From Gluconobacter frateurii (GTDB lineage: Bacteria > Pseudomonadota > Alphaproteobacteria > Acetobacterales > Acetobacteraceae): 64,000 nucleotides of DNA. Position 1 is the stretch's first letter; the number at the start of each line of letters is the position of its first letter. A model generated the notes under the pieces. That model was not told the DNA's origin. It saw only the letters and a list, made by a program, of their open reading frames with translations, and ran no database searches. The position numbers and the translations under genes are program-made. The stretch spans positions 310,001 to 374,000 of the forward strand of contig NZ_BEWN01000004.1 of assembly GCF_002723955.1 (NCBI RefSeq), given 5' to 3'. Positions 1 to 64,000 of the stretch are shown here, piece after piece.

Positions 1-1
1 C

Positions 2-553
2 ATGATTAATAATCGTAGATCGTTCCTTAAAGTTCTTGCTGCCGGATCTGCTCTTGGAGTTCTTGGTGCCTGTACCGTCACAACGTCAGGAAACGTGACA
101 ACGGTGACCCTGAATGTCGCAAAAGTAAAAGCATACGGAACCGCTGGTATTAACGCGGTAACAACGATCCTCTCCATTGCCGCCGTATCTTCAGCGATTG
201 GTGCTCCGACGGTTGCGGTGATTGAGGCTGCCGATGTGGCACTCCAGTCCGCTCTGAAGGCTTTTTCGGATGGTGCAGGTTCAAAGGTGATGGTCAGTTA
301 TGACAGTACGTCTTTCAAAAGCCAGATAGATTCTGTTCTGGTAGATTTGCAGAGCGTCACGTCATTACTGGGAATTGCTGTGTCTCAGGCGGCCTCTACA
401 GTTCCCAATTCAATTTTGGTAAATGCCAACACGGCCTTATCCGCGTTGAAAACGGTATTGTCTGTGTTTGAGGGGGTGCTGGGAATTGTATCGGTCTCTG
501 CGCCGCATATGACGGAGGAGCAGGCCCTTCGCACTCTACATGTTTCCCCATGA
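2..553 (+). CDS. Tat-exported lipoprotein, phage lysis-end paralogue
   Basis: A 183-residue protein. The N-terminus has a twin-arginine motif (NRRSFLK) followed by a hydrophobic stretch and a lipobox ending in Cys24 (VLGAC), which predicts Tat export and lipid anchoring. The rest is Ala/Ser/Val/Thr-rich and may be helical. It is a full-length paralogue of the protein at 62067-62645, sharing for example VAKVKAYG, SIAAV and ALSALKTVLSVFEG. It overlaps the next gene by 4 bases (ATGA), as lysis genes often do. Function is unknown; a role in phage lysis is inferred from the partner copy. The start is next to the window edge, but the signal sequence looks complete. Confidence 0.75.
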   Translation: MINNRRSFLKVLAAGSALGVLGACTVTTSGNVTTVTLNVAKVKAYGTAGINAVTTILSIAAVSSAIGAPTVAVIEAADVALQSALKAFSDGAGSKVMVSYDSTSFKSQIDSVLVDLQSVTSLLGIAVSQAASTVPNSILVNANTALSALKTVLSVFEGVLGIVSVSAPHMTEEQALRTLHVSP

Positions 554-1081
554 GCGCTCGTGTTCGTCTCTATTATCCGGCGGACGGGTTTGGAGAACTG
601 ATCTGCTGGCGGCTCGAGAGTGCATACAGTCATGCGACGATTGAGTTTGATGGCAAGATCTTCTCAGCAACCGTGCCTCGTGTTGTGGCGGTGGGTCTTT
701 CTGATCCAGACTTTGGAATGCCTCCAAGAAAAGGTTGCTGCTTTGAAATTCGGTTGACTGAAGAAGAAGCTGCTCGAGCTCTAACTTACTGCCAGAATTA
801 TGGTCGGTATGGGTTACGATATACTAGCGATCGCTGGGTGGGCGTTTCGCATTCAATCGATGCAGAGACTCAAACAACCCTATTGCTTTGAACTGGTATA
901 TGACGCACTGGCCGTTGCGGGAGTGTTCTCTACTTCCAAGCGGCTAGTGACTGGCGATCAGCTTCTCGTGGATCTTTATGCAACGGGACGCGTCATGAAT
1001 GCTGCATCAAATCGGTCTCAGTTGCCTGAATACGCGCAGCGTCAGAAGCCTCCTGTCATCATTCCGGTGCCTCCGTTATGA
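550..1081 (+). pseudogene. Frameshifted permuted NlpC/P60-like peptidase
   Basis: Two reading frames (550 to about 799, then about 800 to 1081) together align with the intact protein at 62764-63309. An ATG at 550 opens the first, with the SHATIEFDG motif (predicted catalytic His). The second carries GWAFRIQSMQ and YCFELVYDALA (predicted catalytic Cys). The two copies align without gaps if one extra T near 797-799 is removed, so this is a single-base frameshift. The gene was probably a cell-wall amidase or endopeptidase of a prophage and is now broken. Sequencing error cannot be excluded. Confidence 0.75.
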
Positions 1082-1134
1082 ATGATGTACTGGCGTCCGC
1101 ACTCACGCATTAGGATGAGTGGAAACAAAAGAGA

Positions 1135-1163
1135 GTGTGGAGCCTAAGCTCCACACCCTCTTT
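1135..1163. terminator. Hairpin after the phage remnant and DUF3309 gene
   Basis: A perfect 9-bp inverted repeat (GTGTGGAGC / GCTCCACAC, 1135-1143 and 1148-1156) with a CTAA loop, followed on the plus strand by CCTCTTT. It lies between two converging genes and could act in both directions. The T run is weak. Confidence 0.55.
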
Positions 1164-1180
1164 GTGCTGTATTCGATAGG

Positions 1181-1333
1181 TTATAGTTGTCCCATCAAAA
1201 CAAGAATTACAACGATAACGACAACAAGACCCAAACCGCCTGAAGGATAGTACCCCCACCGGGAGCTATATGGCCAAGTGGGGAGTGCTCCGATCAAGAG
1301 GAGTACCAAAATGATAAGAAGGATCAGGCTCAT
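1181..1333 (-). CDS. DUF3309 family small membrane peptide
   Basis: A 50-residue ORF from ATG at 1333 to TAA at 1181. The N-terminal helix (MSLILLIILVLLLIGALP) is followed by TWPYSSRWGYYPSGG and a second hydrophobic helix. This is the pattern of DUF3309, a family of about 50 residues common in proteobacteria. It probably spans the membrane twice. The family's function is unknown. No strong ribosome binding site is visible upstream. Confidence 0.85.
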   Translation of the reverse strand: MSLILLIILVLLLIGALPTWPYSSRWGYYPSGGLGLVVVIVVILVLMGQL

Positions 1334-1433
1334 AGCGGGATCTCTGTTAGGTTAAGTGAGAGATACGCTAGTGCAGCTGAAAAGTTTCTATTCCGTTATT
1401 AGAACAGAAATATGAGATGGTTGTTCGAGTAAG

Positions 1434-1525
1434 TGGCGGAGGGGATGGGATTCGAACCCACGATACGACTTACATCGTATAACGGATTAGCAATCCGCCG
1501 CCTTCAGCCTCTCGGCCACCCCTCC
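1434..1525 (-). tRNA. tRNA-Ser (GCU)
   Basis: On the minus strand the sequence starts GGAGGGGTGGCCGAG, with the anticodon loop in GGATTGCTAATCC (anticodon GCT). It has a long variable arm typical of serine tRNAs, the T-arm GGGTTCGAATCCC, acceptor CCCCTCC, discriminator G and an encoded CCA. The acceptor arms pair over 7 bp. Phage-derived genes (2-1081) lie on the 3' side of this tRNA, in the same arrangement the large prophage has with tRNA-Val. Confidence 0.95.
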
Positions 1526-1565
1526 GCACTGATACGCGGTTTTGACACCGCGTGTGCAGGAGCGT

Positions 1566-1604
1566 TCTTAGGGGGGAATCCGCTCGCCGTCAAACCCCCT
1601 AAGA
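1566..1604. repeat. 10-bp inverted repeat between tRNA-Ser and gatB
   Basis: TCTTAGGGGG (1566-1575) and CCCCCTAAGA (1595-1604) form a perfect 10-bp stem with a 19-base loop. A T run (CTTTTTT) follows on the plus strand only. It may be the end signal of the gat operon or a processing site; the role is uncertain. Confidence 0.4.
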
Positions 1605-1620
1605 GCACTTTTTTCACGTC

Positions 1621-3078
1621 TTATTCTGAAAGCAGCTTTTTCAGCATTTCGTTGACAAGGGCCGGGTTACCCTTCCCCTTCATGGCTTTCATTGTCTGAC
1701 CTACGAAGAAGCCAAACAGCTTGTCCTTGCCGGATTTGTATTCCGCAACCTTGTCAGCATTCGCCGCGAGAATTTCGCGGATAGAGGTCTCGATCGCTCC
1801 GGTATCTGTAACCTGACGGAGCCCCTTGCGTTCAACGATTGCGGAAGCCGATTCGCCGGTTTCTACCATGTCTTCAAGGACTTCCTTGGCGATCTTGCCA
1901 TTGATCGTGGAGTCCGAAATCAAAGCCAGAAGCTCACGCAGGCCTTCTGCACTGACCGGGCTGTCCTCAATGGAACGGCCAGTCCGATTCAGGGCTGCGA
2001 AGAAATCCCCGAGCATCCAGTTTGTAGCCAGACGGGCATCTGCGCCCTTTGCCACGGTCTCGTAGAAGTCTGCGACCGCCTGCTCGGCGGTCAGGACGCT
2101 GGCTTCATAACGGCTGACACCGTAGTCCTGCTCCAGGCGTTCGCGCTTGGCTTCTGGCAGCTCAGGGAGAGCGGCTTTCAGTTCATCAACCCAGGACTGT
2201 TCGATGACGAGCGGCAGAAGATCCGGGTCCGGGAAGTAGCGATAATCATGCGCGTCTTCTTTGGAGCGAAGCGAGCGTGTTTCGCTGCGGACGTGATCGA
2301 ACAGGCGTGTTTCCTGATCGACTTCTCCGCCCGCTTCCCAGATTTCGATCTGGCGCTGTGCTTCGACCTCTATTGACTGCATGACGTAGCGGATCGAGTT
2401 GACGTTCTTGATCTCGCAGCGGGTCCGATACCCCTCCTCGCCCGGCTTCCGCACGGAAACGTTGACGTCCGCACGCATGGAGCCTTCTTCCATGTTGCCA
2501 TCGCAGGTTCCGATGTAGCGCAGGATCTGGCGCAGCTTACGCAGATAAGCCCCAGCTTCTTCGGGTGAACGGATATCTGGCTCGCTAACGATTTCCATCA
2601 GCGCCACGCCAGCACGGTTCAGGTCGATGAAGGAGCGCGTCGGGTCCTGATCGTGGACGGACTTGCCTGCGTCCTGTTCTAGATGAAGGCGCGTGACACC
2701 GATTTCACGCGTGCTTCCGTCTGCCAGATCAACCAGTACTTTGCCCTCACCCACAATCGGGTGAGCGAACTGGCTGATCTGATAGCCTGTCGGAAGATCG
2801 GCATAGAAATAGTTCTTGCGATCGAAGCGGCTGAACAGGTTAATCTGTGCATTCAGGCCAAGGCCGGTGCGGACAGCCTGAGCGACACATTCCCGGTTCA
2901 GAACAGGCAGCATGCCCGGAAATCCTGCATCAATCAGGCTGACATGCGTATTCGGCTCGCCACCGTAAGAGGCGGACGCGCCGGAAAACAACTTGGCATT
3001 ACTGATGACCTGGGCATGAACTTCCAGCCCGACGACGATTTCCCATTCGCCGGTGTTGCCGGTGATACGATAGCTCAT
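1621..3078 (-). CDS. gatB: Asp/Glu-tRNA amidotransferase subunit B
   Basis: A 485-residue protein of normal family length. GatB binds mischarged Glu-tRNA(Gln) and/or Asp-tRNA(Asn), phosphorylates the acyl group and passes ammonia from GatA to make Gln-tRNA or Asn-tRNA. The N-terminus has [12 protein letters not shown] and the family signature region [33 protein letters not shown] lies in the middle of the kinase domain. The C-terminal YqeY-like tail domain contains [15 protein letters not shown]. The start overlaps the stop of gatA by 4 bases (ATGA), so the two are translationally coupled. Confidence 0.97.
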
Positions 3079-4562
3079 GCCGACACTCCTGCATGGATGG
3101 CGGGTCTGTGGGTGAAGGACGCAGCCTGTTCGATGACGTGGCCTGCGGCAATCAGTGTTTCCTCATCGAAGAATTTGCCGATCAACTGAAGCCCAAGCGG
3201 AACGCCCTGTGCGTCCAGACCGGCCGGAACGGACAGAGCCGGAACACCAGCCATGCTCGCCGGAACAGTAAAGACGTCGTTGAGATACATCTGCACCGGA
3301 TCGGTTGGCTTTTCGTCCTGTGCAAAGGCACCGGATGGAGCAGTCGGCGTCAGGATCACGTCCACGTTTTCGTAGGCACTCAGGAAGTCACGCTGGATCA
3401 GGGTGCGTACCTTCTGCGCCCGCAGATAGTAGGCATCGTAATAGCCAGACGACAGAACGTGCGTGCCGATGAGGATACGACGCTTCACTTCCTCGCCAAA
3501 CCCTGCTGCACGGGTGGCTTCGTAAAGTGCATCCAGCGAGGAGCCATTAACGCGCTCACCGAACCGAACGCCATCATACCGCGCCAGATTGGACGAAGCT
3601 TCTGCCAGTGCTGCGATGTAATAGGTCGGCAGACCGTACTTCGTGTGCGGCAGGGAAATATCGACGATCTCCGCACCGGCGGCCTTCAGCCAGTTGATAC
3701 CCTGCTGCCAGAGGGCCTCAATTTCCGCAGGCATGCCCGGAGCGTGATATTCCTTGGGAATTCCAACGCGCAGACCTCTGACGCCGCGTGTCAGGGCCGC
3801 TTCGTAGTTTGGAACGGGTGTGTCGACGCTTGTGGAATCCCGTTCATCGAAACCCGCCATGGATTCCAGAAGAATGGCACAATCCTGCAAGTTGCGAGCC
3901 ATGGGACCAGCCTGATCCAGTGAGCTTGCAAAAGCGATCGTACCGAAGCGGGAGCAGCGACCGTAGGTAGGCTTGATTCCGGCAATGCCTGTGAAGGCGG
4001 CCGGTTGACGGATTGAACCGCCTGTGTCCGTGCCTGTTGCGCCCAGAACCAGACCAGCAGCCACAGCCGCAGCGGAACCACCGGAAGAGCCACCCGGAAC
4101 TAGCTTGGCATCAGAGCCATTGCGCTTCCAAGGGTTTTCAACCGGGCCAAAGGCGGAGGTCAGGTTAGCGGACCCCATGGCGAATTCGTCAAGGTTTAGC
4201 TTGCCCAGAAAAACCGCACCATCACGCAGCAGATTGGACGTCACCGTGCTTTCATAAGGTGGGACAAAATTGCCAAGGATCTTGCTGGCCGCCGTTGTGC
4301 GAACGCCATTTGTGCAGAACAGGTCCTTGATGCCGAGCGGGATGCCGGTCAGTGCCCCGCCCTCACCTTTCGCAAGAACCTCATCAGCCGCCTTGGCGGC
4401 GACACGAGCCTGATCGGGCGTGCGGGTGATGAAGCTGTTGAGGCGGCCGTCCAGACGCTCGATGGCATCAAGATGAGCGTTCGTCAGCTCAACGGCGGAA
4501 ATCTTGCGAGCCTTGAGAGCGTCCCGGGCGGAAGCCAGCGTAAAATCGTGCATGCCGGACAT
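3075..4562 (-). CDS. gatA: Asp/Glu-tRNA amidotransferase subunit A
   Basis: A 495-residue amidase-signature enzyme that hydrolyses glutamine to supply ammonia to GatB. The Ser-cisSer-Lys triad is visible: Lys79 in [10 protein letters not shown], the cis-Ser in [12 protein letters not shown] (about residue 160) and the nucleophile in [10 protein letters not shown] (about Ser183). It sits between gatC, with a one-base stop/start overlap (TAATG), and gatB, with a 4-base overlap. This makes a tight three-gene operon. Confidence 0.97.
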
Positions 4563-4849
4563 TATTCAACCACCTTCGGAACCGTATAGAACGGACCTTC
4601 ACGGTCCGGAGCGTTGGAGAGCACGTCATCGCGGCGATTGCCGTCCGTGACGCGGTCTTCCCGCAGGCGTGGCTTGGCAAGACCTGTGCCGATCATGGGA
4701 GGCACATCCGTGACGTCCACTTCGTTAAGCTGTTCCACCCAGTCTATGATGGAACCCATCTCCTTGCCGAGAGCGTCAACCTCTCCCGGTTCGAGACCAA
4801 TTCTCGCCAATCTGGCGATGCGCGTGACCGTTTTCGCGTCGAGCGACAT
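4562..4849 (-). CDS. gatC: Asp/Glu-tRNA amidotransferase subunit C
   Basis: A 95-residue small subunit that wraps around and stabilises GatA-GatB. The N-terminus [17 protein letters not shown] and the central [16 protein letters not shown] match the family, and it ends in the usual FYTVPKVVE-like tail. An ATG at 4855 is in frame, but AGGA touches it directly. The ATG at 4849 has AGGA with 6 bases spacing and is chosen. First gene of the operon, divergent from ruvX. Confidence 0.93.
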
Positions 4850-4916
4850 GAACATTCCTGAAAAAGAGGAAATTATGGTAGCTTTTCAGCCGTCAGACAG
4901 ATCATAACGCCGGGTT

Positions 4917-5408
4917 ATGTCCCTGTTCAATCCACATGACCTCCGTAATGTCCTTCAAACTGATCAGCGCATCCTTGGAATAGACCCAGGATCGAAGACG
5001 ATCGGCGTTGCAGTGACCGATGTTTCCCTCATGCTTGCCTCCCCTCTCATCGGTCTGAAACGGCGGAAACTTGGGGAAAATGCGAAGGAACTCGCAGATA
5101 TTGCCAAGCGGCAGGATGTTGGTGCGATTGTGGTCGGGTTGCCGTTGTCACTTGATGGATCTTTTGGGCCCGCAGCGCGCGCAGCATCTGATTGGACGAC
5201 AGCACTTTCGGAGCGCTTGGGAGTTCCGGCATGTCTCTGGGACGAAAGACTGTCATCGAGTGCTGTCAACCGTTTCCTGATTCAGGACGCGGATATGACC
5301 CGGGGCAGACGCGCTGAAGTGGTCGACAAAATGGCAGCCGCTTACATGCTTCAGGGCTGGTTGGATGCGACAAAGCCAGAAGGGGTCCAGTCCTTTTTCT
5401 GGGACTGA
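4917..5408 (+). CDS. ruvX: Holliday junction resolvase-like RuvX/YqgF
   Basis: A 163-residue protein with an RNase H-like fold. Family signatures are ILGIDPGSKTIGVAVTD (first metal-binding Asp), VVGLPLSLDGS and WDERLSS, with a further Asp near the C-terminus (VVDKMAAAYMLQ). Members process 16S rRNA 5' ends and/or resolve junctions. It is divergently arranged with gatC across about 67 bp, which should hold both promoters. Confidence 0.92.
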   Translation: MSLFNPHDLRNVLQTDQRILGIDPGSKTIGVAVTDVSLMLASPLIGLKRRKLGENAKELADIAKRQDVGAIVVGLPLSLDGSFGPAARAASDWTTALSERLGVPACLWDERLSSSAVNRFLIQDADMTRGRRAEVVDKMAAAYMLQGWLDATKPEGVQSFFWD

Positions 5409-5430
5409 ACAACCGCCCGTAGGGTCCTCA

Positions 5431-5586
5431 TTAGAGGAAACTGATACCGATCACGATTCCAACGATGGACAGACCGATCAGGATGCAAACGGGAAGCATA
5501 AGACTGGAGAGTAAAGACTCTCCGTCCTCTGTGGCATCCAGTGCGACTTCGTCTTCAGGGTCGTCAATGTCGGTTTGCTCTGTCAT
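5431..5586 (-). CDS. Small single-span membrane protein
   Basis: A 51-residue ORF. The first 28 residues are strongly acidic (DIDDPEDEVALDATEDGE) and the rest is one hydrophobic helix (VCILIGLSIVGIVIGISF). This suggests a tail-anchored inner-membrane peptide with a cytoplasmic acidic head. It converges on ruvX. No family recognised. Confidence 0.55.
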   Translation of the reverse strand: MTEQTDIDDPEDEVALDATEDGESLLSSLMLPVCILIGLSIVGIVIGISFL

Positions 5587-5725
5587 ACGCTCAAGAATAT
5601 GCCATGTATCAGAATGATGCGAGTAAATTATAAATCACTTCGGAAGGGCTTTGAGAGAGCGGGGTGATTGAATGTGTTGGTCGTCAGTTAACGGACTGTA
5701 ACCCATAAGGAAGGATCTATTTTTA

Positions 5726-5977
5726 TTATTTGATCTGAAGTCCAGGCCGGGGGAAATATATGTGTCCATCATGGTCGTGGTGTTTCAGGATGCTGTGGCG
5801 GTTCAATTCGTGGCATCCTGGGGCTGGGTTGACGGCCCATAGAATCCCGGCTGTTTCGTCTGTATGGCGAGGCGTAAGGAACATATCCGAATGTTTGGCG
5901 CAGGCTTCCAGCATTCCACCTTTGATCGACGCATCGACCCTGTTTTCGTGGGTCATCCTGGAGATATTCTCGGTCAT
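5726..5977 (-). CDS. Hypothetical small protein, His-rich C-terminus
   Basis: An 83-residue ORF starting MTENISRM. GGAGG with 8 bases spacing precedes this ATG; an in-frame ATG 15 bases upstream overlaps that ribosome binding site and is less likely. The C-terminal part has KHHDHDGHIYFP, a possible metal-binding stretch. No family recognised. The opposite strand also has an open frame here, so confidence is moderate. Confidence 0.5.
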   Translation of the reverse strand: MTENISRMTHENRVDASIKGGMLEACAKHSDMFLTPRHTDETAGILWAVNPAPGCHELNRHSILKHHDHDGHIYFPRPGLQIK

Positions 5978-6274
5978 GAGGGTGTCCTCCATTAATCTGG
6001 ACTAGATCTACCCTCTTTAATTTGTCGGCGGTAGAAAAATCCGCTTTCTGAAGGAAAAATTTTATCATAGTGATCGGTAATGCCGATGTTTGGGGAGGCT
6101 GAGGCATGAATATGGCTGACTTATGAAGGCTGGGCGTGTCTGCAGTCTTTAATAGGTAAAGGTCTGTCGAAAATGTTTCATGATTTGTGGGCCATTTAGG
6201 GCTGATTCTGTGGTTGTGAGGGAATTGACACAACCCTTGAAACGGCCTCTCCTTTCGTAAAGGAGGACCATATA

Positions 6275-6529
6275 ATGGCCGATGAAGAAATTGCTGGTGC
6301 AGAGGTTGCAGGTTACCTGATCCGTCGTGAGCTGGAGAATGGTGATGACGAATTCTGGAACCCTGCCGAGAAGTGGGTTTCGGATCCGGGCGATGCCGAG
6401 CTTTATGAAGAAGAAGATGAAGCAAACGCGGTTGCGGATCTTCTGAGCGAGAATGATCCTCTTGTCATCACCGTTGAGGAAGTTCTTTACGACGACGGTG
6501 AAGAAGACGACGTTAACGACGGCGAATAA
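6275..6529 (+). CDS. Small highly acidic protein
   Basis: An 84-residue, very acidic protein (YEEEDEAN, DDGEEDDVND). It is preceded by a strong AAGGAGG, 9 bases from the ATG, and followed directly by a good terminator, so it looks like a well-expressed single gene. No known family; the acidity suggests a soluble cytoplasmic protein. Confidence 0.7.
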   Translation: MADEEIAGAEVAGYLIRRELENGDDEFWNPAEKWVSDPGDAELYEEEDEANAVADLLSENDPLVITVEEVLYDDGEEDDVNDGE

Positions 6530-6548
6530 GTTTTTTCTGAGCGTTAAG

Positions 6549-6587
6549 AAAAAGCCGGTCTGCTCTCGATGCAGTCCGGCTTTTTTT
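6549..6587 (+). terminator. Rho-independent terminator of the acidic-protein gene
   Basis: AAAAGCCGGTCTGC ... GCAGTCCGGCTTTTTTT forms a 14-bp stem with one mismatch and ends in seven T residues, 20 bases after the stop codon. Confidence 0.9.
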
Positions 6588-6917
6588 ACCTCTTTATCTC
6601 CGGGGATGTTTCTCGCAGGAATTAAAAATCAATCTTTATGGAAAATGGTAGTTTTCGAAGAATAGTAAAAATTGGAATTTCTGGACTTTTATTCAAAGAT
6701 GAATCAGTAAATTTGATCGTGATTTTTAATGGATTTATTGGTTTGTTTGGGGGGTATTTTTTATTTCCCTTGCGTTTGTCTGTCATATGGGTGCATAGTT
6801 CTTTTGGCGGATGCTTTTAGCCGGGTCATGGATGCGCGTTGCATCAATTCTTCCCCTAAAAGTTATGATTGCGTGCGTGTTTTGCGCGCGACCGCCTTTC
6901 TAATAAGGAGCCTCGTT

Positions 6918-7124
6918 ATGACAACAGGCACCGTAAAATGGTTCAACCCGACCAAGGGTTTCGGTTTCATTCAGCCAGAAGGTGGCGCGCAGGATGTGTT
7001 CGTTCACATCTCTGAGCTTGAGCGCGCTGGCATTCGCACTTTGAACGAAGGCCAGCAGGTCTCCTTCGAAGTTGAAGCAGGCCGTAACGGCAAGAAGTCT
7101 GCGGTCGCTCTTAAGGTCGCATGA
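6918..7124 (+). CDS. Cold-shock protein (CspA family)
   Basis: A 68-residue single cold-shock domain. RNP1 (KGFGFIQP) and RNP2 (VFVHISEL) are both present, with the start [10 protein letters not shown]. It binds single-stranded RNA/DNA as a chaperone. AAGGAG lies 8 bases before the ATG. The frame is open further upstream, but that part reads as a non-coding leader; a long 5' leader is common in cold-inducible csp genes. A strong terminator follows. Confidence 0.95.
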
Positions 7125-7148
7125 CGCTTGGGCTTCATTGCCCATGAG

Positions 7149-7178
7149 AAAAAGCCGCCCTTCTGGGCGGCTTTTTTT
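7149..7178 (+). terminator. Rho-independent terminator of the csp gene
   Basis: AAAGCCGCCC TTCT GGGCGGCTTTTTTT: a 9-10 bp GC-rich stem with a 4-base loop and seven T residues, 25 bases after the csp stop codon. Confidence 0.93.
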
Positions 7179-7734
7179 ATGTGTTGGCGCGTTGTCGCTT
7201 CGTCATTAATCTCGCATGGGCCAGTAAGAGGCGTGTTTCACGGAAGTCGGGCAATCCCGCATCTGAGGTAAAGGAAAAATTTCTCATAAATCTTTGAAAA
7301 CAAGTTTACCCGAAAGATATGTGGTGTTTGCTTGCGATCATTTTCCTGGCGCGGAAAATGGAGAAAAGACTGGGACCCATTCAGATATTAATCTGATACC
7401 TGTAAATGATCAAGAAATAAAACATGATACATATATTGATCGGGTTGGGATTAGTATTATGCTAGTATAAAAAAATATAATTACCGTTTCTGGAACGGAT
7501 ATTCAGTTGGAACCTATGCGTATTGTCTAGCTACGGCGCGCTTTAGGAAGTCCGAAACGGGATAATACGATGGCTCTTTGAATTTTTCTTGATAGCAGAA
7601 ATTTTTTAAGGGTCGAGCCGATCGAAAAGTCGGCGCCACTGGCATTAAACCTATGGCAATGTCACGTCAAAGCAGTGCCATATTTTAAGAAACCGGTAGC
7701 ACTTGTGCGTGCGACCCGTAATATCTCCTTATGA
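7179..7734. other. Non-coding, AT-rich stretch
   Basis: About 550 bases with no convincing ORF, RNA gene or clear repeat. It is more AT-rich than its surroundings and lies before a decayed gene. It may be remnant mobile DNA; no more can be supported. Confidence 0.4.
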
Positions 7735-8092
7735 TTGGTGAAACTATCTGTGGAAAATTACAGCTGCACGAAACTGATAGAGCTGCCATTGACCCAGCCG
7801 CAGTTGGATGCAGATGTAAAGAAGCAGGTTGCGCCTATTCAGAAAGAGGGGGAAACCGCTCTTGATCAGAGCCGCCGCCGGAATGGGAACTTGCCGCGCT
7901 GCTGCTCCTGCAAGATCTGCCCATGATGCAGTCGGTGGAGAGCAACGATGCGCTGATCTCCTGACGTCGGCCGCCTTGATACGCGGGTCGTTTCCTTATG
8001 GCCTGTCGAAATCATCCAATGAAACTCTATACCCGCCTAACCTGATCGACGCTTTTGTTGCAGGTTCTGACGAGATTGGAGACGACCTGTGA
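7735..8092 (+). pseudogene. Decayed gene upstream of the beta-helix protein
   Basis: Protein-like segments appear in all three plus-strand frames in succession. They are PLTQPQLDADVKKQVAPIQ (7780-7840), PEWELAALLLLQDLPMMQ (about 7880-7945) and TSAALIRGSFPYGLSKSSNE (about 7965-8025). Together they read like one protein broken by at least two frameshifts. The last frame ends in a GTGA overlap with the next gene, so the pair was once coupled. No family could be named; it may be a phage tail-associated gene. Confidence 0.45.
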
Positions 8093-9996
8093 AGCGTCCG
8101 TTTTTTGTCGCCCTTCTCGCGCCCATGTTTGCCTATGGAGCACCGTCAGGGATGGATTGGCGGAGTGGGCAAAGAGTGCCTGACACAATGCGTCAGCAAT
8201 TTGATACGCTGAAAGCAAATCAGGATGACCTTCACCATATTTCCGTATCCATGCAGGGAAAGCTGAATTCTGCCAATGGGTCCCGGGTTGGCGGTACGGA
8301 TACCGGGACAGATGTTAGCAACGGGGTAGCAATAGGAGGCGGCCCTGTTGGCCGATCTGTTGCGGCACATTTTTCCGACATCGTAAGCATTGCTGATTAC
8401 GGCGCAAAATGCGACGGCACAACTGACGACACAGCCAGTGCCCAGGCGGCAATCACTGATGTATCTACAAATCCTAAATATGCCCACGGCGTGAGAATAT
8501 ATATCCCTTATGGGGTATGTCTTATTTCATCTCCGCTTTCCTTCTCAACTCTCGATGGACGCAGCATATCAATTAGAGGAAGTGGCATCACTTCCAGCAC
8601 CCTTCGCTTTTCCGGGACAGATGGCCTTGTCATCTCGATGCAGGGCGGCGGCCTGGATATCTCTGATCTGCATGTTCAGCGCTCAGTTGCCTCGGGCGTG
8701 AGTAATCAGGCCCTCAGTGTCACGGCCCCTCACGGGAATGTCCAGGCGGTCGTATCCAACGTGCAGATTGATGGAACCAATCAGGCTGTCGCATGGCAGA
8801 CCGGGGCGGTATTCCGCAATATTGGCCCCCAAATAAATCACCTCTACGTCAACGGTTTCCCGAACTCCAATGGAGCCGATACAGTTGATAGCTATGCGAT
8901 AGGGATTTTCGGAGCCCTTGGCCCAACTTCTGCGGGAAATATCTACGCCATTGACGCAAAGATCGTGAATTCCGTTTTTGTCGGATCACGCACGGGTATC
9001 CGGATCGGCGGCGCGGTTCAGGGTGTGTTTGTAACGAACTCTGAAGCCATAGCAAATGACTACGGTATTTATTGGGACAGTACCGCCACCGCGCCTCAGA
9101 ATGCGGTAGCTGAGTTGCTTCTGGTCAACAATTTTCATGTCAATTCCCACTCTTCCGGTATTTATACCGCGGGAATGAACCAGGTATCCGTTCATGATGG
9201 CCTGATTTTACATTACGCACCAAGCATCGATCAATTTTATGGCGTAAATATCACCAAAGGACAGGATGCAACGGTATCTGGACTTCAAATCAACGGTGAC
9301 GGATCCGCTGGCCATCCAGAGACCTTTATCAGGCTGGGCTCATATTCGGTCGCATCTGTTATCGGAAATAAGTCCTTAACACTCAATGGCCCGTCCATAG
9401 ATGTTTCAGGATCTGCCTATATTTCGGTGATTGGGAATACATCCGCGAATTTCCCGAATTACTCAGGTGATCGTATTCTCGGATGCAACACCACAAACGT
9501 CATGTGTGTCGCCAATAATATGGATAATACATTTGCATTCTCGGAAACCACAGGTGGAAACGTTGGGATTTCGGCGAAAGGAAATGTAAATGTAAAGGGA
9601 AAAGCCCTTTTCGTTCCGCAGGTATTCTCGAATTCAACGAGCGGTTACGGATTTAACGTTGGAGGTCAGCCTTATAATGTCATGACTTCTACAGGGCCAT
9701 TGAATGTTAACATATGCGGATCTTCTAACTGTACAATTGGAAATCCATCAAACACCGTCAGCATTCTGGGGGCGATGACAGCACAGACGATAAGTGCGGC
9801 TTCGTTGAAATTGTCCGGTAATTTATACAGTTCTGGCAAAGTCTGTCTCGACGCAAACTGCGCCCGCTACGTCTATGAAGATGCTCCCAAGCATAAGGTC
9901 AAGATCGGGAACTCGACAAATGGTGATGTCTTTTCGATAGACGACAAGGGAAACGTCCTCGTCAAAGGTTCCCTCACTCAGAACAGCAATCCCTAA
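8089..9996 (+). CDS. Secreted right-handed beta-helix protein (pectate-lyase-3/tailspike-like)
   Basis: A 635-residue protein starting at GTG. A short signal-like N-terminus (KRPFFVALLAPMFAYGAP) is followed by a linker and then the entry motif SIADYGAKCDGTTDDTASAQAAI, typical of the Pectate_lyase_3 family of beta-helix proteins and many phage tailspikes. Repeated short beta-strand units run through residues 100-480. The C-terminus (KIGNSTNGDVFSIDDKGNVLVKGSLTQN) resembles tail-fibre tips. It could be a secreted polysaccharide lyase or a captured tailspike. It lies outside the left prophage end, by 560 bases. Confidence 0.75.
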   Translation: MKRPFFVALLAPMFAYGAPSGMDWRSGQRVPDTMRQQFDTLKANQDDLHHISVSMQGKLNSANGSRVGGTDTGTDVSNGVAIGGGPVGRSVAAHFSDIVSIADYGAKCDGTTDDTASAQAAITDVSTNPKYAHGVRIYIPYGVCLISSPLSFSTLDGRSISIRGSGITSSTLRFSGTDGLVISMQGGGLDISDLHVQRSVASGVSNQALSVTAPHGNVQAVVSNVQIDGTNQAVAWQTGAVFRNIGPQINHLYVNGFPNSNGADTVDSYAIGIFGALGPTSAGNIYAIDAKIVNSVFVGSRTGIRIGGAVQGVFVTNSEAIANDYGIYWDSTATAPQNAVAELLLVNNFHVNSHSSGIYTAGMNQVSVHDGLILHYAPSIDQFYGVNITKGQDATVSGLQINGDGSAGHPETFIRLGSYSVASVIGNKSLTLNGPSIDVSGSAYISVIGNTSANFPNYSGDRILGCNTTNVMCVANNMDNTFAFSETTGGNVGISAKGNVNVKGKALFVPQVFSNSTSGYGFNVGGQPYNVMTSTGPLNVNICGSSNCTIGNPSNTVSILGAMTAQTISAASLKLSGNLYSSGKVCLDANCARYVYEDAPKHKVKIGNSTNGDVFSIDDKGNVLVKGSLTQNSNP

Positions 9997-10559
9997 CGGT
10001 TGGTTCATGCATTTATTGCATTAGAGCGGCTTAAGGGGGATTTACAATGAAAAATGGTGACATTTTCAGTCCAACTGGACGTTAACCTGAACGCTCAAAT
10101 CACCTCTTTTTTGTCTGCATAATTTCTTTCTTTTGCAGGAGTGTCCGAAGACCTGATCGTCGTGAACTTGCAATGGTGCAGTATTCGAAAGCCCATCGGT
10201 CCACGCCAGCTGCTGAGAAGAAAGCGCTGTCCTTCCACTCGCCGGCAGGGCGATGGGTCGGGGACTATAGCGGACCATAGGACCAGATGTTAAGGAAACA
10301 GAGACCGGTGTGCCGCACCCCACTAGGCGACATCAGCGCTGCGGCCACTGTTCAAGAGGTCTGTGTCACCCAAGAAATCGCGAGAATGAAAAAGCAATTC
10401 GGCATTCTCAAATCCCCCCACTTTTTTCTGAGCAAGAAAAATCTAGGCGGGCGCAAATGACATCGAACGGCAAGCCGAATAAAGCAAGACATGCTAAAAA
10501 ATCGGGTCAAATCTGTTAGATTTAGCGAAGATTTCTCAGGAAATTTTGACTGGATCGGG
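9997..10559. other. Intergenic stretch left of the prophage
   Basis: About 560 bases between the beta-helix gene and the attachment site. Open frames exist (minus 10066-10323, plus 10310-10519), but neither has a convincing ribosome binding site or recognisable family. No terminator or RNA gene is clear. Confidence 0.4.
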
Positions 10560-10609
10560 TGGTGGGCGCAACAGGGATTGAACCTGTGACCCCTACCATG
10601 TCAAGGTAG
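10560..10609 (-). other. attL: Left attachment site: 3' half of tRNA-Val (GAC)
   Basis: On the minus strand this 50-base stretch reads CTACCTTGACATGGTAG (anticodon arm, anticodon GAC), then a variable loop, the T-arm CAGGTTCAATCCCTG and acceptor GCGCCC with ACCA. The 5' half of the tRNA is missing: past 10609 the sequence no longer matches a D-arm. This is the usual scar of phage integration into a tRNA 3' end, and an integrase starts 78 bases away. The orientation predicts that the intact tRNA-Val lies at the right end of the prophage, outside the window. Confidence 0.88.
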
Positions 10610-10686
10610 TTGAATACCTACAGAAAATGGCAGTTTATCAGGGGCTGTAGCGTAGTCCGATTATGGACTGCACCAATTTTGCACAT

Positions 10687-11790
10687 TCAGGCAGTTATCC
10701 CCAGCCACTCCATAATCTCATCTCGGTAGGCATCGGGCATCACTTTGGCGTACCGAGTGACCGTGGTGATGTTTCCCCAGCCGCCATCTGCTTTCAGTTT
10801 CATAAGATCCTTATGAATACAGTATTGCCAGCTCGCCCATGTGTGACGAGCATCGTGAGGGGTAACGTCTGGAACGAAGAAATGACGTTCTGTCTGCTTC
10901 CCTTTCGGCACCCATGTCCGCATCTTTCCGGGCAGACCAGCCTTGTGGCAGGCGACTGACCAGCCTGATTTGATCTGGCCGCCACTGGTTCTGCCATTTT
11001 CAAAATAAGCTGACCCTACCTCCTTCCCCTGCCCGCTTCCTGATTTTCGAGATCGAACCGGGCGAAACACCCTCCCATCCCGATTCGGCAAAGCGGCCAA
11101 GGCGGCGCATACTCGTGGGGGCAGGTCGATGTGCCGTTCATTCCCCTGCTTTTGCCACACGACCGCTCGTTGTCCGCGCAGATCAACACTGGACCAATCA
11201 AGTTCCAAGGCCTCTGACATTCTGGCCCCAGTTCCAAATAGAAAGACCAACAGCGGTTTCAAATGCAGCGCCGCGCTGTCAATGATCCGCGTTACCTGTT
11301 CCGGACGCAAATAGATCGTGCGGCCCGCAGGTATGCGCGGCTTATCGAACGCAGGCCGGTCGCACCATTTTCGTATCGCTGCAAACTCCATGACAGACCG
11401 CAACGGCGTCAGAACAGACCTGACTTTCGTGGCAGGACTGGCCTCGGCTCCATCACGGAGGATGTGCCGATAAGCCTGATCTAGAGCAGACTGATCAATG
11501 TCCGCCAACCGAGTAGTGCCGAAATGCTCAAGAAGCCTGAGAAGATAAGCCTTGGTCGCATCTGACCTTGGCTCAGCTTCCAGATAAGCCGTTACAGCAT
11601 GAGCAAATGTTACAACGGCGCGTTTGCCGTAGATGCTTTCTTGCCAGAGTTCTGCCTCCCGTTTGGCGCGGTACTCTTCCGCCTGCCTTGGGTCAGCAGT
11701 TCCTGTGCTTTCGTAAATGCTCTGTCCTTTGACGGTTCCACGGACATAGAGCGTTTCTGAATTGGGGCGCTTGTAGACTTTGAGGGGCAT
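10687..11790 (-). CDS. int: Phage integrase, tyrosine recombinase
   Basis: A 367-residue protein if started at MPLKVYKRP; a TTG start 60 bases upstream is possible. It has an N-terminal arm-binding region, a SAM-like core-binding domain (about 60-140) and a catalytic domain with Arg190 (GTGARMSEAL), His312-x-x-Arg315 (PHDARHTWAS), Trp338 in the second-His position (GGWGN) and Tyr347 (TRYAKV). It catalyses integration and excision at the tRNA-Val site beside it. It overlaps the excisionase-like gene upstream. Confidence 0.92.
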   Translation of the reverse strand: MPLKVYKRPNSETLYVRGTVKGQSIYESTGTADPRQAEEYRAKREAELWQESIYGKRAVVTFAHAVTAYLEAEPRSDATKAYLLRLLEHFGTTRLADIDQSALDQAYRHILRDGAEASPATKVRSVLTPLRSVMEFAAIRKWCDRPAFDKPRIPAGRTIYLRPEQVTRIIDSAALHLKPLLVFLFGTGARMSEALELDWSSVDLRGQRAVVWQKQGNERHIDLPPRVCAALAALPNRDGRVFRPVRSRKSGSGQGKEVGSAYFENGRTSGGQIKSGWSVACHKAGLPGKMRTWVPKGKQTERHFFVPDVTPHDARHTWASWQYCIHKDLMKLKADGGWGNITTVTRYAKVMPDAYRDEIMEWLGITA

Positions 11791-11984
11791 TCCAGGCTCA
11801 GAAGAAGGCGGCTGTAATCCGCCGGATAGAAAATGATGCGGCTGCCCCAACGACGATGCGTTGGACCTCCATGAAATTCGCGGACCCGGCTCAGGTGCTC
11901 CCTGAGTTTCGTTCTCCCTATGCGCCCCTTGAGACGCACAAGCACGTCCTGAAAAGTCATCGTATCGTCGGGCGTCTCACCCAT
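11610..11984 (-). CDS. Excisionase-like DNA-binding protein
   Basis: A 124-residue protein. The N-terminal 60 residues (MTFQDVLVRLKGRIGRTKLREHL, then GGPTHRRWGSRIIFYPADYSRLL) look like a small winged-helix protein of the AlpA/MerR type often found before phage integrases. The tail is basic and hydrophilic. The start overlaps the previous gene's stop. The C-terminal third overlaps int by about 180 bases in another frame, an unusually long overlap, so the true end or the int start could differ. Likely job: directing excision. Confidence 0.65.
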   Translation of the reverse strand: MGETPDDTMTFQDVLVRLKGRIGRTKLREHLSRVREFHGGPTHRRWGSRIIFYPADYSRLLLSLECPSKSTSAPIQKRSMSVEPSKDRAFTKAQELLTQGRRKSTAPNGRQNSGKKASTANAPL

Positions 11985-12177
11985 CGCGCTCCTCCCTCAC
12001 CTTAATGGCGCGATACAGCCCGTCCGGGCTGCGCTCTGCCAGCCCGCGACGAACGAGGAACGGATACGCGAACCGTCCTTTGTGCGTTGGTGCGTGCCAG
12101 ACGTCCGGCTCTGCCCGCAGCAGGTTCAGGACGTCACGTTGCGGGCGGGTTAGGGTTGGGTCTGTTGGGTTGGTCAT
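11977..12177 (-). CDS. Small winged-helix-like phage protein
   Basis: A 66-residue protein starting MTNPTDPTLTRPQRDVLNLL. GGGAG lies 7 bases before this ATG, which favours it over an upstream in-frame start. RPQRDVLNLLRAEP followed by FLVRRGLAERSPDGLYR fits a small winged helix. It overlaps the genes on both sides by a few bases, as part of the leftward operon. Function unknown. Confidence 0.65.
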   Translation of the reverse strand: MTNPTDPTLTRPQRDVLNLLRAEPDVWHAPTHKGRFAYPFLVRRGLAERSPDGLYRAIKVREERDG

Positions 12178-12350
12178 GGATTTTCTCCCTTCCGGACTAT
12201 AGTCCATCCCATACGGTCCAGATCGTAGAGGACGCGATCAACTCTATCGCCAGGAGGAACTCCGAGCTTTTCTTTGCGGGCCATGCCCTGCTCTTGAAGA
12301 GCTTCCAGTAGATCGCACTTGAACTCGACGCGCGTCATCGCATCACTCAT
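12174..12350 (-). CDS. Hypothetical small phage protein
   Basis: A 58-residue ORF (MSDAMTRVEFKCDLLEAL...). GGAGG lies 7 bases before the ATG, and there are 4-base ATGA overlaps on both sides, which supports real translation. It is mostly helical and charged. No family recognised. Confidence 0.6.
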   Translation of the reverse strand: MSDAMTRVEFKCDLLEALQEQGMARKEKLGVPPGDRVDRVLYDLDRMGWTIVRKGENP

Positions 12351-12502
12351 CCCCGTTCCTCCGCGTCCATGGCTTCTTCTTCCTCTTTGAAAGCCTTCCA
12401 TGCCCGGCATGGGTTTTCATGCAGGCACGCTCCACCAAACTCCGTTCGATCGCAGTAATCGCAATGGTCAACCATCTGATCCGTATCCGTCCGCCCGCTC
12501 AT
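12347..12502 (-). CDS. Small Cys-rich phage protein
   Basis: A 51-residue ORF starting MSGRTDTDQM. It contains HCDYC and two further Cys (GACLHENPC), a likely zinc-binding arrangement, and an acidic tail (EEEEAMDAEE). ATGA overlaps with both neighbours support it. Function unknown. Confidence 0.6.
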   Translation of the reverse strand: MSGRTDTDQMVDHCDYCDRTEFGGACLHENPCRAWKAFKEEEEAMDAEERG

Positions 12503-12726
12503 GCCGGGTCTCCTGCGATGGGCTTCGACCGAATGTGTTCCCATTTCCAGACACACGGCCAGCAACCGGGAGTTCGCGCTATGCAAAACAGCGCATCCGT
12601 CCAAAGAACCTCCATTTCTGCATAAGTGTAGCCGTGCTCGTTATCGCAATGCGGCCCCGAGATTAGCGCGCTCTCGCCAGCCTTTGGGCGGTATGTGCAA
12701 CCGTCACCTTTCATCGGCATACCCAT
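12499..12726 (-). CDS. Hypothetical phage protein with several Cys/Trp
   Basis: A 75-residue ORF starting MGMPMKGDGCTYRP, with GGGAGGGG just upstream. Cys and Trp are frequent in the C-terminal half (CIARTPGCWPCVWKWE). It is coupled to its neighbours by short overlaps. No family recognised. Confidence 0.55.
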   Translation of the reverse strand: MGMPMKGDGCTYRPKAGESALISGPHCDNEHGYTYAEMEVLWTDALFCIARTPGCWPCVWKWEHIRSKPIAGDPA

Positions 12727-13202
12727 CACACCCCTCCCTCGCGTGTGAGGGCAGCGCGGGCCTCCACGTCTCCGTCTACCTTCGCATCAAACTGATCTGC
12801 GGTCAGAATCTCACCCTGATTGCGCGCATCCTCAAGAAATCGCTGCCGCACGATACGGTAGCGAGTGGCAGCCGCTTCCAGCGCGGCGACGTTGGCGGGG
12901 CTGTAATAGACTGGGATGTACCGCGTATGAGTTTTGTGGGCGGAAAGCGTAACGGCAGCCCCGGGGAATTTCTGACGAAGAACTGATGCAAGCTCAGGAG
13001 AAAGATACCTGGCAATTTCCGCGCCCTTCGCCCTCTCCGCAGCCACAGCCTCGGCAAGCTGGTCCGCTGTGTAGAGGGGCGTGATGCCCTTGACCCAGTC
13101 AGCATCTGCGACTGGCTTGCGGCTATAAACTTGCGTATTCCAAGTGTCGGTTCCCGAAATTCTGGCCTTATAGAGCCAAGCAACCGGCTTCATCTCATTC
13201 AT
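12726..13202 (-). CDS. Hypothetical phage protein
   Basis: A 158-residue protein starting MNEMKPVAWLYK, with GGGGAG 8 bases before the ATG. The N-terminal 45 residues, ending in TPLYTADQL, resemble a segment found in many small phage proteins of unknown role (MKPVAWRY... PLYT). The rest is helical. It lies in the leftward early operon downstream of the recombination genes. Confidence 0.65.
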   Translation of the reverse strand: MNEMKPVAWLYKARISGTDTWNTQVYSRKPVADADWVKGITPLYTADQLAEAVAAERAKGAEIARYLSPELASVLRQKFPGAAVTLSAHKTHTRYIPVYYSPANVAALEAAATRYRIVRQRFLEDARNQGEILTADQFDAKVDGDVEARAALTREGGV

Positions 13203-13203
13203 C

Positions 13204-13293
13204 TCAAACACTCCCCGGCCGCTGACCGGCCGACAGGTGGAACAGGATCACGAGGGCTAGCGCCTCGATTAGGGTGGGGATCGCGTGGGTCAT
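13204..13293 (-). CDS. Tiny membrane peptide
   Basis: A 29-residue ORF with one hydrophobic segment (IPTLIEALALVILFHL). Its ATG overlaps the stop of the gene before it (ATGA), and it ends one base before the next start. The packing supports translation but proof is thin. Confidence 0.35.
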   Translation of the reverse strand: MTHAIPTLIEALALVILFHLSAGQRPGSV

Positions 13294-13463
13294 GCCTCAC
13301 CCCCAACAAACCGCCCGTCCAGGCGCTCAATCTGCGCAACATCGCTCGTGAGGTCTCGGCCCCACGGCGTGTGCTTCCACTCGCTTGCCGTTTCCCGCAA
13401 CGTCTCCGCCATCTGCTGCACCCAGATGGCAGCGTTCATGTTCTGGTTCAGGTCGCGGGTCAT
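13290..13463 (-). CDS. Hypothetical small phage protein
   Basis: A 57-residue ORF (MTRDLNQNMNAAIWVQQMAE...). It has ATGA overlaps at both ends and helical, soluble character. It sits directly after the exonuclease gene. No family recognised. Confidence 0.55.
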   Translation of the reverse strand: MTRDLNQNMNAAIWVQQMAETLRETASEWKHTPWGRDLTSDVAQIERLDGRFVGGEA

Positions 13464-14092
13464 GCGGCGGCTCCCAGATCTAGCGAGCCTGCACGGCGCA
13501 CCTTTTCGAGCATTTCCATTTTGAGTTCGTGAAAGTTCTTGAGGGCCTCATCGAGCTTCTTGATGAATGGCTCATCGCGAAACGTGCGCTCTGTGTAGAG
13601 CGGGAGTTCATCGCTGTAAGACACGCGATCATTCCATTCACGTTCGGCGAAAAGGAGTTGCCCCTGAACTTGCGGATAGTATTTCCGGTCAAAGCCTTGC
13701 GTCATGTACAGGACATGCGCCGGAGCGAACGGACACTTGATCTCCACCATACCATCAGTGCCGACTAGCCGGTCGGGGCTAATGCCGATGGTCCCTTCGT
13801 CATTGGTGATGAAGCCCACTTTCTCAGTGGTGACGCCGAATTCAAACTCGTAGGCAAGCGCAGCCATAGGCTCCAATTCATTGCCGCGAGAGATCGCATC
13901 AACGTTTGAAAGATCGGCTTCCATCGATCGCCCAAGGATGATCTCTGCCACTAGGCGCGCTGCGAAAGCCGGAGCCTGACTGGACAGATTGCCGGCTGAG
14001 GTGATGATCTTGTCGAACTCGGAGGCGGTTGGGATGCCAAGGCGTAATGTCTTCCACTCAAGGGTTCCCTGAATAACGTCATGAATCTTCAT
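13460..14092 (-). CDS. YqaJ-type phage exonuclease
   Basis: A 210-residue nuclease of the YqaJ/lambda-Exo fold. Active-site pattern: Glu72/Glu74 in GNELEP, Asp107 in SPDRLV, and Glu117-Ile-Lys119 in MVEIKCP. It should digest one DNA strand 5' to 3' to give single-stranded tails for the Erf annealing protein encoded just upstream; the two overlap by 4 bases. Together they form a phage recombination pair. Confidence 0.9.
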   Translation of the reverse strand: MKIHDVIQGTLEWKTLRLGIPTASEFDKIITSAGNLSSQAPAFAARLVAEIILGRSMEADLSNVDAISRGNELEPMAALAYEFEFGVTTEKVGFITNDEGTIGISPDRLVGTDGMVEIKCPFAPAHVLYMTQGFDRKYYPQVQGQLLFAEREWNDRVSYSDELPLYTERTFRDEPFIKKLDEALKNFHELKMEMLEKVRRAGSLDLGAAA

Positions 14093-14853
14093 GGCCGCGG
14101 TGCCCCCTTCACTGCCTTAAGCAATCCGCTTTTCCCGCGAACGAACTGATCGGGCGTCATCTCGTCGAGCGTTTTCACGCCGACCCAGGCGAGAAACTGT
14201 AACGTGTCTTTCCCGCTTTGCTTAAGTAGTTCGATAATCTCGTCTTTTTGTTCCGCTGTGATCCCCTCGGCCGGAGGCCCGCTCTTGTAGCGGCCATCAG
14301 TATCTTCATCGCATCGGACAATATTCAGCAGCATTTCAGCGCAGTACCGCTTGCCGTAAGAGATTGTTGATCCAAAGCCCTGCAATGGATTGCGCCCCTG
14401 CCCTGCATCCAGTGGCAGTTCGATTTCAGCACTCTGCGACTGGCCATTGGCATGAGAGATCGTGCCAATAATAACCTTGGCGTTGCTGCCTTCCGCTGAT
14501 CGCGTATTGAAGGACAGGCGAAGATGGTGAGTCGCCAATATCGGGCGGATCACCCGGTCCATATCTTCCCATTTCGTGAACTTATAGCCCCCCTTCCCGT
14601 TCAAAGAGACGGTACCATTGCGCTCTACCTGAGGAATTTCACCACAGGCCGTTGCCATGGCCGCACTGAACTCTGCGCGCGCCTCACGCTCAATGAGCTT
14701 ATCCTGCATAGCCAAGAGTGCCTGCATCTTCTCAATGTCGCAGTTTGGATTGGAGGCGGCATTTGCAATGACCTCCATCATAGACGCTGCCTGGGGTGCG
14801 CTTGCTTTTGCTGCCACCGCTTGAGCCTTCGGGCGCTCGATTACCTCACTCAT
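14089..14853 (-). CDS. erf: ERF family single-strand annealing protein
   Basis: A 254-residue protein. The core (about 45-190) has EFSAAMATACGEIPQVERNG, YKFTKWEDMDRVIRPIL and GFGSTISYGKRYCAEMLLNIV, which match the ERF superfamily. It anneals complementary single strands during phage DNA circularisation and recombination. It is the partner of the YqaJ exonuclease next to it. The C-terminal 60 residues resemble the helical tail seen in several annealing proteins. Confidence 0.9.
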   Translation of the reverse strand: MSEVIERPKAQAVAAKASAPQAASMMEVIANAASNPNCDIEKMQALLAMQDKLIEREARAEFSAAMATACGEIPQVERNGTVSLNGKGGYKFTKWEDMDRVIRPILATHHLRLSFNTRSAEGSNAKVIIGTISHANGQSQSAEIELPLDAGQGRNPLQGFGSTISYGKRYCAEMLLNIVRCDEDTDGRYKSGPPAEGITAEQKDEIIELLKQSGKDTLQFLAWVGVKTLDEMTPDQFVRGKSGLLKAVKGAPRP

Positions 14854-15038
14854 GCTGGCAGCCCTGCACGAAGCGCATCAATACGCTTACCCAGGGAAGC
14901 GACGATGCCCATGTTCTTCTCAAACGTGGCAGGCATACGGGCACGATCGACGGTAAATGTAACGTCAAGAATACGGGCCTGATGGTCTTCCAGCTCGTTG
15001 ATTTTAGACGCAACTGTGGCGTTCACTGCTTCACGCAT
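14850..15038 (-). CDS. Hypothetical small phage protein
   Basis: A 62-residue helical ORF (MREAVNATVASKINELEDHQ...). It overlaps erf by 4 bases (ATGA). It may be an accessory to the recombination pair; no family recognised. Confidence 0.55.
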   Translation of the reverse strand: MREAVNATVASKINELEDHQARILDVTFTVDRARMPATFEKNMGIVASLGKRIDALRAGLPA

Positions 15039-15065
15039 TGTTCGAATTTCCTGTGTTTTACTTGG

Positions 15066-15275
15066 TTATTCTTCGAAGTAGGTCAGTTCATCGATGAGCT
15101 GCTCAAGCTCGCCTTTTGCCAAACTGCATTTCTCGGAGATTTCGCTAGCGCCCATCTCTCGCATGGCGTCCCTGCAGCATAGGAGTACCTCAGTAACTGA
15201 CTGAATCCTCCCCATGGCCGTGTTGAAATCCATCGTGACCAGCTTGCCCTTCGGGCGGTCGAGAACCATGGGCAT
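15066..15275 (-). CDS. Hypothetical small phage protein
   Basis: A 69-residue helical ORF (MPMVLDRPKGKLVTMDFNTAM...) ending LIDELTYFEE. The start shares one base with the preceding stop (TGATG). Function unknown. Confidence 0.55.
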   Translation of the reverse strand: MPMVLDRPKGKLVTMDFNTAMGRIQSVTEVLLCCRDAMREMGASEISEKCSLAKGELEQLIDELTYFEE

Positions 15276-15475
15276 CAGCAGGCCACCTCTAGCGACTTGA
15301 TCTCTTCATTCAATTCGCCCCACTGGTCATCCAGTCGGTCCAACTCATTCTGTACGGCATCCGTGCGGCGCTCGATGTCAGCCAGCTTGAGCCGCAGCTC
15401 GACTACTCGGCCATTGCTGTTACCGCCCATCCGACGATCAAATGCCGCCTGATTGAAGTTATCCGGGTATGGCAT
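15275..15475 (-). CDS. Small coiled-coil phage protein
   Basis: A 66-residue ORF. Residues 24-62 (VVELRLKLADIERRTDAVQNE...) have heptad spacing of hydrophobic residues, as in a coiled coil. It has TGATG junctions with both neighbours. Function unknown. Confidence 0.55.
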   Translation of the reverse strand: MPYPDNFNQAAFDRRMGGNSNGRVVELRLKLADIERRTDAVQNELDRLDDQWGELNEEIKSLEVAC

Positions 15476-16257
15476 CAGTGCAGCTCCATCTCACAGGCGA
15501 GCTGTGCCTGCTTCTCACGGTTGGCCGTGAGCTGCTTGGCGAGACGATAGGCAATGCGCTCGATGCCTTTGCGTGTCAGGCGGAAATCTTCACGGATTTT
15601 GGTTTCACCTGTGAACCGGTCAGTGTAAGGCGCAGCGCACATACGGCAGTACTTCTTGTCTAGGCCATAATGCGCCGCCTTCAGCTTCCCGCCCTCTCGG
15701 CAGGCCCATCCATGCTTGAGGCAGAACTCGACAACGCGGTTCTGGCCGATCTGAAGTTCACGTCCAGCATCGCGAACGCCAAGATCACTGTCTGCCTCGG
15801 TGATGACCTTTAGAGCTTCCGCCTGCGGGCGGAGGACCGTGACCTCTGCAGTGAGCTCTGCCACTTGGCGCGTTGTGATCTGCAATGCCTGCGCGACAAT
15901 TTCTTGTTCCGTCAGAGCGCGAGGTGCCTGTACGGCGTATCCTCCTGTCTTGCGGATCTGAGGAAGCACGTCATGTCGAACCCAACGGTCAAAGCGCTTA
16001 GCCTCCGGTTTTCGACTGCGGCTGATGAGCTTGTAAAGACCAGGCTCTGTAATGAATGCGGCCTTCTGCTCCCCGCCAAGGGTGTGCTTAGTATGCACAC
16101 CCTTTTCATCCTCATCGAGGACACGCAGAGCCGAGCCTACATGTGACAGCTCAAGGATGCGGCAGACTTCAGCAGCATCAAACACGATGTCACCGTTGCA
16201 CTGAACGAAAACCTCAAGAGGCTTATTCTCAAATCGGAAAAGTGTGATCTCTGTCAC
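15475..16257 (-). CDS. Phage antirepressor (BRO-N plus KilAC-like)
   Basis: About 260 residues. The N-terminal BRO domain has LEVFVQCNGDIVFDAAEVCRIL, FITEPGLYKLISRSRKPEA and FDRWVRHDVLPQIRKTGGY. The C-terminal KilAC/ant domain runs from LTADVTVLRPQ-like residues to the end and includes IGQNRVVEFCLKHGWACR. A GTG start at 16257 is chosen because GGGAG lies 8 bases upstream; an ATG at 16272 is the alternative. Such proteins relieve repression by the CI-type repressor. It is the first gene of the leftward early operon and sits under its own repressor-controlled promoter. Confidence 0.85.
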   Translation of the reverse strand: MTEITLFRFENKPLEVFVQCNGDIVFDAAEVCRILELSHVGSALRVLDEDEKGVHTKHTLGGEQKAAFITEPGLYKLISRSRKPEAKRFDRWVRHDVLPQIRKTGGYAVQAPRALTEQEIVAQALQITTRQVAELTAEVTVLRPQAEALKVITEADSDLGVRDAGRELQIGQNRVVEFCLKHGWACREGGKLKAAHYGLDKKYCRMCAAPYTDRFTGETKIREDFRLTRKGIERIAYRLAKQLTANREKQAQLACEMELH

Positions 16258-16293
16258 GAGCGTTTCTCCCATCGCCGTTCTGGCGTGGGATTA

Positions 16294-16322
16294 ATCTATG
16301 GCCAGGATGGCCACTTCGTCAA
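16294..16322 (-). promoter_or_regulatory. Leftward early promoter (PL-like)
   Basis: On the minus strand: -35 TTGACG (16322-16317), a 17-base spacer, and -10 ATAGAT (16299-16294). The spacer holds the operator TGGCCA-N3-TGGCCA, whose last A is the first base of the -10. The same arrangement is seen in the rightward promoter at 18961-18989. Confidence 0.8.
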
Positions 16323-16360
16323 CATCTATTTGGCCATTTCGGCCATCTTTTTTATGGCCA
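16299..16360. promoter_or_regulatory. Repressor operators at PL
   Basis: Three TGGCCA-based sites: TGGCCA-GGA-TGGCCA (16299-16313), TGGCCA-TTT-CGGCCA (16331-16345) and a lone TGGCCA (16355-16360). The same motif recurs around the repressor/cro promoter at 18.9 kb and is therefore the likely binding site of the repressor. Confidence 0.8.
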
Positions 16361-16384
16361 CGTAATTTTATCGATTGTATCGCA

Positions 16385-16412
16385 CAAAAAGAAACCCGGC
16401 TCTCACCGGGTT
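16385..16412 (-). terminator. Terminator of a small lipoprotein gene
   Basis: Minus strand: AACCCGG, 6-base loop, CCGGGTT, then TCTTTTT. It lies just after the stop of the 48-residue lipoprotein gene. Confidence 0.85.
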
Positions 16413-16420
16413 CAAAGTTC

Positions 16421-16567
16421 TCAGTTGTCTCTGTCTCGCCCGTAGTAGGCTGTGGGTTCACCGATGGGCTTGGCGCCCGTCTTGCCAGCATCTGCCGGAG
16501 TTGCGCTGCACGCAGCCATTGCGACTGCCAATCCGATGCCTGCGCTGATTTTGATGATCTTGCTCAT
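16421..16567 (-). CDS. Small lipoprotein in the immunity region
   Basis: A 48-residue ORF. Signal sequence IIKISAGIGLAVAMAAC with a lipobox ending in Cys20 predicts a lipid-anchored peptide. The mature part is short and hydrophilic (SATPADAGKTGAKPIGEP). GGGGGAGGG lies 5 bases before the ATG and a clean terminator follows. It resembles entericidin-like or other small phage lipoproteins only in layout. As it lies between the repressor and PL, it may be expressed in the lysogen. Confidence 0.65.
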   Translation of the reverse strand: MSKIIKISAGIGLAVAMAACSATPADAGKTGAKPIGEPTAYYGRDRDN

Positions 16568-16654
16568 TCAAGCCCTCCCCCACAGCCCGCAGGATGCGAG
16601 CCTTAGATGAGAGACCATATCAACATCGCAACAAACATAAATCTAGATTTGCTT

Positions 16655-16819
16655 TTAATTCATGAGCTCCGGAGGCTCTTCCAGTGGAGGTGGCTCATCA
16701 GGCACGGTGGGGGTATCGGGCGCCGGAGGCATGGGTGGCGGCATCGGAGGGGGCGGATTGGGCAGCTCGCTCGCATGACTTTCCAGCAGGTCAAAGATCA
16801 AATCACAAACGCCGTGCAT
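16655..16819 (-). CDS. Small Pro-rich protein
   Basis: A 54-residue ORF from ATG at 16819, with AGGAGG 5 bases upstream. The first 18 residues are helical (MHGVCDLIFDLLESHASE). The rest is Pro/Glu-rich (PPPPMPPPMPPAPDTPTV). No family recognised. Confidence 0.5.
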   Translation of the reverse strand: MHGVCDLIFDLLESHASELPNPPPPMPPPMPPAPDTPTVPDEPPPLEEPPELMN

Positions 16820-16886
16820 GGTCTCCTCCTCTAAATTTCTGCGGTGAGACCATTTAAAGTCTGCGTGCGGCGGCAGTTCCCCCCGA

Positions 16887-16913
16887 TAAAAGAAAACCCA
16901 GCCGAAGCTGGGT
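16887..16913 (-). terminator. Terminator after the Gly-rich lipoprotein gene
   Basis: Minus strand: ACCCAGC-TTCG-GCTGGGT followed by TTTCTTTTA. A perfect 7-bp stem with a stable UUCG loop. Confidence 0.88.
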
Positions 16914-16920
16914 CTCATAC

Positions 16921-17148
16921 TTACATTCCGCCGCCTGGGCCGCCACCGCCGCCCATTCCTCCCATGTCGCCACCACCTGGGCCGCCACCCTGACTGTAAC
17001 CGCCGCCGGGTCCGCCTTGATCGCCTCCGGGGCCACCGCCAGGACCGCCGCCACCCGGCCCGCCCATTCCATCCGGACCAGGCCCCCAACAGGCGGAAAG
17101 TGCGAGAGCCAAACCAATGGCAGTGCCAATCTTTGCAATCTTGTTCAT
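16921..17148 (-). CDS. Gly/Pro-rich small lipoprotein
   Basis: A 75-residue ORF starting MNKIAKIGTAIGLALALSAC, with AGGAGG 5 bases before the ATG. The lipobox ends at Cys20. The mature chain is almost all Gly, Pro and Asp/Gln/Met (repeats of GGPGGG). It is probably a disordered, lipid-anchored surface or periplasmic peptide. Start and signal resemble the 48-residue lipoprotein nearby, so the two may have duplicated and diverged. It sits in the immunity region with its own terminator. Confidence 0.7.
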   Translation of the reverse strand: MNKIAKIGTAIGLALALSACWGPGPDGMGGPGGGGPGGGPGGDQGGPGGGYSQGGGPGGGDMGGMGGGGGPGGGM

Positions 17149-17209
17149 AGGAACCTCCTGCCGCTCATAACGCAGGGTTTCTTGTGCAAGATCATGGCGA
17201 CCATGAAAC

Positions 17210-17235
17210 AAAAAGAAACCCGGCCGGAGCCGGGT
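17210..17235 (-). terminator. Terminator of the repressor-RhuM unit
   Basis: Minus strand: ACCCGGC-TCCG-GCCGGGT followed by TTCTTTTTG, directly after the RhuM gene. Confidence 0.88.
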
Positions 17236-17241
17236 GGTCTA

Positions 17242-18201
17242 TTATCGAGTAAGCCGCTCTGCTTGCCATCGGGCCCATTCCCGCTCAGCATGCTGAGTAG
17301 CCCTTCCTTTGAAAAATCCATCATAAGTAGTTAGAACTTTTTGGTCTTGCACCCGAAGAAGCTCATCGAACTTCCTATCAAGCTCTGACATTTTGAGTTT
17401 TTTTCCTCGTAGAGCAGATGATTCTACGAAGAGAAGAAACTGTTCGCATAATATGTGAAGTAGATATAGTTCATCTTTCTGAAGATAATTTTTTCCCGTG
17501 TTTATATCTAACTTTCTAATTTTATTTCCAGAAAAGCTGGTCAATCCCATATTGGGCGCTTTTGCGTCGGCTCTTTCAAGAATTACTTGGGCCGCAGTCT
17601 GGCCCGTGATGGCATACAAAAATTTATCCTGAAGACGCGCATAAAAAGATCTTACGATCGGACTTTTACTATCATAATCACTGGAACCGAATGCAAAAAC
17701 ATCCCTCACACTCCGATAAATATTTTGCTCGTCGGATCGAAGCTCTCGAACTTTTGCAGCTAATTCCTGCAGCGCATTCGGATCATGTCTTAAGCGAGAT
17801 TCATCAAGAGCAAAGCCTTGCGTGATGTAACTTTTGAGAACCTGCGTGGCCCATTTGCGGAATGCCGTCGCCTTGGGTCCGCTCACGCGATACCCTACAC
17901 TCAGGATCGCATCAAGGTTGTAGTGTAAGGTGTTGTAATTTTTCCCATCTTTAGCAGTTATCCGGAATTTCCGGACAACTGAACCTTCTTCGAGTTCTCC
18001 ATCACGGAAAATGTTTTGAAGATGCTCACTCACATTCCTTACAGATACCTCAAAGGCTTCAGCGATCTGGCTTTGCGTCGCCCAAACCGTCTCTCCACCC
18101 TCTCCTATATGGAAATCCGTAGAACACTCAGGGGTCTCGTAATGGGCTAAAATTAATTCTTCCTGTTTCTCATCGGGAATTTTAGAAATATCTTTTGCCA
18201 T
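17242..18201 (-). CDS. RhuM family protein
   Basis: A 319-residue protein of the RhuM family, named after a Salmonella pathogenicity-island protein. Typical segments are VWATQSQIAEAFEVSVRNVSEHLQNIF, LHYNLDAILSVGYRVSGPKATAFRKWATQVLKSYI and DEQNIYRSVRDVFAFGSSDYD. The N-terminal part looks like a DNA-binding helix-turn-helix. It lies 11 bases after the repressor gene on the same strand, so it is probably co-expressed in the lysogen. It is somewhat more AT-rich than its neighbours. Function is not established; superinfection control is a guess. Confidence 0.85.
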   Translation of the reverse strand: MAKDISKIPDEKQEELILAHYETPECSTDFHIGEGGETVWATQSQIAEAFEVSVRNVSEHLQNIFRDGELEEGSVVRKFRITAKDGKNYNTLHYNLDAILSVGYRVSGPKATAFRKWATQVLKSYITQGFALDESRLRHDPNALQELAAKVRELRSDEQNIYRSVRDVFAFGSSDYDSKSPIVRSFYARLQDKFLYAITGQTAAQVILERADAKAPNMGLTSFSGNKIRKLDINTGKNYLQKDELYLLHILCEQFLLFVESSALRGKKLKMSELDRKFDELLRVQDQKVLTTYDGFFKGRATQHAEREWARWQAERLTR

Positions 18202-18212
18202 GCTTCAAATCC

Positions 18213-18902
18213 TCACTTCCAAGTCCACTTCCCAACGACGCGGCCGTTGATCCGCACATCATCCAGCGGCAATTCATAGGCTGGGTACGCCGGGTTAATA
18301 CTCATGATCCGGATGAGCTTAGGCTCTGATCCCATCACCACTTCCACACGCTTCAAAACAACTCCAAGGCCATCCCAAAGCACATAGACGCCAGCGGGCG
18401 ACGGTGTTGTGTGGCCTGTATCAACCAGGATGCGGTCTCCAGCGCAGTAATCTGGCTCCATGCTATCGCCAGCCACACGGATGATAGTCAGCTTGGAGGG
18501 GTCGGAGATAAACGCGCTCACCAACGCACGTGGGAAGCTCCAGTGATCTACCGGCTGCTGATGCTCAACAATATCTGAGACAACAGCTCCCATTCCTGCC
18601 TGTGGGCTCACGTCAATCTCAGGGACGGTCAGGGCATCGCCTGCTGTCCGGGGAGACTCTGTTACTTCTATCAGTTCATCAAACTCTATGGGGGAGCCGA
18701 TCTCTTTCAGGAGTTCTACGCGCTCCACCCCCAAGGCTGAAGCAAGAGCCTTGGCGAATTGCGGGGAGACGCCGCGCTTTCCCTTATCAATTTTATTGTA
18801 AGTAGAGGGATCCATGTTTGCGCGTCGTGCCACATCGGCTGCACGCATTTCGCGCTTTACGCGGATCTCTTGAACGCGGCTCTCAGGTGTCTCGTCGGTC
18901 AT
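18213..18902 (-). CDS. CI/LexA-type phage repressor
   Basis: A 229-residue protein. An HTH_XRE domain (about 8-65, MRAADVARRANMDPSTYNKIDKG) joins a C-terminal S24 peptidase domain with Ser147 (VAGDSMEPDY) and Lys184 (VVLKRVE). An Ala-Gly at 102-103 is the likely self-cleavage site. It should hold the prophage silent by binding the TGGCCA-N3-TGGCCA sites at both early promoters and be inactivated by RecA during DNA damage or by the antirepressor. Confidence 0.93.
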   Translation of the reverse strand: MTDETPESRVQEIRVKREMRAADVARRANMDPSTYNKIDKGKRGVSPQFAKALASALGVERVELLKEIGSPIEFDELIEVTESPRTAGDALTVPEIDVSPQAGMGAVVSDIVEHQQPVDHWSFPRALVSAFISDPSKLTIIRVAGDSMEPDYCAGDRILVDTGHTTPSPAGVYVLWDGLGVVLKRVEVVMGSEPKLIRIMSINPAYPAYELPLDDVRINGRVVGKWTWK

Positions 18903-18912
18903 GTGTCCAGTC

Positions 18913-18998
18913 TGGCCATACTTAGAGCAAAAAATATATGGCCATGATGGCCGTTTATGATTGACTAATTGGCCATCATGGCCATAACTTAATGGCCA
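18913..18998. promoter_or_regulatory. Repressor operators between cI and cro
   Basis: Four TGGCCA-based sites: a lone TGGCCA (18913-18918), TGGCCA-TGA-TGGCCG (18939-18953), TGGCCA-TCA-TGGCCA (18970-18984) and a lone TGGCCA (18993-18998) that overlaps the cro start. The third lies in the PR spacer. The second lies between the divergent promoters and could control the repressor's own transcription. Confidence 0.85.
18961..18989 (+). promoter_or_regulatory. Rightward early promoter (PR-like)
   Basis: -35 TTGACT (18961-18966), 17-base spacer, -10 ATAACT (18984-18989). The expected transcription start is at about 18996-18998, on the start codon of the Cro-like gene, so this message is probably leaderless. 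Confidence 0.8.
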
Positions 18999-19234
18999 TG
19001 ACCCTAGACGAATATAGACGCCAAGAGGGCGTTACCGTCTCGGATCTCGCCGATGCAATCGGCGTGACCGGGCGCCACCGCATCAGAACCGTATATCGGT
19101 ATCTGACACAAGAACGCACTCCGGCACTTCCGGTGATCCGTCGCATTGCGGAGTTCACTAATGGGCAAGTCACTTTTGAGGACTTTCTCCCTGCCCGCGC
19201 CAAGCGCCCCACCAAGGAGCCAGCCCATGCCTGA
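18998..19234 (+). CDS. Cro-like DNA-binding protein
   Basis: A 78-residue protein (80 if the ATG at 18992 is used). VSDLADAIGVTGRHRIRTVYRYL is a helix-turn-helix and RRIAEFTNGQVTFEDFLP is typical of phage Cro-like proteins. It is divergent from the repressor and the first gene of the rightward operon. There is no ribosome binding site because the promoter -10 ends only 8 bases before this ATG, so leaderless translation is likely. Confidence 0.8.
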   Translation: MTLDEYRRQEGVTVSDLADAIGVTGRHRIRTVYRYLTQERTPALPVIRRIAEFTNGQVTFEDFLPARAKRPTKEPAHA

Positions 19235-19820
19235 CGTCAAACCCCCGGGCTCATACACGCAGTACCTCGGCATTCTCTGGCACCCAGAGAGCCGCATCGA
19301 AGACGTACAAAACCTCGATGCGGACCGTCCGGTGTCAATTAGTGTTCGTCAGTGGGTACTGCTAGTGACGCTTATCCGCCTGGGTTCTGAAGGTAATTCA
19401 GGAGCCAAATGCGCCATTGATCTCGCGTCTGTGCTGCAAGGGTTTTCATGGGCACAGTTAGCTCGAGACGGGATATCGTCTCTGGGACAGGCTGAGCCGG
19501 ACCTGAAAATGACGTCTGCGCCCGGACATCAGTCATCGGGTCCCAGTGCGCACGAAATTTCACCAGGAATATATCTCGGTGAGGGTCGGGAGCGATTTGG
19601 ATCTGAATATCGTCCAAAAAGAAATTCTCGTAAGGCAAACCATGTCTCCATGAATGACGGTTTGTCTGAGACGGAAATAAAAGCCGTCGCAGAAAACGTT
19701 GTTGCGAATGTTTTGAGGCGGATGTTTCCGTCCGTCTCATTTGAGGACTCGGTTGCCGCCGATCCCCGCAATAACTCTACTCCCGGTACTTCCGAGAAGG
19801 GAGTCAACGGCGATGCCTGA
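19227..19820 (+). CDS. Hypothetical early phage protein
   Basis: A 197-residue protein starting MPDVKPPGSY, with AAGGAG 8 bases upstream. The middle is low in recognisable motifs. LSETEIKAVAENVVANVLRRMFP near the C-terminus is a helix. No family recognised. It overlaps cro by 8 bases and the next small gene by 8 bases. Confidence 0.65.
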   Translation: MPDVKPPGSYTQYLGILWHPESRIEDVQNLDADRPVSISVRQWVLLVTLIRLGSEGNSGAKCAIDLASVLQGFSWAQLARDGISSLGQAEPDLKMTSAPGHQSSGPSAHEISPGIYLGEGRERFGSEYRPKRNSRKANHVSMNDGLSETEIKAVAENVVANVLRRMFPSVSFEDSVAADPRNNSTPGTSEKGVNGDA

Positions 19821-19926
19821 CTTGGAAACTATTGAAGCGTTCTTTGTGATCGCTTCAGGCATGACCATGCTCGTCACCCTCTGCGTGATCCCCGCCTTCA
19901 TGGCTCCGTTTCGGGGGATGAAGTGA
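19813..19926 (+). CDS. Tiny single-span membrane peptide
   Basis: A 37-residue ORF. One hydrophobic span (FFVIASGMTMLVTLCVIPAF) follows a short acidic N-terminus. GGGAG lies 9 bases before the ATG. It has an ATGCCTGA overlap upstream and TGATG downstream. Role unknown. Confidence 0.5.
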   Translation: MPDLETIEAFFVIASGMTMLVTLCVIPAFMAPFRGMK

Positions 19927-20342
19927 TGGCAGCCCATGGCAAGCGCGTTGGCATCGATTGGGACGTTGAGACCGAAAATGTCCTCAAGATGCGCGGTGCA
20001 GGCCTTTCATTTGCAAAGATCGGCTTGAAATACGGCTGCTCTGAATGGTCAGTTCGGGACGCGATGAAAGTGCGCGGCGTGAAGACTGTCCGCACCAGGA
20101 CGGCGAAAACTGATGCTGAAATCCGGAAGGCGCATCAGGAAAAGGCCGTTCGGGATGCGCTGCGCAAACAGGCCAAGGCGCAGGCCAAAAAGGCGGCATC
20201 CACATGGATTGGTGGGTTAGCCCCCTTCAGTGTGCTGTCGAAGCTCGACCGCGACATTCAATCTGGCGCCGATCCCGTTGAAGCGGGGCGGGCCATCTTC
20301 GGCAATCGCATCCCTCGCCCGCTTCTCGGCGTGTTTGGCTGA
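19926..20342 (+). CDS. Helix-turn-helix protein, GcrA-like N-terminus
   Basis: A 138-residue basic protein. The first 50 residues (WDVETENVLKMRGAGLSFAKIGLKYGCSEWSVRDAMKVRG) follow the pattern of the GcrA cell-cycle regulator DNA-binding domain: Trp, then a long helix, then an HTH. The remainder is Lys/Ala/Gln-rich. It may regulate phage or host promoters; the GcrA link is a pattern judgement, not a search result. Confidence 0.6.
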   Translation: MAAHGKRVGIDWDVETENVLKMRGAGLSFAKIGLKYGCSEWSVRDAMKVRGVKTVRTRTAKTDAEIRKAHQEKAVRDALRKQAKAQAKKAASTWIGGLAPFSVLSKLDRDIQSGADPVEAGRAIFGNRIPRPLLGVFG

Positions 20343-20344
20343 CC

Positions 20345-20554
20345 TCACCCAATGACCGCCCCTAACTCCTCAGCAACGCGAAGCGCGATGTGGTCCCGAA
20401 CCTCCTGCTCCATCCGGGGATGCAGAGTGGCCCACAATCGCGCTTGCAGGATCAGGCCGCGAGCCAGCACCGGCTCGTCAATGTCTTGTTCCAGTTGTGG
20501 TGTTCCGGGCGGCATGTCCTCCATCTGCGGTTTCTCCTCTTCGATCAGTGACAT
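20345..20554 (-). CDS. Hypothetical acidic protein, antisense to the early operon
   Basis: A 69-residue ORF on the strand opposite to the rightward operon (MSLIEEEKPQMEDMPPGTPQ...LHPRMEQEVRDHIALRVAEEL). Its composition is protein-like, while the opposite frame is Ser/Arg/Cys-rich as expected of a shadow. No good ribosome binding site is seen. Confidence 0.45.
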   Translation of the reverse strand: MSLIEEEKPQMEDMPPGTPQLEQDIDEPVLARGLILQARLWATLHPRMEQEVRDHIALRVAEELGAVIG

Positions 20555-20638
20555 GACGAAGAATGGAGAAAAAGCGTGGGAAATGATCGGGCAGATCTCG
20601 ACCGAACCTTGCCAATTATTGACCGAAAGTTTCCGCGA

Positions 20639-20941
20639 ATGAGCGCCGTTACCGTTGCGCCCGTCCGCGACCGACTTCTTGAAGCGATCCGGCGCGAGTT
20701 CATGCCGCTTCGCTTCGGAGCCGAAATGCTGGCCCGGGCTGCAAAGAAAACACCCCGAGCCGCACGTAACTGGCTGTCAGACAAAAATGCGCCCGATGCG
20801 GAAGCGCTGATTGAGCTGATGGCCTCGTCCGAAAACCTCAGAAACGAGGTGCTGATGCTGGTTGCAGAACGCCAGCACGCACGAGGAGCAGATACATGCC
20901 CTGGTTCAAAGTCCGGCTGCGACGCCGGTTTGTTTGGCTGA
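20639..20941 (+). CDS. Small helix-turn-helix phage protein
   Basis: A 100-residue ORF (MSAVTVAPVRDRLLEAIRRE...). FGAEMLARAAKKTPRAARNWLSDKNAPDAEALIELM is a clear HTH of the Cro/YdaS-like type. An in-frame GTG at 20576 is an alternative start. A regulatory role is inferred. Confidence 0.65.
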   Translation: MSAVTVAPVRDRLLEAIRREFMPLRFGAEMLARAAKKTPRAARNWLSDKNAPDAEALIELMASSENLRNEVLMLVAERQHARGADTCPGSKSGCDAGLFG

Positions 20942-21069
20942 AGCGCGAGGCCGGTCCTCCGCCGTCATGCCACGTCCTTTGCCTGCACGTCTCTTGGTTC
21001 GACTGGGAAACGTGGGCCGACAAGATGGAACGCGCCCTCAAGGCAGCCCGTGAGGAGTTGCGCCGATGA
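20896..21069 (+). CDS. Hypothetical small basic/aromatic phage protein
   Basis: A 57-residue ORF (MPWFKVRLRRRFVWLKREAG...WFDWETWADKMERALKAAREEL), with GAGGAG 7 bases before the ATG. It overlaps the tail of the preceding gene and shares ATGA with the next. Trp-rich. Function unknown. Confidence 0.6.
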   Translation: MPWFKVRLRRRFVWLKREAGPPPSCHVLCLHVSWFDWETWADKMERALKAAREELRR

Positions 21070-21299
21070 GGAACATGCTTTCCACGGCAGACGTGTACCA
21101 GCTTCTTAACTCGAAGGTTAATCAAGCAGGGACAGCAAAGGCATTTGCCTCTGCGGTTGGCGTGACTGAGGCGTTTGTTTCTGCCGTCCGTAATGGAGTC
21201 AAAGCCATTCCTCGCAAGGAAAGCCCGCTTACTCGTGCCTTGGGTGTGGAGTGGGTTCCGCCTACCGGTGGATACTGGCGTTTCCGGGAGGATGTATGA
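21066..21299 (+). CDS. Cro/CII-like small HTH protein
   Basis: A 77-residue protein. AGTAKAFASAVGVTEAFVSAVRNGVKAIP is an HTH, followed by RALGVEWVPPTGGYWRF. Many phages carry this type in the early operon. It overlaps both neighbours by 4 bases. Confidence 0.7.
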   Translation: MRNMLSTADVYQLLNSKVNQAGTAKAFASAVGVTEAFVSAVRNGVKAIPRKESPLTRALGVEWVPPTGGYWRFREDV

Positions 21300-21637
21300 T
21301 GGAATCTGCATCCGGTCTCTTTGGAGATCAGGGCCTCTCTGCATGGCACTATGATGAACTCTATGCCCGTGCCGATACGGTTCTGCGCATCCCGCGCAAA
21401 GGGTCAGTGCTTCCGGCTGCCGAGATCAGGCTTGCACGCGGTATCTGCCACTCATGGTTCTGGGATGCCTGCTGGCATGCAGCTCTAGCCGGTGGCGGCT
21501 GCCCTTTCCATGGCTCCGAGTGCAGTAGCCGCGCCGAAGCCGTCTCAAAAGCAAAAATCTGGATCGAAAAGAAGATCCCACACATGGATCCGTCTGACGC
21601 CAATCGCGTCCGGGTCGCTCTCGGAGAACTCGCATGA
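21299..21637 (+). CDS. Hypothetical phage protein with several Cys/His
   Basis: A 112-residue protein (start at 21296 or 21299; GGGAGG fits 21299). It has conserved-looking Trp, Cys and His residues (GICHSWFWDACWHAALAGGGCPFHG). A metal site is possible. No family recognised. Confidence 0.6.
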   Translation: MESASGLFGDQGLSAWHYDELYARADTVLRIPRKGSVLPAAEIRLARGICHSWFWDACWHAALAGGGCPFHGSECSSRAEAVSKAKIWIEKKIPHMDPSDANRVRVALGELA

Positions 21638-21933
21638 CCAACGACATGACAGGCCACAATTCCGAAGCGTTCGCCAACTCTGAAGACGTTGCAACAGGCG
21701 GGATTGCCGCTGATCGCCTGCGCTCCCTGATCGAACGGGTTGAGCGCTTGGAAGAAGAGCGCAAGGCCCTTGCAGGGGACATTAAGGACATCTTCTCTGA
21801 GGCTAAGAGTGCCGGGTTCGACGTGAAAGTCATTAAGCAGATCATCCGCCTCCGCAAGCAGGAGCCCGCTGAGCGTGAAGAGCAAGAGACGCTTCTCGAC
21901 ATCTACTGCCGCGCACTTGGAATGGCGCGATGA
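21634..21933 (+). CDS. GapR-like (DUF2312) DNA-binding protein
   Basis: A 99-residue protein. The core IAADRLRSLIERVERLEEERKALAGDIKDIF followed by AGFDVKVIKQIIRLRKQEPAEREEQETLLDIY matches DUF2312, the family of Caulobacter GapR. GapR is a nucleoid protein that clamps overtwisted DNA ahead of replication forks and assists gyrase. A phage copy in the replication operon may help phage replication or transcription. Confidence 0.88.
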   Translation: MTNDMTGHNSEAFANSEDVATGGIAADRLRSLIERVERLEEERKALAGDIKDIFSEAKSAGFDVKVIKQIIRLRKQEPAEREEQETLLDIYCRALGMAR

Positions 21934-22127
21934 TCGGCTTTCTACGCAAAACCGACGCGGTGCTGGAGGCAGAGAATACTCGCCTCCGCGCCGAAAACTC
22001 ACGGTTCCTCGATGTAGTGGCTACCAAGGTCCAGACGATCAACACACTGACGAAAGAGGTCTGGAGCCTGCGTCGTCAGCTCGCAGCTCTGGAGCGCGAT
22101 CGGTCTGGGAATGGGAGATATCTGTGA
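21930..22127 (+). CDS. Small coiled-coil protein
   Basis: A 65-residue ORF with two leucine-rich helical stretches (VLEAENTRLRAENSRFLDVV, INTLTKEVWSLRRQLAALE) that should form a coiled coil. It overlaps gapR-like and rusA genes by 4 bases. Function unknown. Confidence 0.6.
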   Translation: MIGFLRKTDAVLEAENTRLRAENSRFLDVVATKVQTINTLTKEVWSLRRQLAALERDRSGNGRYL

Positions 22128-22564
22128 CCCGGAAAATCACATTCACCTTGCCCGCGCCGTACCCACTCGTAAACCGCACGACTGGCTACAGCCATTTCAC
22201 TACGGCAAGGCAGAAGAACGACATGCAGCGCGAAGTCGCGGCCGTGGCGTATCGCCTGCGCCCGTCTGTGCCGTTTGAGCGTGCACACGTCCTGATTGAG
22301 CGGCACTCTGTCGGCACGCCTGACACGGACAATCTGGTTGGGTCTGCCAAGCGCCTGATCGACTGCCTGACCACACCTCGTCCGCTGACTGTGCGGAAGC
22401 CGGGGGCTCGCCAGCGCATCAAGAACAAGCGTGGGCTGGGGTTCGTCGTGGACGATGGGCCGAAGCACATCAGGCTCGAAGTGCGAGGTGTGAAGCGCCG
22501 TCTGTGCGAGCAGAAGACGGTCGTGACGATCACTGAAATTGTGGGCGCAGAGGTGGCGGCATGA
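22124..22564 (+). CDS. rusA: RusA family Holliday junction resolvase
   Basis: A 146-residue protein from GTG at 22124, which overlaps the previous stop. It starts MTRKITFTLPAPYPLVN as RusA does. Acidic residues are in place: Asp67/Asp69 in GTPDTDNLVGSAKRLID, Asp80, and Asp110-111 in FVVDDGPK. RusA is a dimeric endonuclease that cuts four-way junctions, here likely at the end of phage recombination or packaging. Confidence 0.85.
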   Translation: MTRKITFTLPAPYPLVNRTTGYSHFTTARQKNDMQREVAAVAYRLRPSVPFERAHVLIERHSVGTPDTDNLVGSAKRLIDCLTTPRPLTVRKPGARQRIKNKRGLGFVVDDGPKHIRLEVRGVKRRLCEQKTVVTITEIVGAEVAA

Positions 22565-23409
22565 GCGCGCGCAGATGGGCAAAATTTTGGTGGCAGGATT
22601 GGCAACGTGATCCGGCGCTACGAATGTGCTCACTCGCAGCACGTGGTGCATGGATCGAAATGCTGTGCCTGATGGCGGACGCCAACCCAGTCGGACACCT
22701 GCTGGTAAACGGTCGCACACCGAACATGAGACAGCTGTCGGCTGTCCTAGGCTGCTCCGAGAGAGATGCTAACAAGCTGGTTGCTGAACTCGAAGAAAAC
22801 GGAGTTTTCAGCCGTTCAGACGATGGCACGATCTATAGTCGCCGTATGGTCAGGGATAAGGTCATCAGCGACGAAGCCTCAGCCAACGGTAAGAAAGGGG
22901 GTAATCCCCAGATCAAGCCGAAGAAGGCACCTAAGGTTAAGCCAGAAGAAGACGAGGGGTTAACCCCCACCCTTAACCAACAGGCAACCCCAACCCTTAA
23001 ACACCAAGAAGCAGAAGCAGATACAGAAGCAGATATACACTCTCTCACTACGTTCGAGAGCGAGCGCGCTTCTACCGAAGCTTCGCCCGGTCAAGCTGTT
23101 GCGGTCGCCCCGAAATCCACCAAGACCAAGCGAGCTTGCCGCCTAGCCGAGAACTGGCACCCGTCCCCTGAGCAAATCCAGTTTGCCCGAGACAATGGCG
23201 TGGACCCGGTGAAGACGGTCGCCGTGTTCCGCGACTACTGGCTCGGCGTTCCGGGATCTCGGGGATCAAAGCTGGACTGGGATGCGACATGGCGGAACTG
23301 GGTCAGGCGGGATCAGGACATCCGGCCAACTAGCCGCCCAACGCAGGCCGACCGCAGAGCCGCCGTCAACGCCGCATGGGCTGGCGTGCCCGACATCGAG
23401 AGGGTTTGA
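22561..23409 (+). CDS. Phage replication initiator-like protein
   Basis: A 282-residue protein. The N-terminal 110 residues (FWWQDWQRDPALRMCSLAARGAWIEMLCLMADA... LVAELEENGVFSRSDDGTIYSRRMVRD) are a winged-helix type common in phage replication O-like proteins. The middle is charged, low complexity and Pro/Glu-rich. The C-terminal part (LAENWHPSPEQIQFARDNGVD, WDATWRNWVRRD) resembles DnaT/primosome domains. It probably opens the phage origin or loads a helicase. Confidence 0.8.
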   Translation: MSARRWAKFWWQDWQRDPALRMCSLAARGAWIEMLCLMADANPVGHLLVNGRTPNMRQLSAVLGCSERDANKLVAELEENGVFSRSDDGTIYSRRMVRDKVISDEASANGKKGGNPQIKPKKAPKVKPEEDEGLTPTLNQQATPTLKHQEAEADTEADIHSLTTFESERASTEASPGQAVAVAPKSTKTKRACRLAENWHPSPEQIQFARDNGVDPVKTVAVFRDYWLGVPGSRGSKLDWDATWRNWVRRDQDIRPTSRPTQADRRAAVNAAWAGVPDIERV

Positions 23410-23411
23410 GC

Positions 23412-24002
23412 ATGAGCATCGCAACCAAAAGCTCGGGTGCCGTCGTCCTCGCCCCGACCTACACGCCTGCCACTGGCGACCTAAAGGCGCTGATCGCCGC
23501 AAAGCGCGAAGGATACCTCTGGCGGTCGGATCTTACGCCGGATCGTGTCCAAGCCATTCGCAAGCAACTCGCTGATGCGGAGCGTGCATCACTTCCCCCC
23601 AACCCTGTTGTCGTGGCGTCGTGGCTGATGAAACTCACAAAGCTGGTCACGAACGCGCCGGCAGAGCTTTCCCGCGATCTGGCGGAAGTGATTTTTGAAG
23701 TCTGTGGCGATATTCCGTCCGGAGCATGGAACCCGGAGAGCCGGTTAGCGTGGACGCGACAGCCAGACAGGAACGGCTACCCAGTTGGCTCGCGTTGGCC
23801 AGCACCCGGAGAGTTGCACACCCACCTTCGGCCCTTTGCCGATCGGATCAGGGACGAGGCTTCATCGCTCAAGGCCATGCTTGCCATGGTCGAAGCGCCC
23901 CCTGAGCAGCGCGAGCGATCCAAGCCGACAGATGCGGAAATCGCCGCCGTTGTTCGTTCTGCTCGGATGGCCAGGCAGGCGCTTGCCGAAGGTGCGGAGT
24001 GA
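23412..24002 (+). CDS. Hypothetical protein of the replication module
   Basis: A 196-residue protein starting MSIATKSSG, 2 bases after the previous stop. It is helical. PSGAWNPESRLAWTRQPDRNGYPVGSRWPAPGEL is the most distinctive stretch. Likely a replication-associated phage protein; no family could be named. Confidence 0.65.
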   Translation: MSIATKSSGAVVLAPTYTPATGDLKALIAAKREGYLWRSDLTPDRVQAIRKQLADAERASLPPNPVVVASWLMKLTKLVTNAPAELSRDLAEVIFEVCGDIPSGAWNPESRLAWTRQPDRNGYPVGSRWPAPGELHTHLRPFADRIRDEASSLKAMLAMVEAPPEQRERSKPTDAEIAAVVRSARMARQALAEGAE

Positions 24003-24011
24003 TAAAGGGTA

Positions 24012-24128
24012 ATGTACGAACCTCTCACGCTCTCTGACATACCCTTGAGAGCGCCGACGTTTGCCGCACAGGGCGCTCTGTGCATTCTACCGCCAGTGCA
24101 ACCGGAAGACGTTAAAAACGCACTGTAA
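24012..24128 (+). CDS. Possible tiny protein
   Basis: A 38-residue ORF (MYEPLTLSDIPLRAPTFAAQ...), with GGG just before the ATG. It follows the replication genes closely. Protein-like composition is the only support. Confidence 0.35.
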   Translation: MYEPLTLSDIPLRAPTFAAQGALCILPPVQPEDVKNAL

Positions 24129-24182
24129 GGCGAAATACGTTGCGCTTGCACAGGAGGTGAGTTACATTCGGTGCAGATACGA

Positions 24183-24214
24183 AAAAGGGACGGGATTGAG
24201 CCCCCGTCCCTTTT
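24183..24214 (+). terminator. Terminator after the replication operon
   Basis: AAAAGGGACGGG (24183-24194), 8-base loop, CCCGTCCCTTTT (24203-24214): a perfect 12-bp stem ending in T residues. The symmetry means it could work in both directions. Confidence 0.8.
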
Positions 24215-24342
24215 AATTCCACGAGCGTCTGAACCGCCTGTGGAAACACCTAACGCTACGTTAGCGCGAGAATCTTACGCGTTAGCAGCGGTGTCGGTCA
24301 AGGCGGTTCTTCATTTCTTTATCAGAAAGAAGAAGCCCTTTT

Positions 24343-24528
24343 ATGACCAAAAATAACCGAAAACCGTCGAAAAAACTGACTGATCTTGACGCGCAGATTA
24401 TCATCGCGCGTCTTGCAACGAAGGAATATCAGAACCGTATCGCGGCTGATTTTGACGTCAATCCAGGGCGTATTTCTGAGATAAAGACCGGGAAAGCGTT
24501 TCCTGATCTTCAGCGCCCTTGGGGGTAA
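24343..24528 (+). CDS. Small HTH protein
   Basis: A 61-residue basic ORF (MTKNNRKPSKKLTDLDAQIII...). YQNRIAADFDVNPGRISEIKTGKAFPDL is a short helix-turn-helix. It stands alone between two terminators, with a leader of about 130 bases. The role may be regulation of cargo or late genes; unproven. Confidence 0.65.
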   Translation: MTKNNRKPSKKLTDLDAQIIIARLATKEYQNRIAADFDVNPGRISEIKTGKAFPDLQRPWG

Positions 24529-24535
24529 TGGTTTG

Positions 24536-24562
24536 GGGCGGCACTGAATGCCGCCCTTTCTT
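24536..24562 (+). terminator. Terminator of the small HTH gene
   Basis: GGGCGGCA-CTGAA-TGCCGCCC followed by TTTCTTT: a perfect 8-bp stem 8 bases after the stop codon. Confidence 0.88.
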
Positions 24563-24646
24563 TATCCCAAAATACTAGCAGATAAATTTCGTGCGCTCAG
24601 GAATAGATAGAGATCACCAAGTATATTCCAGAAATAATAAATAAGT

Positions 24647-25543
24647 TTAAACCTTACAAGCGCCATGCCATTTGAATACTTTATCCGCTACATTTAATTG
24701 ATAATCACTAAAATTTCTTCTATCAATAGTAAATATAATATTTAACTCTTTCTCACCGTCATGGGTGAATTCATATACCTTATCATATTTTATATCCCTT
24801 AATAATTTACCTAATTCATTTTCTATGAGCTTCGCAGATTCATCATTATCTACTGAATACCTAAGTTTTTTACTTTCCCTGAGCGGTATTTTTTGTGATA
24901 TTTCTTTATTTTGGTTTTCTAGGAGTTTTAATATAATTGACTTCACTTCTCTCATTTCGTTTTCTATAAATTGGTTTTCAGTAATAACTCTTGATTCTGG
25001 AGATACTATGTCGTATGTATAGTGATGCATAAATGGTACATATGAACCGCTTCTGTATAGTTCTGAAGTATCTAATATTTTACTAGATAATTCATTTATA
25101 AATAATATTGTATCTTTGTAATTAAGATTTCTCGGGTATTCTATATATTCAATAGGATTTATATCAAATGGCGGTTTTGTTACACCATCCGTTATGATGA
25201 TAATTGGTTTCTTTGTTGATAGCCTAATTCCCGTCTCAAGCATTACATTAGGGTTGAGGTTGCTAAGATCGCATATTATTATCTCACATTCATAAATATT
25301 TTTGATTATTTTTGCATGAATCACATCTTTGCTTGGATCGACCCAGGCTGGTCTAGATTGAAATCCAGCTTTCTCGATTGCTGTATCAATGACCTCTTTC
25401 ACTAAGCTCCAATGAAGCTTCGTATAATCATCGGACATCGTAGAAATCGGCATGACAATGCCGCAAATACCGTTACCTACCTCATTCGCTGTTGTCTCAT
25501 TTTTCCGAGTTGGTTTTGGCTTGGGTACTTCGGTCATGCTCAA
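24647..25543 (-). CDS. TIR/nucleoside-deoxyribosyltransferase-like protein (candidate defence effector)
   Basis: A 298-residue protein. Residues 25-140 (GIVMPIS, then VDPSKDVIHAKIIKNIYECEIIICDLSNLNPNVMLETGIRL, then KKPIIIITDG) follow the TIR-like/nucleoside 2-deoxyribosyltransferase fold seen in bacterial stress and defence proteins; Asp92 and Glu103 are the likely key residues. The C-terminal half is Lys/Glu/Ile-rich and unassigned. The gene is strikingly AT-rich, antisense to the phage operon and alone, as expected of a horizontally acquired cargo gene. Enzyme activity, for example on NAD or nucleotides, is inferred only. Confidence 0.7.
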   Translation of the reverse strand: MSMTEVPKPKPTRKNETTANEVGNGICGIVMPISTMSDDYTKLHWSLVKEVIDTAIEKAGFQSRPAWVDPSKDVIHAKIIKNIYECEIIICDLSNLNPNVMLETGIRLSTKKPIIIITDGVTKPPFDINPIEYIEYPRNLNYKDTILFINELSSKILDTSELYRSGSYVPFMHHYTYDIVSPESRVITENQFIENEMREVKSIILKLLENQNKEISQKIPLRESKKLRYSVDNDESAKLIENELGKLLRDIKYDKVYEFTHDGEKELNIIFTIDRRNFSDYQLNVADKVFKWHGACKV

Positions 25544-25656
25544 AATTCCTTATTTCAAAACGTTACGGAATTAAAAGCGCATTATTAAATGTCTGTATAG
25601 ACAAGAAAATATTTTGTATCTCCGCTAAGAACTTAGATGTCGAGTAACGGCGCATT

Positions 25657-25680
25657 GGAAAAGCCGCCCCAAAGGGCGGC
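25657..25680 (-). terminator. Terminator of the 52-residue gene
   Basis: Minus strand: GCCGCCC, 4-base loop, GGGCGGC, then TTTT, 8 bases after the stop at 25688. Confidence 0.8.
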
Positions 25681-25687
25681 TATACAG

Positions 25688-25846
25688 TCAGGCCGGAAGG
25701 GGGCTTCTTTCGATCGCAGTATGTGAAAAAAGCCTCATGAAACGCTCTTTCCGCTCCCGCGCATATGTTGTCTTTGGCATGTAATCGTGGATCTCATACC
25801 ACATATCTGCATCTTCCTGAGACTGTGGGACGCCTGACCACCGCAT
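25688..25846 (-). CDS. Small hypothetical protein with its own terminator
   Basis: A 52-residue ORF (MRWSGVPQSQEDADMWYEIH...YARERKERFMRLFSHTAIERS). Composition is protein-like, and a good terminator follows at once, which supports a real short transcription unit. The ribosome binding site is weak (GAGGC). No family recognised. Confidence 0.5.
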   Translation of the reverse strand: MRWSGVPQSQEDADMWYEIHDYMPKTTYARERKERFMRLFSHTAIERSPLPA

Positions 25847-26141
25847 TGCCTCGCATTACAGCTTGCGAAAATGAGCTGGCCACTGATCTGACATTTAAGA
25901 TTTAAAGTGACAATCGAGAGCCACTTCAGGCAGCGATTGCTAGAGACTAAGCGTGAGGGCCACATGATTGTGGTAGGTATACCCGCCCGTGGAAAAGCTC
26001 GTTTTCCCTGCGAGGAAGGGGCGCCTTACTTGTCCTCTTCACTGCCGCATTCAGGCGCGGGACTTGGAAGTGGGTTGAGAGCCAGCCGGTGGAGTTTTGA
26101 GGCCACTATTGACGAAATCAATCAGGCTAGGAGCTCGATCT
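25847..26141. other. No supported gene
   Basis: Nearly 300 bases between two minus-strand cargo genes. A plus-strand frame (25907-26161) is open but has no ribosome binding site and atypical composition. Nothing else is clear. Confidence 0.35.
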
Positions 26142-26498
26142 CTAAGGTCCGGTGGTCCTAGGGGTCATACTTGCTATAAGCTCGAACTCTAAAATTGCTA
26201 TTGCGTATGGAAGCAACACCCAGAAAATGGCCATACCAAACTTTCGTCTCCGAAATGCGAAGCTCGCGCAGGGGCCGGAGAGAATTCCCGCAGCGATAGG
26301 CACGTACGGAATAGTATGCAGCGCTAACGAGCTCAAAAAGTAACTTTGCGGCTCTATATCGGAAACGGCTAGTAAAAGCCCCGTCAGACCACCAAACCAT
26401 AGAGGAAGAGTAAGGATATTTGCCGCGTAGGACAGAAATAAAACCGTCCAGAAGCCCGGACTCCGGAGCCATTCATGGCGCACTTGGACGACTTTCAT
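26142..26498 (-). CDS. Small integral membrane protein
   Basis: A 118-residue protein with about three hydrophobic segments: FWTVLFLSYAANILTLPLWFGGLTGLLLAV, LALHTIPYVPIAAGIL and MAIFWVLLPYAIAILEFELIA. A basic loop (FRRRKFG) lies between the second and third. No family recognised; a cargo gene beside HicAB. Confidence 0.65.
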   Translation of the reverse strand: MKVVQVRHEWLRSPGFWTVLFLSYAANILTLPLWFGGLTGLLLAVSDIEPQSYFLSSLALHTIPYVPIAAGILSGPCASFAFRRRKFGMAIFWVLLPYAIAILEFELIASMTPRTTGP

Positions 26499-26536
26499 GA
26501 TTGACCGTTTGGCACGTTATAAGATCTCGTCATTTA

Positions 26537-26668
26537 TTATTTAGCGCGCTTTGGCCGGCACTCGAAGCAGTAATGCAGATCCCCGTTCGGGCGCTCAACA
26601 CCAAATGGCGCGCCCTTCCCGCACTTGCAGCAGTCGTAGACCCAGCCTGATTTTGTTTTCTGGGTCAT
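26537..26668 (-). CDS. Zinc-ribbon peptide, third gene of the hicAB operon
   Basis: A 43-residue ORF. Two Cys pairs (CCKCG and CFEC, 20 residues apart) suggest a zinc ribbon; the rest is basic. Its ATG overlaps the hicB stop by 4 bases (ATGA), so it should be translated with the toxin-antitoxin pair. No known role for such a gene with HicAB comes to mind. Confidence 0.6.
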   Translation of the reverse strand: MTQKTKSGWVYDCCKCGKGAPFGVERPNGDLHYCFECRPKRAK

Positions 26669-27060
26669 GCGCTGAGTGCCAGTTTTGCAATCATGCTGGA
26701 ACGACTTTCACCCGCCTCTTTAGCTACGCGGTCAAGGCGAGCAATAACGCGCCGAGGTAGCGTGATATTCACGCGCTCGAACTTCTCATCCAGCAGCGCC
26801 GGATCAATATCCACAAACCCCCAGATCCATTCAGAGCCCGACCACTGCCCCGTGGCGCGGAGCGTATCGAGATCGCTCGGCGCCGGAACGGCGTTGCAAT
26901 TATCAAGCGCGTCTTCGATCCAGAGCGCCATTGCTTCCTGAGCGTTGTCGATTGCTTCGTTGAACGTATCGCCAGCGGAGAAGCAGCCTGGAAGATCAGG
27001 CACGATCACACCGAATGCTTGGGTATCTGATCCGCGCTCAATCACGATTGGGTATCTCAT
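26665..27060 (-). CDS. hicB: HicB-type antitoxin
   Basis: A 131-residue protein. The N-terminal HicB domain (YPIVIERG, FGVIVPDLPGCFSAGDTFNEAIDNAQEAM) neutralises the toxin. The C-terminal ribbon-helix-helix (VNITLPRRVIARLDRVAKEAGESRSSMI) should bind the operator upstream of hicA. It lies 19 bases after hicA, so the order is toxin first, as usual for HicAB. Confidence 0.93.
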   Translation of the reverse strand: MRYPIVIERGSDTQAFGVIVPDLPGCFSAGDTFNEAIDNAQEAMALWIEDALDNCNAVPAPSDLDTLRATGQWSGSEWIWGFVDIDPALLDEKFERVNITLPRRVIARLDRVAKEAGESRSSMIAKLALSA

Positions 27061-27079
27061 TTTCGGCCTTTCAGCCGGG

Positions 27080-27262
27080 TTATTTCAACCCGGCCTGTTT
27101 TCTGATTGCTGCCACCAAACCTTTTCCGAGGTCTTTTTTAGGGTGGGGGACTGTGATCGAGTGTCTATGGTCCTTGTGGCGGAATATGTGATGTGATCCC
27201 CGGCATCTGACTTCTTCCCATCCTGCTTTTTTCAGCTCTCGGATTAGTTCGGCGCTGTTCAT
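27080..27262 (-). CDS. hicA: HicA-type mRNA interferase toxin
   Basis: A 60-residue protein of typical length. The double-stranded RNA-binding-like fold is recognised from LIRELKKAGWEEVRCRGSHHIFRH, with the catalytic His in GSHHIF, and from HSITVPHPKKDLGKGLVAAIRKQAGL. It cleaves mRNA when not bound by HicB. In a prophage it may stabilise the element or abort infection by other phages. Confidence 0.93.
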   Translation of the reverse strand: MNSAELIRELKKAGWEEVRCRGSHHIFRHKDHRHSITVPHPKKDLGKGLVAAIRKQAGLK

Positions 27263-27270
27263 GCATTATC

Positions 27271-27321
27271 AATACACACTATACACACCGAATGCAAGAG
27301 GGAATGTGTATGATGTGTATT
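27271..27321. promoter_or_regulatory. Inverted-repeat operator upstream of hicA
   Basis: AATACACACTATACACA (27271-27287) and TGTGTATGATGTGTATT (27305-27321) form a 17-base inverted repeat with two mismatches. Each arm itself holds two copies of ATACACA. It lies 9 bases upstream of hicA and is the likely HicB binding site. Confidence 0.75.
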
Positions 27322-27386
27322 CAATCCGCCGGAGTGCTCGCGTTTTCTCCTTGTACAGCCACCCTCGCCTGTACTAAGATTCTGCC

Positions 27387-28037
27387 ATGCCAAAAGCCCT
27401 GACATCCCGCGACGGACTCGCCGAAACCGTCCGCCAGTTTTCCACTCCGAAGCAGACGCGAAAAACGGCGTTCGTTTTGCCGAGGGCAGAGGATAATTCT
27501 CCTACGGTCGAGCGGATGGCGAAGCAGGACTACGAGACAGTCGGGTCCGGAAAGAAGGTTCGACGAGCAAAAGCTACCGTCGTGAACACGCTTCACATGG
27601 CGGGGGATATTACCGGGGATGACGTTGCCTCGGCCAAGAAGTGGCAGCGTGAATACGATCTGGCCCGTAATGGATATTTCGAGGCCCTGCCCGCTTCCGA
27701 GCGTCGCAAGGTTGAGCAGGAAGAGGCGTTGAAGCATGACGCCGTTTCGTGGCTGATTTTTCGCGGGCGTGCGAGTGCGCATCTTCGGGAAGTGTCTAAC
27801 TCGCTCGGGCTTTGCTCGTTCAAGATCCTGAATTGGATGTTGGTGCAGGAGCTGTCGCTTTCTGCGATGGGGGCCCTTCTCTATCCGGGCGTCAGCCGTG
27901 CGCAAGCAAGCCACAAAGTGTCTGGCCGATGCGCTCACGTTCTTCAGCAGCTTACGGAGTTTTACGACCTGAAGCGCAGTGAACGACGAGCGGATCAGAG
28001 GTTGGAGAAAGTGCTTGTACCTGTGTCACAGATGTGA
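27387..28037 (+). CDS. Hypothetical phage protein, possible late regulator
   Basis: A 216-residue protein. The N-terminal half is basic and likely flexible. The C-terminal half has LGLCSFKILNWMLVQELSLSAMGALLYPGVSRAQASHKVSGRCAHVLQQLTEFYDL, which looks like a DNA-binding or sigma-like helical domain reminiscent of DUF6456-type proteins. It reads away from hicA. Function uncertain. Confidence 0.6.
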   Translation: MPKALTSRDGLAETVRQFSTPKQTRKTAFVLPRAEDNSPTVERMAKQDYETVGSGKKVRRAKATVVNTLHMAGDITGDDVASAKKWQREYDLARNGYFEALPASERRKVEQEEALKHDAVSWLIFRGRASAHLREVSNSLGLCSFKILNWMLVQELSLSAMGALLYPGVSRAQASHKVSGRCAHVLQQLTEFYDLKRSERRADQRLEKVLVPVSQM

Positions 28038-28095
28038 GATTGTTTTTCCACGCTGCGACACTTGCGCCTAGCGTCATTACCGGACAATCGAGCTC

Positions 28096-28416
28096 ATGCT
28101 GTCACCCATCCAGACTGGATCTGTGGTGTGGTGGCGCAATGGGCGTTATCTCGTAGCCTCGGTTACAGATCGAAGCGTTGCAATTTGTCCGATTGAGATT
28201 GATCCCTGCCCTCGCCATCGTGCGGATGTGGCGCCGGATTGGTTCGAAGCGCTCAATCTTCGGATTGATAGCGGTTCTGTAATCAGGTGCGTACCGTTCG
28301 GCGTTCCAGTTTCGTCGGTCGTTTTGGCTGGTGGATTGGCTTTCAATACCTTGATGGCGCGGGTTCAACTGGGGATCTCGAAAGAGGTTCAGGCGCGGGC
28401 TTTTGAAGATGCTTAA
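28096..28416 (+). CDS. Hypothetical phage protein
   Basis: A 106-residue mainly beta protein (IQTGSVVWWRNGRYLVASVTDRSVAICPIEI...). The opening resembles small SH3-like/PemK-like barrels, but key motifs of toxins are not evident. It reads with the preceding gene. Confidence 0.55.
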   Translation: MLSPIQTGSVVWWRNGRYLVASVTDRSVAICPIEIDPCPRHRADVAPDWFEALNLRIDSGSVIRCVPFGVPVSSVVLAGGLAFNTLMARVQLGISKEVQARAFEDA

Positions 28417-28516
28417 CCCCAAGAAATAACGCTCTGTTATTCTGGGGGTCGGCATAATGAAGGCCAAGAATAACTATTTTAGAGCCCTAAAACCCCAAGA
28501 ATAATGTTTATTCTTC
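28417..28516. repeat. Cluster of CCAAGAATAA repeats before the second recombinase
   Basis: CCCCAAGAAATAAC (28417-28430) pairs with GTTATTCTGGGG (28436-28447). Further copies are CCAAGAATAAC (28464-28474) and CCCCAAGAATAATG (28493-28506), the last followed by TTTATTCTTCC in inverse orientation. It may be binding sites for a regulator, a recombination site for the adjacent recombinase, or a pac/cos-type signal next to the terminase genes. Confidence 0.6.
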
Positions 28517-28603
28517 CGCTGGTTTTTGAGGGTGGTGACTGCTTGTTTTCCGCAGTTTCTCAACGGTTTTTAGAGATCAGGCATTTTCAGGGTTTTTGAA
28601 GAC

Positions 28604-29437
28604 GTGGAAAAATGCCCGATCTCTCCCGACGAAAGGCTCGTCAAATCGTGGCTCCGCGGGCGCTCAAAATGCACTGAGGCTGCGTACCGATCTGACCTCT
28701 CCGGATTTGCTTCTGCCGTCGGTAAGCCGCTCGCTGACGTGACGCTTGAAGACGTTCAGGATTGGTACGGCTCACTCGCCGGCGCTGAAGCTTCTAAACG
28801 GCGCAAGCTCGCAGCAGTAAAATCCTGCCTGCGGTTCGCTGCTGAAAACAGGTTCATCGAACACAACGTCGCCTCTCCGGTCCGTCCTGCCAAAGTCCAG
28901 GAGGATTTGCACGAGCGGATCCTGTCCGAAGCGGAAGTGCTTGGGATGATCGAGGGAGAAGACGACGCGCGCCGAAAGGCAGTGCTGCGAACGCTTTATC
29001 TGATGGGGCTGCGAAACGCTGAGGCCTGCGGGCTGACATGGCGCGATCTCACTCGGAAGAAACAAGGCGGCACGGCGTCGATCTTTGGCAAAGGTGGCAA
29101 AACCCGGCACGTCTCCGTACCGGCCTCGCTCTGGCGACAGTGGGAAGAGACGCGGGTTGATAAGCGGGCTGATGCTCCGGTTCTGATCGGAGTTGATGGG
29201 CGCGCGCTCAATCACGAGGCAATCAGCCGTATCGTGAAGCGGGCTGCAAAGCGTGCCGGCATCGCGGCGCCTGTCACGCCTCATTGGTTGCGACATGCTT
29301 GTGCATCACACGCTTTGGACAATGGCGCACCGCCTCATGTGGTGCAGGCCATGCTCGGCCATTCATCGCTCGCCACAACGACGCGCTATGCGCATGTCCG
29401 GGACGGCGAAGGAACGGGCGACTGGTTGAAGGGATAA
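28604..29437 (+). CDS. Second tyrosine recombinase, XerC/D-like
   Basis: A 277-residue protein from GTG at 28604. The N-terminal SAM-like domain has the XerC-like WYGSLAGAEASKRRKLAAVKSCLRFA. Catalytic residues are Arg137 (GLRNAE), Lys163/166 (GKGGKTRHV), His227-x-x-Arg230 (HWLRHA), His253 (LGHSSL) and Tyr262 (TRYAHV). All are intact. It lies 4 bases before terS, far from the attachment site, so it is not the integrase. Possible roles are resolving phage genome multimers or using a site within the repeats upstream. Confidence 0.85.
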   Translation: MEKCPISPDERLVKSWLRGRSKCTEAAYRSDLSGFASAVGKPLADVTLEDVQDWYGSLAGAEASKRRKLAAVKSCLRFAAENRFIEHNVASPVRPAKVQEDLHERILSEAEVLGMIEGEDDARRKAVLRTLYLMGLRNAEACGLTWRDLTRKKQGGTASIFGKGGKTRHVSVPASLWRQWEETRVDKRADAPVLIGVDGRALNHEAISRIVKRAAKRAGIAAPVTPHWLRHACASHALDNGAPPHVVQAMLGHSSLATTTRYAHVRDGEGTGDWLKG

Positions 29438-29441
29438 GACT

Positions 29442-29954
29442 ATGGCGGACCTGACGCCAAAACAGGCGCGGTTCGTCGAGGAATACCTTGTCGATCTGAA
29501 CGCGACACAAGCTGCGTTGCGTGCTGGATACAGTCAAAAGACGGCAGCTAAGATCGGATCTGAAAACCTCCAGAAACCAGAAATTCAACATGCGATTTCT
29601 GAGGCGCAAGCTCGACGGTCCAAGCGAACGGAAATCACTCAGGATCGAGTGGTACAGGAGCTGGCTAAGTTAGGCTTCGGGGACATTCGCGCAATCTTTT
29701 CTGAGAATGGCTCCCTCAAATGTCCGACAGACATGGATGAGGATGCTGCGGCCCGGATCTCCTCGATCGAGGTGGTGGTTAAGCCAGTCCCGGGAACGCA
29801 AGGGCAAGAAGTCGAGCATGTCGCCAAGATTAAGTTGTGGGACAAGCTCGGTGCACTGACGCAGCTTGGGAGGCATCTCGGCATGTTCAAAGACAAGCTT
29901 GAGACGTCTGGAGAAATCGGCATCAACATCACATCGGACGACGACGCGCTGTAA
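29442..29954 (+). CDS. terS: Terminase small subunit (Terminase_2 family)
   Basis: A 170-residue protein. The N-terminus LTPKQARFVEEYLVDLNATQAALRAGYSQKTAAKIGSENL is the classic Terminase_2 DNA-binding region. It recognises phage DNA and starts packaging with TerL, which begins 2 bases after its stop. Confidence 0.93.
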   Translation: MADLTPKQARFVEEYLVDLNATQAALRAGYSQKTAAKIGSENLQKPEIQHAISEAQARRSKRTEITQDRVVQELAKLGFGDIRAIFSENGSLKCPTDMDEDAAARISSIEVVVKPVPGTQGQEVEHVAKIKLWDKLGALTQLGRHLGMFKDKLETSGEIGINITSDDDAL

Positions 29955-29956
29955 TT

Positions 29957-31249
29957 ATGGTCGCCACATTGAACCCCGCACAGGCCGAAGCAAACCGGCT
30001 GCTGGGTTCGCCTGCGACACACATTCTGCTGCGTGGCGGGTCTCGGTCGGGCAAGACGTTTTTGCTGGTGCGGGCCATTGTGATCCGGGCCGTCAAAGCC
30101 CCCGGTTCGCGGCACGGGATTTTCAGGCACCGGTTTAACGCCCTCAAAGCGACGGTCATCAACGACACCTTCAAGAAGGTGATGCGCCTCTGCTTTCCGG
30201 ATCTGCCCTACACGCTGAATCAGACTGACTGGTACGTTCGGTTTCCCAACGGCTCAGAGATTCTGTTTCACGGGCTGGACAGTTCGGATCGTACTGAAAA
30301 AATTCTCGGTCTGGAATTCGCCACCGTTTACATGAACGAGGCGAGCCAGATCAGTTATGCGGCACGAAACATGCTGCTGACGCGACTGGCACAGAGAACG
30401 TGCCTGGCGCCGAAAGAGTATATCGACGCGAACCCGCCCACGACGTCTCACTGGCTGTACGGGGTATTCGAGCGCAAGGTCGAACCGAAATCCGGGCAAC
30501 CGCTTCCGAACCCGGAGGCGTATGCGACGATGCAGATCAACCCGGACGCAAACCGGGATAATCTGACGCCGGAATATCTAGCCTTTCTTGAGGGGCTTCC
30601 TGAGAAAGAGCGGCAACGCTTCCTCCACGGCAACTACCAGACCGCCATTGAAGGCGCGCTCTGGACGCTGGATCGGATCAAGCGGGATACGCCTGTAGCG
30701 GATGCGAACCGGGAGGAAATCCTTTCCCGGATGCAGCGCATTGTCGTGTCGGTCGATCCGTCGGGATGTGCCGGCGAGGAAGACAAGCGCTCTGACGAAA
30801 TTGGCATCTCTGTTTGTGGACTGGACCGTGACGATGTGGGGCATGTTCTTGCCGATCTGACGGGACGTATGGGCCCTGCTCAGTGGGCGAAAGCCGCCCT
30901 TGATGCGCTGGATCTCTGGAAAGCTGACCGGATCGTTGCTGAAAAGAACTTCGGCGGCGCGATGGTGGAGAACACAATCCGTGCGGTTCGACCGACTGCG
31001 CCCGTGAAGTTGGTGACAGCATCCCGCGGCAAGGCTGCTCGGGCTGAGCCTGTGGCTGCGCTCTATGAGCAAGGCAAGGTTGTCCATCACGGGCGGTTTC
31101 CTGATCTGGAAGACCAGATGTGCCAGTTCTCAGCGGCTGGCTATCAGGGCTCGAAATCACCTGACCGGGCTGATGCGATGGTCTGGGGCATTACCGAATT
31201 GATGTTGGGGACAGATCCGGTTTTTGACGGGTCGTATAGTTGGGTCTGA
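29957..31249 (+). CDS. terL: Terminase large subunit
   Basis: A 430-residue protein. Walker A is GGSRSGKT (27-34), and the Walker B-like ATVYMNEASQ follows near residue 110. The C-terminal RNase H-like nuclease begins at VVSVDPSGC (first Asp) and includes DRIVAEKNFGG and SPDRADAMVWG. It is the ATP-driven DNA pump and headful or cos nuclease of the phage. Confidence 0.94.
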   Translation: MVATLNPAQAEANRLLGSPATHILLRGGSRSGKTFLLVRAIVIRAVKAPGSRHGIFRHRFNALKATVINDTFKKVMRLCFPDLPYTLNQTDWYVRFPNGSEILFHGLDSSDRTEKILGLEFATVYMNEASQISYAARNMLLTRLAQRTCLAPKEYIDANPPTTSHWLYGVFERKVEPKSGQPLPNPEAYATMQINPDANRDNLTPEYLAFLEGLPEKERQRFLHGNYQTAIEGALWTLDRIKRDTPVADANREEILSRMQRIVVSVDPSGCAGEEDKRSDEIGISVCGLDRDDVGHVLADLTGRMGPAQWAKAALDALDLWKADRIVAEKNFGGAMVENTIRAVRPTAPVKLVTASRGKAARAEPVAALYEQGKVVHHGRFPDLEDQMCQFSAAGYQGSKSPDRADAMVWGITELMLGTDPVFDGSYSWV

Positions 31250-31263
31250 CCCAGTGAGGCTTT

Positions 31264-32610
31264 ATGAAACTCGGTGACAGCCTGACGAATATTGTCTCCG
31301 GGATGGGCACACCCAAAGACAAGCTCTCACATTCAAGATTCATTCCTACCCTGCTGACAAAGTTTGAACTGGACAGCCTCTACTCGTCGGACTGGCTGTC
31401 AGGAAAAATCATTGACGCCCCTGCCGACGATATGACGCGAGAATGGCGTCAGTGGTCGGGCGGGAGGCGGCAGGTTTCTGCTCTACTTTCCGAAGAAAAA
31501 CGCCTGAATGTCCAACAGAAGGTCAATCATGCCCTTAAGCTGGCGGCACTCCATGGGGGTGCAGGGATTATCATCGGTGATGGGTCTAAAGATCCTTCGA
31601 AGCCGCTGGATCTGGGGGGCATCAAACGTAACGGCGTGAAGTACCTGACGGTGTTGAGCCGCTGGGAGCTGAACGCTACCGACCTTGATCGTGACCCATT
31701 GTCAGAATGGTATGGCGAACCGAAGCAATATCAGCTTTCGGGTGGCGATCGGATAGCCTCCCTGCACCCGTCGCGCGTAGTCAGGTTCCTTGGTCGGCCA
31801 ATCCTTGAGCAGAGCAATTGGGTTGATGGTTGGGGTCATTCTGTTCTCCAGCGCGTGTATGATGCTGTCCGAAACGTCAATGTTGCCGCCAACAACACCG
31901 CTAGCCTGACGACTGAGGCGAAGGTGGATGTATTCAGTATCCCTGGCCTGAATCAGAATTCCATTGATCCACAGTATCAGCGGCAGATCATGGCTCGGTT
32001 TGGCCTGGCTAATATGGCCAAGTCTAACCAGAACGCCCTGCTGCTGGATGCGCAGGAGAAGTGGGAACAAAAGCAGGTCTCGTTCACGGCTCTGGTCGAT
32101 GTTCTGAATAAGCTGCTCGAAATTGCTTCTGGAGCAGCAGATATCCCGGTTACGCGTCTTCTTGGCACCTCCCCTAAAGGTTTGAACGCCACGGGCCAGG
32201 CGGATTTCCGGTCCTACTACGACATGCTGTCGGGGCGACAGGAAAACAGTCTCTCACCCGCCATTTCCCGACTAGACGAAGCGCTCATTCGGAGTGCGAT
32301 TGGCTCTCGGCCTGCCGGGATTGATTTCGAGTGGCGTTCTCTCTGGCAGATGACAGAAGCCGAGCGGGCTGCAATCGCTGTGCAGCGCGCTCAGACCGCT
32401 CAGATTTATGGTGCCCTCGGCGCGCTCCCGCCTTCAGTCATGCGCGGATGTGTCACGAACCAGCTTCTGGAAGCGGGTGAATATCCTGGAATGCGCGAAC
32501 TGCTGGAAAAAGCAGAGGCGACGGGAGAAAAAGCTGAGCCGATCATCACCAAGGCCGAACTTGGGGGGAATGAGGTCGGGGCGGCACCAACAAAGGTGGC
32601 GAAAACATGA
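31264..32610 (+). CDS. Phage portal protein (DUF1073 family)
   Basis: A 448-residue protein. SDWLSGKIIDAPADDMTREWRQW and the long helical SSPKGLNATGQADFRSYYDMLSGRQE-like segment near 295-325 are typical of DUF1073 portals. It forms the dodecamer at the head vertex through which DNA enters and leaves. It follows terL by 14 bases. Confidence 0.9.
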   Translation: MKLGDSLTNIVSGMGTPKDKLSHSRFIPTLLTKFELDSLYSSDWLSGKIIDAPADDMTREWRQWSGGRRQVSALLSEEKRLNVQQKVNHALKLAALHGGAGIIIGDGSKDPSKPLDLGGIKRNGVKYLTVLSRWELNATDLDRDPLSEWYGEPKQYQLSGGDRIASLHPSRVVRFLGRPILEQSNWVDGWGHSVLQRVYDAVRNVNVAANNTASLTTEAKVDVFSIPGLNQNSIDPQYQRQIMARFGLANMAKSNQNALLLDAQEKWEQKQVSFTALVDVLNKLLEIASGAADIPVTRLLGTSPKGLNATGQADFRSYYDMLSGRQENSLSPAISRLDEALIRSAIGSRPAGIDFEWRSLWQMTEAERAAIAVQRAQTAQIYGALGALPPSVMRGCVTNQLLEAGEYPGMRELLEKAEATGEKAEPIITKAELGGNEVGAAPTKVAKT

Positions 32611-32810
32611 GTACTGGAAAAACAAAGGCCTTTGATGCTGATGCACTGAAGGCTGCTCGCGATGCCACGGCAAATGCAATTGAGAAGCTGAAAGCTGTGT
32701 CCGTGTCTATTGGCTCGGATGAAGTATATGCGGCTTCATGCGCGCTCGATTATCTCGGATTGGCCTACTACTACCTCACGCCATCCGATGATAACCCCGC
32801 GTGGAGTTGA
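32607..32810 (+). CDS. Hypothetical small head-module protein
   Basis: A 67-residue ORF (MSTGKTKAFDADALKAARDA...). It overlaps the portal gene by 4 bases (ATGA) and ends 4 bases before the next start. Helical. Function unknown. Confidence 0.6.
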   Translation: MSTGKTKAFDADALKAARDATANAIEKLKAVSVSIGSDEVYAASCALDYLGLAYYYLTPSDDNPAWS

Positions 32811-32814
32811 GGCC

Positions 32815-34014
32815 ATGCTCCTATCGGTCACAGACCGGCTGAGCCTCACTGACGCAACCCGCACCACGCGTGATGGATATTTGCTGGTCGATGCGCGTAT
32901 CGCTCGCACCGGCATCCAGGAATACCTTGGCTCAGAAATGGGCCGCCCGGATCTCGGCACAGTTCGTGTCTACCGACCGGAAAACGAGGTATTTTCTCAG
33001 GACGCAATGTCGTCTTTCATTCGTAAGCCGGTGACGAACGATCATCCACGAGAGATGGTCACGGCAGCGACGTGGAAAGACACGGTCGTCGGAATGACGG
33101 GGGACGAAGTTGTCAGGGACGGCGATTACGTCCGCCTGCCCTTCATGCTCACCGATCAGAGCGCCATCGACGCGGTATCGAACGGCAAGCGAGAGCTTAG
33201 TGCCGGATACACTTGCGACGTTCAGTTTTCCTCCGGATCCACGCCAGACGGCGAAGTCTATGACGCGGTGATGAGCCACATCGTGGGCAACCATCTTGCG
33301 GTGGTGGACCGGGGGCGCGCTGGCCACGCCTGCCGAATTGGCGATGCGTGGACCGCACATTCAACCACAACGAAAGGCCGGACAATGCCGGATAATCTGC
33401 GGACCGTTATTGTGGACGGTCTTTCAGTACAGACTACGGATCAGGGCGCGCAGGCGATTGATAAGCTGCTCGCTCAGATTGGCGATGCCTCCAAGAAGCT
33501 GAGCGCCCGCGACGGTGAGATTGCAGCGCTGACAGATCGTCATTCGACGGCCCTATCAGCCAAGGATGCTGAAATTGCGCAGCTTCGAAGCGCACATGAC
33601 GGAGCTATTGCGGCTAAGGATCAGGAAATCGCTGATCTGAAAGCAAGCGTGCCGGATGCGGCAGCTATGGATGCGCTGATTGAAGCTCGATCGGGGCTGA
33701 TCAGTGTTGCCCGGAAAGCGCTTGGTGACAGCTATGTGTCTGCTGGTCGCTCGAATATGGACATCCGGCGAGATGTTCTGACCAAGCGTCTCCCGGCCGC
33801 AGATGTTGCAGCCAAGGATGAAGCTTGGATCAACGCAGCGTTCGAGGCGCTGACCCTGGATAACGCTTCCGCTTCTGCGAACGTTGATCCGCTGCGTCAG
33901 ACGCTTTCTGGCGGCCTGAACGCACCGTCCGGGATGAACGTGGGCGATACGGCCCATAATGCCTACACCGACCATTTGCAGAACGCCTGGAAAGGCGCGG
34001 AAGGAACACGCTAA
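32815..34014 (+). CDS. DUF2213 protein, probable prohead protease with scaffold tail
   Basis: A 399-residue protein starting MLLSVTDRLSLTDATRT, with GGAG upstream. The N-terminal 170 residues match DUF2213. NDHPREMV (His), ELSAGYTC (Ser) and HIVGNHLAVVDRGRAGHACR resemble prohead protease motifs. Residues 190-280 form a long coiled coil with repeated AKDAEIAQL-type units, fitting a scaffold. Protease activity is inferred from the pattern and position between portal and capsid. Confidence 0.82.
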   Translation: MLLSVTDRLSLTDATRTTRDGYLLVDARIARTGIQEYLGSEMGRPDLGTVRVYRPENEVFSQDAMSSFIRKPVTNDHPREMVTAATWKDTVVGMTGDEVVRDGDYVRLPFMLTDQSAIDAVSNGKRELSAGYTCDVQFSSGSTPDGEVYDAVMSHIVGNHLAVVDRGRAGHACRIGDAWTAHSTTTKGRTMPDNLRTVIVDGLSVQTTDQGAQAIDKLLAQIGDASKKLSARDGEIAALTDRHSTALSAKDAEIAQLRSAHDGAIAAKDQEIADLKASVPDAAAMDALIEARSGLISVARKALGDSYVSAGRSNMDIRRDVLTKRLPAADVAAKDEAWINAAFEALTLDNASASANVDPLRQTLSGGLNAPSGMNVGDTAHNAYTDHLQNAWKGAEGTR

Positions 34015-34475
34015 TGCCTGCAATTCAGACCTCATATCCTGATGTTATGGCAGCAGGTGTTCCGGGCCTTGTCGCAGATGCCTCCAAGTCCCGGGTCACA
34101 TCCTATGTGGCAGAAGCCAGCCCTGTGCCTTTTGGTGTGCCAGTCTTTCAAGGGACGAAAGACAACACCTGCGTCATCGCAGGCACGGCCAATGCAGGCA
34201 CCTTTATCGGCGTCTCAGTCATCGGCAAGGAAGTGCGTCCCATCATCAACGAGGCCGTCGACACTTACCCGGTCGGCGCACCCGTGGCCGTGATGGAAGA
34301 AGGCCACGTCTGGGTGACGGTGACGTCTGCCGTCACGCCCCGAGCGGGCGTCTATATCGACGCATCCGGCAATTTCACGGGCACAGAAACCGGCAACACG
34401 GCTCTTCCCGAAACAGTATTTCTGACGACGGCTGCGGCCGGGGGCATCGCCCGCATTGGCGTCCGCGTGGCGTAA
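34014..34475 (+). CDS. Head decoration/cement protein (gp24-like)
   Basis: A 153-residue beta-rich protein. TYPVGAPVAVMEEGHVWVTVTSAVTPRAGVYID is typical of structural cement proteins that bind between capsomers. It sits one gene before the capsid and shares one base with the preceding stop. Confidence 0.78.
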   Translation: MPAIQTSYPDVMAAGVPGLVADASKSRVTSYVAEASPVPFGVPVFQGTKDNTCVIAGTANAGTFIGVSVIGKEVRPIINEAVDTYPVGAPVAVMEEGHVWVTVTSAVTPRAGVYIDASGNFTGTETGNTALPETVFLTTAAAGGIARIGVRVA

Positions 34476-34487
34476 GGAGAGTATTCG

Positions 34488-35435
34488 ATGAACATCAACA
34501 TGCATGATGCCCAGAGCGCCGAAGCTTTCCTAGTGTCGCAGCTCTCCCATATCGAGAGCGAAGTTTACAAGATCCAGTACCCGGATATTCGCTATCCGAG
34601 CCTTGTGCCGGTGGACACGGAAGCGAACCCTTGGTCCCCGTCCGTAACCTACTACTCTTTCGATACGAAGGGGCAGGCAAAGTGGATCAACGGCCGGGGG
34701 CAGGACATTCCGAACGCTGACGTCCAGCGTGCCAAGTTCGAGACCGCAGTCACCATGGGTGGCATCGGCTACGAATACACGATGGAAGAGCTGGCACAGG
34801 CGCAGATGCTCCGTCGCAACCTCTCTGCCGACAAGGGCGATGCGGCCCGTCTGGCTGCTGAACAGTTCATTGATCAGGTTGCCATGTTTGGCGATACTTC
34901 TGTGGGCTATTCTGGCCTTGCCAACAGCAGCGATGTGACCGTTGGCGAAGCGCCTAATGGTGGGGCGGGTTCTCCGCTTTGGTCCAAGAAGACCGCGGAC
35001 GAAATGCTCGCGGACTCTGATGCGGCACTGAGTGGCGTGTGGACGCAGTCCAACACGGTAGAGCTGGCTGATACGCTACTGCTTCCGCTGGCAGCCTTCA
35101 CGAAGGCGAACAGTACCCGCATTACGAACGAGAGTTCGGACACGGTTCTGTCGTTCATCCGCAAGAACAACATTTACACGGCCCGCACCGGACGCCCGCT
35201 CATGATTGAGCCTGTTCGTGGGCTTGATACTGCTGGTACTGGCGGGACCGGTCGCATGATCGCTTACAAGCGTGATCCGCGCGTCGTGAAAATGCACATG
35301 CCAATGCCGTTCCGCTTCGTCTCGCAGCTTTATCCGGTTGCCCCGCTGACGTGGCATGTCCCTGGCATTTTCCGTGTTGGTGGAGTTGATGTTCGCCGCC
35401 CTGGCGCCTTCCGCTATATGGATGGAATTGTCTGA
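34488..35435 (+). CDS. Major capsid protein (DUF2184 family)
   Basis: A 315-residue protein. TYYSFDTKGQAKWINGRGQDIPNADV and MGGIGYEYTMEELAQAQM match DUF2184, a HK97-fold major capsid family that goes with DUF1073 portals and DUF2213 proteins. The C-terminus (PMPFRFVSQLYPVAPLTWHVPGIFRVGGVDVRRP) is also typical. Confidence 0.88.
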   Translation: MNINMHDAQSAEAFLVSQLSHIESEVYKIQYPDIRYPSLVPVDTEANPWSPSVTYYSFDTKGQAKWINGRGQDIPNADVQRAKFETAVTMGGIGYEYTMEELAQAQMLRRNLSADKGDAARLAAEQFIDQVAMFGDTSVGYSGLANSSDVTVGEAPNGGAGSPLWSKKTADEMLADSDAALSGVWTQSNTVELADTLLLPLAAFTKANSTRITNESSDTVLSFIRKNNIYTARTGRPLMIEPVRGLDTAGTGGTGRMIAYKRDPRVVKMHMPMPFRFVSQLYPVAPLTWHVPGIFRVGGVDVRRPGAFRYMDGIV

Positions 35436-35767
35436 TGGCTGAATACACAAACATGTCTCGTGGCGTTCGCATCGTCGCGGTGACAAAGGGCAAGGAGACG
35501 TCCCACGTCTCCCTCGCTCCGGGTGAGACCAAGGATCTCGACGGAGTTGATACTTCAAGCCCGTACTTCAAAGGGCTTCTTGCTGCCAAAGAGCTGATCG
35601 AAGGCAAGCCTGATGATCCAGCCCCGAAGAACGCAGCGGGCTTCAAGCGGAAGATTGACGATCTCACGGCCAAGGTCGAGGAGCTGACGTCTGAAAACGC
35701 GGACCTGAAGGCCAAGGTCGAGGAGCTGACCAAAGCCGCCGAGGCGTCCAAGACGTCAGGAGCGTAA
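35435..35767 (+). CDS. Hypothetical head-module protein with coiled coil
   Basis: A 110-residue protein. The first 55 residues are beta-like (VRIVAVTKGKETSHVSLAPGETKDL). The rest is a coiled coil with a repeated KAKVEELT unit. Position after the capsid suggests a minor head protein. Confidence 0.6.
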   Translation: MAEYTNMSRGVRIVAVTKGKETSHVSLAPGETKDLDGVDTSSPYFKGLLAAKELIEGKPDDPAPKNAAGFKRKIDDLTAKVEELTSENADLKAKVEELTKAAEASKTSGA

Positions 35768-35768
35768 G

Positions 35769-36131
35769 ATGACCCCACAGCCGACAGACTTGATTGATAT
35801 CCGGCGCTTCTGTGGTTATCCGCTGGCTAGTACGGAAATTGACGTCAAGATTGCGGCCGTTCCAGAAGAGGCAGCAGCGGTTGTGTCCACGTATCTGACG
35901 AATATCAGGTCGTTGGAGACGGCAATCATGGGTGCTTCAGACAATCTGGATACGGATAAGGCGGCTGTGTGGACGCGTAATCGGACAGAGGTTCAGGACC
36001 GGGACGCTATGTTTTACGCTTGGCGTCTGCGGCTTTGTAATCTGATCGGAGTGAACCCAGGCAACAACCTTGGGCCGCTCACGATGAACGGCGGCAATGC
36101 AACGCTTCCTTCTGGAGTAGCTGTCGTCTGA
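35769..36131 (+). CDS. Head-tail connector protein (DUF4054-like)
   Basis: A 120-residue protein. IDIRRFCGYP and WTRNRTEVQDRDAMFYAWRLRLCNLIGV are typical of the small helical head-completion/connector proteins (DUF4054). It binds below the portal ring. It follows the previous gene by one base. Confidence 0.7.
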   Translation: MTPQPTDLIDIRRFCGYPLASTEIDVKIAAVPEEAAAVVSTYLTNIRSLETAIMGASDNLDTDKAAVWTRNRTEVQDRDAMFYAWRLRLCNLIGVNPGNNLGPLTMNGGNATLPSGVAVV

Positions 36132-36149
36132 ACTGTTGTGAGGTGTGGA

Positions 36150-36242
36150 ATGGCGAACAGTCTCTTCCTTGCTCCTTCATTCATGAAGTCCCGGCCCAGA
36201 CCGGATTATGAACTCCCTATTCCAGACAATCCGGTGACATAA
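36150..36242 (+). CDS. Tiny connector-region protein
   Basis: A 30-residue ORF (MANSLFLAPSFMKSRPRPDY...) with GAGGTG before the ATG. Its stop touches the next start (TAAATG). The tight packing supports it. Confidence 0.5.
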   Translation: MANSLFLAPSFMKSRPRPDYELPIPDNPVT

Positions 36243-36926
36243 ATGAATCAGGCTCGACTACAAGCCCTAACGGCGCGCGGCTACGGCAAAGCTGCCAAGC
36301 GCATCGGGGCGGAGACGGTTCAGTATCGTCCGACGAGCCTGATTGATCCCCTCGCCTCGCCGTACGCGTCGTTTCTGGCAGCGTTCAACAACGATGCCGG
36401 GTTCTCGTTCAAGGCTCCGACACTATGGGGAAAACCCGCTGTGTTCGGGCTATTCGATACGACGGACGTGCAGGCTGGAGACATTCTCGTCACGGGCGGC
36501 GAAAGCTATTTCGTTGCTCGTTTCGAGGCGTTCCAGCCGCCCTTGTGTATCCTGTGTGACCGGACGATTTCCCTGTTTGGGAACGCGTCGTCAGGGGATG
36601 GCACGACAGATGACAGCAGCTCATCCGCCTGCCCTCTGGCAGGGTATCAGGACGATTACGGCACATCCGGAGGTAGCGGCTCATCTGCTGCGGCCTCAGG
36701 CTGGCCCTGCTCCATTCTGCTGAAAGGCAGCGGCGAAGCGTCTGGCAGCTCGATCCCGGGCGCCATCAAGGCGGCGGTCTATCAGCTTCTATTGCCGGTC
36801 ATGCCCGGACTTAACCCGCAGGTTTATATGACTGCCACGGACGATCTGGGCCGCTCCTATGTGATCGAGGGCGTGGAAGTGTCCCAATACGGGACGAAGT
36901 GCCTCATGCGCGTTCAGCAGGTGTGA
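36243..36926 (+). CDS. Hypothetical head-tail joining protein
   Basis: A 227-residue protein. The N-terminal part (IGAETVQYRPTSLIDPL) and the FDTTDVQAGDILVTGGESYFVARFEAFQPPLCILCDRTISL core resemble proteins found at this position in related myophages. A Ser/Gly-rich linker (about 117-150) separates a second beta domain. Confidence 0.6.
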   Translation: MNQARLQALTARGYGKAAKRIGAETVQYRPTSLIDPLASPYASFLAAFNNDAGFSFKAPTLWGKPAVFGLFDTTDVQAGDILVTGGESYFVARFEAFQPPLCILCDRTISLFGNASSGDGTTDDSSSSACPLAGYQDDYGTSGGSGSSAAASGWPCSILLKGSGEASGSSIPGAIKAAVYQLLLPVMPGLNPQVYMTATDDLGRSYVIEGVEVSQYGTKCLMRVQQV

Positions 36927-36927
36927 C

Positions 36928-37962
36928 GTGGCAGATATCGGAACGACTTCTACCGCTCTGGCTATGACGCTGGCTGGTCTCGTTTACCCGAACGGTTTCA
37001 CCGCCTCTTCTATCAGCGGGCGACGAACGATTATCCGGCGTGGCTGGCTTCTATCCTCTGATCTGACGGGGGCGTGCAGCCTTAGTAAAGGCATCGACTA
37101 CGTCACTGTCATGCCGATGGGCTCCAGCTACAAGCGCGTGGATAGCCCGCTGGATTACCCGTGGCGGACAATCTCGATTTCGGGTTGCACGGTGGGCCTT
37201 GCCGTGGACGGTAACACACTGACGGTGTCAATTCCGGATGGTGTCACGCCCGCTGGTATCGTGGGCGCGCAAGTGCTGCTTCAGGATGGCAGTGACACGC
37301 CGAGTGGGACGTCAATGTCCTATGCGGTCACGGCTGATGACACGGCCGATACGATCGCTATGGCGCTGGCTCAGCAGATCGAAGAGGCTTACCCGCGTGG
37401 CGCTACGGTCATCGTACCAAATGCCCGTGAGATTATCGCGCGAACAGGCGGGATCGGCACACAGAGGCGGATCACGCGGCGTCAGGAGACGCTGTTTCGG
37501 GTCTCGGTCTGGTCCGGATCCTGGAAAGGGCGTGATGCCCTCGGGTCCGCTCTTGATGCGGCAGCCTCAGCGGAATGGTTCATCCCGAACACGGACGGCA
37601 CGTTTTCGCAGATCAAGTTTGCAGGCGCGCAGGACGTTGACACCCAGCAGACGAGCAGCATCTACCGCCGCGACCTGCTCTGGAAAGTGACCTACGACAC
37701 GATCCAGACACAGACCGCGCCTCAGATGCTCTGGGGCGTTGGGAACAACAACGTTGTAACGCATGCAGGCTTGGCGCTGCACTCGTTTGGCTCAGTCCTG
37801 CCGACAACAGGCGTTCTCACAGACAATTTCGAGACAGTTTATCTGGATGCGGCGGGCAACCTCGTGTTGCTGGCACAACAGCCCTATTCCGGCCTGGCGA
37901 TGGACGCGGCCGGCAACGTGATCGAGGACGCTGGCGGCAATCTGGCTGTGTTCCCCCAATAG
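36928..37962 (+). CDS. Hypothetical virion protein
   Basis: A 344-residue protein from GTG at 36928. It is beta-rich with repeated GNTLTVSIPDG, LLQDGSDTPSG and AAGNVIEDAGGNLAV elements near the end. It lies between connector and tail sheath genes, so it is probably a head-tail or neck component. Confidence 0.6.
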   Translation: MADIGTTSTALAMTLAGLVYPNGFTASSISGRRTIIRRGWLLSSDLTGACSLSKGIDYVTVMPMGSSYKRVDSPLDYPWRTISISGCTVGLAVDGNTLTVSIPDGVTPAGIVGAQVLLQDGSDTPSGTSMSYAVTADDTADTIAMALAQQIEEAYPRGATVIVPNAREIIARTGGIGTQRRITRRQETLFRVSVWSGSWKGRDALGSALDAAASAEWFIPNTDGTFSQIKFAGAQDVDTQQTSSIYRRDLLWKVTYDTIQTQTAPQMLWGVGNNNVVTHAGLALHSFGSVLPTTGVLTDNFETVYLDAAGNLVLLAQQPYSGLAMDAAGNVIEDAGGNLAVFPQ

Positions 37963-37973
37963 CGAGAAAAAAC

Positions 37974-38243
37974 ATGAGCGAGACAGTATCGTCTGGCGGG
38001 AGCACGTCTTCTGCCAGCGCGAGTTCAAGCACGTCCAGTGCAGCGGTCACGAGCGGCGGAACGGCTGTGACATCGGGCGGAACATCCTCTGATGCAGCAG
38101 GATCGGCAACGTCCGGCACGGATGCCGGCGGGGTGTCCTACGTCGTAGTCAGCGGCGGTTACGGGTTCGCTGTTGGACAGCAGATCTCCACCACGGACGA
38201 TCCAGAGATCCGCAATTACGCCGTTCCGGTTTCAGGAGAATAA
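37974..38243 (+). CDS. Ser/Thr/Gly-rich low-complexity virion-module protein
   Basis: An 89-residue protein. The first 50 residues are almost only Ser, Thr, Gly and Ala. The rest (VSYVVVSGGYGFAVGQQISTTDD) is beta-like. It lies just before the sheath gene. Function unknown. Confidence 0.55.
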   Translation: MSETVSSGGSTSSASASSSTSSAAVTSGGTAVTSGGTSSDAAGSATSGTDAGGVSYVVVSGGYGFAVGQQISTTDDPEIRNYAVPVSGE

Positions 38244-38246
38244 TCG

Positions 38247-39740
38247 GTGGTTAAAATTTATCAGGCTGGTTCGCTGAACACGATGGCGCTGACTGTCCCT
38301 GCCATGTATGTGCAGATTGTTCAGCCTCAGACCGTCATCAACGGCGTGTCTTCCAACCGCCTCGGCGTTGTCGGTACCGCCTCGTGGGGTGCTGTCGGCA
38401 AGCCGGTAATCATCGGCGGTATGGGCGACTATCTGGCAGCATTTGGCACCAAGCAGGCTCTGGCCACGAATATCGGCGTTGCTGTGAACGTGGCGCTGCT
38501 ACAGGGTGCCAGCGATTTCCGCTGCGTTCGCGTGACGGATGGCACCGACAAGGCAGCCACAGGGACGCTCGGAACAGTCGGGCTGACTGCGGTTTGCACC
38601 GGTGCGGCAGGCAATGCCATCACGGCAACGCTCGTTGCGGGATCGGGCGGGAATTACGTCCTGACGGTTTCTCATGCAGCACTTGGAACCTCCAGCTATA
38701 CAGGCATGACCTGGGCGGCTATCGCTGCTGCCCTTGTTGCAGACGCATCCGCTCTGGTGGTCGCGACTGTGCCAAGCACGGCGCCTGCGCTGGCTGCTGG
38801 GACTGTCACGCTCTCGGGTGGGGCTGATGGCGGCACGCCTACGACAGCCCAGTTTCTCGGAACTGACGGTACGGCGACCCGAACGGGCATGTATGCGCTG
38901 CGCAACACCGGGTGCGCGATTGGCCTTCTTGCTGGGCTGACAGACACGTCTTCGTGGACTTCTCAGCAGGCGTATGGCCTTGGTGAAGGTACGTACATGG
39001 TCACGTCGTTTGGCTCGGGAACACCCGTTGCCAACGCTGTGAGCGGGATCGCATCTGCTGGCGTGTCTGGTTCGTACTCCCTCAAAGCGATGCACGGCGA
39101 CTGGCTGTACTGGAATGACGACACGAACGGCGTGATGCTGTTGCCGCCGTCATTCTGGGCCGCGGGTGAGCTGGCATCGCTGTCTCCGGAACAATCCACG
39201 CTGAACAAGCAGCTTTCCGGGATTGTTGGCAGCCAGAAATCAGGCTTGGTTTCGACTGGGCAGGCGCTGACGTATTCCGACGCGGAACTGACGGCGCTGT
39301 TCGGGGCCGGGATCGACGTGATCGCCAATCCTTCTCCCGGTGGCTCGTACTGGTCGTGCCGTCTGGGGCAGAATACGTCTTCGAGTGCGTCGGTTAGCGG
39401 GGACAACTACACCCGTCTGACGAATTATCTTGGAGAAACTCTTGGCACAGGCATGGGCACCTATATCGGCCAAGTGATTAACGACAGCCTGTTCGCAGAC
39501 GTTCGCGCCACGCTTCTCGGTTTCCTGAAGGGGATGCTTGATGCGGGAATGCTTGGCCTCTACGGGGGAGCAATCCCTTACACGGTTGTTTGTGACACCT
39601 CGAACAACACACAGGACCGGACAGCGCTCGGTTATCTCCAGGCCGACGTAGCCGTCAGATACATGGGCATCGTCAAATTCTTCATCGTCAACCTTCAGGG
39701 CGGAACGACCGTCACTGTCACGACCAGCAGCGGGAGCTAA
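38247..39740 (+). CDS. Tail sheath protein
   Basis: A 497-residue protein from GTG at 38247. The N-terminal domain (VQPQTVINGVSSNRLGVVGTASWG) and the C-terminal domain (GMGTYIGQVINDSLFADVRATLLGFLKGMLDAG, RYMGIVKFFIVNLQGGTTV) fit contractile tail sheath proteins. This identifies the phage as a myovirus. It is followed by the tube gene 3 bases on. Confidence 0.88.
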   Translation: MVKIYQAGSLNTMALTVPAMYVQIVQPQTVINGVSSNRLGVVGTASWGAVGKPVIIGGMGDYLAAFGTKQALATNIGVAVNVALLQGASDFRCVRVTDGTDKAATGTLGTVGLTAVCTGAAGNAITATLVAGSGGNYVLTVSHAALGTSSYTGMTWAAIAAALVADASALVVATVPSTAPALAAGTVTLSGGADGGTPTTAQFLGTDGTATRTGMYALRNTGCAIGLLAGLTDTSSWTSQQAYGLGEGTYMVTSFGSGTPVANAVSGIASAGVSGSYSLKAMHGDWLYWNDDTNGVMLLPPSFWAAGELASLSPEQSTLNKQLSGIVGSQKSGLVSTGQALTYSDAELTALFGAGIDVIANPSPGGSYWSCRLGQNTSSSASVSGDNYTRLTNYLGETLGTGMGTYIGQVINDSLFADVRATLLGFLKGMLDAGMLGLYGGAIPYTVVCDTSNNTQDRTALGYLQADVAVRYMGIVKFFIVNLQGGTTVTVTTSSGS

Positions 39741-39743
39741 GGG

Positions 39744-40169
39744 ATGGGCAAGCCTTATAGCATCGGGAGGGATTGCCGGATCACGGTGCTCTGGAACGGA
39801 TCGAGAGTAGATCTGCGTGACGTGACGTCATTCACGGCAAATCAGGAGACGCAGGCGCTCCGAGCATTCCCGCTGAATGGTGTTCCGGCCGAATACAACC
39901 TGCCGAGTGGTTGGCGTGGCTCTTTCCAGATCGCGCGAGCAAATGCCGTTTTGGACACGCTCGTAGCCGCGATTGAGTCTGGCTTTTGGAATGCTGGAAC
40001 CATCAATTCGGGCACCATCTATCAGTACATCACTGAGGCTGATGGAAGCACGTCCACGTGGGAATACAGCGGAATCTCCCTGAAGCTGTCCACCGACGCG
40101 TGGGCCGCTGAAACCCTCGTACATCAGACAGTGCAATTCTTCGCTTCAACCAGGACAAAAATTTCGTGA
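39744..40169 (+). CDS. Tail tube protein
   Basis: A 141-residue protein directly after the sheath. ITVLWNGSRVDLRDVTSFTANQETQALRAFPLNG and WRGSFQIARANAVLDTLVAAIESGFW fit the tube proteins of Mu-like myophages. It forms the rigid inner tube. Confidence 0.82.
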   Translation: MGKPYSIGRDCRITVLWNGSRVDLRDVTSFTANQETQALRAFPLNGVPAEYNLPSGWRGSFQIARANAVLDTLVAAIESGFWNAGTINSGTIYQYITEADGSTSTWEYSGISLKLSTDAWAAETLVHQTVQFFASTRTKIS

Positions 40170-40483
40170 GCATCCCCTCTGAAATCACCCTCCCCGACGG
40201 CCGCAAGCTTGGGCTGAAAGAGATCGATCCGGGCGATATGCTGGATCTGATCGAGGCTGCCGGTTCGGCTATGTCGGGCGCAGCTGCGGGCGCATGGCTC
40301 GGCTATGCTCAGATGATTGCGACCGTGACAAGCATTGATGGCGTTCCGGTTCAGTTTCCCGTGACCAAGGATGAGGTTAAAGACCTCGCCCGCAAGATCG
40401 GCAATGGTGGCATCGTGGAGCTTCAGAAAACTCTTGCTCCCGAAAAGGCCGATGAGGCCGCGAAAGACACAGCAAAAAACTGA
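40166..40483 (+). CDS. Tail assembly chaperone, short form
   Basis: A 105-residue protein between tube and tape measure genes, where G/T-type chaperones lie. It ends in a Lys/Ala-rich tail (EKADEAAKDTAKN). The last codons before the stop form the slippery sequence A AAA AAC (40474-40480). Confidence 0.8.
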   Translation: MSIPSEITLPDGRKLGLKEIDPGDMLDLIEAAGSAMSGAAAGAWLGYAQMIATVTSIDGVPVQFPVTKDEVKDLARKIGNGGIVELQKTLAPEKADEAAKDTAKN

Positions 40484-40656
40484 GCCGGTCCCCGCTGTTT
40501 CAGGAGCTGCTGTTTCTGGCAGACCACGGGATAGCGTGGGACGTGGCTAAAGGCTGGTCGAACGCCCGGAGAATGGCCGCGTGTGTGGCGCTCCGGGAAA
40601 TGAACGGCGAAGTGTGTGACTGGGACACCATGACGTTCCATCGGAGGGGCGGATGA
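40166..40656 (+). CDS. Tail assembly chaperone, -1 frameshift extended form
   Basis: The 0-frame ends GCA AAA AAC TGA. A -1 slip on A_AAA_AAC at 40474-40480 would join 40166-40479 to 40479-40656 and give 163 residues, adding LSRSPLFQELLFLADHGIAW... to the N-terminal part. The added frame has no start of its own near its beginning, and its stop overlaps the next gene by 4 bases (ATGA), as expected of a translated frame. This matches the lambda G/GT and myophage pattern. Confidence 0.82.
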
Positions 40657-41162
40657 GGCAGTTCAAAGACGTTTCATCTTTTCAGCAGTTCATGCGTGAG
40701 CGTGTGCTGCCCGCCCTCCCCGCTGCCGTCCATCGCGGCGTGCAGGATGGCGCAGATCGTATCAAGGTCGAGACGCAGGCACAGATTGGGCACTATCTGG
40801 ACGGGCCTGAGAGTGGGCTGCCGACTACCCCGCTCGCCGACAGCACGATTGATGACCGTATTCGGAAGGGATTTACCCCTGACGATCCCGGTCTGCGGAC
40901 TGGCGACATGCGGGACAGCTACGGCACGCGCGTGTCTGAGCCTTCCTTGCGCGTCCATGCGTCAATTGGCTCGGACGATATTAAGGCCGTCGTGTTCGAA
41001 ATGGGCCGATTGGAGCAAGCCAACTATCAGCCCCCTCGCCCCGAATTGGCCGTCGCTGCGCATCAGAATGAGGATCGCGTGGCTCAAGGGGTGGGTAAGG
41101 TTGTGGTGCGGGTGCTCAAGGGGCGCCCGCTTCCGAATGCAGTGGCAGATGAAGCGGAATGA
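40653..41162 (+). CDS. Minor tail/head-tail protein (HK97 gp10-like)
   Basis: A 169-residue protein (MRQFKDVSSFQQFMRERVLPAL...). The long N-terminal helix, then GLRTGDMRDSYGTRV and AVVFEMGRLEQANYQPPRPELAVAA, fits the gp10/HK97 minor tail family. It overlaps the frameshifted chaperone by 4 bases. Confidence 0.65.
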   Translation: MRQFKDVSSFQQFMRERVLPALPAAVHRGVQDGADRIKVETQAQIGHYLDGPESGLPTTPLADSTIDDRIRKGFTPDDPGLRTGDMRDSYGTRVSEPSLRVHASIGSDDIKAVVFEMGRLEQANYQPPRPELAVAAHQNEDRVAQGVGKVVVRVLKGRPLPNAVADEAE

Positions 41163-41169
41163 AAAGCCG

Positions 41170-41922
41170 TTATAGTCTTGGTTCAAAGACGCACTTTATG
41201 CCCATGGTCGTCTCGGATGGCCAGGACGTGCAACTGATTTTGGCGTACGGCCTATTCACAGTTAACGTTTCTCCTATGTCCGGCGCATCGTCCCCGCGCA
41301 TAAGCCCCAAATCGTTAGTGAACATTTTCTGATTGTCTTTAGAGGCTTCACTTCGGTCCCAAATGCCTGCAAAGTCCTCAACATTTCCAGCAAAAGTAAG
41401 TAGGTTAATAGGGTCAGCACGACTTCCTCTGAGAGTAACGCTTGTGACGTTCCCTGCTGTAGAACGATCAAACTCAACCATTGAGGCATCGTTAACGTGA
41501 CCATGAAGAAGTCCAAGCTTCCTAAACTCAACGTTCATGGTATAAAATGCCTCCGGCCTGTATTTACAGTCAGTATGATCGGCGAAATTTTTGCACTGAT
41601 ATAATTTTGCGTGATTTTGATTTTTCTTGCTTAGACTTTGGTTTAGGGAATAGTCGTATCTATCAATGAATGTTTGCGTGTTGCATGCGAACACTAAGTC
41701 ATGAGTGCTCTGATCTATTGCTGATAGGCACGATCCATCCGGCGCCGATGCGGGTACTTCTGGCGCTTCGGGCGACGTGGCCGCCATTGCATTGGCGGTG
41801 TCAGGCTTTGACGCAGCGGGCGCAGTCAAGGGTGAGGCAGAGGGGTCCGGTCGAGCGGCAATGACAAGGGCAACTGCGGCCACCCCGACGCACGCCAGCA
41901 TAACAACGTTAGTTTTGTTCAT
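41170..41922 (-). CDS. Exported hypothetical cargo protein
   Basis: A 250-residue protein starting MNKTNVVMLACVGVAAVALVIA, with GGAGGGG upstream of this ATG. One signal anchor or signal peptide is followed by an Ala/Pro-rich linker and a globular Cys-containing domain (LYQCKNFADHTDCKYRPEAFY). It is on the strand opposite to the tail operon, so it may be expressed in the lysogen. No family recognised. Confidence 0.65.
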   Translation of the reverse strand: MNKTNVVMLACVGVAAVALVIAARPDPSASPLTAPAASKPDTANAMAATSPEAPEVPASAPDGSCLSAIDQSTHDLVFACNTQTFIDRYDYSLNQSLSKKNQNHAKLYQCKNFADHTDCKYRPEAFYTMNVEFRKLGLLHGHVNDASMVEFDRSTAGNVTSVTLRGSRADPINLLTFAGNVEDFAGIWDRSEASKDNQKMFTNDLGLMRGDDAPDIGETLTVNRPYAKISCTSWPSETTMGIKCVFEPRL

Positions 41923-41997
41923 CCGCCCCTCCATTCACACTCCGTAACATGCCGGAGTTTGGGATGGAGGGAAATGGTTTAGTCTTTCTTCTCCACT

Positions 41998-42411
41998 TCA
42001 AGCCCCTCCGCACTCGTGCTCCGAATCAGGAAGCGTCCATGATTTCATCGTGCGAAGGTCGGTTGTCGTGTAGACCTTTCCTCGGTCATCGCCTGTCGGG
42101 CAGTCGGTCGGAAGCGCCACCAGACACATCATTACTCGATCGCCGGAATGAGCGCTGTCTACTTCAGGAAGCTGATCGTAGGAGACCTGATAACCGCCGT
42201 TGGTCAGAGCAACAGCGGAGCCGGATCCTGCAACCCATTGGTTATTGCCATCTGATAGGCGCTCTTCGACGGACTTGATGTGAGTAAAGACGCAGGTTCC
42301 GGGGCGCTTGGGAAGCCCTGGCTCACTTGGAGTAGTTACTGTCTGCGCCGCTGCGGCATCGCTCACCGAAAGTGCTGTTATTATTCCTATAAAAAGCAAC
42401 CAATGGCGCAT
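41998..42411 (-). CDS. Small secreted cargo protein
   Basis: A 137-residue protein. A clear signal peptide (WLLFIGIITALSVSDAAAA) is followed by a soluble domain with five Cys (TCVFTHIKS, MMCLVALPTDCPTGDD, a final C). The even spacing suggests disulphides in the periplasm. No family recognised. Confidence 0.65.
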   Translation of the reverse strand: MRHWLLFIGIITALSVSDAAAAQTVTTPSEPGLPKRPGTCVFTHIKSVEERLSDGNNQWVAGSGSAVALTNGGYQVSYDQLPEVDSAHSGDRVMMCLVALPTDCPTGDDRGKVYTTTDLRTMKSWTLPDSEHECGGA

Positions 42412-42542
42412 CGTTCTTACTCCTTGTGGGCTTCGTTTAGGGCTTCGGGGTCAAGTTGGATCAGGTGACGGATGGCTTTTGGGTGGGTAACGCGGGTTAG
42501 ACCGCCCCGTGATATCGGCACCGGCGTTGCGGGGCCGGCCAT

Positions 42543-43031
42543 TCACGTTGGTCCGCAAGCTCCAGCCTTATGGGCACCGTAAGTTGCCTGGGCTAATGTA
42601 TATTTTTCCCCAGCTGATGAGGATAATTGGTGGATTAGGCCCTTACAGGAGAATCCTGACATTTCAAGGTACTGTTTGGCCGACCGAACTGCATTTTCAT
42701 TCCAGTCTACAGTCAGGCTGTCCACCGCAACGGTAGCATCGGCTACTGAGTAACCCTCTCCTGCGTCAGATGATAACTGATGGATAAGTCCAGCGCGTGA
42801 AAAGCCCGTCATCTCCAAGTAATTTGTTGCGGATCTTACTGCATTGTTTTGTGCAGAAGTTAGGTTGGCTTGCCCCGAAATGGGAAATTTTTCGCTTTCA
42901 ATGTCTGAGCGCGGCTGTGCCGAGCTATAATTACTAAAGTTTCTTGTTGGAGAAACAAATTGTCCGATCACACCGAGACAAAATAGAGAAAAAAATACGC
43001 ACGAGGTGTATTTGAAGATTTTTTTTAGCAT
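42543..43031 (-). CDS. Ltp-like superinfection-exclusion protein
   Basis: A 162-residue protein. An N-terminal hydrophobic segment (SCVFFSLFCLGVIGQF) anchors two tandem repeats of about 43 residues. Each has the pattern NAVRSA-x-x-YLEM-x-GFS-x-x-GLIHQLSS-x-AGE-x-Y-x-x-A-x-A (63-105 and 113-155). This is the host-cell surface-exposed lipoprotein (Ltp) repeat, known from phage TP-J34 Ltp, which blocks DNA injection by other phages. The classic lipobox is imperfect here, so membrane anchoring by the helix is possible. Function by homology pattern. Confidence 0.8.
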   Translation of the reverse strand: MLKKIFKYTSCVFFSLFCLGVIGQFVSPTRNFSNYSSAQPRSDIESEKFPISGQANLTSAQNNAVRSATNYLEMTGFSRAGLIHQLSSDAGEGYSVADATVAVDSLTVDWNENAVRSAKQYLEMSGFSCKGLIHQLSSSAGEKYTLAQATYGAHKAGACGPT

Positions 43032-43271
43032 TAGAACACCTGTATTATGAGTGAAGATTATCTATTTCTATGTTACTAGAATGCATATATTATTAAAAAT
43101 CTCCTCTTCAATTTTGTATATGGGTGCCTATGTAGAACAGGCCATGCTTCGTAATTCATACTCCAGTACAAATGGCGCTACTCCTCCTCTCCCTCCAAAT
43201 ATTTTTGGATCTAGCTTTGGGGAATACCCTTCTCGATAGAGCAGATTCGGGTCAATGGCGGATGCTTGCGC
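43032..43271. other. AT-rich gap
   Basis: About 240 AT-rich bases between two minus-strand cargo genes. No supported gene; it probably holds the promoter of the Ltp-like gene. Confidence 0.35.
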
Positions 43272-43604
43272 CTACATTTCCATTGAAGGATCATTTTGTG
43301 CGTACTGGGCTTGCAAGATAAGAAGTTCTTGCTCAAGATTTTGTACTTGAGAACGCTGATGACGCAACTCGGAATACATCGCCTTGAACAGATTAGATAG
43401 GTTCTCGTTACCTTTCTGACCATCGAAAACTTCTCGTTCAAGCGCATCAAAACGAGCGGACGTATCAGAAAATGTTTCTTCAATTCGGCGCAATATCTCG
43501 GCAGTCAGCGTGATGCCACGTTTGGACGCCTCTCCCTCAAGACGCGCCCTTAGTGGGCCGCTGAGGCGAAGTTTGAACCATGTATCAGGAGCGGATTCGG
43601 TCAT
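43272..43604 (-). CDS. Arc/Mnt-like ribbon-helix-helix regulator
   Basis: About 110 residues starting MTESAPDTW. FKLRLSGPLRARLEGEASKRGITLTAEILRRIEETF is a ribbon-helix-helix domain like phage P22 Arc. The C-terminal half is a coiled coil (LRHQRSQVQNLEQELLILQ). In-frame starts further upstream exist. It is divergent from a second Arc-like gene across a region of ATGGTC/GACCAT repeats. Confidence 0.75.
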   Translation of the reverse strand: MTESAPDTWFKLRLSGPLRARLEGEASKRGITLTAEILRRIEETFSDTSARFDALEREVFDGQKGNENLSNLFKAMYSELRHQRSQVQNLEQELLILQAQYAQNDPSMEM

Positions 43605-43613
43605 GCTCCAATT

Positions 43614-43657
43614 ATGGTCAAAAATTACCTTGACGACCATGGGTAATAAATGGTCAT
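43614..43657. promoter_or_regulatory. Operator-like repeats between two Arc-like genes
   Basis: ATGGTC at 43614-43619, GACCAT at 43635-43640 and ATGGTC at 43650-43655, together with ATTACC (43624-43629) and its inverse GGTAAT (43642-43647). This dyad cluster sits between the divergent regulator genes and is a likely Arc/Mnt-type binding site. Confidence 0.6.
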
Positions 43658-43684
43658 GTTTTGCTCGTAAGCAACGAGGAGAGC

Positions 43685-43870
43685 ATGACACAACAAACCC
43701 ACTTCAAAATACCCATGCCGCCTGACGTCAGAGATTGGCTCGATAAGACGGCACCCAAGGCGCAGCGCAGCCGCGGCGCGCATGTGATCTTCTTGCTTCG
43801 GCAGGAAATGGAAAAAGAAAAGACGGAAGAGGCATTGCTTGGCGGCCTGCCCTCTTCCGTCTCCGAGTGA
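43685..43870 (+). CDS. Small Arc/Mnt-like regulator
   Basis: A 61-residue protein starting MTQQTHFKIPMPPDVRDWL, with GAGGAG just before the ATG. The first 45 residues form a ribbon-helix-helix (beta strand THFKIPMP, then two helices). It is divergent from the other Arc-like gene and 20 bases before the KilA-N gene it may control. Confidence 0.7.
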   Translation: MTQQTHFKIPMPPDVRDWLDKTAPKAQRSRGAHVIFLLRQEMEKEKTEEALLGGLPSSVSE

Positions 43871-43890
43871 ACCAGTGAAGGAACACGAAA

Positions 43891-44865
43891 GTGACGAATA
43901 ACACATCTCTGATCATTCTTTCCACTGCAATCCGTCAAGATGCGCAAGGCCGGTACTGCCTTAACGATTGCCATAAGGCATCGGGCGGTGAGCCGGGAAA
44001 ACGACCGGGCGAATGGCTCCGCAATGACCAGGCGCAGGCTCTTGTTGCGGAACTGACCGATGCGGAAAATCCCGCATCGCCCGTTTCTTCGGTGAAAGGC
44101 GGCTCTAATCAAGGCACCTACGGCTCCGAAGAACTGATCCTGGCCTATGCCCAGTGGATCAGCCCCGCCTTCCACGTTCAGTGCCTTCGCGCCCTCCTTG
44201 CTATGATGAAAGGCGAGGCGCCAGCCACCCAACAACCCTCACTCAATGACCGCCAGAGCAAGGCCATATCCATACTTCGCATAGCCGAGGACGAGGCTGC
44301 GGCTTTCATTCGCAAGCGCGTAAATGATGCGGTTCTCGTAATGCAGGGACATGAGGATCTGGTGACGGTGCCGACCCTATCGGGGAAGGTCACGCCCAAG
44401 CAGATGCGTGAGGCAGTCGGGCTGTTTCGCTCGCTCCAGTACGTCAACAAGCTGAGCGGGATGGACAAGAACAATGCACTTCTGTCCGCAAACCGGCAGG
44501 TCAAGGAAACAACTGGAATTGACCTGCTCAAGAACTCAGGCGCAACCCATCTGCTGGCTCATGAGACCGACCATCCTCTGACGCCTACTGCTATCGGCAA
44601 GCGTCTGGGCAATCATGGGCCGCAACGTATCAACGGTGTCCTGTCTTATCTGGGCTTTCAGACGAAGAAGAGCATCGGGAAAGCTGATGCGTGGGTACCC
44701 ACCTCCAAGGGTGAACCGTATGCTGTAATGGAAGATACGAACAAGAAGCACAGCGACGGAACGCCAGTCCGGCAGTTGAAGTGGAAAGCCTCAATCGTTC
44801 CTCTCATTGAGCAGGAGGTGAACGCCCCTCGCCCTTTCGCCAAGAAGCCGGAGGGAGTGTCATGA
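43891..44865 (+). CDS. KilA-N domain protein
   Basis: A 324-residue protein from GTG at 43891. The N-terminal KilA-N domain has IRQDAQGRYCLNDCHKASGGEPGKRPGEWLRNDQAQALV and TYGSEELILAYAQWISPAFHVQCLRALL. The C-terminal half has a second DNA-binding-like region (LTPTAIGKRLGNHGPQRINGVLSYLGFQ). Such proteins act as phage antirepressors or toxins. It overlaps the S24-like gene by 4 bases. Confidence 0.85.
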   Translation: MTNNTSLIILSTAIRQDAQGRYCLNDCHKASGGEPGKRPGEWLRNDQAQALVAELTDAENPASPVSSVKGGSNQGTYGSEELILAYAQWISPAFHVQCLRALLAMMKGEAPATQQPSLNDRQSKAISILRIAEDEAAAFIRKRVNDAVLVMQGHEDLVTVPTLSGKVTPKQMREAVGLFRSLQYVNKLSGMDKNNALLSANRQVKETTGIDLLKNSGATHLLAHETDHPLTPTAIGKRLGNHGPQRINGVLSYLGFQTKKSIGKADAWVPTSKGEPYAVMEDTNKKHSDGTPVRQLKWKASIVPLIEQEVNAPRPFAKKPEGVS

Positions 44866-45281
44866 GCGCGCTGGCGCTGGCGGGAGCCGCAGGGTCGAAG
44901 AACCGGTTCATGCGGATTGATCACAATGGTCTTTACCCCGAGCTTCGGCGCGGGGACTATGTGATCTGGCAGGAGGTTCGCGGCTTCGTTCAGGAAGGAC
45001 TGTACGTCGTGGCGAATGGTCCGTTCCAGAATGTGTATCAGGTCCAGAACTGCGGTGGGAAGCTGGCGCTACTCTGGCCTGATCGGGACATTGACCCGAA
45101 AACACGAGAGCGGAAGCCGGGGGTTGAGCCTCTGGAATACTCGCTGGAGGACTTTGCGAAGTTCTGCCTTGGGTTCGTGGTGGCTACCGTGAAGGTTCAG
45201 CACGAAGGGGCTTTTCTCGGGGGTGAGACTTTGAAGGGTCGCACCGCCCGAGCGCCTAAACGCAGCCTAGTCGCTGCATGA
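44862..45281 (+). CDS. S24-like protein lacking the catalytic Ser
   Basis: A 139-residue protein. MRIDHNGLYPELRRGDYVIWQEV lines up with the S24 peptidase core (GDSMxPxxxxGDxV), but the Ser position is occupied by Asn/Gly (HNGLYP), so self-cleavage is unlikely. No DNA-binding domain precedes it. It is translationally coupled to the KilA-N protein and may be its partner or a repressor decoy. The fold assignment is a pattern judgement. Confidence 0.55.
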   Translation: MSALALAGAAGSKNRFMRIDHNGLYPELRRGDYVIWQEVRGFVQEGLYVVANGPFQNVYQVQNCGGKLALLWPDRDIDPKTRERKPGVEPLEYSLEDFAKFCLGFVVATVKVQHEGAFLGGETLKGRTARAPKRSLVAA

Positions 45282-45288
45282 CTATGGA

Positions 45289-45310
45289 GCCGCCCTTCGG
45301 GGCGGCTTTT
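45289..45310 (+). terminator. Terminator after the KilA-N/S24-like pair
   Basis: GCCGCCC-TTCG-GGGCGGC-TTTT, 7 bases after the stop codon. Confidence 0.88.
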
Positions 45311-45498
45311 CAATGTTCAGCAACACACAATGCTAGCATTATTGTGCCAAAGAACGCGCCAACCGCCATAAAGGTCAGCCCACCACAAAGGTTGAATAGG
45401 GATAGCCACATGTGCAGCCCGGTGATTACGCAGACTAGTGCGGACCAGGCAAATATGACAGCGAGGGATACTTGAGAGGGGGAAAGGGTGTCTTGCAC
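45310..45498 (-). CDS. Small two-span membrane protein
   Basis: A 62-residue protein from GTG, with GGAG 7 bases upstream. Two hydrophobic helices (LAVIFAWSALVCVITGLHMWL and LTFMAVGAFFGTIMLALCV). It converges on the S24-like gene and shares its terminator region. Function unknown. Confidence 0.55.
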   Translation of the reverse strand: MQDTLSPSQVSLAVIFAWSALVCVITGLHMWLSLFNLCGGLTFMAVGAFFGTIMLALCVAEH

Positions 45499-45688
45499 GA
45501 CCGTGCTCCATAGTTAGTAACATAAGCGATATAGCACGTCTGAAATTGCCGTGCTGAGAGCGAAAAAAATGATGATGACCTGTGCTTTCTGACTGTAAAG
45601 CCGACACAAAGGGCGGCTTTATGCGTCTCCGCTCTCACCTTCCCGAAACCACAATCTGACAGTACGATCTTCCCTCATTCACGGAGAT

Positions 45689-46195
45689 GTGTTGCCAGCT
45701 ATGATTAAGAATATTCCCGGTTTTCTGAAACTGGCGCGCGCTTTCGACCTATTCGAAGAAGCGGCCATGCTCATACTAACCCTGTGCATTACCGCCGTGG
45801 CCTGCGTCGGATTGCTGCATGTTGTCGCGGCAGTCGTCCGCATGGTGCTGAGCACAGGACTGGAACCAACGAACCCGGTCTTGCTTCAAGCTCTTTTCGG
45901 CATGTTCTTCACAGTGCTGATTGCACTGGAGTTCAAGCACTCAATTCTGGTGATGCCAGGCGGTCAGGCACACAGCATGGCCCGGATGCGGTCGGTCCTG
46001 CTTATTGGCATGATGGCGACAGTCCGGAAGTTCATCGTACTCGACCTGAACGGCGTCAACGTGCAGGAGATGGCCGCGCTTTCGGGCGCAGTGCTGGCTT
46101 TGGGGATCGTTTATTGGCTCGTGCGCGGAAAGGTTACGCCGCCGCTGGTGGACGGATCAGGTGGTCTGCTTTCTGGGGCTGATGCCGATCATTGA
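45689..46195 (+). CDS. PsiE-like membrane protein
   Basis: A 164-168 residue protein (TTG at 45689 with GGAG at 5 bases, or ATG at 45701). Four membrane helices are visible (ILTLCITAVACVGLLHVVAAVV, QALFGMFFTVLIAL, SVLLIGMMATVRKFIVL, ALSGAVLALGIVYWLV), with EFKHSI after the second. The layout matches the phosphate-starvation-inducible PsiE family, of unknown function. It is an isolated plus-strand cargo gene. Confidence 0.72.
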   Translation: MLPAMIKNIPGFLKLARAFDLFEEAAMLILTLCITAVACVGLLHVVAAVVRMVLSTGLEPTNPVLLQALFGMFFTVLIALEFKHSILVMPGGQAHSMARMRSVLLIGMMATVRKFIVLDLNGVNVQEMAALSGAVLALGIVYWLVRGKVTPPLVDGSGGLLSGADADH

Positions 46196-46200
46196 GGCTT

Positions 46201-46219
46201 GCCGCCCTTCGGGGCGGTT
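46201..46219 (+). terminator. Hairpin after the PsiE-like gene
   Basis: GCCGCCC-TTCG-GGGCGGT with only a short TT after it, 5 bases from the stop codon. The stem is strong and the T run weak. Confidence 0.65.
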
Positions 46220-46254
46220 CTACCAAGCCGCAGCCGTGACGAAATAGAGGAAGA

Positions 46255-47031
46255 TCATGCGGCTAGATCTGCCATAAATTGCGCTCTCTGGCTCCAACGA
46301 ATTGTGCCTATTCCGTAGCTATCCAGCGCCTCGGGTACAGTGTTGGGAATCTTATGAGATCTATCATTCAGGATTGCATACAGCTTTGTATCAGAGTGAC
46401 CGGAAACGCGGCGCGTTTCCGCTGTGTCCATCCAACTCATAATCAAACTAGTAGACGAATTTTTTCCAGGAACGTTGATAGCTTGTACAATACGCTCCGA
46501 AGCATTCCTTGACTTTGGTATGACAAAGTCAAACCTGTGATCAAAGCCAGTCTTTCCAGTCAATTTTACGTTTGGCGTATAGCGCACATCCGCAGCGTCA
46601 AGCCAAGACGCAACGTCCTCCAAAAACACAGATTCAACTGTTGGAGAGGCCAGCATAAACATGTCTTTTACCGACAGAATAGCCTGCACAAGGTTATGCT
46701 TGCGAAGAGAAAAGTTCTGACGGTTAGCGGATATACGCAACTCGCCATTGTTTTCCTTGACACCAAAACCGTTCAGGATGGTGCGGAAGATCTCCTGTCT
46801 TTTTTCACCTCGACTCACAGGGCATCCGGACATCTCCAGATCGGCCAGGGTATCCCCCGCATCCGTTAAAATGTAACCGTCAGGCTCTGCGCGCGCATAT
46901 ATCTGTATGTAGTCGTTATGGTGATCGAGATATGGTGTCGTTATCTCAGTCCACTGCCCTACTGTTTTCAGAGCAGTTTTGTCACGCAGCCACTCCCAGT
47001 ACCCATCAACGAGTTGGCTAATTTCAGTCAT
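46255..47031 (-). CDS. DUF1828/DUF1829 protein (candidate two-gene system, second gene)
   Basis: A 258-residue protein. The N-terminal DUF1828 region (YWEWLRDKTALKTVGQWTEITTPYLDHHNDYIQIY, YILTDAGDTLADLEMSG) is followed by the DUF1829 region (GFDHRFDFVIPKSRNASERIVQAINVPGK). Its function is not established. It overlaps the upstream gene by 4 bases (ATGA), so the two are translated together. Conserved Asp and Glu residues in the C-terminal part would fit a nuclease-like fold, but this is unproven. Position in a cargo zone suggests defence or toxin-antitoxin activity. Confidence 0.8.
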   Translation of the reverse strand: MTEISQLVDGYWEWLRDKTALKTVGQWTEITTPYLDHHNDYIQIYARAEPDGYILTDAGDTLADLEMSGCPVSRGEKRQEIFRTILNGFGVKENNGELRISANRQNFSLRKHNLVQAILSVKDMFMLASPTVESVFLEDVASWLDAADVRYTPNVKLTGKTGFDHRFDFVIPKSRNASERIVQAINVPGKNSSTSLIMSWMDTAETRRVSGHSDTKLYAILNDRSHKIPNTVPEALDSYGIGTIRWSQRAQFMADLAA

Positions 47032-47474
47032 GTAAACAGCCCTCTCTTAAAACGGGGTGGTTCGGTTACGTTGCAGTACTCCAGAAACTCATTAAGGGTT
47101 TTCCAATGATCCTCAGTGTCTGAAAACATATGAGGATCGATGGGATGTGCCCACTTGTCTCCATATCCTTCTTTATAGACGTGAAGGTGCGGAGATGGAA
47201 TCTCTTGATCGTCTGGATTTCGATGGGGCGCGCCGCCATAATCAAGTCTGGCCAGGATGATGCAGCCGCGAGCCCGATTTTGCAGGGTGCCTTTGAGAAG
47301 GTTGAGCCTATGCCGCCTGATATCAAGGATAAATTTTTCTGATTTATCATCTGACAGTAGCGGAATTTCTATGCGAGTCTGGCCGGCTGACAGTTCCCAC
47401 TCGTGCTCATCTTCGCGAACCTTAGCCATATGAAATAGCAGGTCAGCCTCGTGCTGGCTAAGATCGATACTCAC
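47028..47474 (-). CDS. DUF6978-like protein (candidate two-gene system, first gene)
   Basis: A 148-residue protein. FILDIRRHRLNLLKGTLQNRARGCIILARLDYGGAPHRNPDDQEIPSPHLHVYKEGYGDKWAHPI is a strongly patterned core with several His, Asp and Arg residues, resembling the DUF6978 family. The C-terminus has LNEFLEYCNV. It is coupled by ATGA to the DUF1828 gene and is the first of the pair. The His-rich core may bind metal or nucleic acid. Function unknown. Confidence 0.7.
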   Translation of the reverse strand: MSIDLSQHEADLLFHMAKVREDEHEWELSAGQTRIEIPLLSDDKSEKFILDIRRHRLNLLKGTLQNRARGCIILARLDYGGAPHRNPDDQEIPSPHLHVYKEGYGDKWAHPIDPHMFSDTEDHWKTLNEFLEYCNVTEPPRFKRGLFT

Positions 47475-47610
47475 GTGAACTCCGGGGGATCATTCTGTTA
47501 CGAATGATTACTGAGCCACCCGGAAGAGTCGGGTCAATGGCGAGCCAATCAAGCGCCTTAGTCAGCATAAATGAAATTCGGGCACGCCCAAAGCCGGGTT
47601 GTGTTTTCTA

Positions 47611-47638
47611 GCCGCCCCTCACCGGGCGGCTTTTTTTA
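47611..47638 (+). terminator. Strong hairpin at the end of cargo zone B
   Basis: GCCGCCC-CTCACC-GGGCGGC-TTTTTTT. The T run is on the plus strand, yet no supported plus-strand gene ends just before it. Its last bases overlap the stop of the Mrr-like gene on the other strand. Confidence 0.75.
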
Positions 47639-48247
47639 TGGAGCAGTCCGCAGCCGTACACCGATACGAGACGCCATCTGTTCCGCGTGTCTTGTGAAGC
47701 CGCCCGGACAAATCACAACGGCATCATGCGCATTGTAATAGGACCGAGCTGCGTAAATCTCTTGAACGGCTCTATTCCCTGCTCTGCCTTTGTAGTTCTT
47801 GCACTGGACGGCAATGATCCGGCTTCCATTACGCAAGATTAGATCAGCGCCGTGATCCCCTGATGTAGGTGTCGTCGTAACGTGCCATCCGCGAGAGCGG
47901 AACACAGCGGCGCACTCAACTTCGAATGCTAAACCTGAGCGTGTCGCTGCTTTGACTAAGCCCGCGCTCACCGGGGCGTAAGTTGGCTGCTGACTGCCAT
48001 CTTCCCATGCTGCGATTGCCTTAAAGACCAAGAGTTCTGGGAATTCCGGCCACTTCTGAACGGTGAACTCCGCCCATGTGACCCGGCATGACCACCACAG
48101 CGCTTGTAGGGCAATGCTTGTAACTGCGAGGCCTATGGCAATGCCCAGAAGCGCGATTGCAACACAGATAGCGGCGATAATCGCCAGCAGCACGATCAGT
48201 CCAGTGCCCTCTTTCGCACCGCCAGTTCGATAACGGCGCCTAACCAC
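47636..48247 (-). CDS. Membrane-anchored Mrr-like restriction endonuclease
   Basis: A 203-residue protein. Residues 15-52 form one or two membrane helices (GLIVLLAIIAAICVAIALLGIAIGLAV). Residues 100-200 are an Mrr-type PD-(D/E)xK domain: Glu109/Glu111 in LAFEVEC, Asp135 in GDHGADLIL, and Gln148-Cys-Lys150 in VQCKNYKG, all present. Mrr-like enzymes cut modified or foreign DNA. The membrane anchor could place it where infecting DNA enters. Antisense to the tail operon. Confidence 0.85.
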   Translation of the reverse strand: MVRRRYRTGGAKEGTGLIVLLAIIAAICVAIALLGIAIGLAVTSIALQALWWSCRVTWAEFTVQKWPEFPELLVFKAIAAWEDGSQQPTYAPVSAGLVKAATRSGLAFEVECAAVFRSRGWHVTTTPTSGDHGADLILRNGSRIIAVQCKNYKGRAGNRAVQEIYAARSYYNAHDAVVICPGGFTRHAEQMASRIGVRLRTAP

Positions 48248-48267
48248 ATTTTCTTTCAGGAATCATC

Positions 48268-50553
48268 ATGAGCATTGAAGCCTATCAGATCGGCGTGTCC
48301 TTTGTCGCGGATGCAACGAAAGTTTCCGGGCCGATTGGGGAGATGCTGCGTGGAATGGACCGGATTCTGGAGCGCCAGAAGGACGTCAACATGGGGTTTG
48401 TCTCCATGGTTTCGTCCCTTGGTGGCGCTCGGCGGCTTGCTGGTGGGTTGGCGTCCGATCTCGAGCGGGCCGCGAAGGCAGCGCGGGATATTGCGTCTGC
48501 GTCTGGACGGTTTCGCCCAGCTTCCTCTGGCGGCGGCTCTTCGGCGGCCAGCGATCGAGCATCTTCTGCCCGCACTTCCAGTCGGCCTTCTCCCGCTGAA
48601 ATGGCAGCGGCGGCAACTGCTGCGGCTCAGCAGACAAACGCTCGTGGCCAACTGCTGCTTCCCGCGCCTGATCTGCGCCTTGCGTATGATCCATCGGCCA
48701 ATATGCGCACGTCTACGGCGGGAATGCCCGGCAACGGCGTTTTGGGAGGAGCGGGCATCCCGGTAGGATCACCTTACGGTCCTCCGCCGCCTTCACGACC
48801 ACAGCGTGGCCTGGCCATCATTCCGGGCGTCGGCGTAACCGAGGAAGGTATCGAGGACGAGCCCTTTTTTGAAGGCAGCGAGCCGCGGGAGTCCCGCTGG
48901 TCCAAGATGCGTAGAGGTGCCCGCACCGCCGTGAAGGCTGCGCGGACCGGATCAATGACAGGCGTGCGTGCGGTTGGGAACCTGCGCGTTCCCCGTGAGC
49001 ATCATGTTCTCACGTTGCCGGAGATGTTCGCTGGGTATCTCGGCTGGCACGTCCTGAGTTCGGGATTTGAACAGGCGGGAACGTACGACCAGACGTTTTT
49101 GTCCATGTCTGGCGACCCCAAGGTGAATATTGCCGCGTTGCGGACACAGGCTGACCGCATTCGGCGGACAAACCCGTATATCAACGCCCCGGATTCAGCC
49201 ACGCTTGTGTCGGAAGCTTATGATTTGTCGGGCGGACGGATGGGGGAAGTCCCTGTAATCGCTGATATTCTGAGCCGCGTTGACCGCTCTTTCCAGCTTC
49301 TTGGAAAGGATGGCCCCGCTGCGCTTAGAGAAAGCGCGAACTTTGTGCGGGCGCAGGATATCTCAAATCGGTTTTATAATCCTGCTACAGGACAGTTCGA
49401 TGCAGGGCGCGCCAATGCGTCCACGGATGCCGCTATGGGCATGATCTTTGCCAATCGGCAGTTCATGCAGGGAAAGAATTTCTTTCAGTTTGCCAGTTCT
49501 GCCGGCACAGCTGCTCAGACGATGAGCGATACTGGCATGTTCAACCTTGCGCACTTCATCGACATAAATCCTCGCAAGGCCGGCATGCAGGTCCGTTCAT
49601 TTGAGAACCTGTTCGGTGGAGATCATCCGCGAATGGAGCCTAAAGAACTTAGCTATTTCAAAAGTCTAGGCTTGATTGGTAAGGACGGAAGGTTTCGTGA
49701 CTGGCAGCGCGTGTCCACTGACCCCATCGGGTGGATTACGGACCATCTAGATCCATTAATGCCCAAGCATCCGGAGCTTGTCGGCCATATACAACGCATG
49801 AACGTTGGAGATTTAGCCAATGAGACTTACGGGGCAAGCGGGAATGTTGCTCGGCAGGCAGCCGCAGCTCGTAGAACAAGCGCTACAGCATCTATCCTTG
49901 CTCTAGAAAATGGCTCCAAAGCCGCGCAGCAGCGGACGGAAATATCATGGGAGCGCTTTGAATTCTCGCTGGGTCAGTTCGCGCAGGGACCGGGAATCAA
50001 AGTTCTGAACAGTCTGACCGATGCCCTCAACAACACGTCGGCATACATGGCGGCCCACCCTAATGACATGAGCCGCCTTGCCACCCAAGCTGGGGACTTT
50101 GCAAAGGGTATGGTTGGGGCCGCAACACTTATGAGTAAGGCGGTAGCTATTGTTCCAAGTTGGCTGTGGCCTGTCTTGCTTGGTGCCGCAGGAGGAGCGC
50201 GCGTCGGAGGGCCATGGGGCGCAGCAGCGGGCGCAACTGCGGGGGCGTCTTATAGCCTGTCTCATGGGGCTCTGAACCTTGACCATAAATACGGGTACGA
50301 CAACCCTAACTATCACCTGACGTGGAAGGATAAGCTTGATCCATTTCAGCTCTTCCATACGCCTGAAAAAGCAACGTCAGGCCAACCCATCCAAGTGAAC
50401 CTACAGATCGGCGGCCAGCAGGTGGCCTCCGTCCTGGTTCCTCACATTGAGGCCAAGATGACCTCAAATGCGCGGAAAGAAAGCCGCGCCAGCAACGGGA
50501 TGTATGATTCTTGGGCTGGAGCATCCCTGCCGGGGGTTAGTGGCGGCCGCTAA
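48268..50553 (+). CDS. Tail tape measure protein
   Basis: A 761-residue protein, the longest in the virion module. The N-terminal part is helical and Ala/Arg-rich, with a low-complexity Ser/Pro stretch (75-115). A hydrophobic Gly/Ala-rich stretch follows near 635-670 (PSWLWPVLLGAAGGARVGGPWGAAAGATAGASYSL). It ends with QIGGQQVASVLVPHIEAKM, found at the C-terminus of many tape measures. It sets tail length and may help DNA pass the host membrane. Confidence 0.85.
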   Translation: MSIEAYQIGVSFVADATKVSGPIGEMLRGMDRILERQKDVNMGFVSMVSSLGGARRLAGGLASDLERAAKAARDIASASGRFRPASSGGGSSAASDRASSARTSSRPSPAEMAAAATAAAQQTNARGQLLLPAPDLRLAYDPSANMRTSTAGMPGNGVLGGAGIPVGSPYGPPPPSRPQRGLAIIPGVGVTEEGIEDEPFFEGSEPRESRWSKMRRGARTAVKAARTGSMTGVRAVGNLRVPREHHVLTLPEMFAGYLGWHVLSSGFEQAGTYDQTFLSMSGDPKVNIAALRTQADRIRRTNPYINAPDSATLVSEAYDLSGGRMGEVPVIADILSRVDRSFQLLGKDGPAALRESANFVRAQDISNRFYNPATGQFDAGRANASTDAAMGMIFANRQFMQGKNFFQFASSAGTAAQTMSDTGMFNLAHFIDINPRKAGMQVRSFENLFGGDHPRMEPKELSYFKSLGLIGKDGRFRDWQRVSTDPIGWITDHLDPLMPKHPELVGHIQRMNVGDLANETYGASGNVARQAAAARRTSATASILALENGSKAAQQRTEISWERFEFSLGQFAQGPGIKVLNSLTDALNNTSAYMAAHPNDMSRLATQAGDFAKGMVGAATLMSKAVAIVPSWLWPVLLGAAGGARVGGPWGAAAGATAGASYSLSHGALNLDHKYGYDNPNYHLTWKDKLDPFQLFHTPEKATSGQPIQVNLQIGGQQVASVLVPHIEAKMTSNARKESRASNGMYDSWAGASLPGVSGGR

Positions 50554-50911
50554 CCCCAGTTGCCTATTAGTCCTCTTAATTGGCGCCGAAGAGTGACGGC
50601 AATCAAATCGCTGATCCACGCGCACGGAAGCGAGGCTGAGAGAGTGGCCTAGAGGTCTGACTTTAACGTTTTATTAATGGCGCGCTTTGTTAAAAATGTT
50701 TGCTTGGTAAACTTATTACGACTTAATCTGGAGATAGAAGATTTTACTAGGCAAGGGCGATTGGCCTGCGGCTTTGATTTTGAACTTCATATTGTCGTTT
50801 TTTGAAGTTAATAAAGTTTATTCTTTCCCAAAGAGTTACTAGGGAAACGGCATATGAAGTTCCTAAGATTAGCATTCACACAATCGCCAGACAGGTGACA
50901 TTGGAGTGAAC
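50554..50911. other. Leader region of the glycosyltransferase gene
   Basis: About 350 AT-rich bases with no supported gene. It breaks the otherwise tight tail operon and probably carries the promoter of the cargo glycosyltransferase. No clear terminator is seen. Confidence 0.4.
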
Positions 50912-52540
50912 GTGCGTATTGCGATTGTCTTGATTGTCAAAAATGAAGTTTCAGAAATATTAAGTTGGCTCGCCTGGCACTTCTCCTTGGGTTGTACGAC
51001 CGTCTTTGCATTCGATGATTCCTCTACCGACGGAACCCTCGAAGTCCTTCAAGCCGCAGCAAAACATTACGATGTGCAGGTTTCCAGCCTCGCAGAGTCA
51101 GACGATTTCTTTGTGGTCAGGCAGCAGGCCTGCTACGAGCAGGTTCTGAGATCTGAGGCCGATAACTATGACTGGATCGGCTTTCTCGACGCGGACGAGT
51201 ACGTCTATCTCGAAAATTGCGATACGCTTGCTGAGTTGCTGGGCCAGCGCACTGACGCTGACGCCGTTGGGTTCAACTGGTGTAACTACGGTAGTTCCGG
51301 CCATCTCCGGCCGCCGCCGCGCCCGTCACCTTTCTCATATTTTTACCACTCCCCTGCCGACTGCATCGATAGCCGGCATATCAAAAGCTTTGTCAGACCC
51401 AAGGCTGTAGAGAACCGCTTCATAGATGTTCACCGTTTTGCGGTTTCAGACGATCGCTACACATTGCCAGACGGTGAGAAAATCGTTTGGCACAATAGCG
51501 GCGGCGTGGTGGACAACGAATGCACATGGCGCGAAGGGCGCATTCTTCATTTCAAGCTCAGAAGCTTGTCCCACTTTGTGAAGCGGGTTCTGACGAACGA
51601 GCACAATGCATCCATGGGTGTCAGCGACTTTGTTGCGCTTGACGAGGGGCTCGTTTACGAATCTCTGTATGATCGGAATAAAGAGAAATTCCTTGAGGTT
51701 TACTCAACCTTAAAAGAGGATCTGTGCGCTGGCGCATTCCGGGATTTGTCGAAAAAAGACTTTCGTATCCAATATGAATTCTTGGAATCGGACAGGCCCA
51801 ATTGCCGCGTAGACGTCAGTAAAAACCTTTCTGACCATGCACGTGACGTTCATTATCGAATGGGGTGGACGTCTGCCCCTGGGCTTGCAGAGCACTCGTT
51901 GAAAGGGTTTTCTGTTAGTCGTATCAAAACCCACTGGGACACGTATCTCTGCGTTGACGTGCGTACTGGCGAAATATGCCATGCCGCATCGCGGCACATC
52001 GACGGCAATCAATTCTCCGATCTGGTGTTAATTTCGGCATCGTTGGGTACTGACGTTGCTGGGGTTTTGATCTCCCCGGACCGCACGATCAAAATCAGCG
52101 TTGGAGAGGATGACGTTTTCCGACCGGCGATCCCCGTTCGACTCACAAGCAAACGCAACAAGAACTCATTTTCGGTCCGTCCGTGGGACAAGACGACATG
52201 TTTTTGTGCGGAGTCCTGTGACGAAAAAACCCAAGTGGGCGAGATTGCGGATAATCGCGTTAGGGCAAGCGCTTGGGAAATATTCGCGGTTGAGCCCGCT
52301 GAGATTCCAGCAAGTAGCGCCACCGCCGAATTCACGCAGGCTGCACAGGAGATCCGGGATCTCGCAGAAAGGCGCTATCTCTCCCCTGTTGCATTGTCAA
52401 AGATCTTGGCTCACACGCCTGACACACTCACGACAATCGTGGGGCCAGTCGGGTTTTCTCTACTGAACGACCGCGAGAGGCATACTGCTGTTAAAGCGCT
52501 GCACAATAATGCAAAAACACTGGTTTTTGCAGAGAAGTGA
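50912..52540 (+). CDS. Glycosyltransferase family 2/92-like cargo protein
   Basis: A 542-residue protein; GTG at 50912 has GGAG 5 bases upstream, GTG at 50906 is the alternative. The N-terminal GT-A domain shows IVLIVKNEVSEILSWLAWHFSLGC, AFDDSSTDGT and the metal-binding DxD in WIGFLDADEYVYL, then WHNSGG and LRSLSHFVKR as in glyco_tranf_2_4/GT92-like enzymes. The C-terminal 250 residues are unassigned. It probably modifies a cell-surface sugar, which could block related phages from adsorbing. Confidence 0.8.
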   Translation: MRIAIVLIVKNEVSEILSWLAWHFSLGCTTVFAFDDSSTDGTLEVLQAAAKHYDVQVSSLAESDDFFVVRQQACYEQVLRSEADNYDWIGFLDADEYVYLENCDTLAELLGQRTDADAVGFNWCNYGSSGHLRPPPRPSPFSYFYHSPADCIDSRHIKSFVRPKAVENRFIDVHRFAVSDDRYTLPDGEKIVWHNSGGVVDNECTWREGRILHFKLRSLSHFVKRVLTNEHNASMGVSDFVALDEGLVYESLYDRNKEKFLEVYSTLKEDLCAGAFRDLSKKDFRIQYEFLESDRPNCRVDVSKNLSDHARDVHYRMGWTSAPGLAEHSLKGFSVSRIKTHWDTYLCVDVRTGEICHAASRHIDGNQFSDLVLISASLGTDVAGVLISPDRTIKISVGEDDVFRPAIPVRLTSKRNKNSFSVRPWDKTTCFCAESCDEKTQVGEIADNRVRASAWEIFAVEPAEIPASSATAEFTQAAQEIRDLAERRYLSPVALSKILAHTPDTLTTIVGPVGFSLLNDRERHTAVKALHNNAKTLVFAEK

Positions 52541-52605
52541 TCGTTCGCCCTATATCAATGGCAATAGTGGTAGTCACAGGATGAGTGGAGGAGCATATTC
52601 AATTC

Positions 52606-53043
52606 GTGCGCTTCACTCCCCTCGCCGCTCTGTCGCTTCTTGCCCTGTCTGGTTGCGCTGGAATACACGGACACTCACGTCTGGACTGTGATCCGCACCA
52701 GATCCAGTGCCAACGCGAATGGGCGCTGTTCAACGCGCATACGAAAAAGGCGCGGATTATGGGCAATCCCGTGTCTGATATCGCCTGCGTTCGGCATGCC
52801 ATGCGCTACGGCGGTGCCAACTGGACCCCTACGACCTTCACAAGCGCAGCTTCTCAATGCGCTTACTGGCAGTCCGACGACCCCTTGGGCATAACCAACC
52901 CGCGCCAGCTCCCGCTCGATCTGAGGGCCGATCCGGAATTGCAGCGCATGGCTGAAGACCCGGTCATCAACGATGCGGGGCCGGGGAAAATCTGGGACTA
53001 CATGCGCCGGGATGGCACGTCTACAAATGGGCAGTATTATTGA
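52606..53043 (+). CDS. Small lipoprotein (cargo)
   Basis: About 145 residues from GTG at 52606 (GTG at 52585 also in frame). Signal FTPLAALSLLALSGC with lipobox LSGC predicts a lipoprotein. The mature part contains paired Cys (DCDPHQIQCQ, CVRHAMRYGG, QCAYWQS) and ends in NGQYY. No family recognised. Phage lipoproteins near tail genes often act in superinfection immunity. Confidence 0.65.
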   Translation: MRFTPLAALSLLALSGCAGIHGHSRLDCDPHQIQCQREWALFNAHTKKARIMGNPVSDIACVRHAMRYGGANWTPTTFTSAASQCAYWQSDDPLGITNPRQLPLDLRADPELQRMAEDPVINDAGPGKIWDYMRRDGTSTNGQYY

Positions 53044-53055
53044 TAAATAATATAG

Positions 53056-53811
53056 CTACTTTCTAACTTCCAATACAACAACATACACTGGAATAATTTT
53101 TTCTTTATTAGGGTGAACATAGCATTTATAGTCGTCGCAAAATTTTTCTTCAGAAATTTTCTTTATGATCAAGTTATTTTCTAATAAAACTTCTTTCTCG
53201 TTTCCGTGGTTTCCTTCATTCCCAAACGCATACGCGTGTATGTCATCGTGCATGATCTTTAGAACGCAAATATCAATGCGTTCTTCGTTGTAAGCCTTAT
53301 CAAGGTGATCTGCCTCTCTGAGGGCGACTTGGGGACAAAAAGTTGTAGATAATGGCCGGGTTGTAATTTTGATCTCTCCCACCAGCCCGTCCCAGCGACC
53401 TCCATGGAAAAGCTCCTGCCCGTAGGTTAAAATTGTTTTGTTTTCTAATATTTCTCTGTTAACTGCGGATAAGTCAGAATTTACATAGCTATTTTGATAT
53501 TGATCCAATTCCTTTGGTGTAATTTCTGGGATATTTTTTTCCCATTGTTTGAATTCATCCTCAGTCTCAAGGAAATTGGAAAGTCTGTTTCCAAGTTCAT
53601 TATCAATGTGAACTTCAGCCATATGTTTTGCAGCACCAAAGGCGCTTGGTATTACTTTTTTAATTCCGCATTCTACTCCTCGTGATAGATAAATATTCAG
53701 AATATTGTTACGCGCAGCAAACTTGAGCTCTTCTTCTGTTGGTTTTCTATATTTATAAATTACATAAACATAATCAAAGAAATTTATTCTGTTAAGAGTG
53801 ATCTTGTTCAT
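53056..53811 (-). CDS. ADP-ribosyltransferase-like cargo protein
   Basis: A 251-residue AT-rich protein. The second half shows a pattern like mono-ADP-ribosyltransferases. LFHGGRW (His136 to Arg139) could be the NAD-binding strand, RPLSTTFCPQVAL (Ser155-Thr-Thr) the STS motif, and GNEKEVLLENNLIIKKI the ExE motif (Glu205, Glu207) with the usual EVLL...I ending. Residues 1-120 are helical and unassigned. Antisense to the tail operon. The assignment rests on motif order only. Confidence 0.6.
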   Translation of the reverse strand: MNKITLNRINFFDYVYVIYKYRKPTEEELKFAARNNILNIYLSRGVECGIKKVIPSAFGAAKHMAEVHIDNELGNRLSNFLETEDEFKQWEKNIPEITPKELDQYQNSYVNSDLSAVNREILENKTILTYGQELFHGGRWDGLVGEIKITTRPLSTTFCPQVALREADHLDKAYNEERIDICVLKIMHDDIHAYAFGNEGNHGNEKEVLLENNLIIKKISEEKFCDDYKCYVHPNKEKIIPVYVVVLEVRK

Positions 53812-53902
53812 CTAGCTTCCGATTTTCTGACTGTTTCTTATTAATTTTTCTCTTGTACAGGACACTGTTCAATAATACGATTCTGCCCTTATCGGAGGCG
53901 GC

Positions 53903-54796
53903 ATGAGCGGCACACTTCTCAACATAGAAACGGCACTCAATTACGTTTCCGGCGCAGGCACGAACACTACCGTCAAGCTGGGGAGCATGACGCTCAGCGG
54001 CCCGGAGGTTCCAGACGCCTTAAGGTCGGGTGGCGAACAGGTTCTTGTCATCCACAGGCTTCCGGGTGGCGACAAGATTATCGACAACGGCGGAAACGAC
54101 CCCTACCGGCTTTCGCTGACCGGGCGCTTTCAGGGTACCAACGCGCTGCCCCGTGCGCGGTCTGTTGATACGATGCGTCTTGCTGCCAAGGCCGTCACGT
54201 TCTCCGCTGCTGGTGGAAACTGGCAGGTCCTGATCCGGTCCTACGCGTACACCTACGCCCAAAAGGGCGCTGTCATTCAGTACGAGTTGGAGCTTGAGGT
54301 CATTCCGTCCAACGCTTCGACCACGGCATCTGGAACCTCTGCCCTTTCCTCTCTCGTCGGCTCCGGCGTCACGGGCGCGCTCAGCACTGTCACAAGTACG
54401 ATTGCAGATGTGTCATCGGTGGCATCCAGCATCACGAGCACAGCTCAGAACGTCATCGGGCAGATCACGCCGATTGCGAACATGATCGGCGTTGGTGGTC
54501 CGCTGGCGAAGGCTCAGGATGCTCTGACAAGCGTATCGGGCATGGCGACGACGGGTGAAAATCTGGCGAACCTGCCGACCGCGCTTTCCGGCACGATTAC
54601 AGGCTTGCAATCAACGGTTGGCCAGTTGAGTTCCACTGTTGAGCAGGCTGATGCCAATATCGAGAACCTTGGCACAAGCAATGCGGCTTCCCTGCTTGCC
54701 ATCGCTGCAAATTCTCGGATCCAAGTCGGCGCGCTCGAAGCCAGCCAGTCGGCCAGTGTGGCGCTCAAAAATGCACAGGCGATTTCAGGACAATGA
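53903..54796 (+). CDS. Baseplate-module protein
   Basis: A 297-residue protein. The first 140 residues are beta-rich (VKLGSMTLSGPEVPDALRSGGEQVLVIHRLPGGDKIIDNGG, RSYAYTYAQKGAVIQYELELEV) and resemble baseplate/DNA-circularisation-type proteins that precede a LysM protein. The C-terminal half is a Ser/Thr/Ala-rich helix. It overlaps the next gene by 4 bases. Confidence 0.7.
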   Translation: MSGTLLNIETALNYVSGAGTNTTVKLGSMTLSGPEVPDALRSGGEQVLVIHRLPGGDKIIDNGGNDPYRLSLTGRFQGTNALPRARSVDTMRLAAKAVTFSAAGGNWQVLIRSYAYTYAQKGAVIQYELELEVIPSNASTTASGTSALSSLVGSGVTGALSTVTSTIADVSSVASSITSTAQNVIGQITPIANMIGVGGPLAKAQDALTSVSGMATTGENLANLPTALSGTITGLQSTVGQLSSTVEQADANIENLGTSNAASLLAIAANSRIQVGALEASQSASVALKNAQAISGQ

Positions 54797-55002
54797 GCAA
54801 GACAATCACAGTCACGGCTGGCGACGTCTCGTTGTATCACGTTGCGGGCCGCGAACTTGCTGACAGCACACAGTGGTGGCGCATTGCTCAGGCGAACGGG
54901 TTGAGTGATCCTGATCTGTCTTGGCTAACAGGGCCGGTTCCGCTTGTCATTCCGGGCGTTGATCCGTCCCTGACGACAGGCCTGCCGGAGGCTGCGTCTT
55001 GA
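54793..55002 (+). CDS. LysM-like tail protein
   Basis: A 69-residue protein. ITVTAGDVSLYHVAGRELADSTQWWRIAQANGLSDPDL is a LysM-like module, similar to small gpX-type tail proteins. It may attach the tail tip to peptidoglycan or bind the hub. Overlaps on both sides. Confidence 0.7.
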   Translation: MSKTITVTAGDVSLYHVAGRELADSTQWWRIAQANGLSDPDLSWLTGPVPLVIPGVDPSLTTGLPEAAS

Positions 55003-56189
55003 GCGAGAGTACGATCACAGCTGTTGGGCATCGTTCCAGCGGTCCTGTCCGGTCGATCCGGGCGAAGTTGCTGGTGAATGGCGTTGAGCATCCGGAGACG
55101 CGCGTTGAGCAGGCTAGCTGGAGCCGGACGCGGTATTCGCGGGCCGATACGGCTGACCTGACGCTTGCGGTGGATCGGGCGAAGCTGAATGCTGCCGGGA
55201 AGAAGTGGTTCGATCCTGTCACGGCTGATGGGGCATTGCCGCCTGACGTAAAGGTCACGCTTCAGTTGCGGGATGAGACTGTCACGAATGCGACGTGGAA
55301 GACGGTGTTTTCCGGTCTCGCTGATCGGGTGCGGTGGTCTCCTACCCAGACGCGCGTTGAGGTCGAGTGTCGGGATATGCTGGCGAAACTGCTCGATCTT
55401 CGGGTGCGTGAAGCGTGGATGAACAAGACGGGGCCGGAAGTCATCAAGGCTGTGGCGTCTGCCGCAGGGTTGTTGTCCGATGTGACGTTGTCCTCTGGCA
55501 TGACCGGGCAGTTCTGGCAGTTGGAGCACAAGCGGTCGTCGGCTGCTACCCATCACAAATTCCAGACAGCCTTTGATCTGGCGCGGTATATTGCAGACGA
55601 GTTTGGGTGTGATCTGTACGCCGAGGGCGAGACGATTGTGTGCAAGCCGGTCGGGTCGCCGTCTGACAGCGGGGCGCATATTCATGCGTTTCACTACAGC
55701 GATCCAGGGCCGACGTCAGCCATTCAAGCCGGCGCGCTAAGCCTGACGCTGGAACGGGACTTCCTCACGAGCAAGAATGTGGTCGTACATGTCATGTCGT
55801 GGGACAGCCGGCAGCGGACGCGGGCTGAAACGTACTTCTCGGCAGACGGTCATTCTCGAACGCTCGCTGAGAACGCTGGCACGCTCTACAGCTATCGGTT
55901 TCCGGGGCTTCGTCAGGAACAGATTGAGCGCAAGGCTGAGGCGATCTATCGGCAGATCATCGCGCATGACCGGACTGTCTCTCTCAATATCCCCGGCCGG
56001 ATTACGCTCGAACCGCGCCATTTCATGCGGTTCTCAGGCACGGGTAGCACCTGGGATCTGACGGGTGACGACGCGTACGCGGTTGATGCCGTGTCCAGCA
56101 CTTACGGTGCTGATGGATCGTTCCTGCAGGACGTGACACTGCGGAACCGTGAAGCCTCGAACGGAGGAAACAGTGACAGCACTGAATGA
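54999..56189 (+). CDS. Baseplate hub protein (gpD-like)
   Basis: A 396-residue protein from TTG, overlapping the previous stop. RSIRAKLLVNGVEHPETRVEQASWSRTRYSRADTADLTLAVD and FDLARYIADEFGCDLYAEGETIVCKPVG fit the P2 gpD/T4 gp27 hub fold. It forms the ring at the tail tip that carries the spike encoded next. Confidence 0.78.
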   Translation: MSESTITAVGHRSSGPVRSIRAKLLVNGVEHPETRVEQASWSRTRYSRADTADLTLAVDRAKLNAAGKKWFDPVTADGALPPDVKVTLQLRDETVTNATWKTVFSGLADRVRWSPTQTRVEVECRDMLAKLLDLRVREAWMNKTGPEVIKAVASAAGLLSDVTLSSGMTGQFWQLEHKRSSAATHHKFQTAFDLARYIADEFGCDLYAEGETIVCKPVGSPSDSGAHIHAFHYSDPGPTSAIQAGALSLTLERDFLTSKNVVVHVMSWDSRQRTRAETYFSADGHSRTLAENAGTLYSYRFPGLRQEQIERKAEAIYRQIIAHDRTVSLNIPGRITLEPRHFMRFSGTGSTWDLTGDDAYAVDAVSSTYGADGSFLQDVTLRNREASNGGNSDSTE

Positions 56190-56844
56190 AGCTCGCCGCG
56201 AGGCTGAGGCTGCCGTGGCGCGGGTCGGCAAGCCCTGTCATGGCATTGTCACTGCCGTCGATCCGGTTAACCACGCGGTTAAGGTGCTGGTTCAGCCAGA
56301 TAATACTGAGAGCGGCTGGCTGCCAGTATCGACTATTGCAGCTGGGTCTATCCGGATTTGTCGCGTTCCGGACGTGAACGAGCACGTCACGCTCTTGGCG
56401 ATGGAAGGTGATGCTGAACATCTGGCCGTTGTCGCTGCTCAGTTCGACGCCGTTGTCATGCCGCCTGTATCTCCCGCGACGGGCAAGCCCGCGCAGCCGG
56501 GTGAACTGTTAATCCGGACCGGATGTGGCCAGCCGCCTGCCCTGGGGATCCAGACAGATGGCGCTGCAGATAGTCAGGCGTCGTGGTGGCATATCACAAA
56601 GGATGCCATTTATTCGGGCGTTGGCGAGACTGCCGAAACCGTGACCGCCGATGGCCTGACCTGGAAGGCGGGTGACTGCACAGCATCCCTCACCTCGTCT
56701 GGTTTTGCGGTCACTGGTGGCAATATCACGACAGATAAGACTGTGACTGGCGATGCGGATGTGAAGACTGGCGAGCACTCCCTCAACGGCCACGTCCACA
56801 CCAATGGCAATGATGGTGGCAACACAGGAGGCCCCGTAGGATGA
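56173..56844 (+). CDS. Baseplate spike protein (gpV-like)
   Basis: A 223-residue protein from GTG at 56173 (GGAGG 5 bases upstream). An OB-fold (GIVTAVDPVNHAVKVLVQPDN, NEHVTLLAMEGD) is followed by a beta-helical stretch and a C-terminal GHVHTNG. That HxH (about His207, His209) is the iron-binding tip motif of P2 gpV-type spikes, which pierce the outer membrane. Confidence 0.85.
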   Translation: MTALNEARREAEAAVARVGKPCHGIVTAVDPVNHAVKVLVQPDNTESGWLPVSTIAAGSIRICRVPDVNEHVTLLAMEGDAEHLAVVAAQFDAVVMPPVSPATGKPAQPGELLIRTGCGQPPALGIQTDGAADSQASWWHITKDAIYSGVGETAETVTADGLTWKAGDCTASLTSSGFAVTGGNITTDKTVTGDADVKTGEHSLNGHVHTNGNDGGNTGGPVG

Positions 56845-57203
56845 GTGCTATTTCTCACATTATTGGCGGAGACTTGGTGCTGAATAGCGCGGGCGGCCTC
56901 GCAGTCGTCGGCACTGCCGAAGAGGCGCGGCAGGCGATACTAAGGCGACTGTGCACGAATGCGGGCGATTACCCCTGGCACCTCGACTATGGTGTCGGGC
57001 TCCCCGCTCGCATCGGCTCTCCAATGGAGGAAAGCGATATTCAGGCAGTCATTCTTGCCCAGTTGCAGCAGGAGAGCGCGGTCGATCAGTCTCAGGCCCC
57101 GACGGTCACGATCACGGATCAAGGGTCTGGGCAGTATCTGTGCGTTATCCAGTACGTGGACAAGCAGACAAAGACTGTCCAGGGGCTCTCCTTCTCGGCC
57201 TGA
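56841..57203 (+). CDS. Baseplate wedge protein (gp25/gpW-like)
   Basis: A 120-residue protein. GTAEEARQAILRRLCTNAGDYPWHLDYGVGLPARIG is the gp25-type signature (turn to wedge contact). It overlaps the spike gene by 4 bases. Confidence 0.82.
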   Translation: MSAISHIIGGDLVLNSAGGLAVVGTAEEARQAILRRLCTNAGDYPWHLDYGVGLPARIGSPMEESDIQAVILAQLQQESAVDQSQAPTVTITDQGSGQYLCVIQYVDKQTKTVQGLSFSA

Positions 57204-57267
57204 TTTCGCTTGTACTTGTGACACAGACGGCGTAGTTCTAATCTATCATTGCCCTTTTTGCGGCAAC

Positions 57268-57292
57268 AAGGCGCTCTTCGGGGCGCCTTTTC
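57268..57292 (+). terminator. Terminator-like hairpin inside the baseplate operon
   Basis: AAGGCGC (57268-57274) pairs with GCGCCTT (57283-57289) and is followed by TTC. It stands in the 105-base gap between the gp25-like and J genes and may be a partial terminator or attenuator. Confidence 0.6.
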
Positions 57293-57308
57293 TGTTTCTG
57301 GCGCATGC

Positions 57309-58451
57309 ATGTCCCTAAATCTCCGATCGTTTTCAACGACCGTCAGTACGGCTGTGGCTGCTGCACAGGCATCGTGCGCCTCGCTGCTGGATCTGTCTGT
57401 CGGAACGCCTGGGCGGGCACTTCTGGAGAGCGTTTCCGGCGTTGCTTTGTGGCTCCAGTATCAGGCCATCCAGATCCTTCTGGTTACGCGACTGGCGACG
57501 TCTTCCGGGTCTGATGCCGACAGTTTCGTTGCTGATTACGGCATGACGAGGCTTCCGGGGACGGCTGCGACCGGTTCGGTCACCTTGACGAGTTTTACGC
57601 CGTCTCAGTCCTCGGCTGTTGTTGTGCCAGGCGTTCTGGTCCGGACGGTTGCGGGCGTGTCCTACGCTGTTGTGCAGGATAGCTCCGTCTCAACGTGGTC
57701 TGACGCTTCAGGCGGCTACGTTCGGCCGGTTGGGACGTCCTCGATCACTGTTCCGGTTCAGGCGGTAACGGCTGGCTCTTCTGGAAACGTGTCTGTCGGC
57801 GCAATCTGCCTGTTGGGCACCAGCGTTTCCGGCATTGATACGGTCACGAATGGTGCAGCGCTGACGAATGGGGCTGATCAGGAAACGGACGCGGAACTGC
57901 GCGCTCGCTTTCCGGTTTGGCTTGCTGCGAAAGCGACAGCTAATCGGGCATCCGTTCAGAACGCCGTTGCTGGTGTGCAGAACGGCCTGACGCAGGAACT
58001 GATTGACGGCTACACGCCAGATAACACGTTCACGCCAGGATATTTCACCGTCGTAGCAGACGATGGCTCCGGCACGCCGTCTGACGCTCTTCTGAGCAGT
58101 ATTTACGACGCAATCTCTGATGTGAAAGCCCTTGGTGTTCAGTACGCGGTTCAGGCCCCGACCGATGTGATTGCAAATGTCTCGCTGACGGTTCTCGTGC
58201 CTGTGGGTACGGACGTCTCTGCTGTCACGACGGCTGTTTCAACCGCGATTTCCGCTGACATCACGGCCCGCGCCGTGGGTGCTGGCTATGAATATTCCCG
58301 CCTCTCCTATCTGGCCTACACGAGCGCTGGCGTGACGGTGAACGGCGTGACGAACGTCCTGCTTAACGGGGCGCAGTCTGACATCGCTGCTGCACAGAAA
58401 ACCACAATCCGCCCGGGGACGATCTCGGTCACAGTGAGTGCAACCTCGTGA
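57309..58451 (+). CDS. Baseplate J-like protein
   Basis: A 380-residue protein starting MSLNLRSFSTTVSTAVAAA. LLDLSVGTPGRALLESVSGVALWLQYQ and NGADQETDAELRARFPVWLAAKATANRASVQNAV are typical of the baseplate J/gp47 family. It joins the wedge to the sheath. An in-frame upstream extension to 57249 overlaps the hairpin and is unlikely. Confidence 0.85.
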   Translation: MSLNLRSFSTTVSTAVAAAQASCASLLDLSVGTPGRALLESVSGVALWLQYQAIQILLVTRLATSSGSDADSFVADYGMTRLPGTAATGSVTLTSFTPSQSSAVVVPGVLVRTVAGVSYAVVQDSSVSTWSDASGGYVRPVGTSSITVPVQAVTAGSSGNVSVGAICLLGTSVSGIDTVTNGAALTNGADQETDAELRARFPVWLAAKATANRASVQNAVAGVQNGLTQELIDGYTPDNTFTPGYFTVVADDGSGTPSDALLSSIYDAISDVKALGVQYAVQAPTDVIANVSLTVLVPVGTDVSAVTTAVSTAISADITARAVGAGYEYSRLSYLAYTSAGVTVNGVTNVLLNGAQSDIAAAQKTTIRPGTISVTVSATS

Positions 58452-59089
58452 GTACGGGCGATCAAAGCGATTTCGTTCGTAGGCTGCGGGGATTGCTGCC
58501 GCGCGGGTGGTTTCCTGACCCAGTCGCAACAGGCTCGACTGAGCAGGCCCCGGTTCTTGTCGGCATCCTGTCAGGTTTTGGCAGCGCTCTTGCCGGGGCG
58601 TGGACGCTCCTTCAGCAGGTTCGATCCTCTACCCGCCTGAGCACGTCGACAGGCTCCGTTTTAGATCTGGCTGCCAACGATTTATTCGGCGTCGGCCAGT
58701 TTCCGCGAACAAGTGGTGAGGCAGATGCCTCCTATCTGGCGCGCATCGAAGCCGCATTAATTGCCAAGAAAAACACGCGCTCGGCCCTTTCTGCGGCATT
58801 GACCGCCGCTGGAGCTACTCAGAGCCAGATCGTCGAGTGCTGGAACGCTGCGGACTGCGGCGCACTCCTGCCTGCGGGGGCCACTCGTGGACTAGGCGGA
58901 TACGGCGCATCAGCGCTGCGATACTCGGGACGCCCGGGGCAGTTCTTTCTTGAGACTGCCGTCACGGCTGACGTCCTGCCAATCGTCCGTAAATCAGTCG
59001 TGCAGACCAAGGCAGCTGGTGTTGTCGCCTGGATCAGAAACATTGATCCGACAGTCCTGAAATCTGATTTTGGTGGAGATATTCTTTAG
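58448..59089 (+). CDS. Tail protein I-like (gp48/DUF2313-like)
   Basis: A 213-residue protein from GTG overlapping the J stop. FVRRLRGLLPRGWFPDP and STGSVLDLAANDLFGVGQFPRTSGEADASYLARIEAALIAKKNTRSALSAALTAAGA are typical of tail proteins between J and the fibre. It is the last wedge component. Confidence 0.75.
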   Translation: MSTGDQSDFVRRLRGLLPRGWFPDPVATGSTEQAPVLVGILSGFGSALAGAWTLLQQVRSSTRLSTSTGSVLDLAANDLFGVGQFPRTSGEADASYLARIEAALIAKKNTRSALSAALTAAGATQSQIVECWNAADCGALLPAGATRGLGGYGASALRYSGRPGQFFLETAVTADVLPIVRKSVVQTKAAGVVAWIRNIDPTVLKSDFGGDIL

Positions 59090-60420
59090 TGGATACTCAT
59101 ATCGTTTATCCGGGCCAGATCCCGCAGGACACAGACCTGCTCCTTGCTCAAAAGCTGGCAGCTCTTAGCCTGGGGGGTCTAGGCGATGCTCTGTATGGCC
59201 GCACAGCTGCTGCGTGGGGCTTTTCTCCGACGCTGAGTTCAACGGCTCTGACCGTTACGATCGGCGCGGGTGTTATCCTTGCTTCAGGGCCAATCCTACC
59301 GACTGCGCTTGGCGGCGAAGGAGGCGGCCTCCCCGCTGATACGACGATAACGACCAAACAGTATCTCCTTCCATCGGCGCAAACGCTGACTTTCCCCGGA
59401 ACGGGCGGGACATACACGCTTTACGCGCTGTGTTCTGACGTTGATACGGACAACACACTTCTGCCGTTCTGGTGGATGGACCGTTTTGCATCGGACGGAA
59501 GTGGAACTGACTACCAAAACGAAACAGTCAACTACGGCGTTTCTGTTGGCGGCCTGCGCGGGTCTGTCGGGACAATCCAGGAACATATTGCCATGAACCC
59601 GAAGGCGTATCCCAACGGTATTGGGTTGTGTGGGTATAATTCCTGCGCCTACGTTGATTCGCACGGTAAGTTTATCTCTGGTGGGGATATTCTCACAGGA
59701 AACGGGTCCGCGCTCTATACGGTTGACCCAAATGGGTCGAACGCCGCGTATGAATATTCAGACGCCAACTATCAGGTGAATATCGCCTTCAACCCTCAAA
59801 GCGGAACCTCCACTGCGTATTCCGGTGCGCAGGGTGCTCAGGCACTCCACATTGCAGGCTCTCTGGTGGTTGACCAGAATATCAATACGACCGGGAACCT
59901 TCAGGTCGAACTTGGAAAATCGTTCGGGCTTCTGGATGGCACTGGCTCTCTTCTCGCCTTCCAGTATTTGGCTGACGCGACAACAACTGTCGGCCCAATC
60001 GCGCATCAGGTTGTTGAAAATAAAAACGGCCTACCCGGTACATATTTCGTGGACGGGGCGTTCGGAACGGGCGGAGCAGCCAAGCTAGCCTCCCTCGACG
60101 TTGTGAACAGCGCACTGTTCGAGCAAGGCTCTACGATCCCGTCTGGCAAATCCTATGCGGTCCAGTCTGCCGCAGGGACTACCTACTGGACTGCTGACAA
60201 CTCAGGAAACTTCATCGCTGTTCAGGGCGCACCCAATACAGGCGGTGGCTTCAAAGCGGCAACATATACCCTGTCCGCCCTGCCCGCTTCGGTTGCATCA
60301 GACGGAACTCAGGTCTGGTGCTCTGACTGCAAGCTGAACGGGATCACTGGCGTCGCCGCATACTGGCATGCGTCCGCATCCAAATGGACGGACGGCCAAA
60401 ACGGCACACTCGCCAACTGA
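59089..60420 (+). CDS. Tail fibre protein
   Basis: A 443-residue protein. A conserved base-plate-binding N-terminus (VYPGQIPQDTDLLLAQKLAALSLGGL) is followed by beta-rich regions with many GNLQVELG and AGTTYWTADNSGNFIAV elements, then a Cys/Trp-containing tip (VWCSDCKLNGITGVAAYWHASASKW). It should bind the host receptor. The tip resembles those found on other tail fibres. Confidence 0.8.
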   Translation: MDTHIVYPGQIPQDTDLLLAQKLAALSLGGLGDALYGRTAAAWGFSPTLSSTALTVTIGAGVILASGPILPTALGGEGGGLPADTTITTKQYLLPSAQTLTFPGTGGTYTLYALCSDVDTDNTLLPFWWMDRFASDGSGTDYQNETVNYGVSVGGLRGSVGTIQEHIAMNPKAYPNGIGLCGYNSCAYVDSHGKFISGGDILTGNGSALYTVDPNGSNAAYEYSDANYQVNIAFNPQSGTSTAYSGAQGAQALHIAGSLVVDQNINTTGNLQVELGKSFGLLDGTGSLLAFQYLADATTTVGPIAHQVVENKNGLPGTYFVDGAFGTGGAAKLASLDVVNSALFEQGSTIPSGKSYAVQSAAGTTYWTADNSGNFIAVQGAPNTGGGFKAATYTLSALPASVASDGTQVWCSDCKLNGITGVAAYWHASASKWTDGQNGTLAN

Positions 60421-60445
60421 CCCGACCAACAATCTGACTGACACA

Positions 60446-60469
60446 GCCGCCCTCCGGGGCGGTTTTTTA
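60446..60469 (+). terminator. Terminator after the tail fibre gene
   Basis: CCGCCC-TCCG-GGGCGG followed by TTTTTT, 26 bases after the stop. The lysis genes begin just after it. Confidence 0.85.
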
Positions 60470-60481
60470 TTGGAGGGGCGG

Positions 60482-60835
60482 ATGCCCGAAATTAAGGAAT
60501 CCGCTTCGGCCGATCCTATTCGCCTGCTTGAAGACCGCGTTTTGAAGGTTGAGACAGCACACGAAATGCTCTCAGACCGGCATGACGAGTTCCGGCAGGA
60601 AATGCGCACCGAAGTGCAGTCGCTGCGAAAAGACCTGCAGGACGTGAAGGCGCAGCTTGTTCCGGTCGTGAGTGGCATGAGCGATCTGAAAACGATGCTG
60701 AAGACAGCGAACGATGACCGGTCTGCAAAAGACCAGGCGCTTCGACTGACTGTCTGGGCGGCAAACACGCTTGGGCCCTATCTGCTGATCGTGCTCGTGG
60801 CGCTGGCCGCGTACCTGAAGGGGCATTTGGGATGA
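60482..60835 (+). CDS. XhlA-like coiled-coil membrane protein
   Basis: A 117-residue protein starting MPEIKESASADP, with GGAGGGG before the ATG. A long coiled coil (35-85) is followed by one C-terminal membrane span (LGPYLLIVLVALAAYL). The layout resembles XhlA and similar accessory lysis proteins. It overlaps the transglycosylase gene by 4 bases. Confidence 0.7.
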   Translation: MPEIKESASADPIRLLEDRVLKVETAHEMLSDRHDEFRQEMRTEVQSLRKDLQDVKAQLVPVVSGMSDLKTMLKTANDDRSAKDQALRLTVWAANTLGPYLLIVLVALAAYLKGHLG

Positions 60836-61308
60836 GCGGTCTTAACGTCACGCAGCTCAAAAACGAGATCGTCCGGCCAACGCTGAACTACCTCGGACTG
60901 GGCGGAGAGGCAGCCGTCAATCTCCTGACTGGCACGGCGCTGGCGGAGAGTGATGCGACGTATCTGCGGCAGATCGGCGGCCCGGCTCTTGGCCTGTGGC
61001 AGATGGAGCCCGCAACGCACGATGACTGCTGGACCAATTTTCTGCGGTTCCCGGCACAATCCAGGCTGGCGACCAAGATGCAGCAGATTGCGGGAGTATC
61101 TGCACCGACGGCGGATATCATGATCCACAACCTGCGCTATGCCTGCGCAATGGCGCGGATCAAATACTATCGGGATAGCGCATCGCTTCCGGATGCGTCC
61201 GATGCCGCTGGAATGGCACAGTATCACAAACGAGTTTTTAACTCCCCCCTCGGTGCGGCCAACGCCCTCGGCAACATCCCCGATTTCAAAGCCGCAATCG
61301 CGGCTTGA
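60832..61308 (+). CDS. Lytic transglycosylase-like endolysin
   Basis: A 158-residue protein. LLTGTALAESDATYLRQIGGPALGLWQMEPATHDDCW carries the catalytic Glu39 in a lysozyme-like fold and the LGLWQ...PATH loop typical of phage transglycosylases. It should cut the glycan strands of the cell wall. No signal peptide, so a holin would be needed. Confidence 0.8.
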   Translation: MSGLNVTQLKNEIVRPTLNYLGLGGEAAVNLLTGTALAESDATYLRQIGGPALGLWQMEPATHDDCWTNFLRFPAQSRLATKMQQIAGVSAPTADIMIHNLRYACAMARIKYYRDSASLPDASDAAGMAQYHKRVFNSPLGAANALGNIPDFKAAIAA

Positions 61309-61378
61309 CCTGATTTCCTGCTTGGTGCGTGCGCTCGGCGCTGGCTAAGCCGGATACTCTCCCAAGGGACACCAAAAC

Positions 61379-61702
61379 ATGGACCCGCTGACCATGTTGG
61401 TAGCAATGCTGCCAGCAAAGGATATCGCTTATGCCGTGCTTGTGTTGCTGGCTCTTTCGGGGCTGTGCAACTGCATTGCGGTATTTCTCAAGCCACCAAA
61501 GCCTGGGGCTTCACGCTATGCGCTGAAGAAAGTCTTCTATGTCGCAGTCACCTGGGGCGCGGCTAATCTCCTTAACGCCGCCAATCGCATCCAGTGCGGC
61601 AGAACGGGCGTCATGGTGCCGTACGAGGATAAGGAAAAAGCCAAGGCGCTCCTGACCGATCACGGCATTGATGTTCTGACCAAGCACAAGCCGGATACGT
61701 GA
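61379..61702 (+). CDS. Small membrane protein of the lysis end
   Basis: A 107-residue protein. Two hydrophobic segments (DIAYAVLVLLALSGLCNCIAVFL and VFYVAVTWGAANLLNAANR) precede a polar tail ending KPDT. It could be a holin; the family is not recognised. Confidence 0.6.
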   Translation: MDPLTMLVAMLPAKDIAYAVLVLLALSGLCNCIAVFLKPPKPGASRYALKKVFYVAVTWGAANLLNAANRIQCGRTGVMVPYEDKEKAKALLTDHGIDVLTKHKPDT

Positions 61703-61748
61703 CTGCATCCCGAAGGAGACGGCGCGTCCGTTAGACCGAACCTTTCAC

Positions 61749-61773
61749 AGGCACCCATTGAGGTGCCTTTTTT
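61749..61773 (+). terminator. Terminator in the lysis module
   Basis: AGGCACC-CATTGA-GGTGCCT followed by TTTTTA, about 47 bases after the previous stop and just before the next gene's ribosome binding site. Confidence 0.82.
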
Positions 61774-61786
61774 ATTGGAGGCCATT

Positions 61787-62074
61787 GTGGCTGATCTGAA
61801 CTCCCTGACCGCTCTTAACACGCTGGTTTCTACCATTGCGGGCAAGCACGAAAGCGATGCCGTGAAGGCCGATCTGGCTATCGCGGGCACGGCCATGTCC
61901 CTGCTGGTTCAGACGTTGGTTCCGCGTCTTGATCCCTCTCTCAACCTCACCGCGATTGATGCAGGCCTTGCCAAGGCCTTTGCGGGTATCACCGACACCG
62001 TGACGGCGATTGAAACACCGGTTGTCGCATCTAATGACAGCTCGGCGACGCCGGAGGTTTCCGCCAATGCGTAA
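61787..62074 (+). CDS. Hypothetical helical lysis-end protein
   Basis: A 95-residue protein from GTG at 61787, with GGAGG 5 bases upstream. Its Ala/Leu-rich helices (LTALNTLVSTIAGKHESDAVKADLAIAGTAMSLLVQTLV) resemble the body of the Tat lipoprotein that follows. Overlaps it by 8 bases. Function unknown. Confidence 0.6.
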   Translation: MADLNSLTALNTLVSTIAGKHESDAVKADLAIAGTAMSLLVQTLVPRLDPSLNLTAIDAGLAKAFAGITDTVTAIETPVVASNDSSATPEVSANA

Positions 62075-62645
62075 GGAAGGCTTTTTCGGCGATAAGATCG
62101 CCTCCCGCCGCGGTTTTCTGAAAGTGCTTGCGGCCGGATCTGCCATTGGCGCTCTTGGCGCCTGCACGGTCAGCACATCCGGGAATGTTACGACCATCAC
62201 GGTCAACGTCGCCAAGGTGAAGGCCTACGGTCAGGCTGGCATCAACGCCGTATCGACGGTGCTGTCTATTGCCGCTGTCGCCTCTGCCATCGGCGCTCCT
62301 GCTATGGCTGTCATCGAAACGGCTTCCGTCGCTCTGTCTTCTGCCCTCACGGCCTTTGCGTCTGCGACCGGTTCCAGTGTGACGGTCAGCTACGACGACA
62401 GCACGATGAAAAGCGCCATCAATTCCGTGCTGGCTGATCTCCAGACGGTCGCGGCCGATCTGTCGGCAGCGGTCACGGGAGCCAGTGCAACCGTTTCCAG
62501 TAGCGCGCTCTCCGACGCCAACACCGCTCTGTCTGCTCTCAAGACGGTTCTGTCTGTGTTTGAAGGCCTGCTTGGGATCGTGTCGATCTCCGAGGCCCCA
62601 ATGACAGAAGCGCAGGCCCTCCGCGTCCTACGTGTGACCCTGTGA
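62067..62645 (+). CDS. Tat-exported lipoprotein of the phage lysis end
   Basis: A 192-residue protein starting MRKEGFFGDKIASRRGFLK. The twin-arginine SRRGFLK, a hydrophobic stretch and GALGAC give a Tat signal with lipobox. The mature part is Ala/Ser/Val-rich and helical. The paralogue at 2-553 is alike along its length. Use of the Tat route by a phage lipoprotein is unusual. Role unknown; possibly disrupting the outer membrane at lysis. Confidence 0.75.
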   Translation: MRKEGFFGDKIASRRGFLKVLAAGSAIGALGACTVSTSGNVTTITVNVAKVKAYGQAGINAVSTVLSIAAVASAIGAPAMAVIETASVALSSALTAFASATGSSVTVSYDDSTMKSAINSVLADLQTVAADLSAAVTGASATVSSSALSDANTALSALKTVLSVFEGLLGIVSISEAPMTEAQALRVLRVTL

Positions 62646-62767
62646 TCGACGGGATGCCCCCGCTGGAACTGTCTGGCTGGGATGGCCTTCTGGCGTGGGG
62701 CATCCCCACTTTTGCGGCGTCGGCCTTTCTGTTGGCTACCTATTTTATTGTGAGGTCCATTCGGTGA
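62642..62767 (+). CDS. Tiny membrane peptide of the lysis cassette
   Basis: A 41-residue ORF from GTG. One hydrophobic span (LLAWGIPTFAASAFLLATYFIV). Four-base overlaps with both neighbours (GTGA). It could be a pinholin-like or spanin-like peptide. It is absent from the left-hand copy of the cassette (2-1081). Confidence 0.55.
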   Translation: MIDGMPPLELSGWDGLLAWGIPTFAASAFLLATYFIVRSIR

Positions 62768-63309
62768 CAGCGCTTGTTCGTCTCTACCGTCCGGCCGATC
62801 TGGCCGGGCGCCTGATTTGCTGGCGCCTGGAGTCCTATTACAGCCACGCCACGATTGAACTGGACGGCATGATCTACAGTGCGACTGTCCCGCACATCGT
62901 TGGCGTAGGCCCTGCTGATCCTGACTTCGGAATGCCACCTCGTACTGGCCACGCTTTCACGGTTCGGCTGTCCGATGATGAAGCAGCAAAGGCGCTTGCT
63001 TACTGCAAGTCGATGCTGGGTACGTCCTATGATGTTCTCGCTATGGCTGGTTGGGCGTTCCGGATCCAGTCGATGCAGCGCCCCGGTCACGTTTACTGCT
63101 TTGAGCTGGTCTATGACGCGCTCGCTACGGCTGGGGTCTTCTCCACGTCCAAGCGCCTGGTAACTGGCGAGCAACTCCTGAACGATCTGTATCTGGCCGG
63201 CCGCGTCGAGAACATGGCGATCAGCCGTACAGACGCCATCTGTCTGCAGAACCGAACCAGGCAGCAGAAACCGGCAATTTCAATTCCTGCTCCCAAGGTA
63301 AAATCATGA
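62764..63309 (+). CDS. Permuted NlpC/P60-like peptidase
   Basis: A 181-residue protein from GTG overlapping the preceding stop. The predicted catalytic His28 is in YYSHATIELDG, and Cys112 is in HVYCFELVYDALATAG, the His-before-Cys order of permuted NlpC/P60 (YiiX-like) enzymes. It may cut peptide bonds in peptidoglycan or act on lipids. An otherwise similar gene at 550-1081 is frameshifted. Confidence 0.75.
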   Translation: MTALVRLYRPADLAGRLICWRLESYYSHATIELDGMIYSATVPHIVGVGPADPDFGMPPRTGHAFTVRLSDDEAAKALAYCKSMLGTSYDVLAMAGWAFRIQSMQRPGHVYCFELVYDALATAGVFSTSKRLVTGEQLLNDLYLAGRVENMAISRTDAICLQNRTRQQKPAISIPAPKVKS

Positions 63310-64000
63310 CGTATCGCCTCGGTAAACGCGCCCCGAAGCACGATCCGCGCACGTACAAGTTGGCCCCTGCACTAGCGACTGCGCTGCCGGTCATTCCCTA
63401 TTCGTGCGACTGGTCGGCAGGCGTACCCTATCAGATGTGGGGTAATGACCGCTTCGGATGTTGCGCCTTCGCAGCTCAGGCCGCCCATGTCGCAACGTGG
63501 ACAAAGGCCGCGCAGGGTCTCGTGCTTCTCTCGACCGATCAGGTTCTGGAGAACTACGGCGCTGTCACTGGCTTCGATCCAGCCACCGGCACGAACGATG
63601 ACGGTACCATCCTGCTCGATCAGTTGAACGACTGGCGTAAGAATGGATTTGTTCGGCCTGGTCAAACACGCGACTATCTGACTGGATATGGCATTATTCA
63701 ACCCACGGACGAGCAGAGTATCAAGCGCGGCATCGCCTTCCTCGGCGGCGTACTGGCTGGCGTACAGGTTCCGGGCGGCTTTCTGTCTCTCGGCTTGGGC
63801 GAGACATGGGATCTGGACAAGCTGGCCGAAGCCGACAAGTCCCCTAAGGGAGGTCACGCCATCGCACTAACTGGCTACAATCCAGACGGTGTGTTTTTCA
63901 ACACCTGGGGCGCTCGCACATTTATGCCTTGGTCCACGTTCGAGGCTATCGCGGATGAGGCTTACGGGCTCCTGTCTCGCCAGAACTGGCTGGGCATCAG
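63306..64000 (+). CDS. Papain-like cysteine peptidase, truncated by window end
   Basis: About 231 residues are visible with no stop before the window edge. RFGCCAFAAQAAH (about Cys52/53) and KGGHAIALTGYNPDGVFFNTWG (His, then Asn-Trp-Gly) give the Cys-His-Asn order of a papain-like fold. ATG at 63306 overlaps the previous gene by 4 bases. Probably part of the same lysis or DNA-ejection cassette. Confidence 0.75.
   Translation, partial: MTYRLGKRAPKHDPRTYKLAPALATALPVIPYSCDWSAGVPYQMWGNDRFGCCAFAAQAAHVATWTKAAQGLVLLSTDQVLENYGAVTGFDPATGTNDDGTILLDQLNDWRKNGFVRPGQTRDYLTGYGIIQPTDEQSIKRGIAFLGGVLAGVQVPGGFLSLGLGETWDLDKLAEADKSPKGGHAIALTGYNPDGVFFNTWGARTFMPWSTFEAIADEAYGLLSRQNWLGI

Follow-up and report, generated by a model that had tools for sequence, protein, structure and literature searches.

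What do two short genes that overlap at an ATGA, lie in the cargo of a prophage and encode proteins of DUF families do for their carrier? The question is raised by a stretch of 64,000 nucleotides from Gluconobacter frateurii (contig NZ_BEWN01000004.1, positions 310,001 to 374,000), hereafter called the window, for which a first-pass annotation had proposed an undescribed defence or toxin-antitoxin system. The coordinates and the ATGA coupling given there for the two genes, called A and B in this study, were found to be exact (Table 1). In our analysis the pair is read as a toxin-antitoxin-like, abortive phage-defence module in which A would be the toxic effector and B its antitoxin and sensor, and we consider the chances of this reading to be about evenly balanced. 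The conserved pairing, the defence association and the toxin-antitoxin-like asymmetry uphold the defence or toxin-antitoxin part of the earlier proposal, whereas its novelty and the enzymatic role assigned to the C-terminal part of B did not stand.

Table 1. Positions of the pair and its surroundings in the window.
Feature	Position	Strand	Remarks
Cargo block, missing from phiKX1, amid two conserved tail-region genes	41160-48267	.	Ltp-like, KilA-N, PsiE, B, A, Mrr-like
Gene B (DUF1828 N-terminal half + DUF1829 C-terminal half / PDC-M24B)	46255-47031	-	258 aa, ATG start, putative antitoxin + sensor
ATGA overlap, stop of A / start of B	47028-47031	-	
Gene A (DUF6978 / PDC-M24A)	47028-47474	-	148 aa, GTG start, putative toxic effector
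63 bp upstream of A, co-mobile with the pair, presumed promoter/ribosome-binding region	47475-47537	-	Edge of DNA homology to pAOF1
Mrr-like restriction endonuclease domain protein	47636-48247	-	Mrr_cat 7.6e-22; separate gene, outside the module

The domain assignments made from the letters of the sequence were borne out by Pfam, in which A matches DUF6978 (PF22398, E 1.1e-41) and B matches DUF1828 (E 1.6e-28) followed by DUF1829 (E 2.1e-28). Neither protein had a match close to any cut-off in NCBIfam, and a match of B to GMP_PDE_delta (0.0029, under the cut-off) was taken as chance. Both A and B behave as real genes, since their dN/dS values against the copy on an Acetobacter orientalis plasmid are 0.12 and 0.034, respectively. 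A is present as a single copy in the 3.3-Mb source genome (contig 4). A consensus scan for a sigma-70-like promoter before A found none, the counts not being above those of shuffled sequences.

The claim that the system is undescribed fails at the level of the family, because the pair has an entry, PDC-M24A/B, in PADLOC-DB 2.0.0 (2023). A matches the PDC-M24A model PDLC04538 (E 3.1e-57, residues 4-147) and B the PDC-M24B model PDLC04539 (E 2.3e-103, residues 3-257). With two adjacent proteins matched over nearly their full length, the window pair is a member of PDC-M24, and no difference from it was seen. PDC-M24 itself is a phage-defence candidate; a search of the open-licence PMC literature found no functional test of it, and the names PDC-M24A/B were absent among the matches listed. 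PDC systems are described as stemming from a 'guilt-by-embedding' study (PMC12988326), and embedding may be the reason for the listing of PDC-M24. Such candidacy proves little, because PDC-S04 and the prophage-borne PDC-M63AB are reported to show no defence activity in the native host (PMC12409345). In PMC13092281, DefensePredictor is reported to have linked five DUFs to defence for the first time, among them DUF1829; the latter came in through DS-6B, which in the validated system DS-6/HipAD accompanies a HipA-type kinase. The likeness of that system to the present pair is the occurrence of DUF1829 in the presumed antitoxin; its toxin is described as a kinase and its partner protein as DUF3037-DUF1829, whereas the window combines DUF6978 with DUF1828-DUF1829 (PMC13092281).

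The prophage setting suggested for the pair was confirmed by a terminase-like gene and by tail genes resembling those of Komagataeibacter phage phiKX1. Among annotated terminase large subunits, the best match to the gene at 29957 reaches 50.6%, and the phiKX1 tail sheath corresponds to 38256-39698 (63%). The subsequent phiKX1 genes map up to about 41159 and the gene after those to 48268-50550 (43%). The window gene concerned, 48268-50553, is read by us as the tape-measure gene; its phiKX1 homologue is annotated as hypothetical. The homologues of 40653-41162 and 48268-50553 are only 16 bp apart in phiKX1 and 7.1 kb apart in the window, which therefore carries a block of 7.1 kb at this place with the pair in it. 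Two neighbours had been claimed for the pair; the Mrr-like gene does adjoin it, but the Ltp-like gene (42543-43031) lies 3.2 kb off and other genes intervene. For the Ltp-like protein, families of superinfection exclusion in phages were matched (phrog_15667, 3.6e-45). In the Mrr-like protein, which may be membrane-anchored, the nuclease domain is preceded by a long N-terminal stretch that by eye is hydrophobic. The cargo also includes a PsiE-family gene (45689-46195), whose homologues are found with 72-91% protein identity in three related genomes; within 11-12 kb around the three PsiE places inspected, none of 12 other tested window proteins was found. A short palindromic terminator-like element at 47602-47643 has many near-identical short matches in related genomes.

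In the collections of named plasmids and phages, the nearest copy of the pair found was that of the Acetobacter orientalis plasmid pAOF1, with protein identities of 84% for A and 94% for B. The DNA common to the window and 20.8 kb of pAOF1 is restricted to 46254-47537 (85%) and comprises B, A and the 63 bp upstream; judged from this alignment, the pair is one transferable unit of a bare 1.28 kb. The Mrr-like gene is not a part of the mobile unit, because it does not accompany the pair on pAOF1. In the PLSDB table the A gene of pAOF1 (L012:9555-10001) is not annotated as such, and two short frames are given instead. The G+C content of the pair is 48% against 55% for the window, which is not extreme since it corresponds to the 10th percentile of equal-sized window pieces. 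In 59 related genomes, several of which contain PsiE matches, no match longer than 40 bp was found inside the pair (best five candidate places scored per genome). Within the phylum to which the window belongs DUF6978 is rare, being above the cut-off in 3/299 genomes, and DUF1829 matches were found in 4/398 genomes.

A lack of conservation of the pair, named beforehand as fatal to the proposal, has been excluded. Close alignment of B yielded 373 relatives in the genome collection, from which the best-scoring 80 were retained, so that the fractions given for these loci are valid for that clade only. They belong to many bacterial phyla and include two archaeal records (L093 and L115), both with B and without A. 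Using a profile of A, this gene was found directly upstream of B in 72 of the 80 loci (best 80 of 373), in pieces at four of them (L099, L100, L109 and L113). A -4 overlap was found in 67/81 relative loci measured; this measure chooses the start codon of B nearest to the stop of A, by which short distances are favoured, and counts near-identical viral copies separately. In all 18 phage and plasmid loci fetched, A lies at least partly upstream of B (L017 and L020 being fragments), and an integrase is the next gene after B in eight (L006, L007, L009, L010, L015, L016, L021 and L022). Further carriers of the pair are the Halorubrum virus Humcor1 and a plasmid of Haloarcula. In the Lactobacillus prophage Lj965 an annotated superinfection exclusion gene is located two genes past the pair, and the window block holds a gene of similar kind. 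No relative was recovered when viral contigs were scanned with the single protein A or B.

The two genes differ in how often each is found alone. When viral contigs were scanned by A alone, 18 loci were obtained; about 13 are distinct (copies being L132/L133, L136-L139 and L143/L144), and B adjoins A in 18/18. The scan by B, which meets the same contigs, gave 30 loci, made up of 22 full-length B proteins, all with A, and 8 DUF1828-only proteins, none with A. In the phylum of the Nitrospira MAG L060, DUF6978 was found in 13/198 genomes (11 above the cut-off) with B adjacent in 13/13; among these A, one is only a piece joined to another protein, and a second has diverged beyond the reach of the A profile. 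An effector not occurring without its partner, as is characteristic of type II toxin-antitoxins, was thus seen at 18/18 and 13/13 A loci, with the exception of L005, where a sub-threshold DUF6978 match (21 bits vs the cut-off of 29.6) stands without B. B was found without A in 7 of the 79 testable genome loci (from the best 80 of 373), all seven with HsdR downstream; L077, the record of which begins 7 bp before B, was omitted from this count, and L096 shows a remnant of A by eye. A hardly ever occurring alone and B sometimes occurring alone is the pattern expected of a toxin-antitoxin pair. In three viral loci (L159, L161 and L174), however, A and B are convergent, end to end and not co-transcribed, though still paired.

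In the same 198 genomes, DUF1828 was found at 30 places in 27, of which 13 have a profile-found A and 17 do not. By our own reading, the latter include two close B proteins (L201 and L207), four places with a small H-x-H protein directly upstream (L215-L218), nine members of a different family with DUF1828 at the end (L220-L227 and L230) and two places with no evident partner (L210 and L219). At L215 the upstream protein matches DUF6978 below the threshold (5.8e-4). A small H-x-H protein also precedes the diverged B of L129, and this protein and those of L216-L218 are without a match to any PADLOC model and reach the cut-off of no Pfam family. The DUF1828 half only, covering about 112-147 profile positions and accompanied neither by A nor by DUF1829, was found on viral contigs L033-L039, L162, L175 and L176, the proteins of L033, L034, L036 and L038 being close kin. 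These solo proteins are possibly decoy antitoxins or remnants, and they can be regarded as a candidate phage counter-measure.

Genome neighbourhoods, which the earlier proposal had named as a check, showed type I restriction-modification (R-M) operons, in which many of the relatives are lodged. With home-made HsdS and HsdR profiles, sought anywhere upstream or downstream on the same strand up to about 4.3 kb, 40 of the 80 loci (best 80 of 373) were found to have HsdS upstream and 42 to have HsdR downstream; 36 have both, 46 at least one of the two and 34 neither, some of the 34 being located on short contigs. Among loci with more than 2.5 kb on both sides, 29/56 have HsdS upstream and HsdR downstream. 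The 36 loci between HsdS and HsdR contain A and B in 30 cases and B alone in six. In the PADLOC scan of neighbour genes (called by a longest-ORF rule, up to two on either side, with proteins trimmed to 330 aa), counted per single model, one HsdS model was found in 32/142 upstream genes and one HsdR model in 32/140 downstream genes. The 127 control genes, taken from the same loci at more than 5.5 kb, gave one specificity subunit, two type I methyltransferases and no REase_I among the matches listed. Matches to further defence families, among them mad3 (4), Kwa and pAgo, were obtained for these distant genes too, and hence the loci are defence-rich in general. An Abi_C protein is located between B and HsdR in L042, and an AbiJ-type protein ahead of B in L117.

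The source genome gave no HsdR_N match, and 9 of the 14 control genomes have one. The R-M link is therefore a feature of the relatives and not of the window copy, and an R-M-linked trigger is unlikely in the window. Across the 18 phage and plasmid stretches no gene is annotated hsd, many of the neighbours being labelled 'hypothetical'. Toxin systems connected with such operons have been described: the known toxin-antitoxin DarTG2 sits between hsdS and hsdR in the RRDM island protecting E. coli (PMC12255303), and PrrC is reported as R-M-linked and activated by a phage anti-restriction factor (PMC2610378). The relatives would resemble DarTG2 in having a toxin module between hsdS and hsdR (36/80, best 80 of 373) and PrrC in having one linked to an hsd operon, whereas the R-M operon that surrounds those modules does not surround the window copy. 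Neither DarTG2 nor PrrC is known to have a Pfam domain in common with the pair. If A is toxic, the pair would represent another module type among the toxin systems lodged in type I restriction operons.

In A, the His/Asp/Arg core that had been noticed in the sequence is strongly conserved. R76, N86, D88, H96 and H98 are invariant in 64/64 close relatives aligned, and D78 and H84 are nearly so, giving the motif R-x-D ... H-x-N-P-D ... H-x-H; in 18 more diverse sequences three His and F are invariant. In the more distant Streptococcus phage copies L009, L021 and L022, the H-x-H of A is changed to R-x-N and D168 of B to N, and these represent a lineage with both sites changed. The AlphaFold2 model of A has an alpha+beta fold (pLDDT 91.2, pTM 0.87). 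No PDB or viral-model match was found for it by Foldseek at E <=0.001, and the profile search of PDB sequences gave nothing for A. The best VIA-align result, the OspA sheets (Z 5.2), was treated as noise.

The translation-inhibiting toxin TumE (DUF6516) was considered as a possible relative of A. Two of the 14 broad A homologues, both haloarchaeal, match Pfam TumE (PF20126), namely L011 (0.0028) and L014 (2.9e-5, above the cut-off), the Haloarcula one of the two scoring 24.4 bits against the curated cut-off of 23.4. The window A has no match to TumE, DUF6978 alone being reported with an E of up to 5. The profile-profile comparison of A with TumE gave a probability of 0.8-2.1%, and column-shuffled controls reached 3.3% (60 trials; 11 TumE proteins only). 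Since this comparison, made with 11 TumE proteins, was not significant and did not exceed the shuffled controls, our initial equation of A with TumE was reduced to a hint, and the kinship is treated as a lead only. In PMC10584680, TumE is presented as a validated toxin that inhibits translation, with RNase activity suspected and unproven, lying mostly downstream of partners that are diverse antitoxins. In the plasmid TumE genes inspected by us, it was first in the unit in 6/6, as A is in the window. The pair shares with TumE-TumA a small effector, a two-gene unit and, by eye, an R-x-D...H-x-H type pattern, and differs from it in its partner, B being DUF1828+DUF1829, with no HTH family at E up to 5, in place of a DNA-binding winged-helix or RelB-like protein. 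The type of antitoxin is, however, a weak criterion, because diverse antitoxins are allowed for TumE (PMC10584680).

For B, the predicted model (pLDDT 92.7, pTM 0.64) shows two different halves. Residues about 130-258 are predicted to adopt the PD-(D/E)XK fold, as found in AF1548 (Z 11.7), PspGI (11.5) and Can2 (11.1); in the comparison of residues 132-254 with 1y88 (Z 11.7, rmsd 3.2 over 110 residues) the core of this fold is present in the predicted structure. Residues about 11-131 resemble InvB, which is a secretion chaperone (Z 8.3, 94 aligned), and PA14_16140 (Z 8.2, 110 aligned); at this Z the resemblance is possibly due to chance. E138, D139 and D168 are conserved in >90% of 67 close relatives. 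In 19 broad relatives D168 is mostly kept and the position of the (D/E)xK strand is variable, with QAI, RVI, NAI, KTL, RTI, NFA etc. The earlier suggestion that the C-terminal domain, described there as acidic, could be an enzyme is thus not supported, because the nuclease fold is predicted but its catalytic (D/E)xK position is not conserved. The profile search of B against PDB sequences gave only chance-level beta-lactamase rows.

From these features we infer a toxic A that acts on RNA and is inhibited by B, together with a phage trigger and a protective outcome. A would be a small alpha+beta effector whose Arg/Asp/His/Asn site most likely cuts or modifies RNA, leading to a stop of translation. 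B would be produced along with A through translational coupling and would keep it inactive. The DUF1828 domain of B, with its likeness to type III secretion chaperones, may provide the partner-binding fold, and the DUF1829 domain, a nuclease fold without conserved (D/E)xK, would lend itself to the sensing of DNA or of a nuclease complex. On infection of the lysogen by a second phage, B would be lost or altered, A would be freed and growth would stop before the phage matures. In many other hosts, the pair is part of a type I restriction operon, where it occupies the place between hsdS and hsdR also known for DarTG2.

The position in these operons could also be explained differently. B, with A, might be a subunit or regulator of restriction enzymes and not a toxin-antitoxin; the nuclease-fold domain of B would then dock on HsdR or DNA, A would modify the complex or its product, and the partner nuclease in the window would be the Mrr-like neighbour. 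The 36 of 80 loci lying between HsdS and HsdR (best 80 of 373), the B-alone loci with HsdR downstream in 7/7 and the Mrr-like gene adjoining the pair on the same strand are consistent with such a function, and B may have a role of its own in restriction since it is found without A in seven loci, all with HsdR downstream. We nevertheless consider this explanation rather unlikely. In 34 of the 80 loci (best 80 of 373; some contigs short) neither HsdS nor HsdR was found, the 18 phage and plasmid stretches have no annotated hsd gene (many neighbours 'hypothetical'), the Acetobacter plasmid pair has no Mrr-like gene, and the source genome is without an HsdR_N match. A separate explanation is a nuclease pair, with B as an active enzyme, either nicking or of the PD-(D/E)XK type, whose active site would be unusual, and with A as cofactor; it draws on the predicted fold match of residues about 130-258 to AF1548, PspGI and Can2 (Z 11.1-11.7) and on the retention of E138, D139 and D168 in >90% of 67 close relatives. 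The variable (D/E)xK strand and the change of D168 to N in the three Streptococcus phage copies make this explanation very improbable.

The pair might, on the other hand, be an addiction module which merely stabilises the prophage, the plasmid or the R-M operon and has no antiviral effect. The pairing and the asymmetry are equally expected of such a module, and the occurrence on plasmids and prophages as a bare 1.28-kb mobile unit is in line with it. This interpretation appears doubtful to us, as the concentration in R-M operons, the listing as a defence candidate and the superinfection-exclusion gene close by in one prophage fit defence better.

The abortive phage-defence reading can be extended to a broader scheme, in which a general-purpose suicide switch is combined with R-M wiring, superinfection immunity of phages, a new kind of antitoxin, solo-DUF1828 decoys and a wider family; that all of this holds together is improbable in our estimation. 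Following the pattern of PrrC and DarTG2, hosts would build the switch into their type I restriction operons; phages would carry the pair for superinfection immunity. In the antitoxin, a dead domain of the restriction-nuclease kind would be joined to one resembling a chaperone, and a solo DUF1828 of a phage would act as a decoy antitoxin, silencing A once B is disabled. The family may be wider than catalogued, because the H-x-H partners of distant B proteins have no PADLOC match and no Pfam match above the cut-off.

PDC-M24 is widespread, occurring in many bacterial phyla, haloarchaeal elements, plasmids and prophages. For this family, our analysis turns a pair of DUFs into an assignment of roles, with A as the likely effector, B as its likely restrainer and R76, H96 and H98 as candidate key residues. 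Two further arrangements were observed among the relatives. In L199, a C-terminal piece of A is fused in frame to a long protein that by eye looks like the DUF262 type (GmrSD-like). In L207, B without A is located directly 3' of a HEPN protein and a gene that by eye is nucleotidyltransferase-like, which is the layout of an MNT-HEPN toxin-antitoxin.
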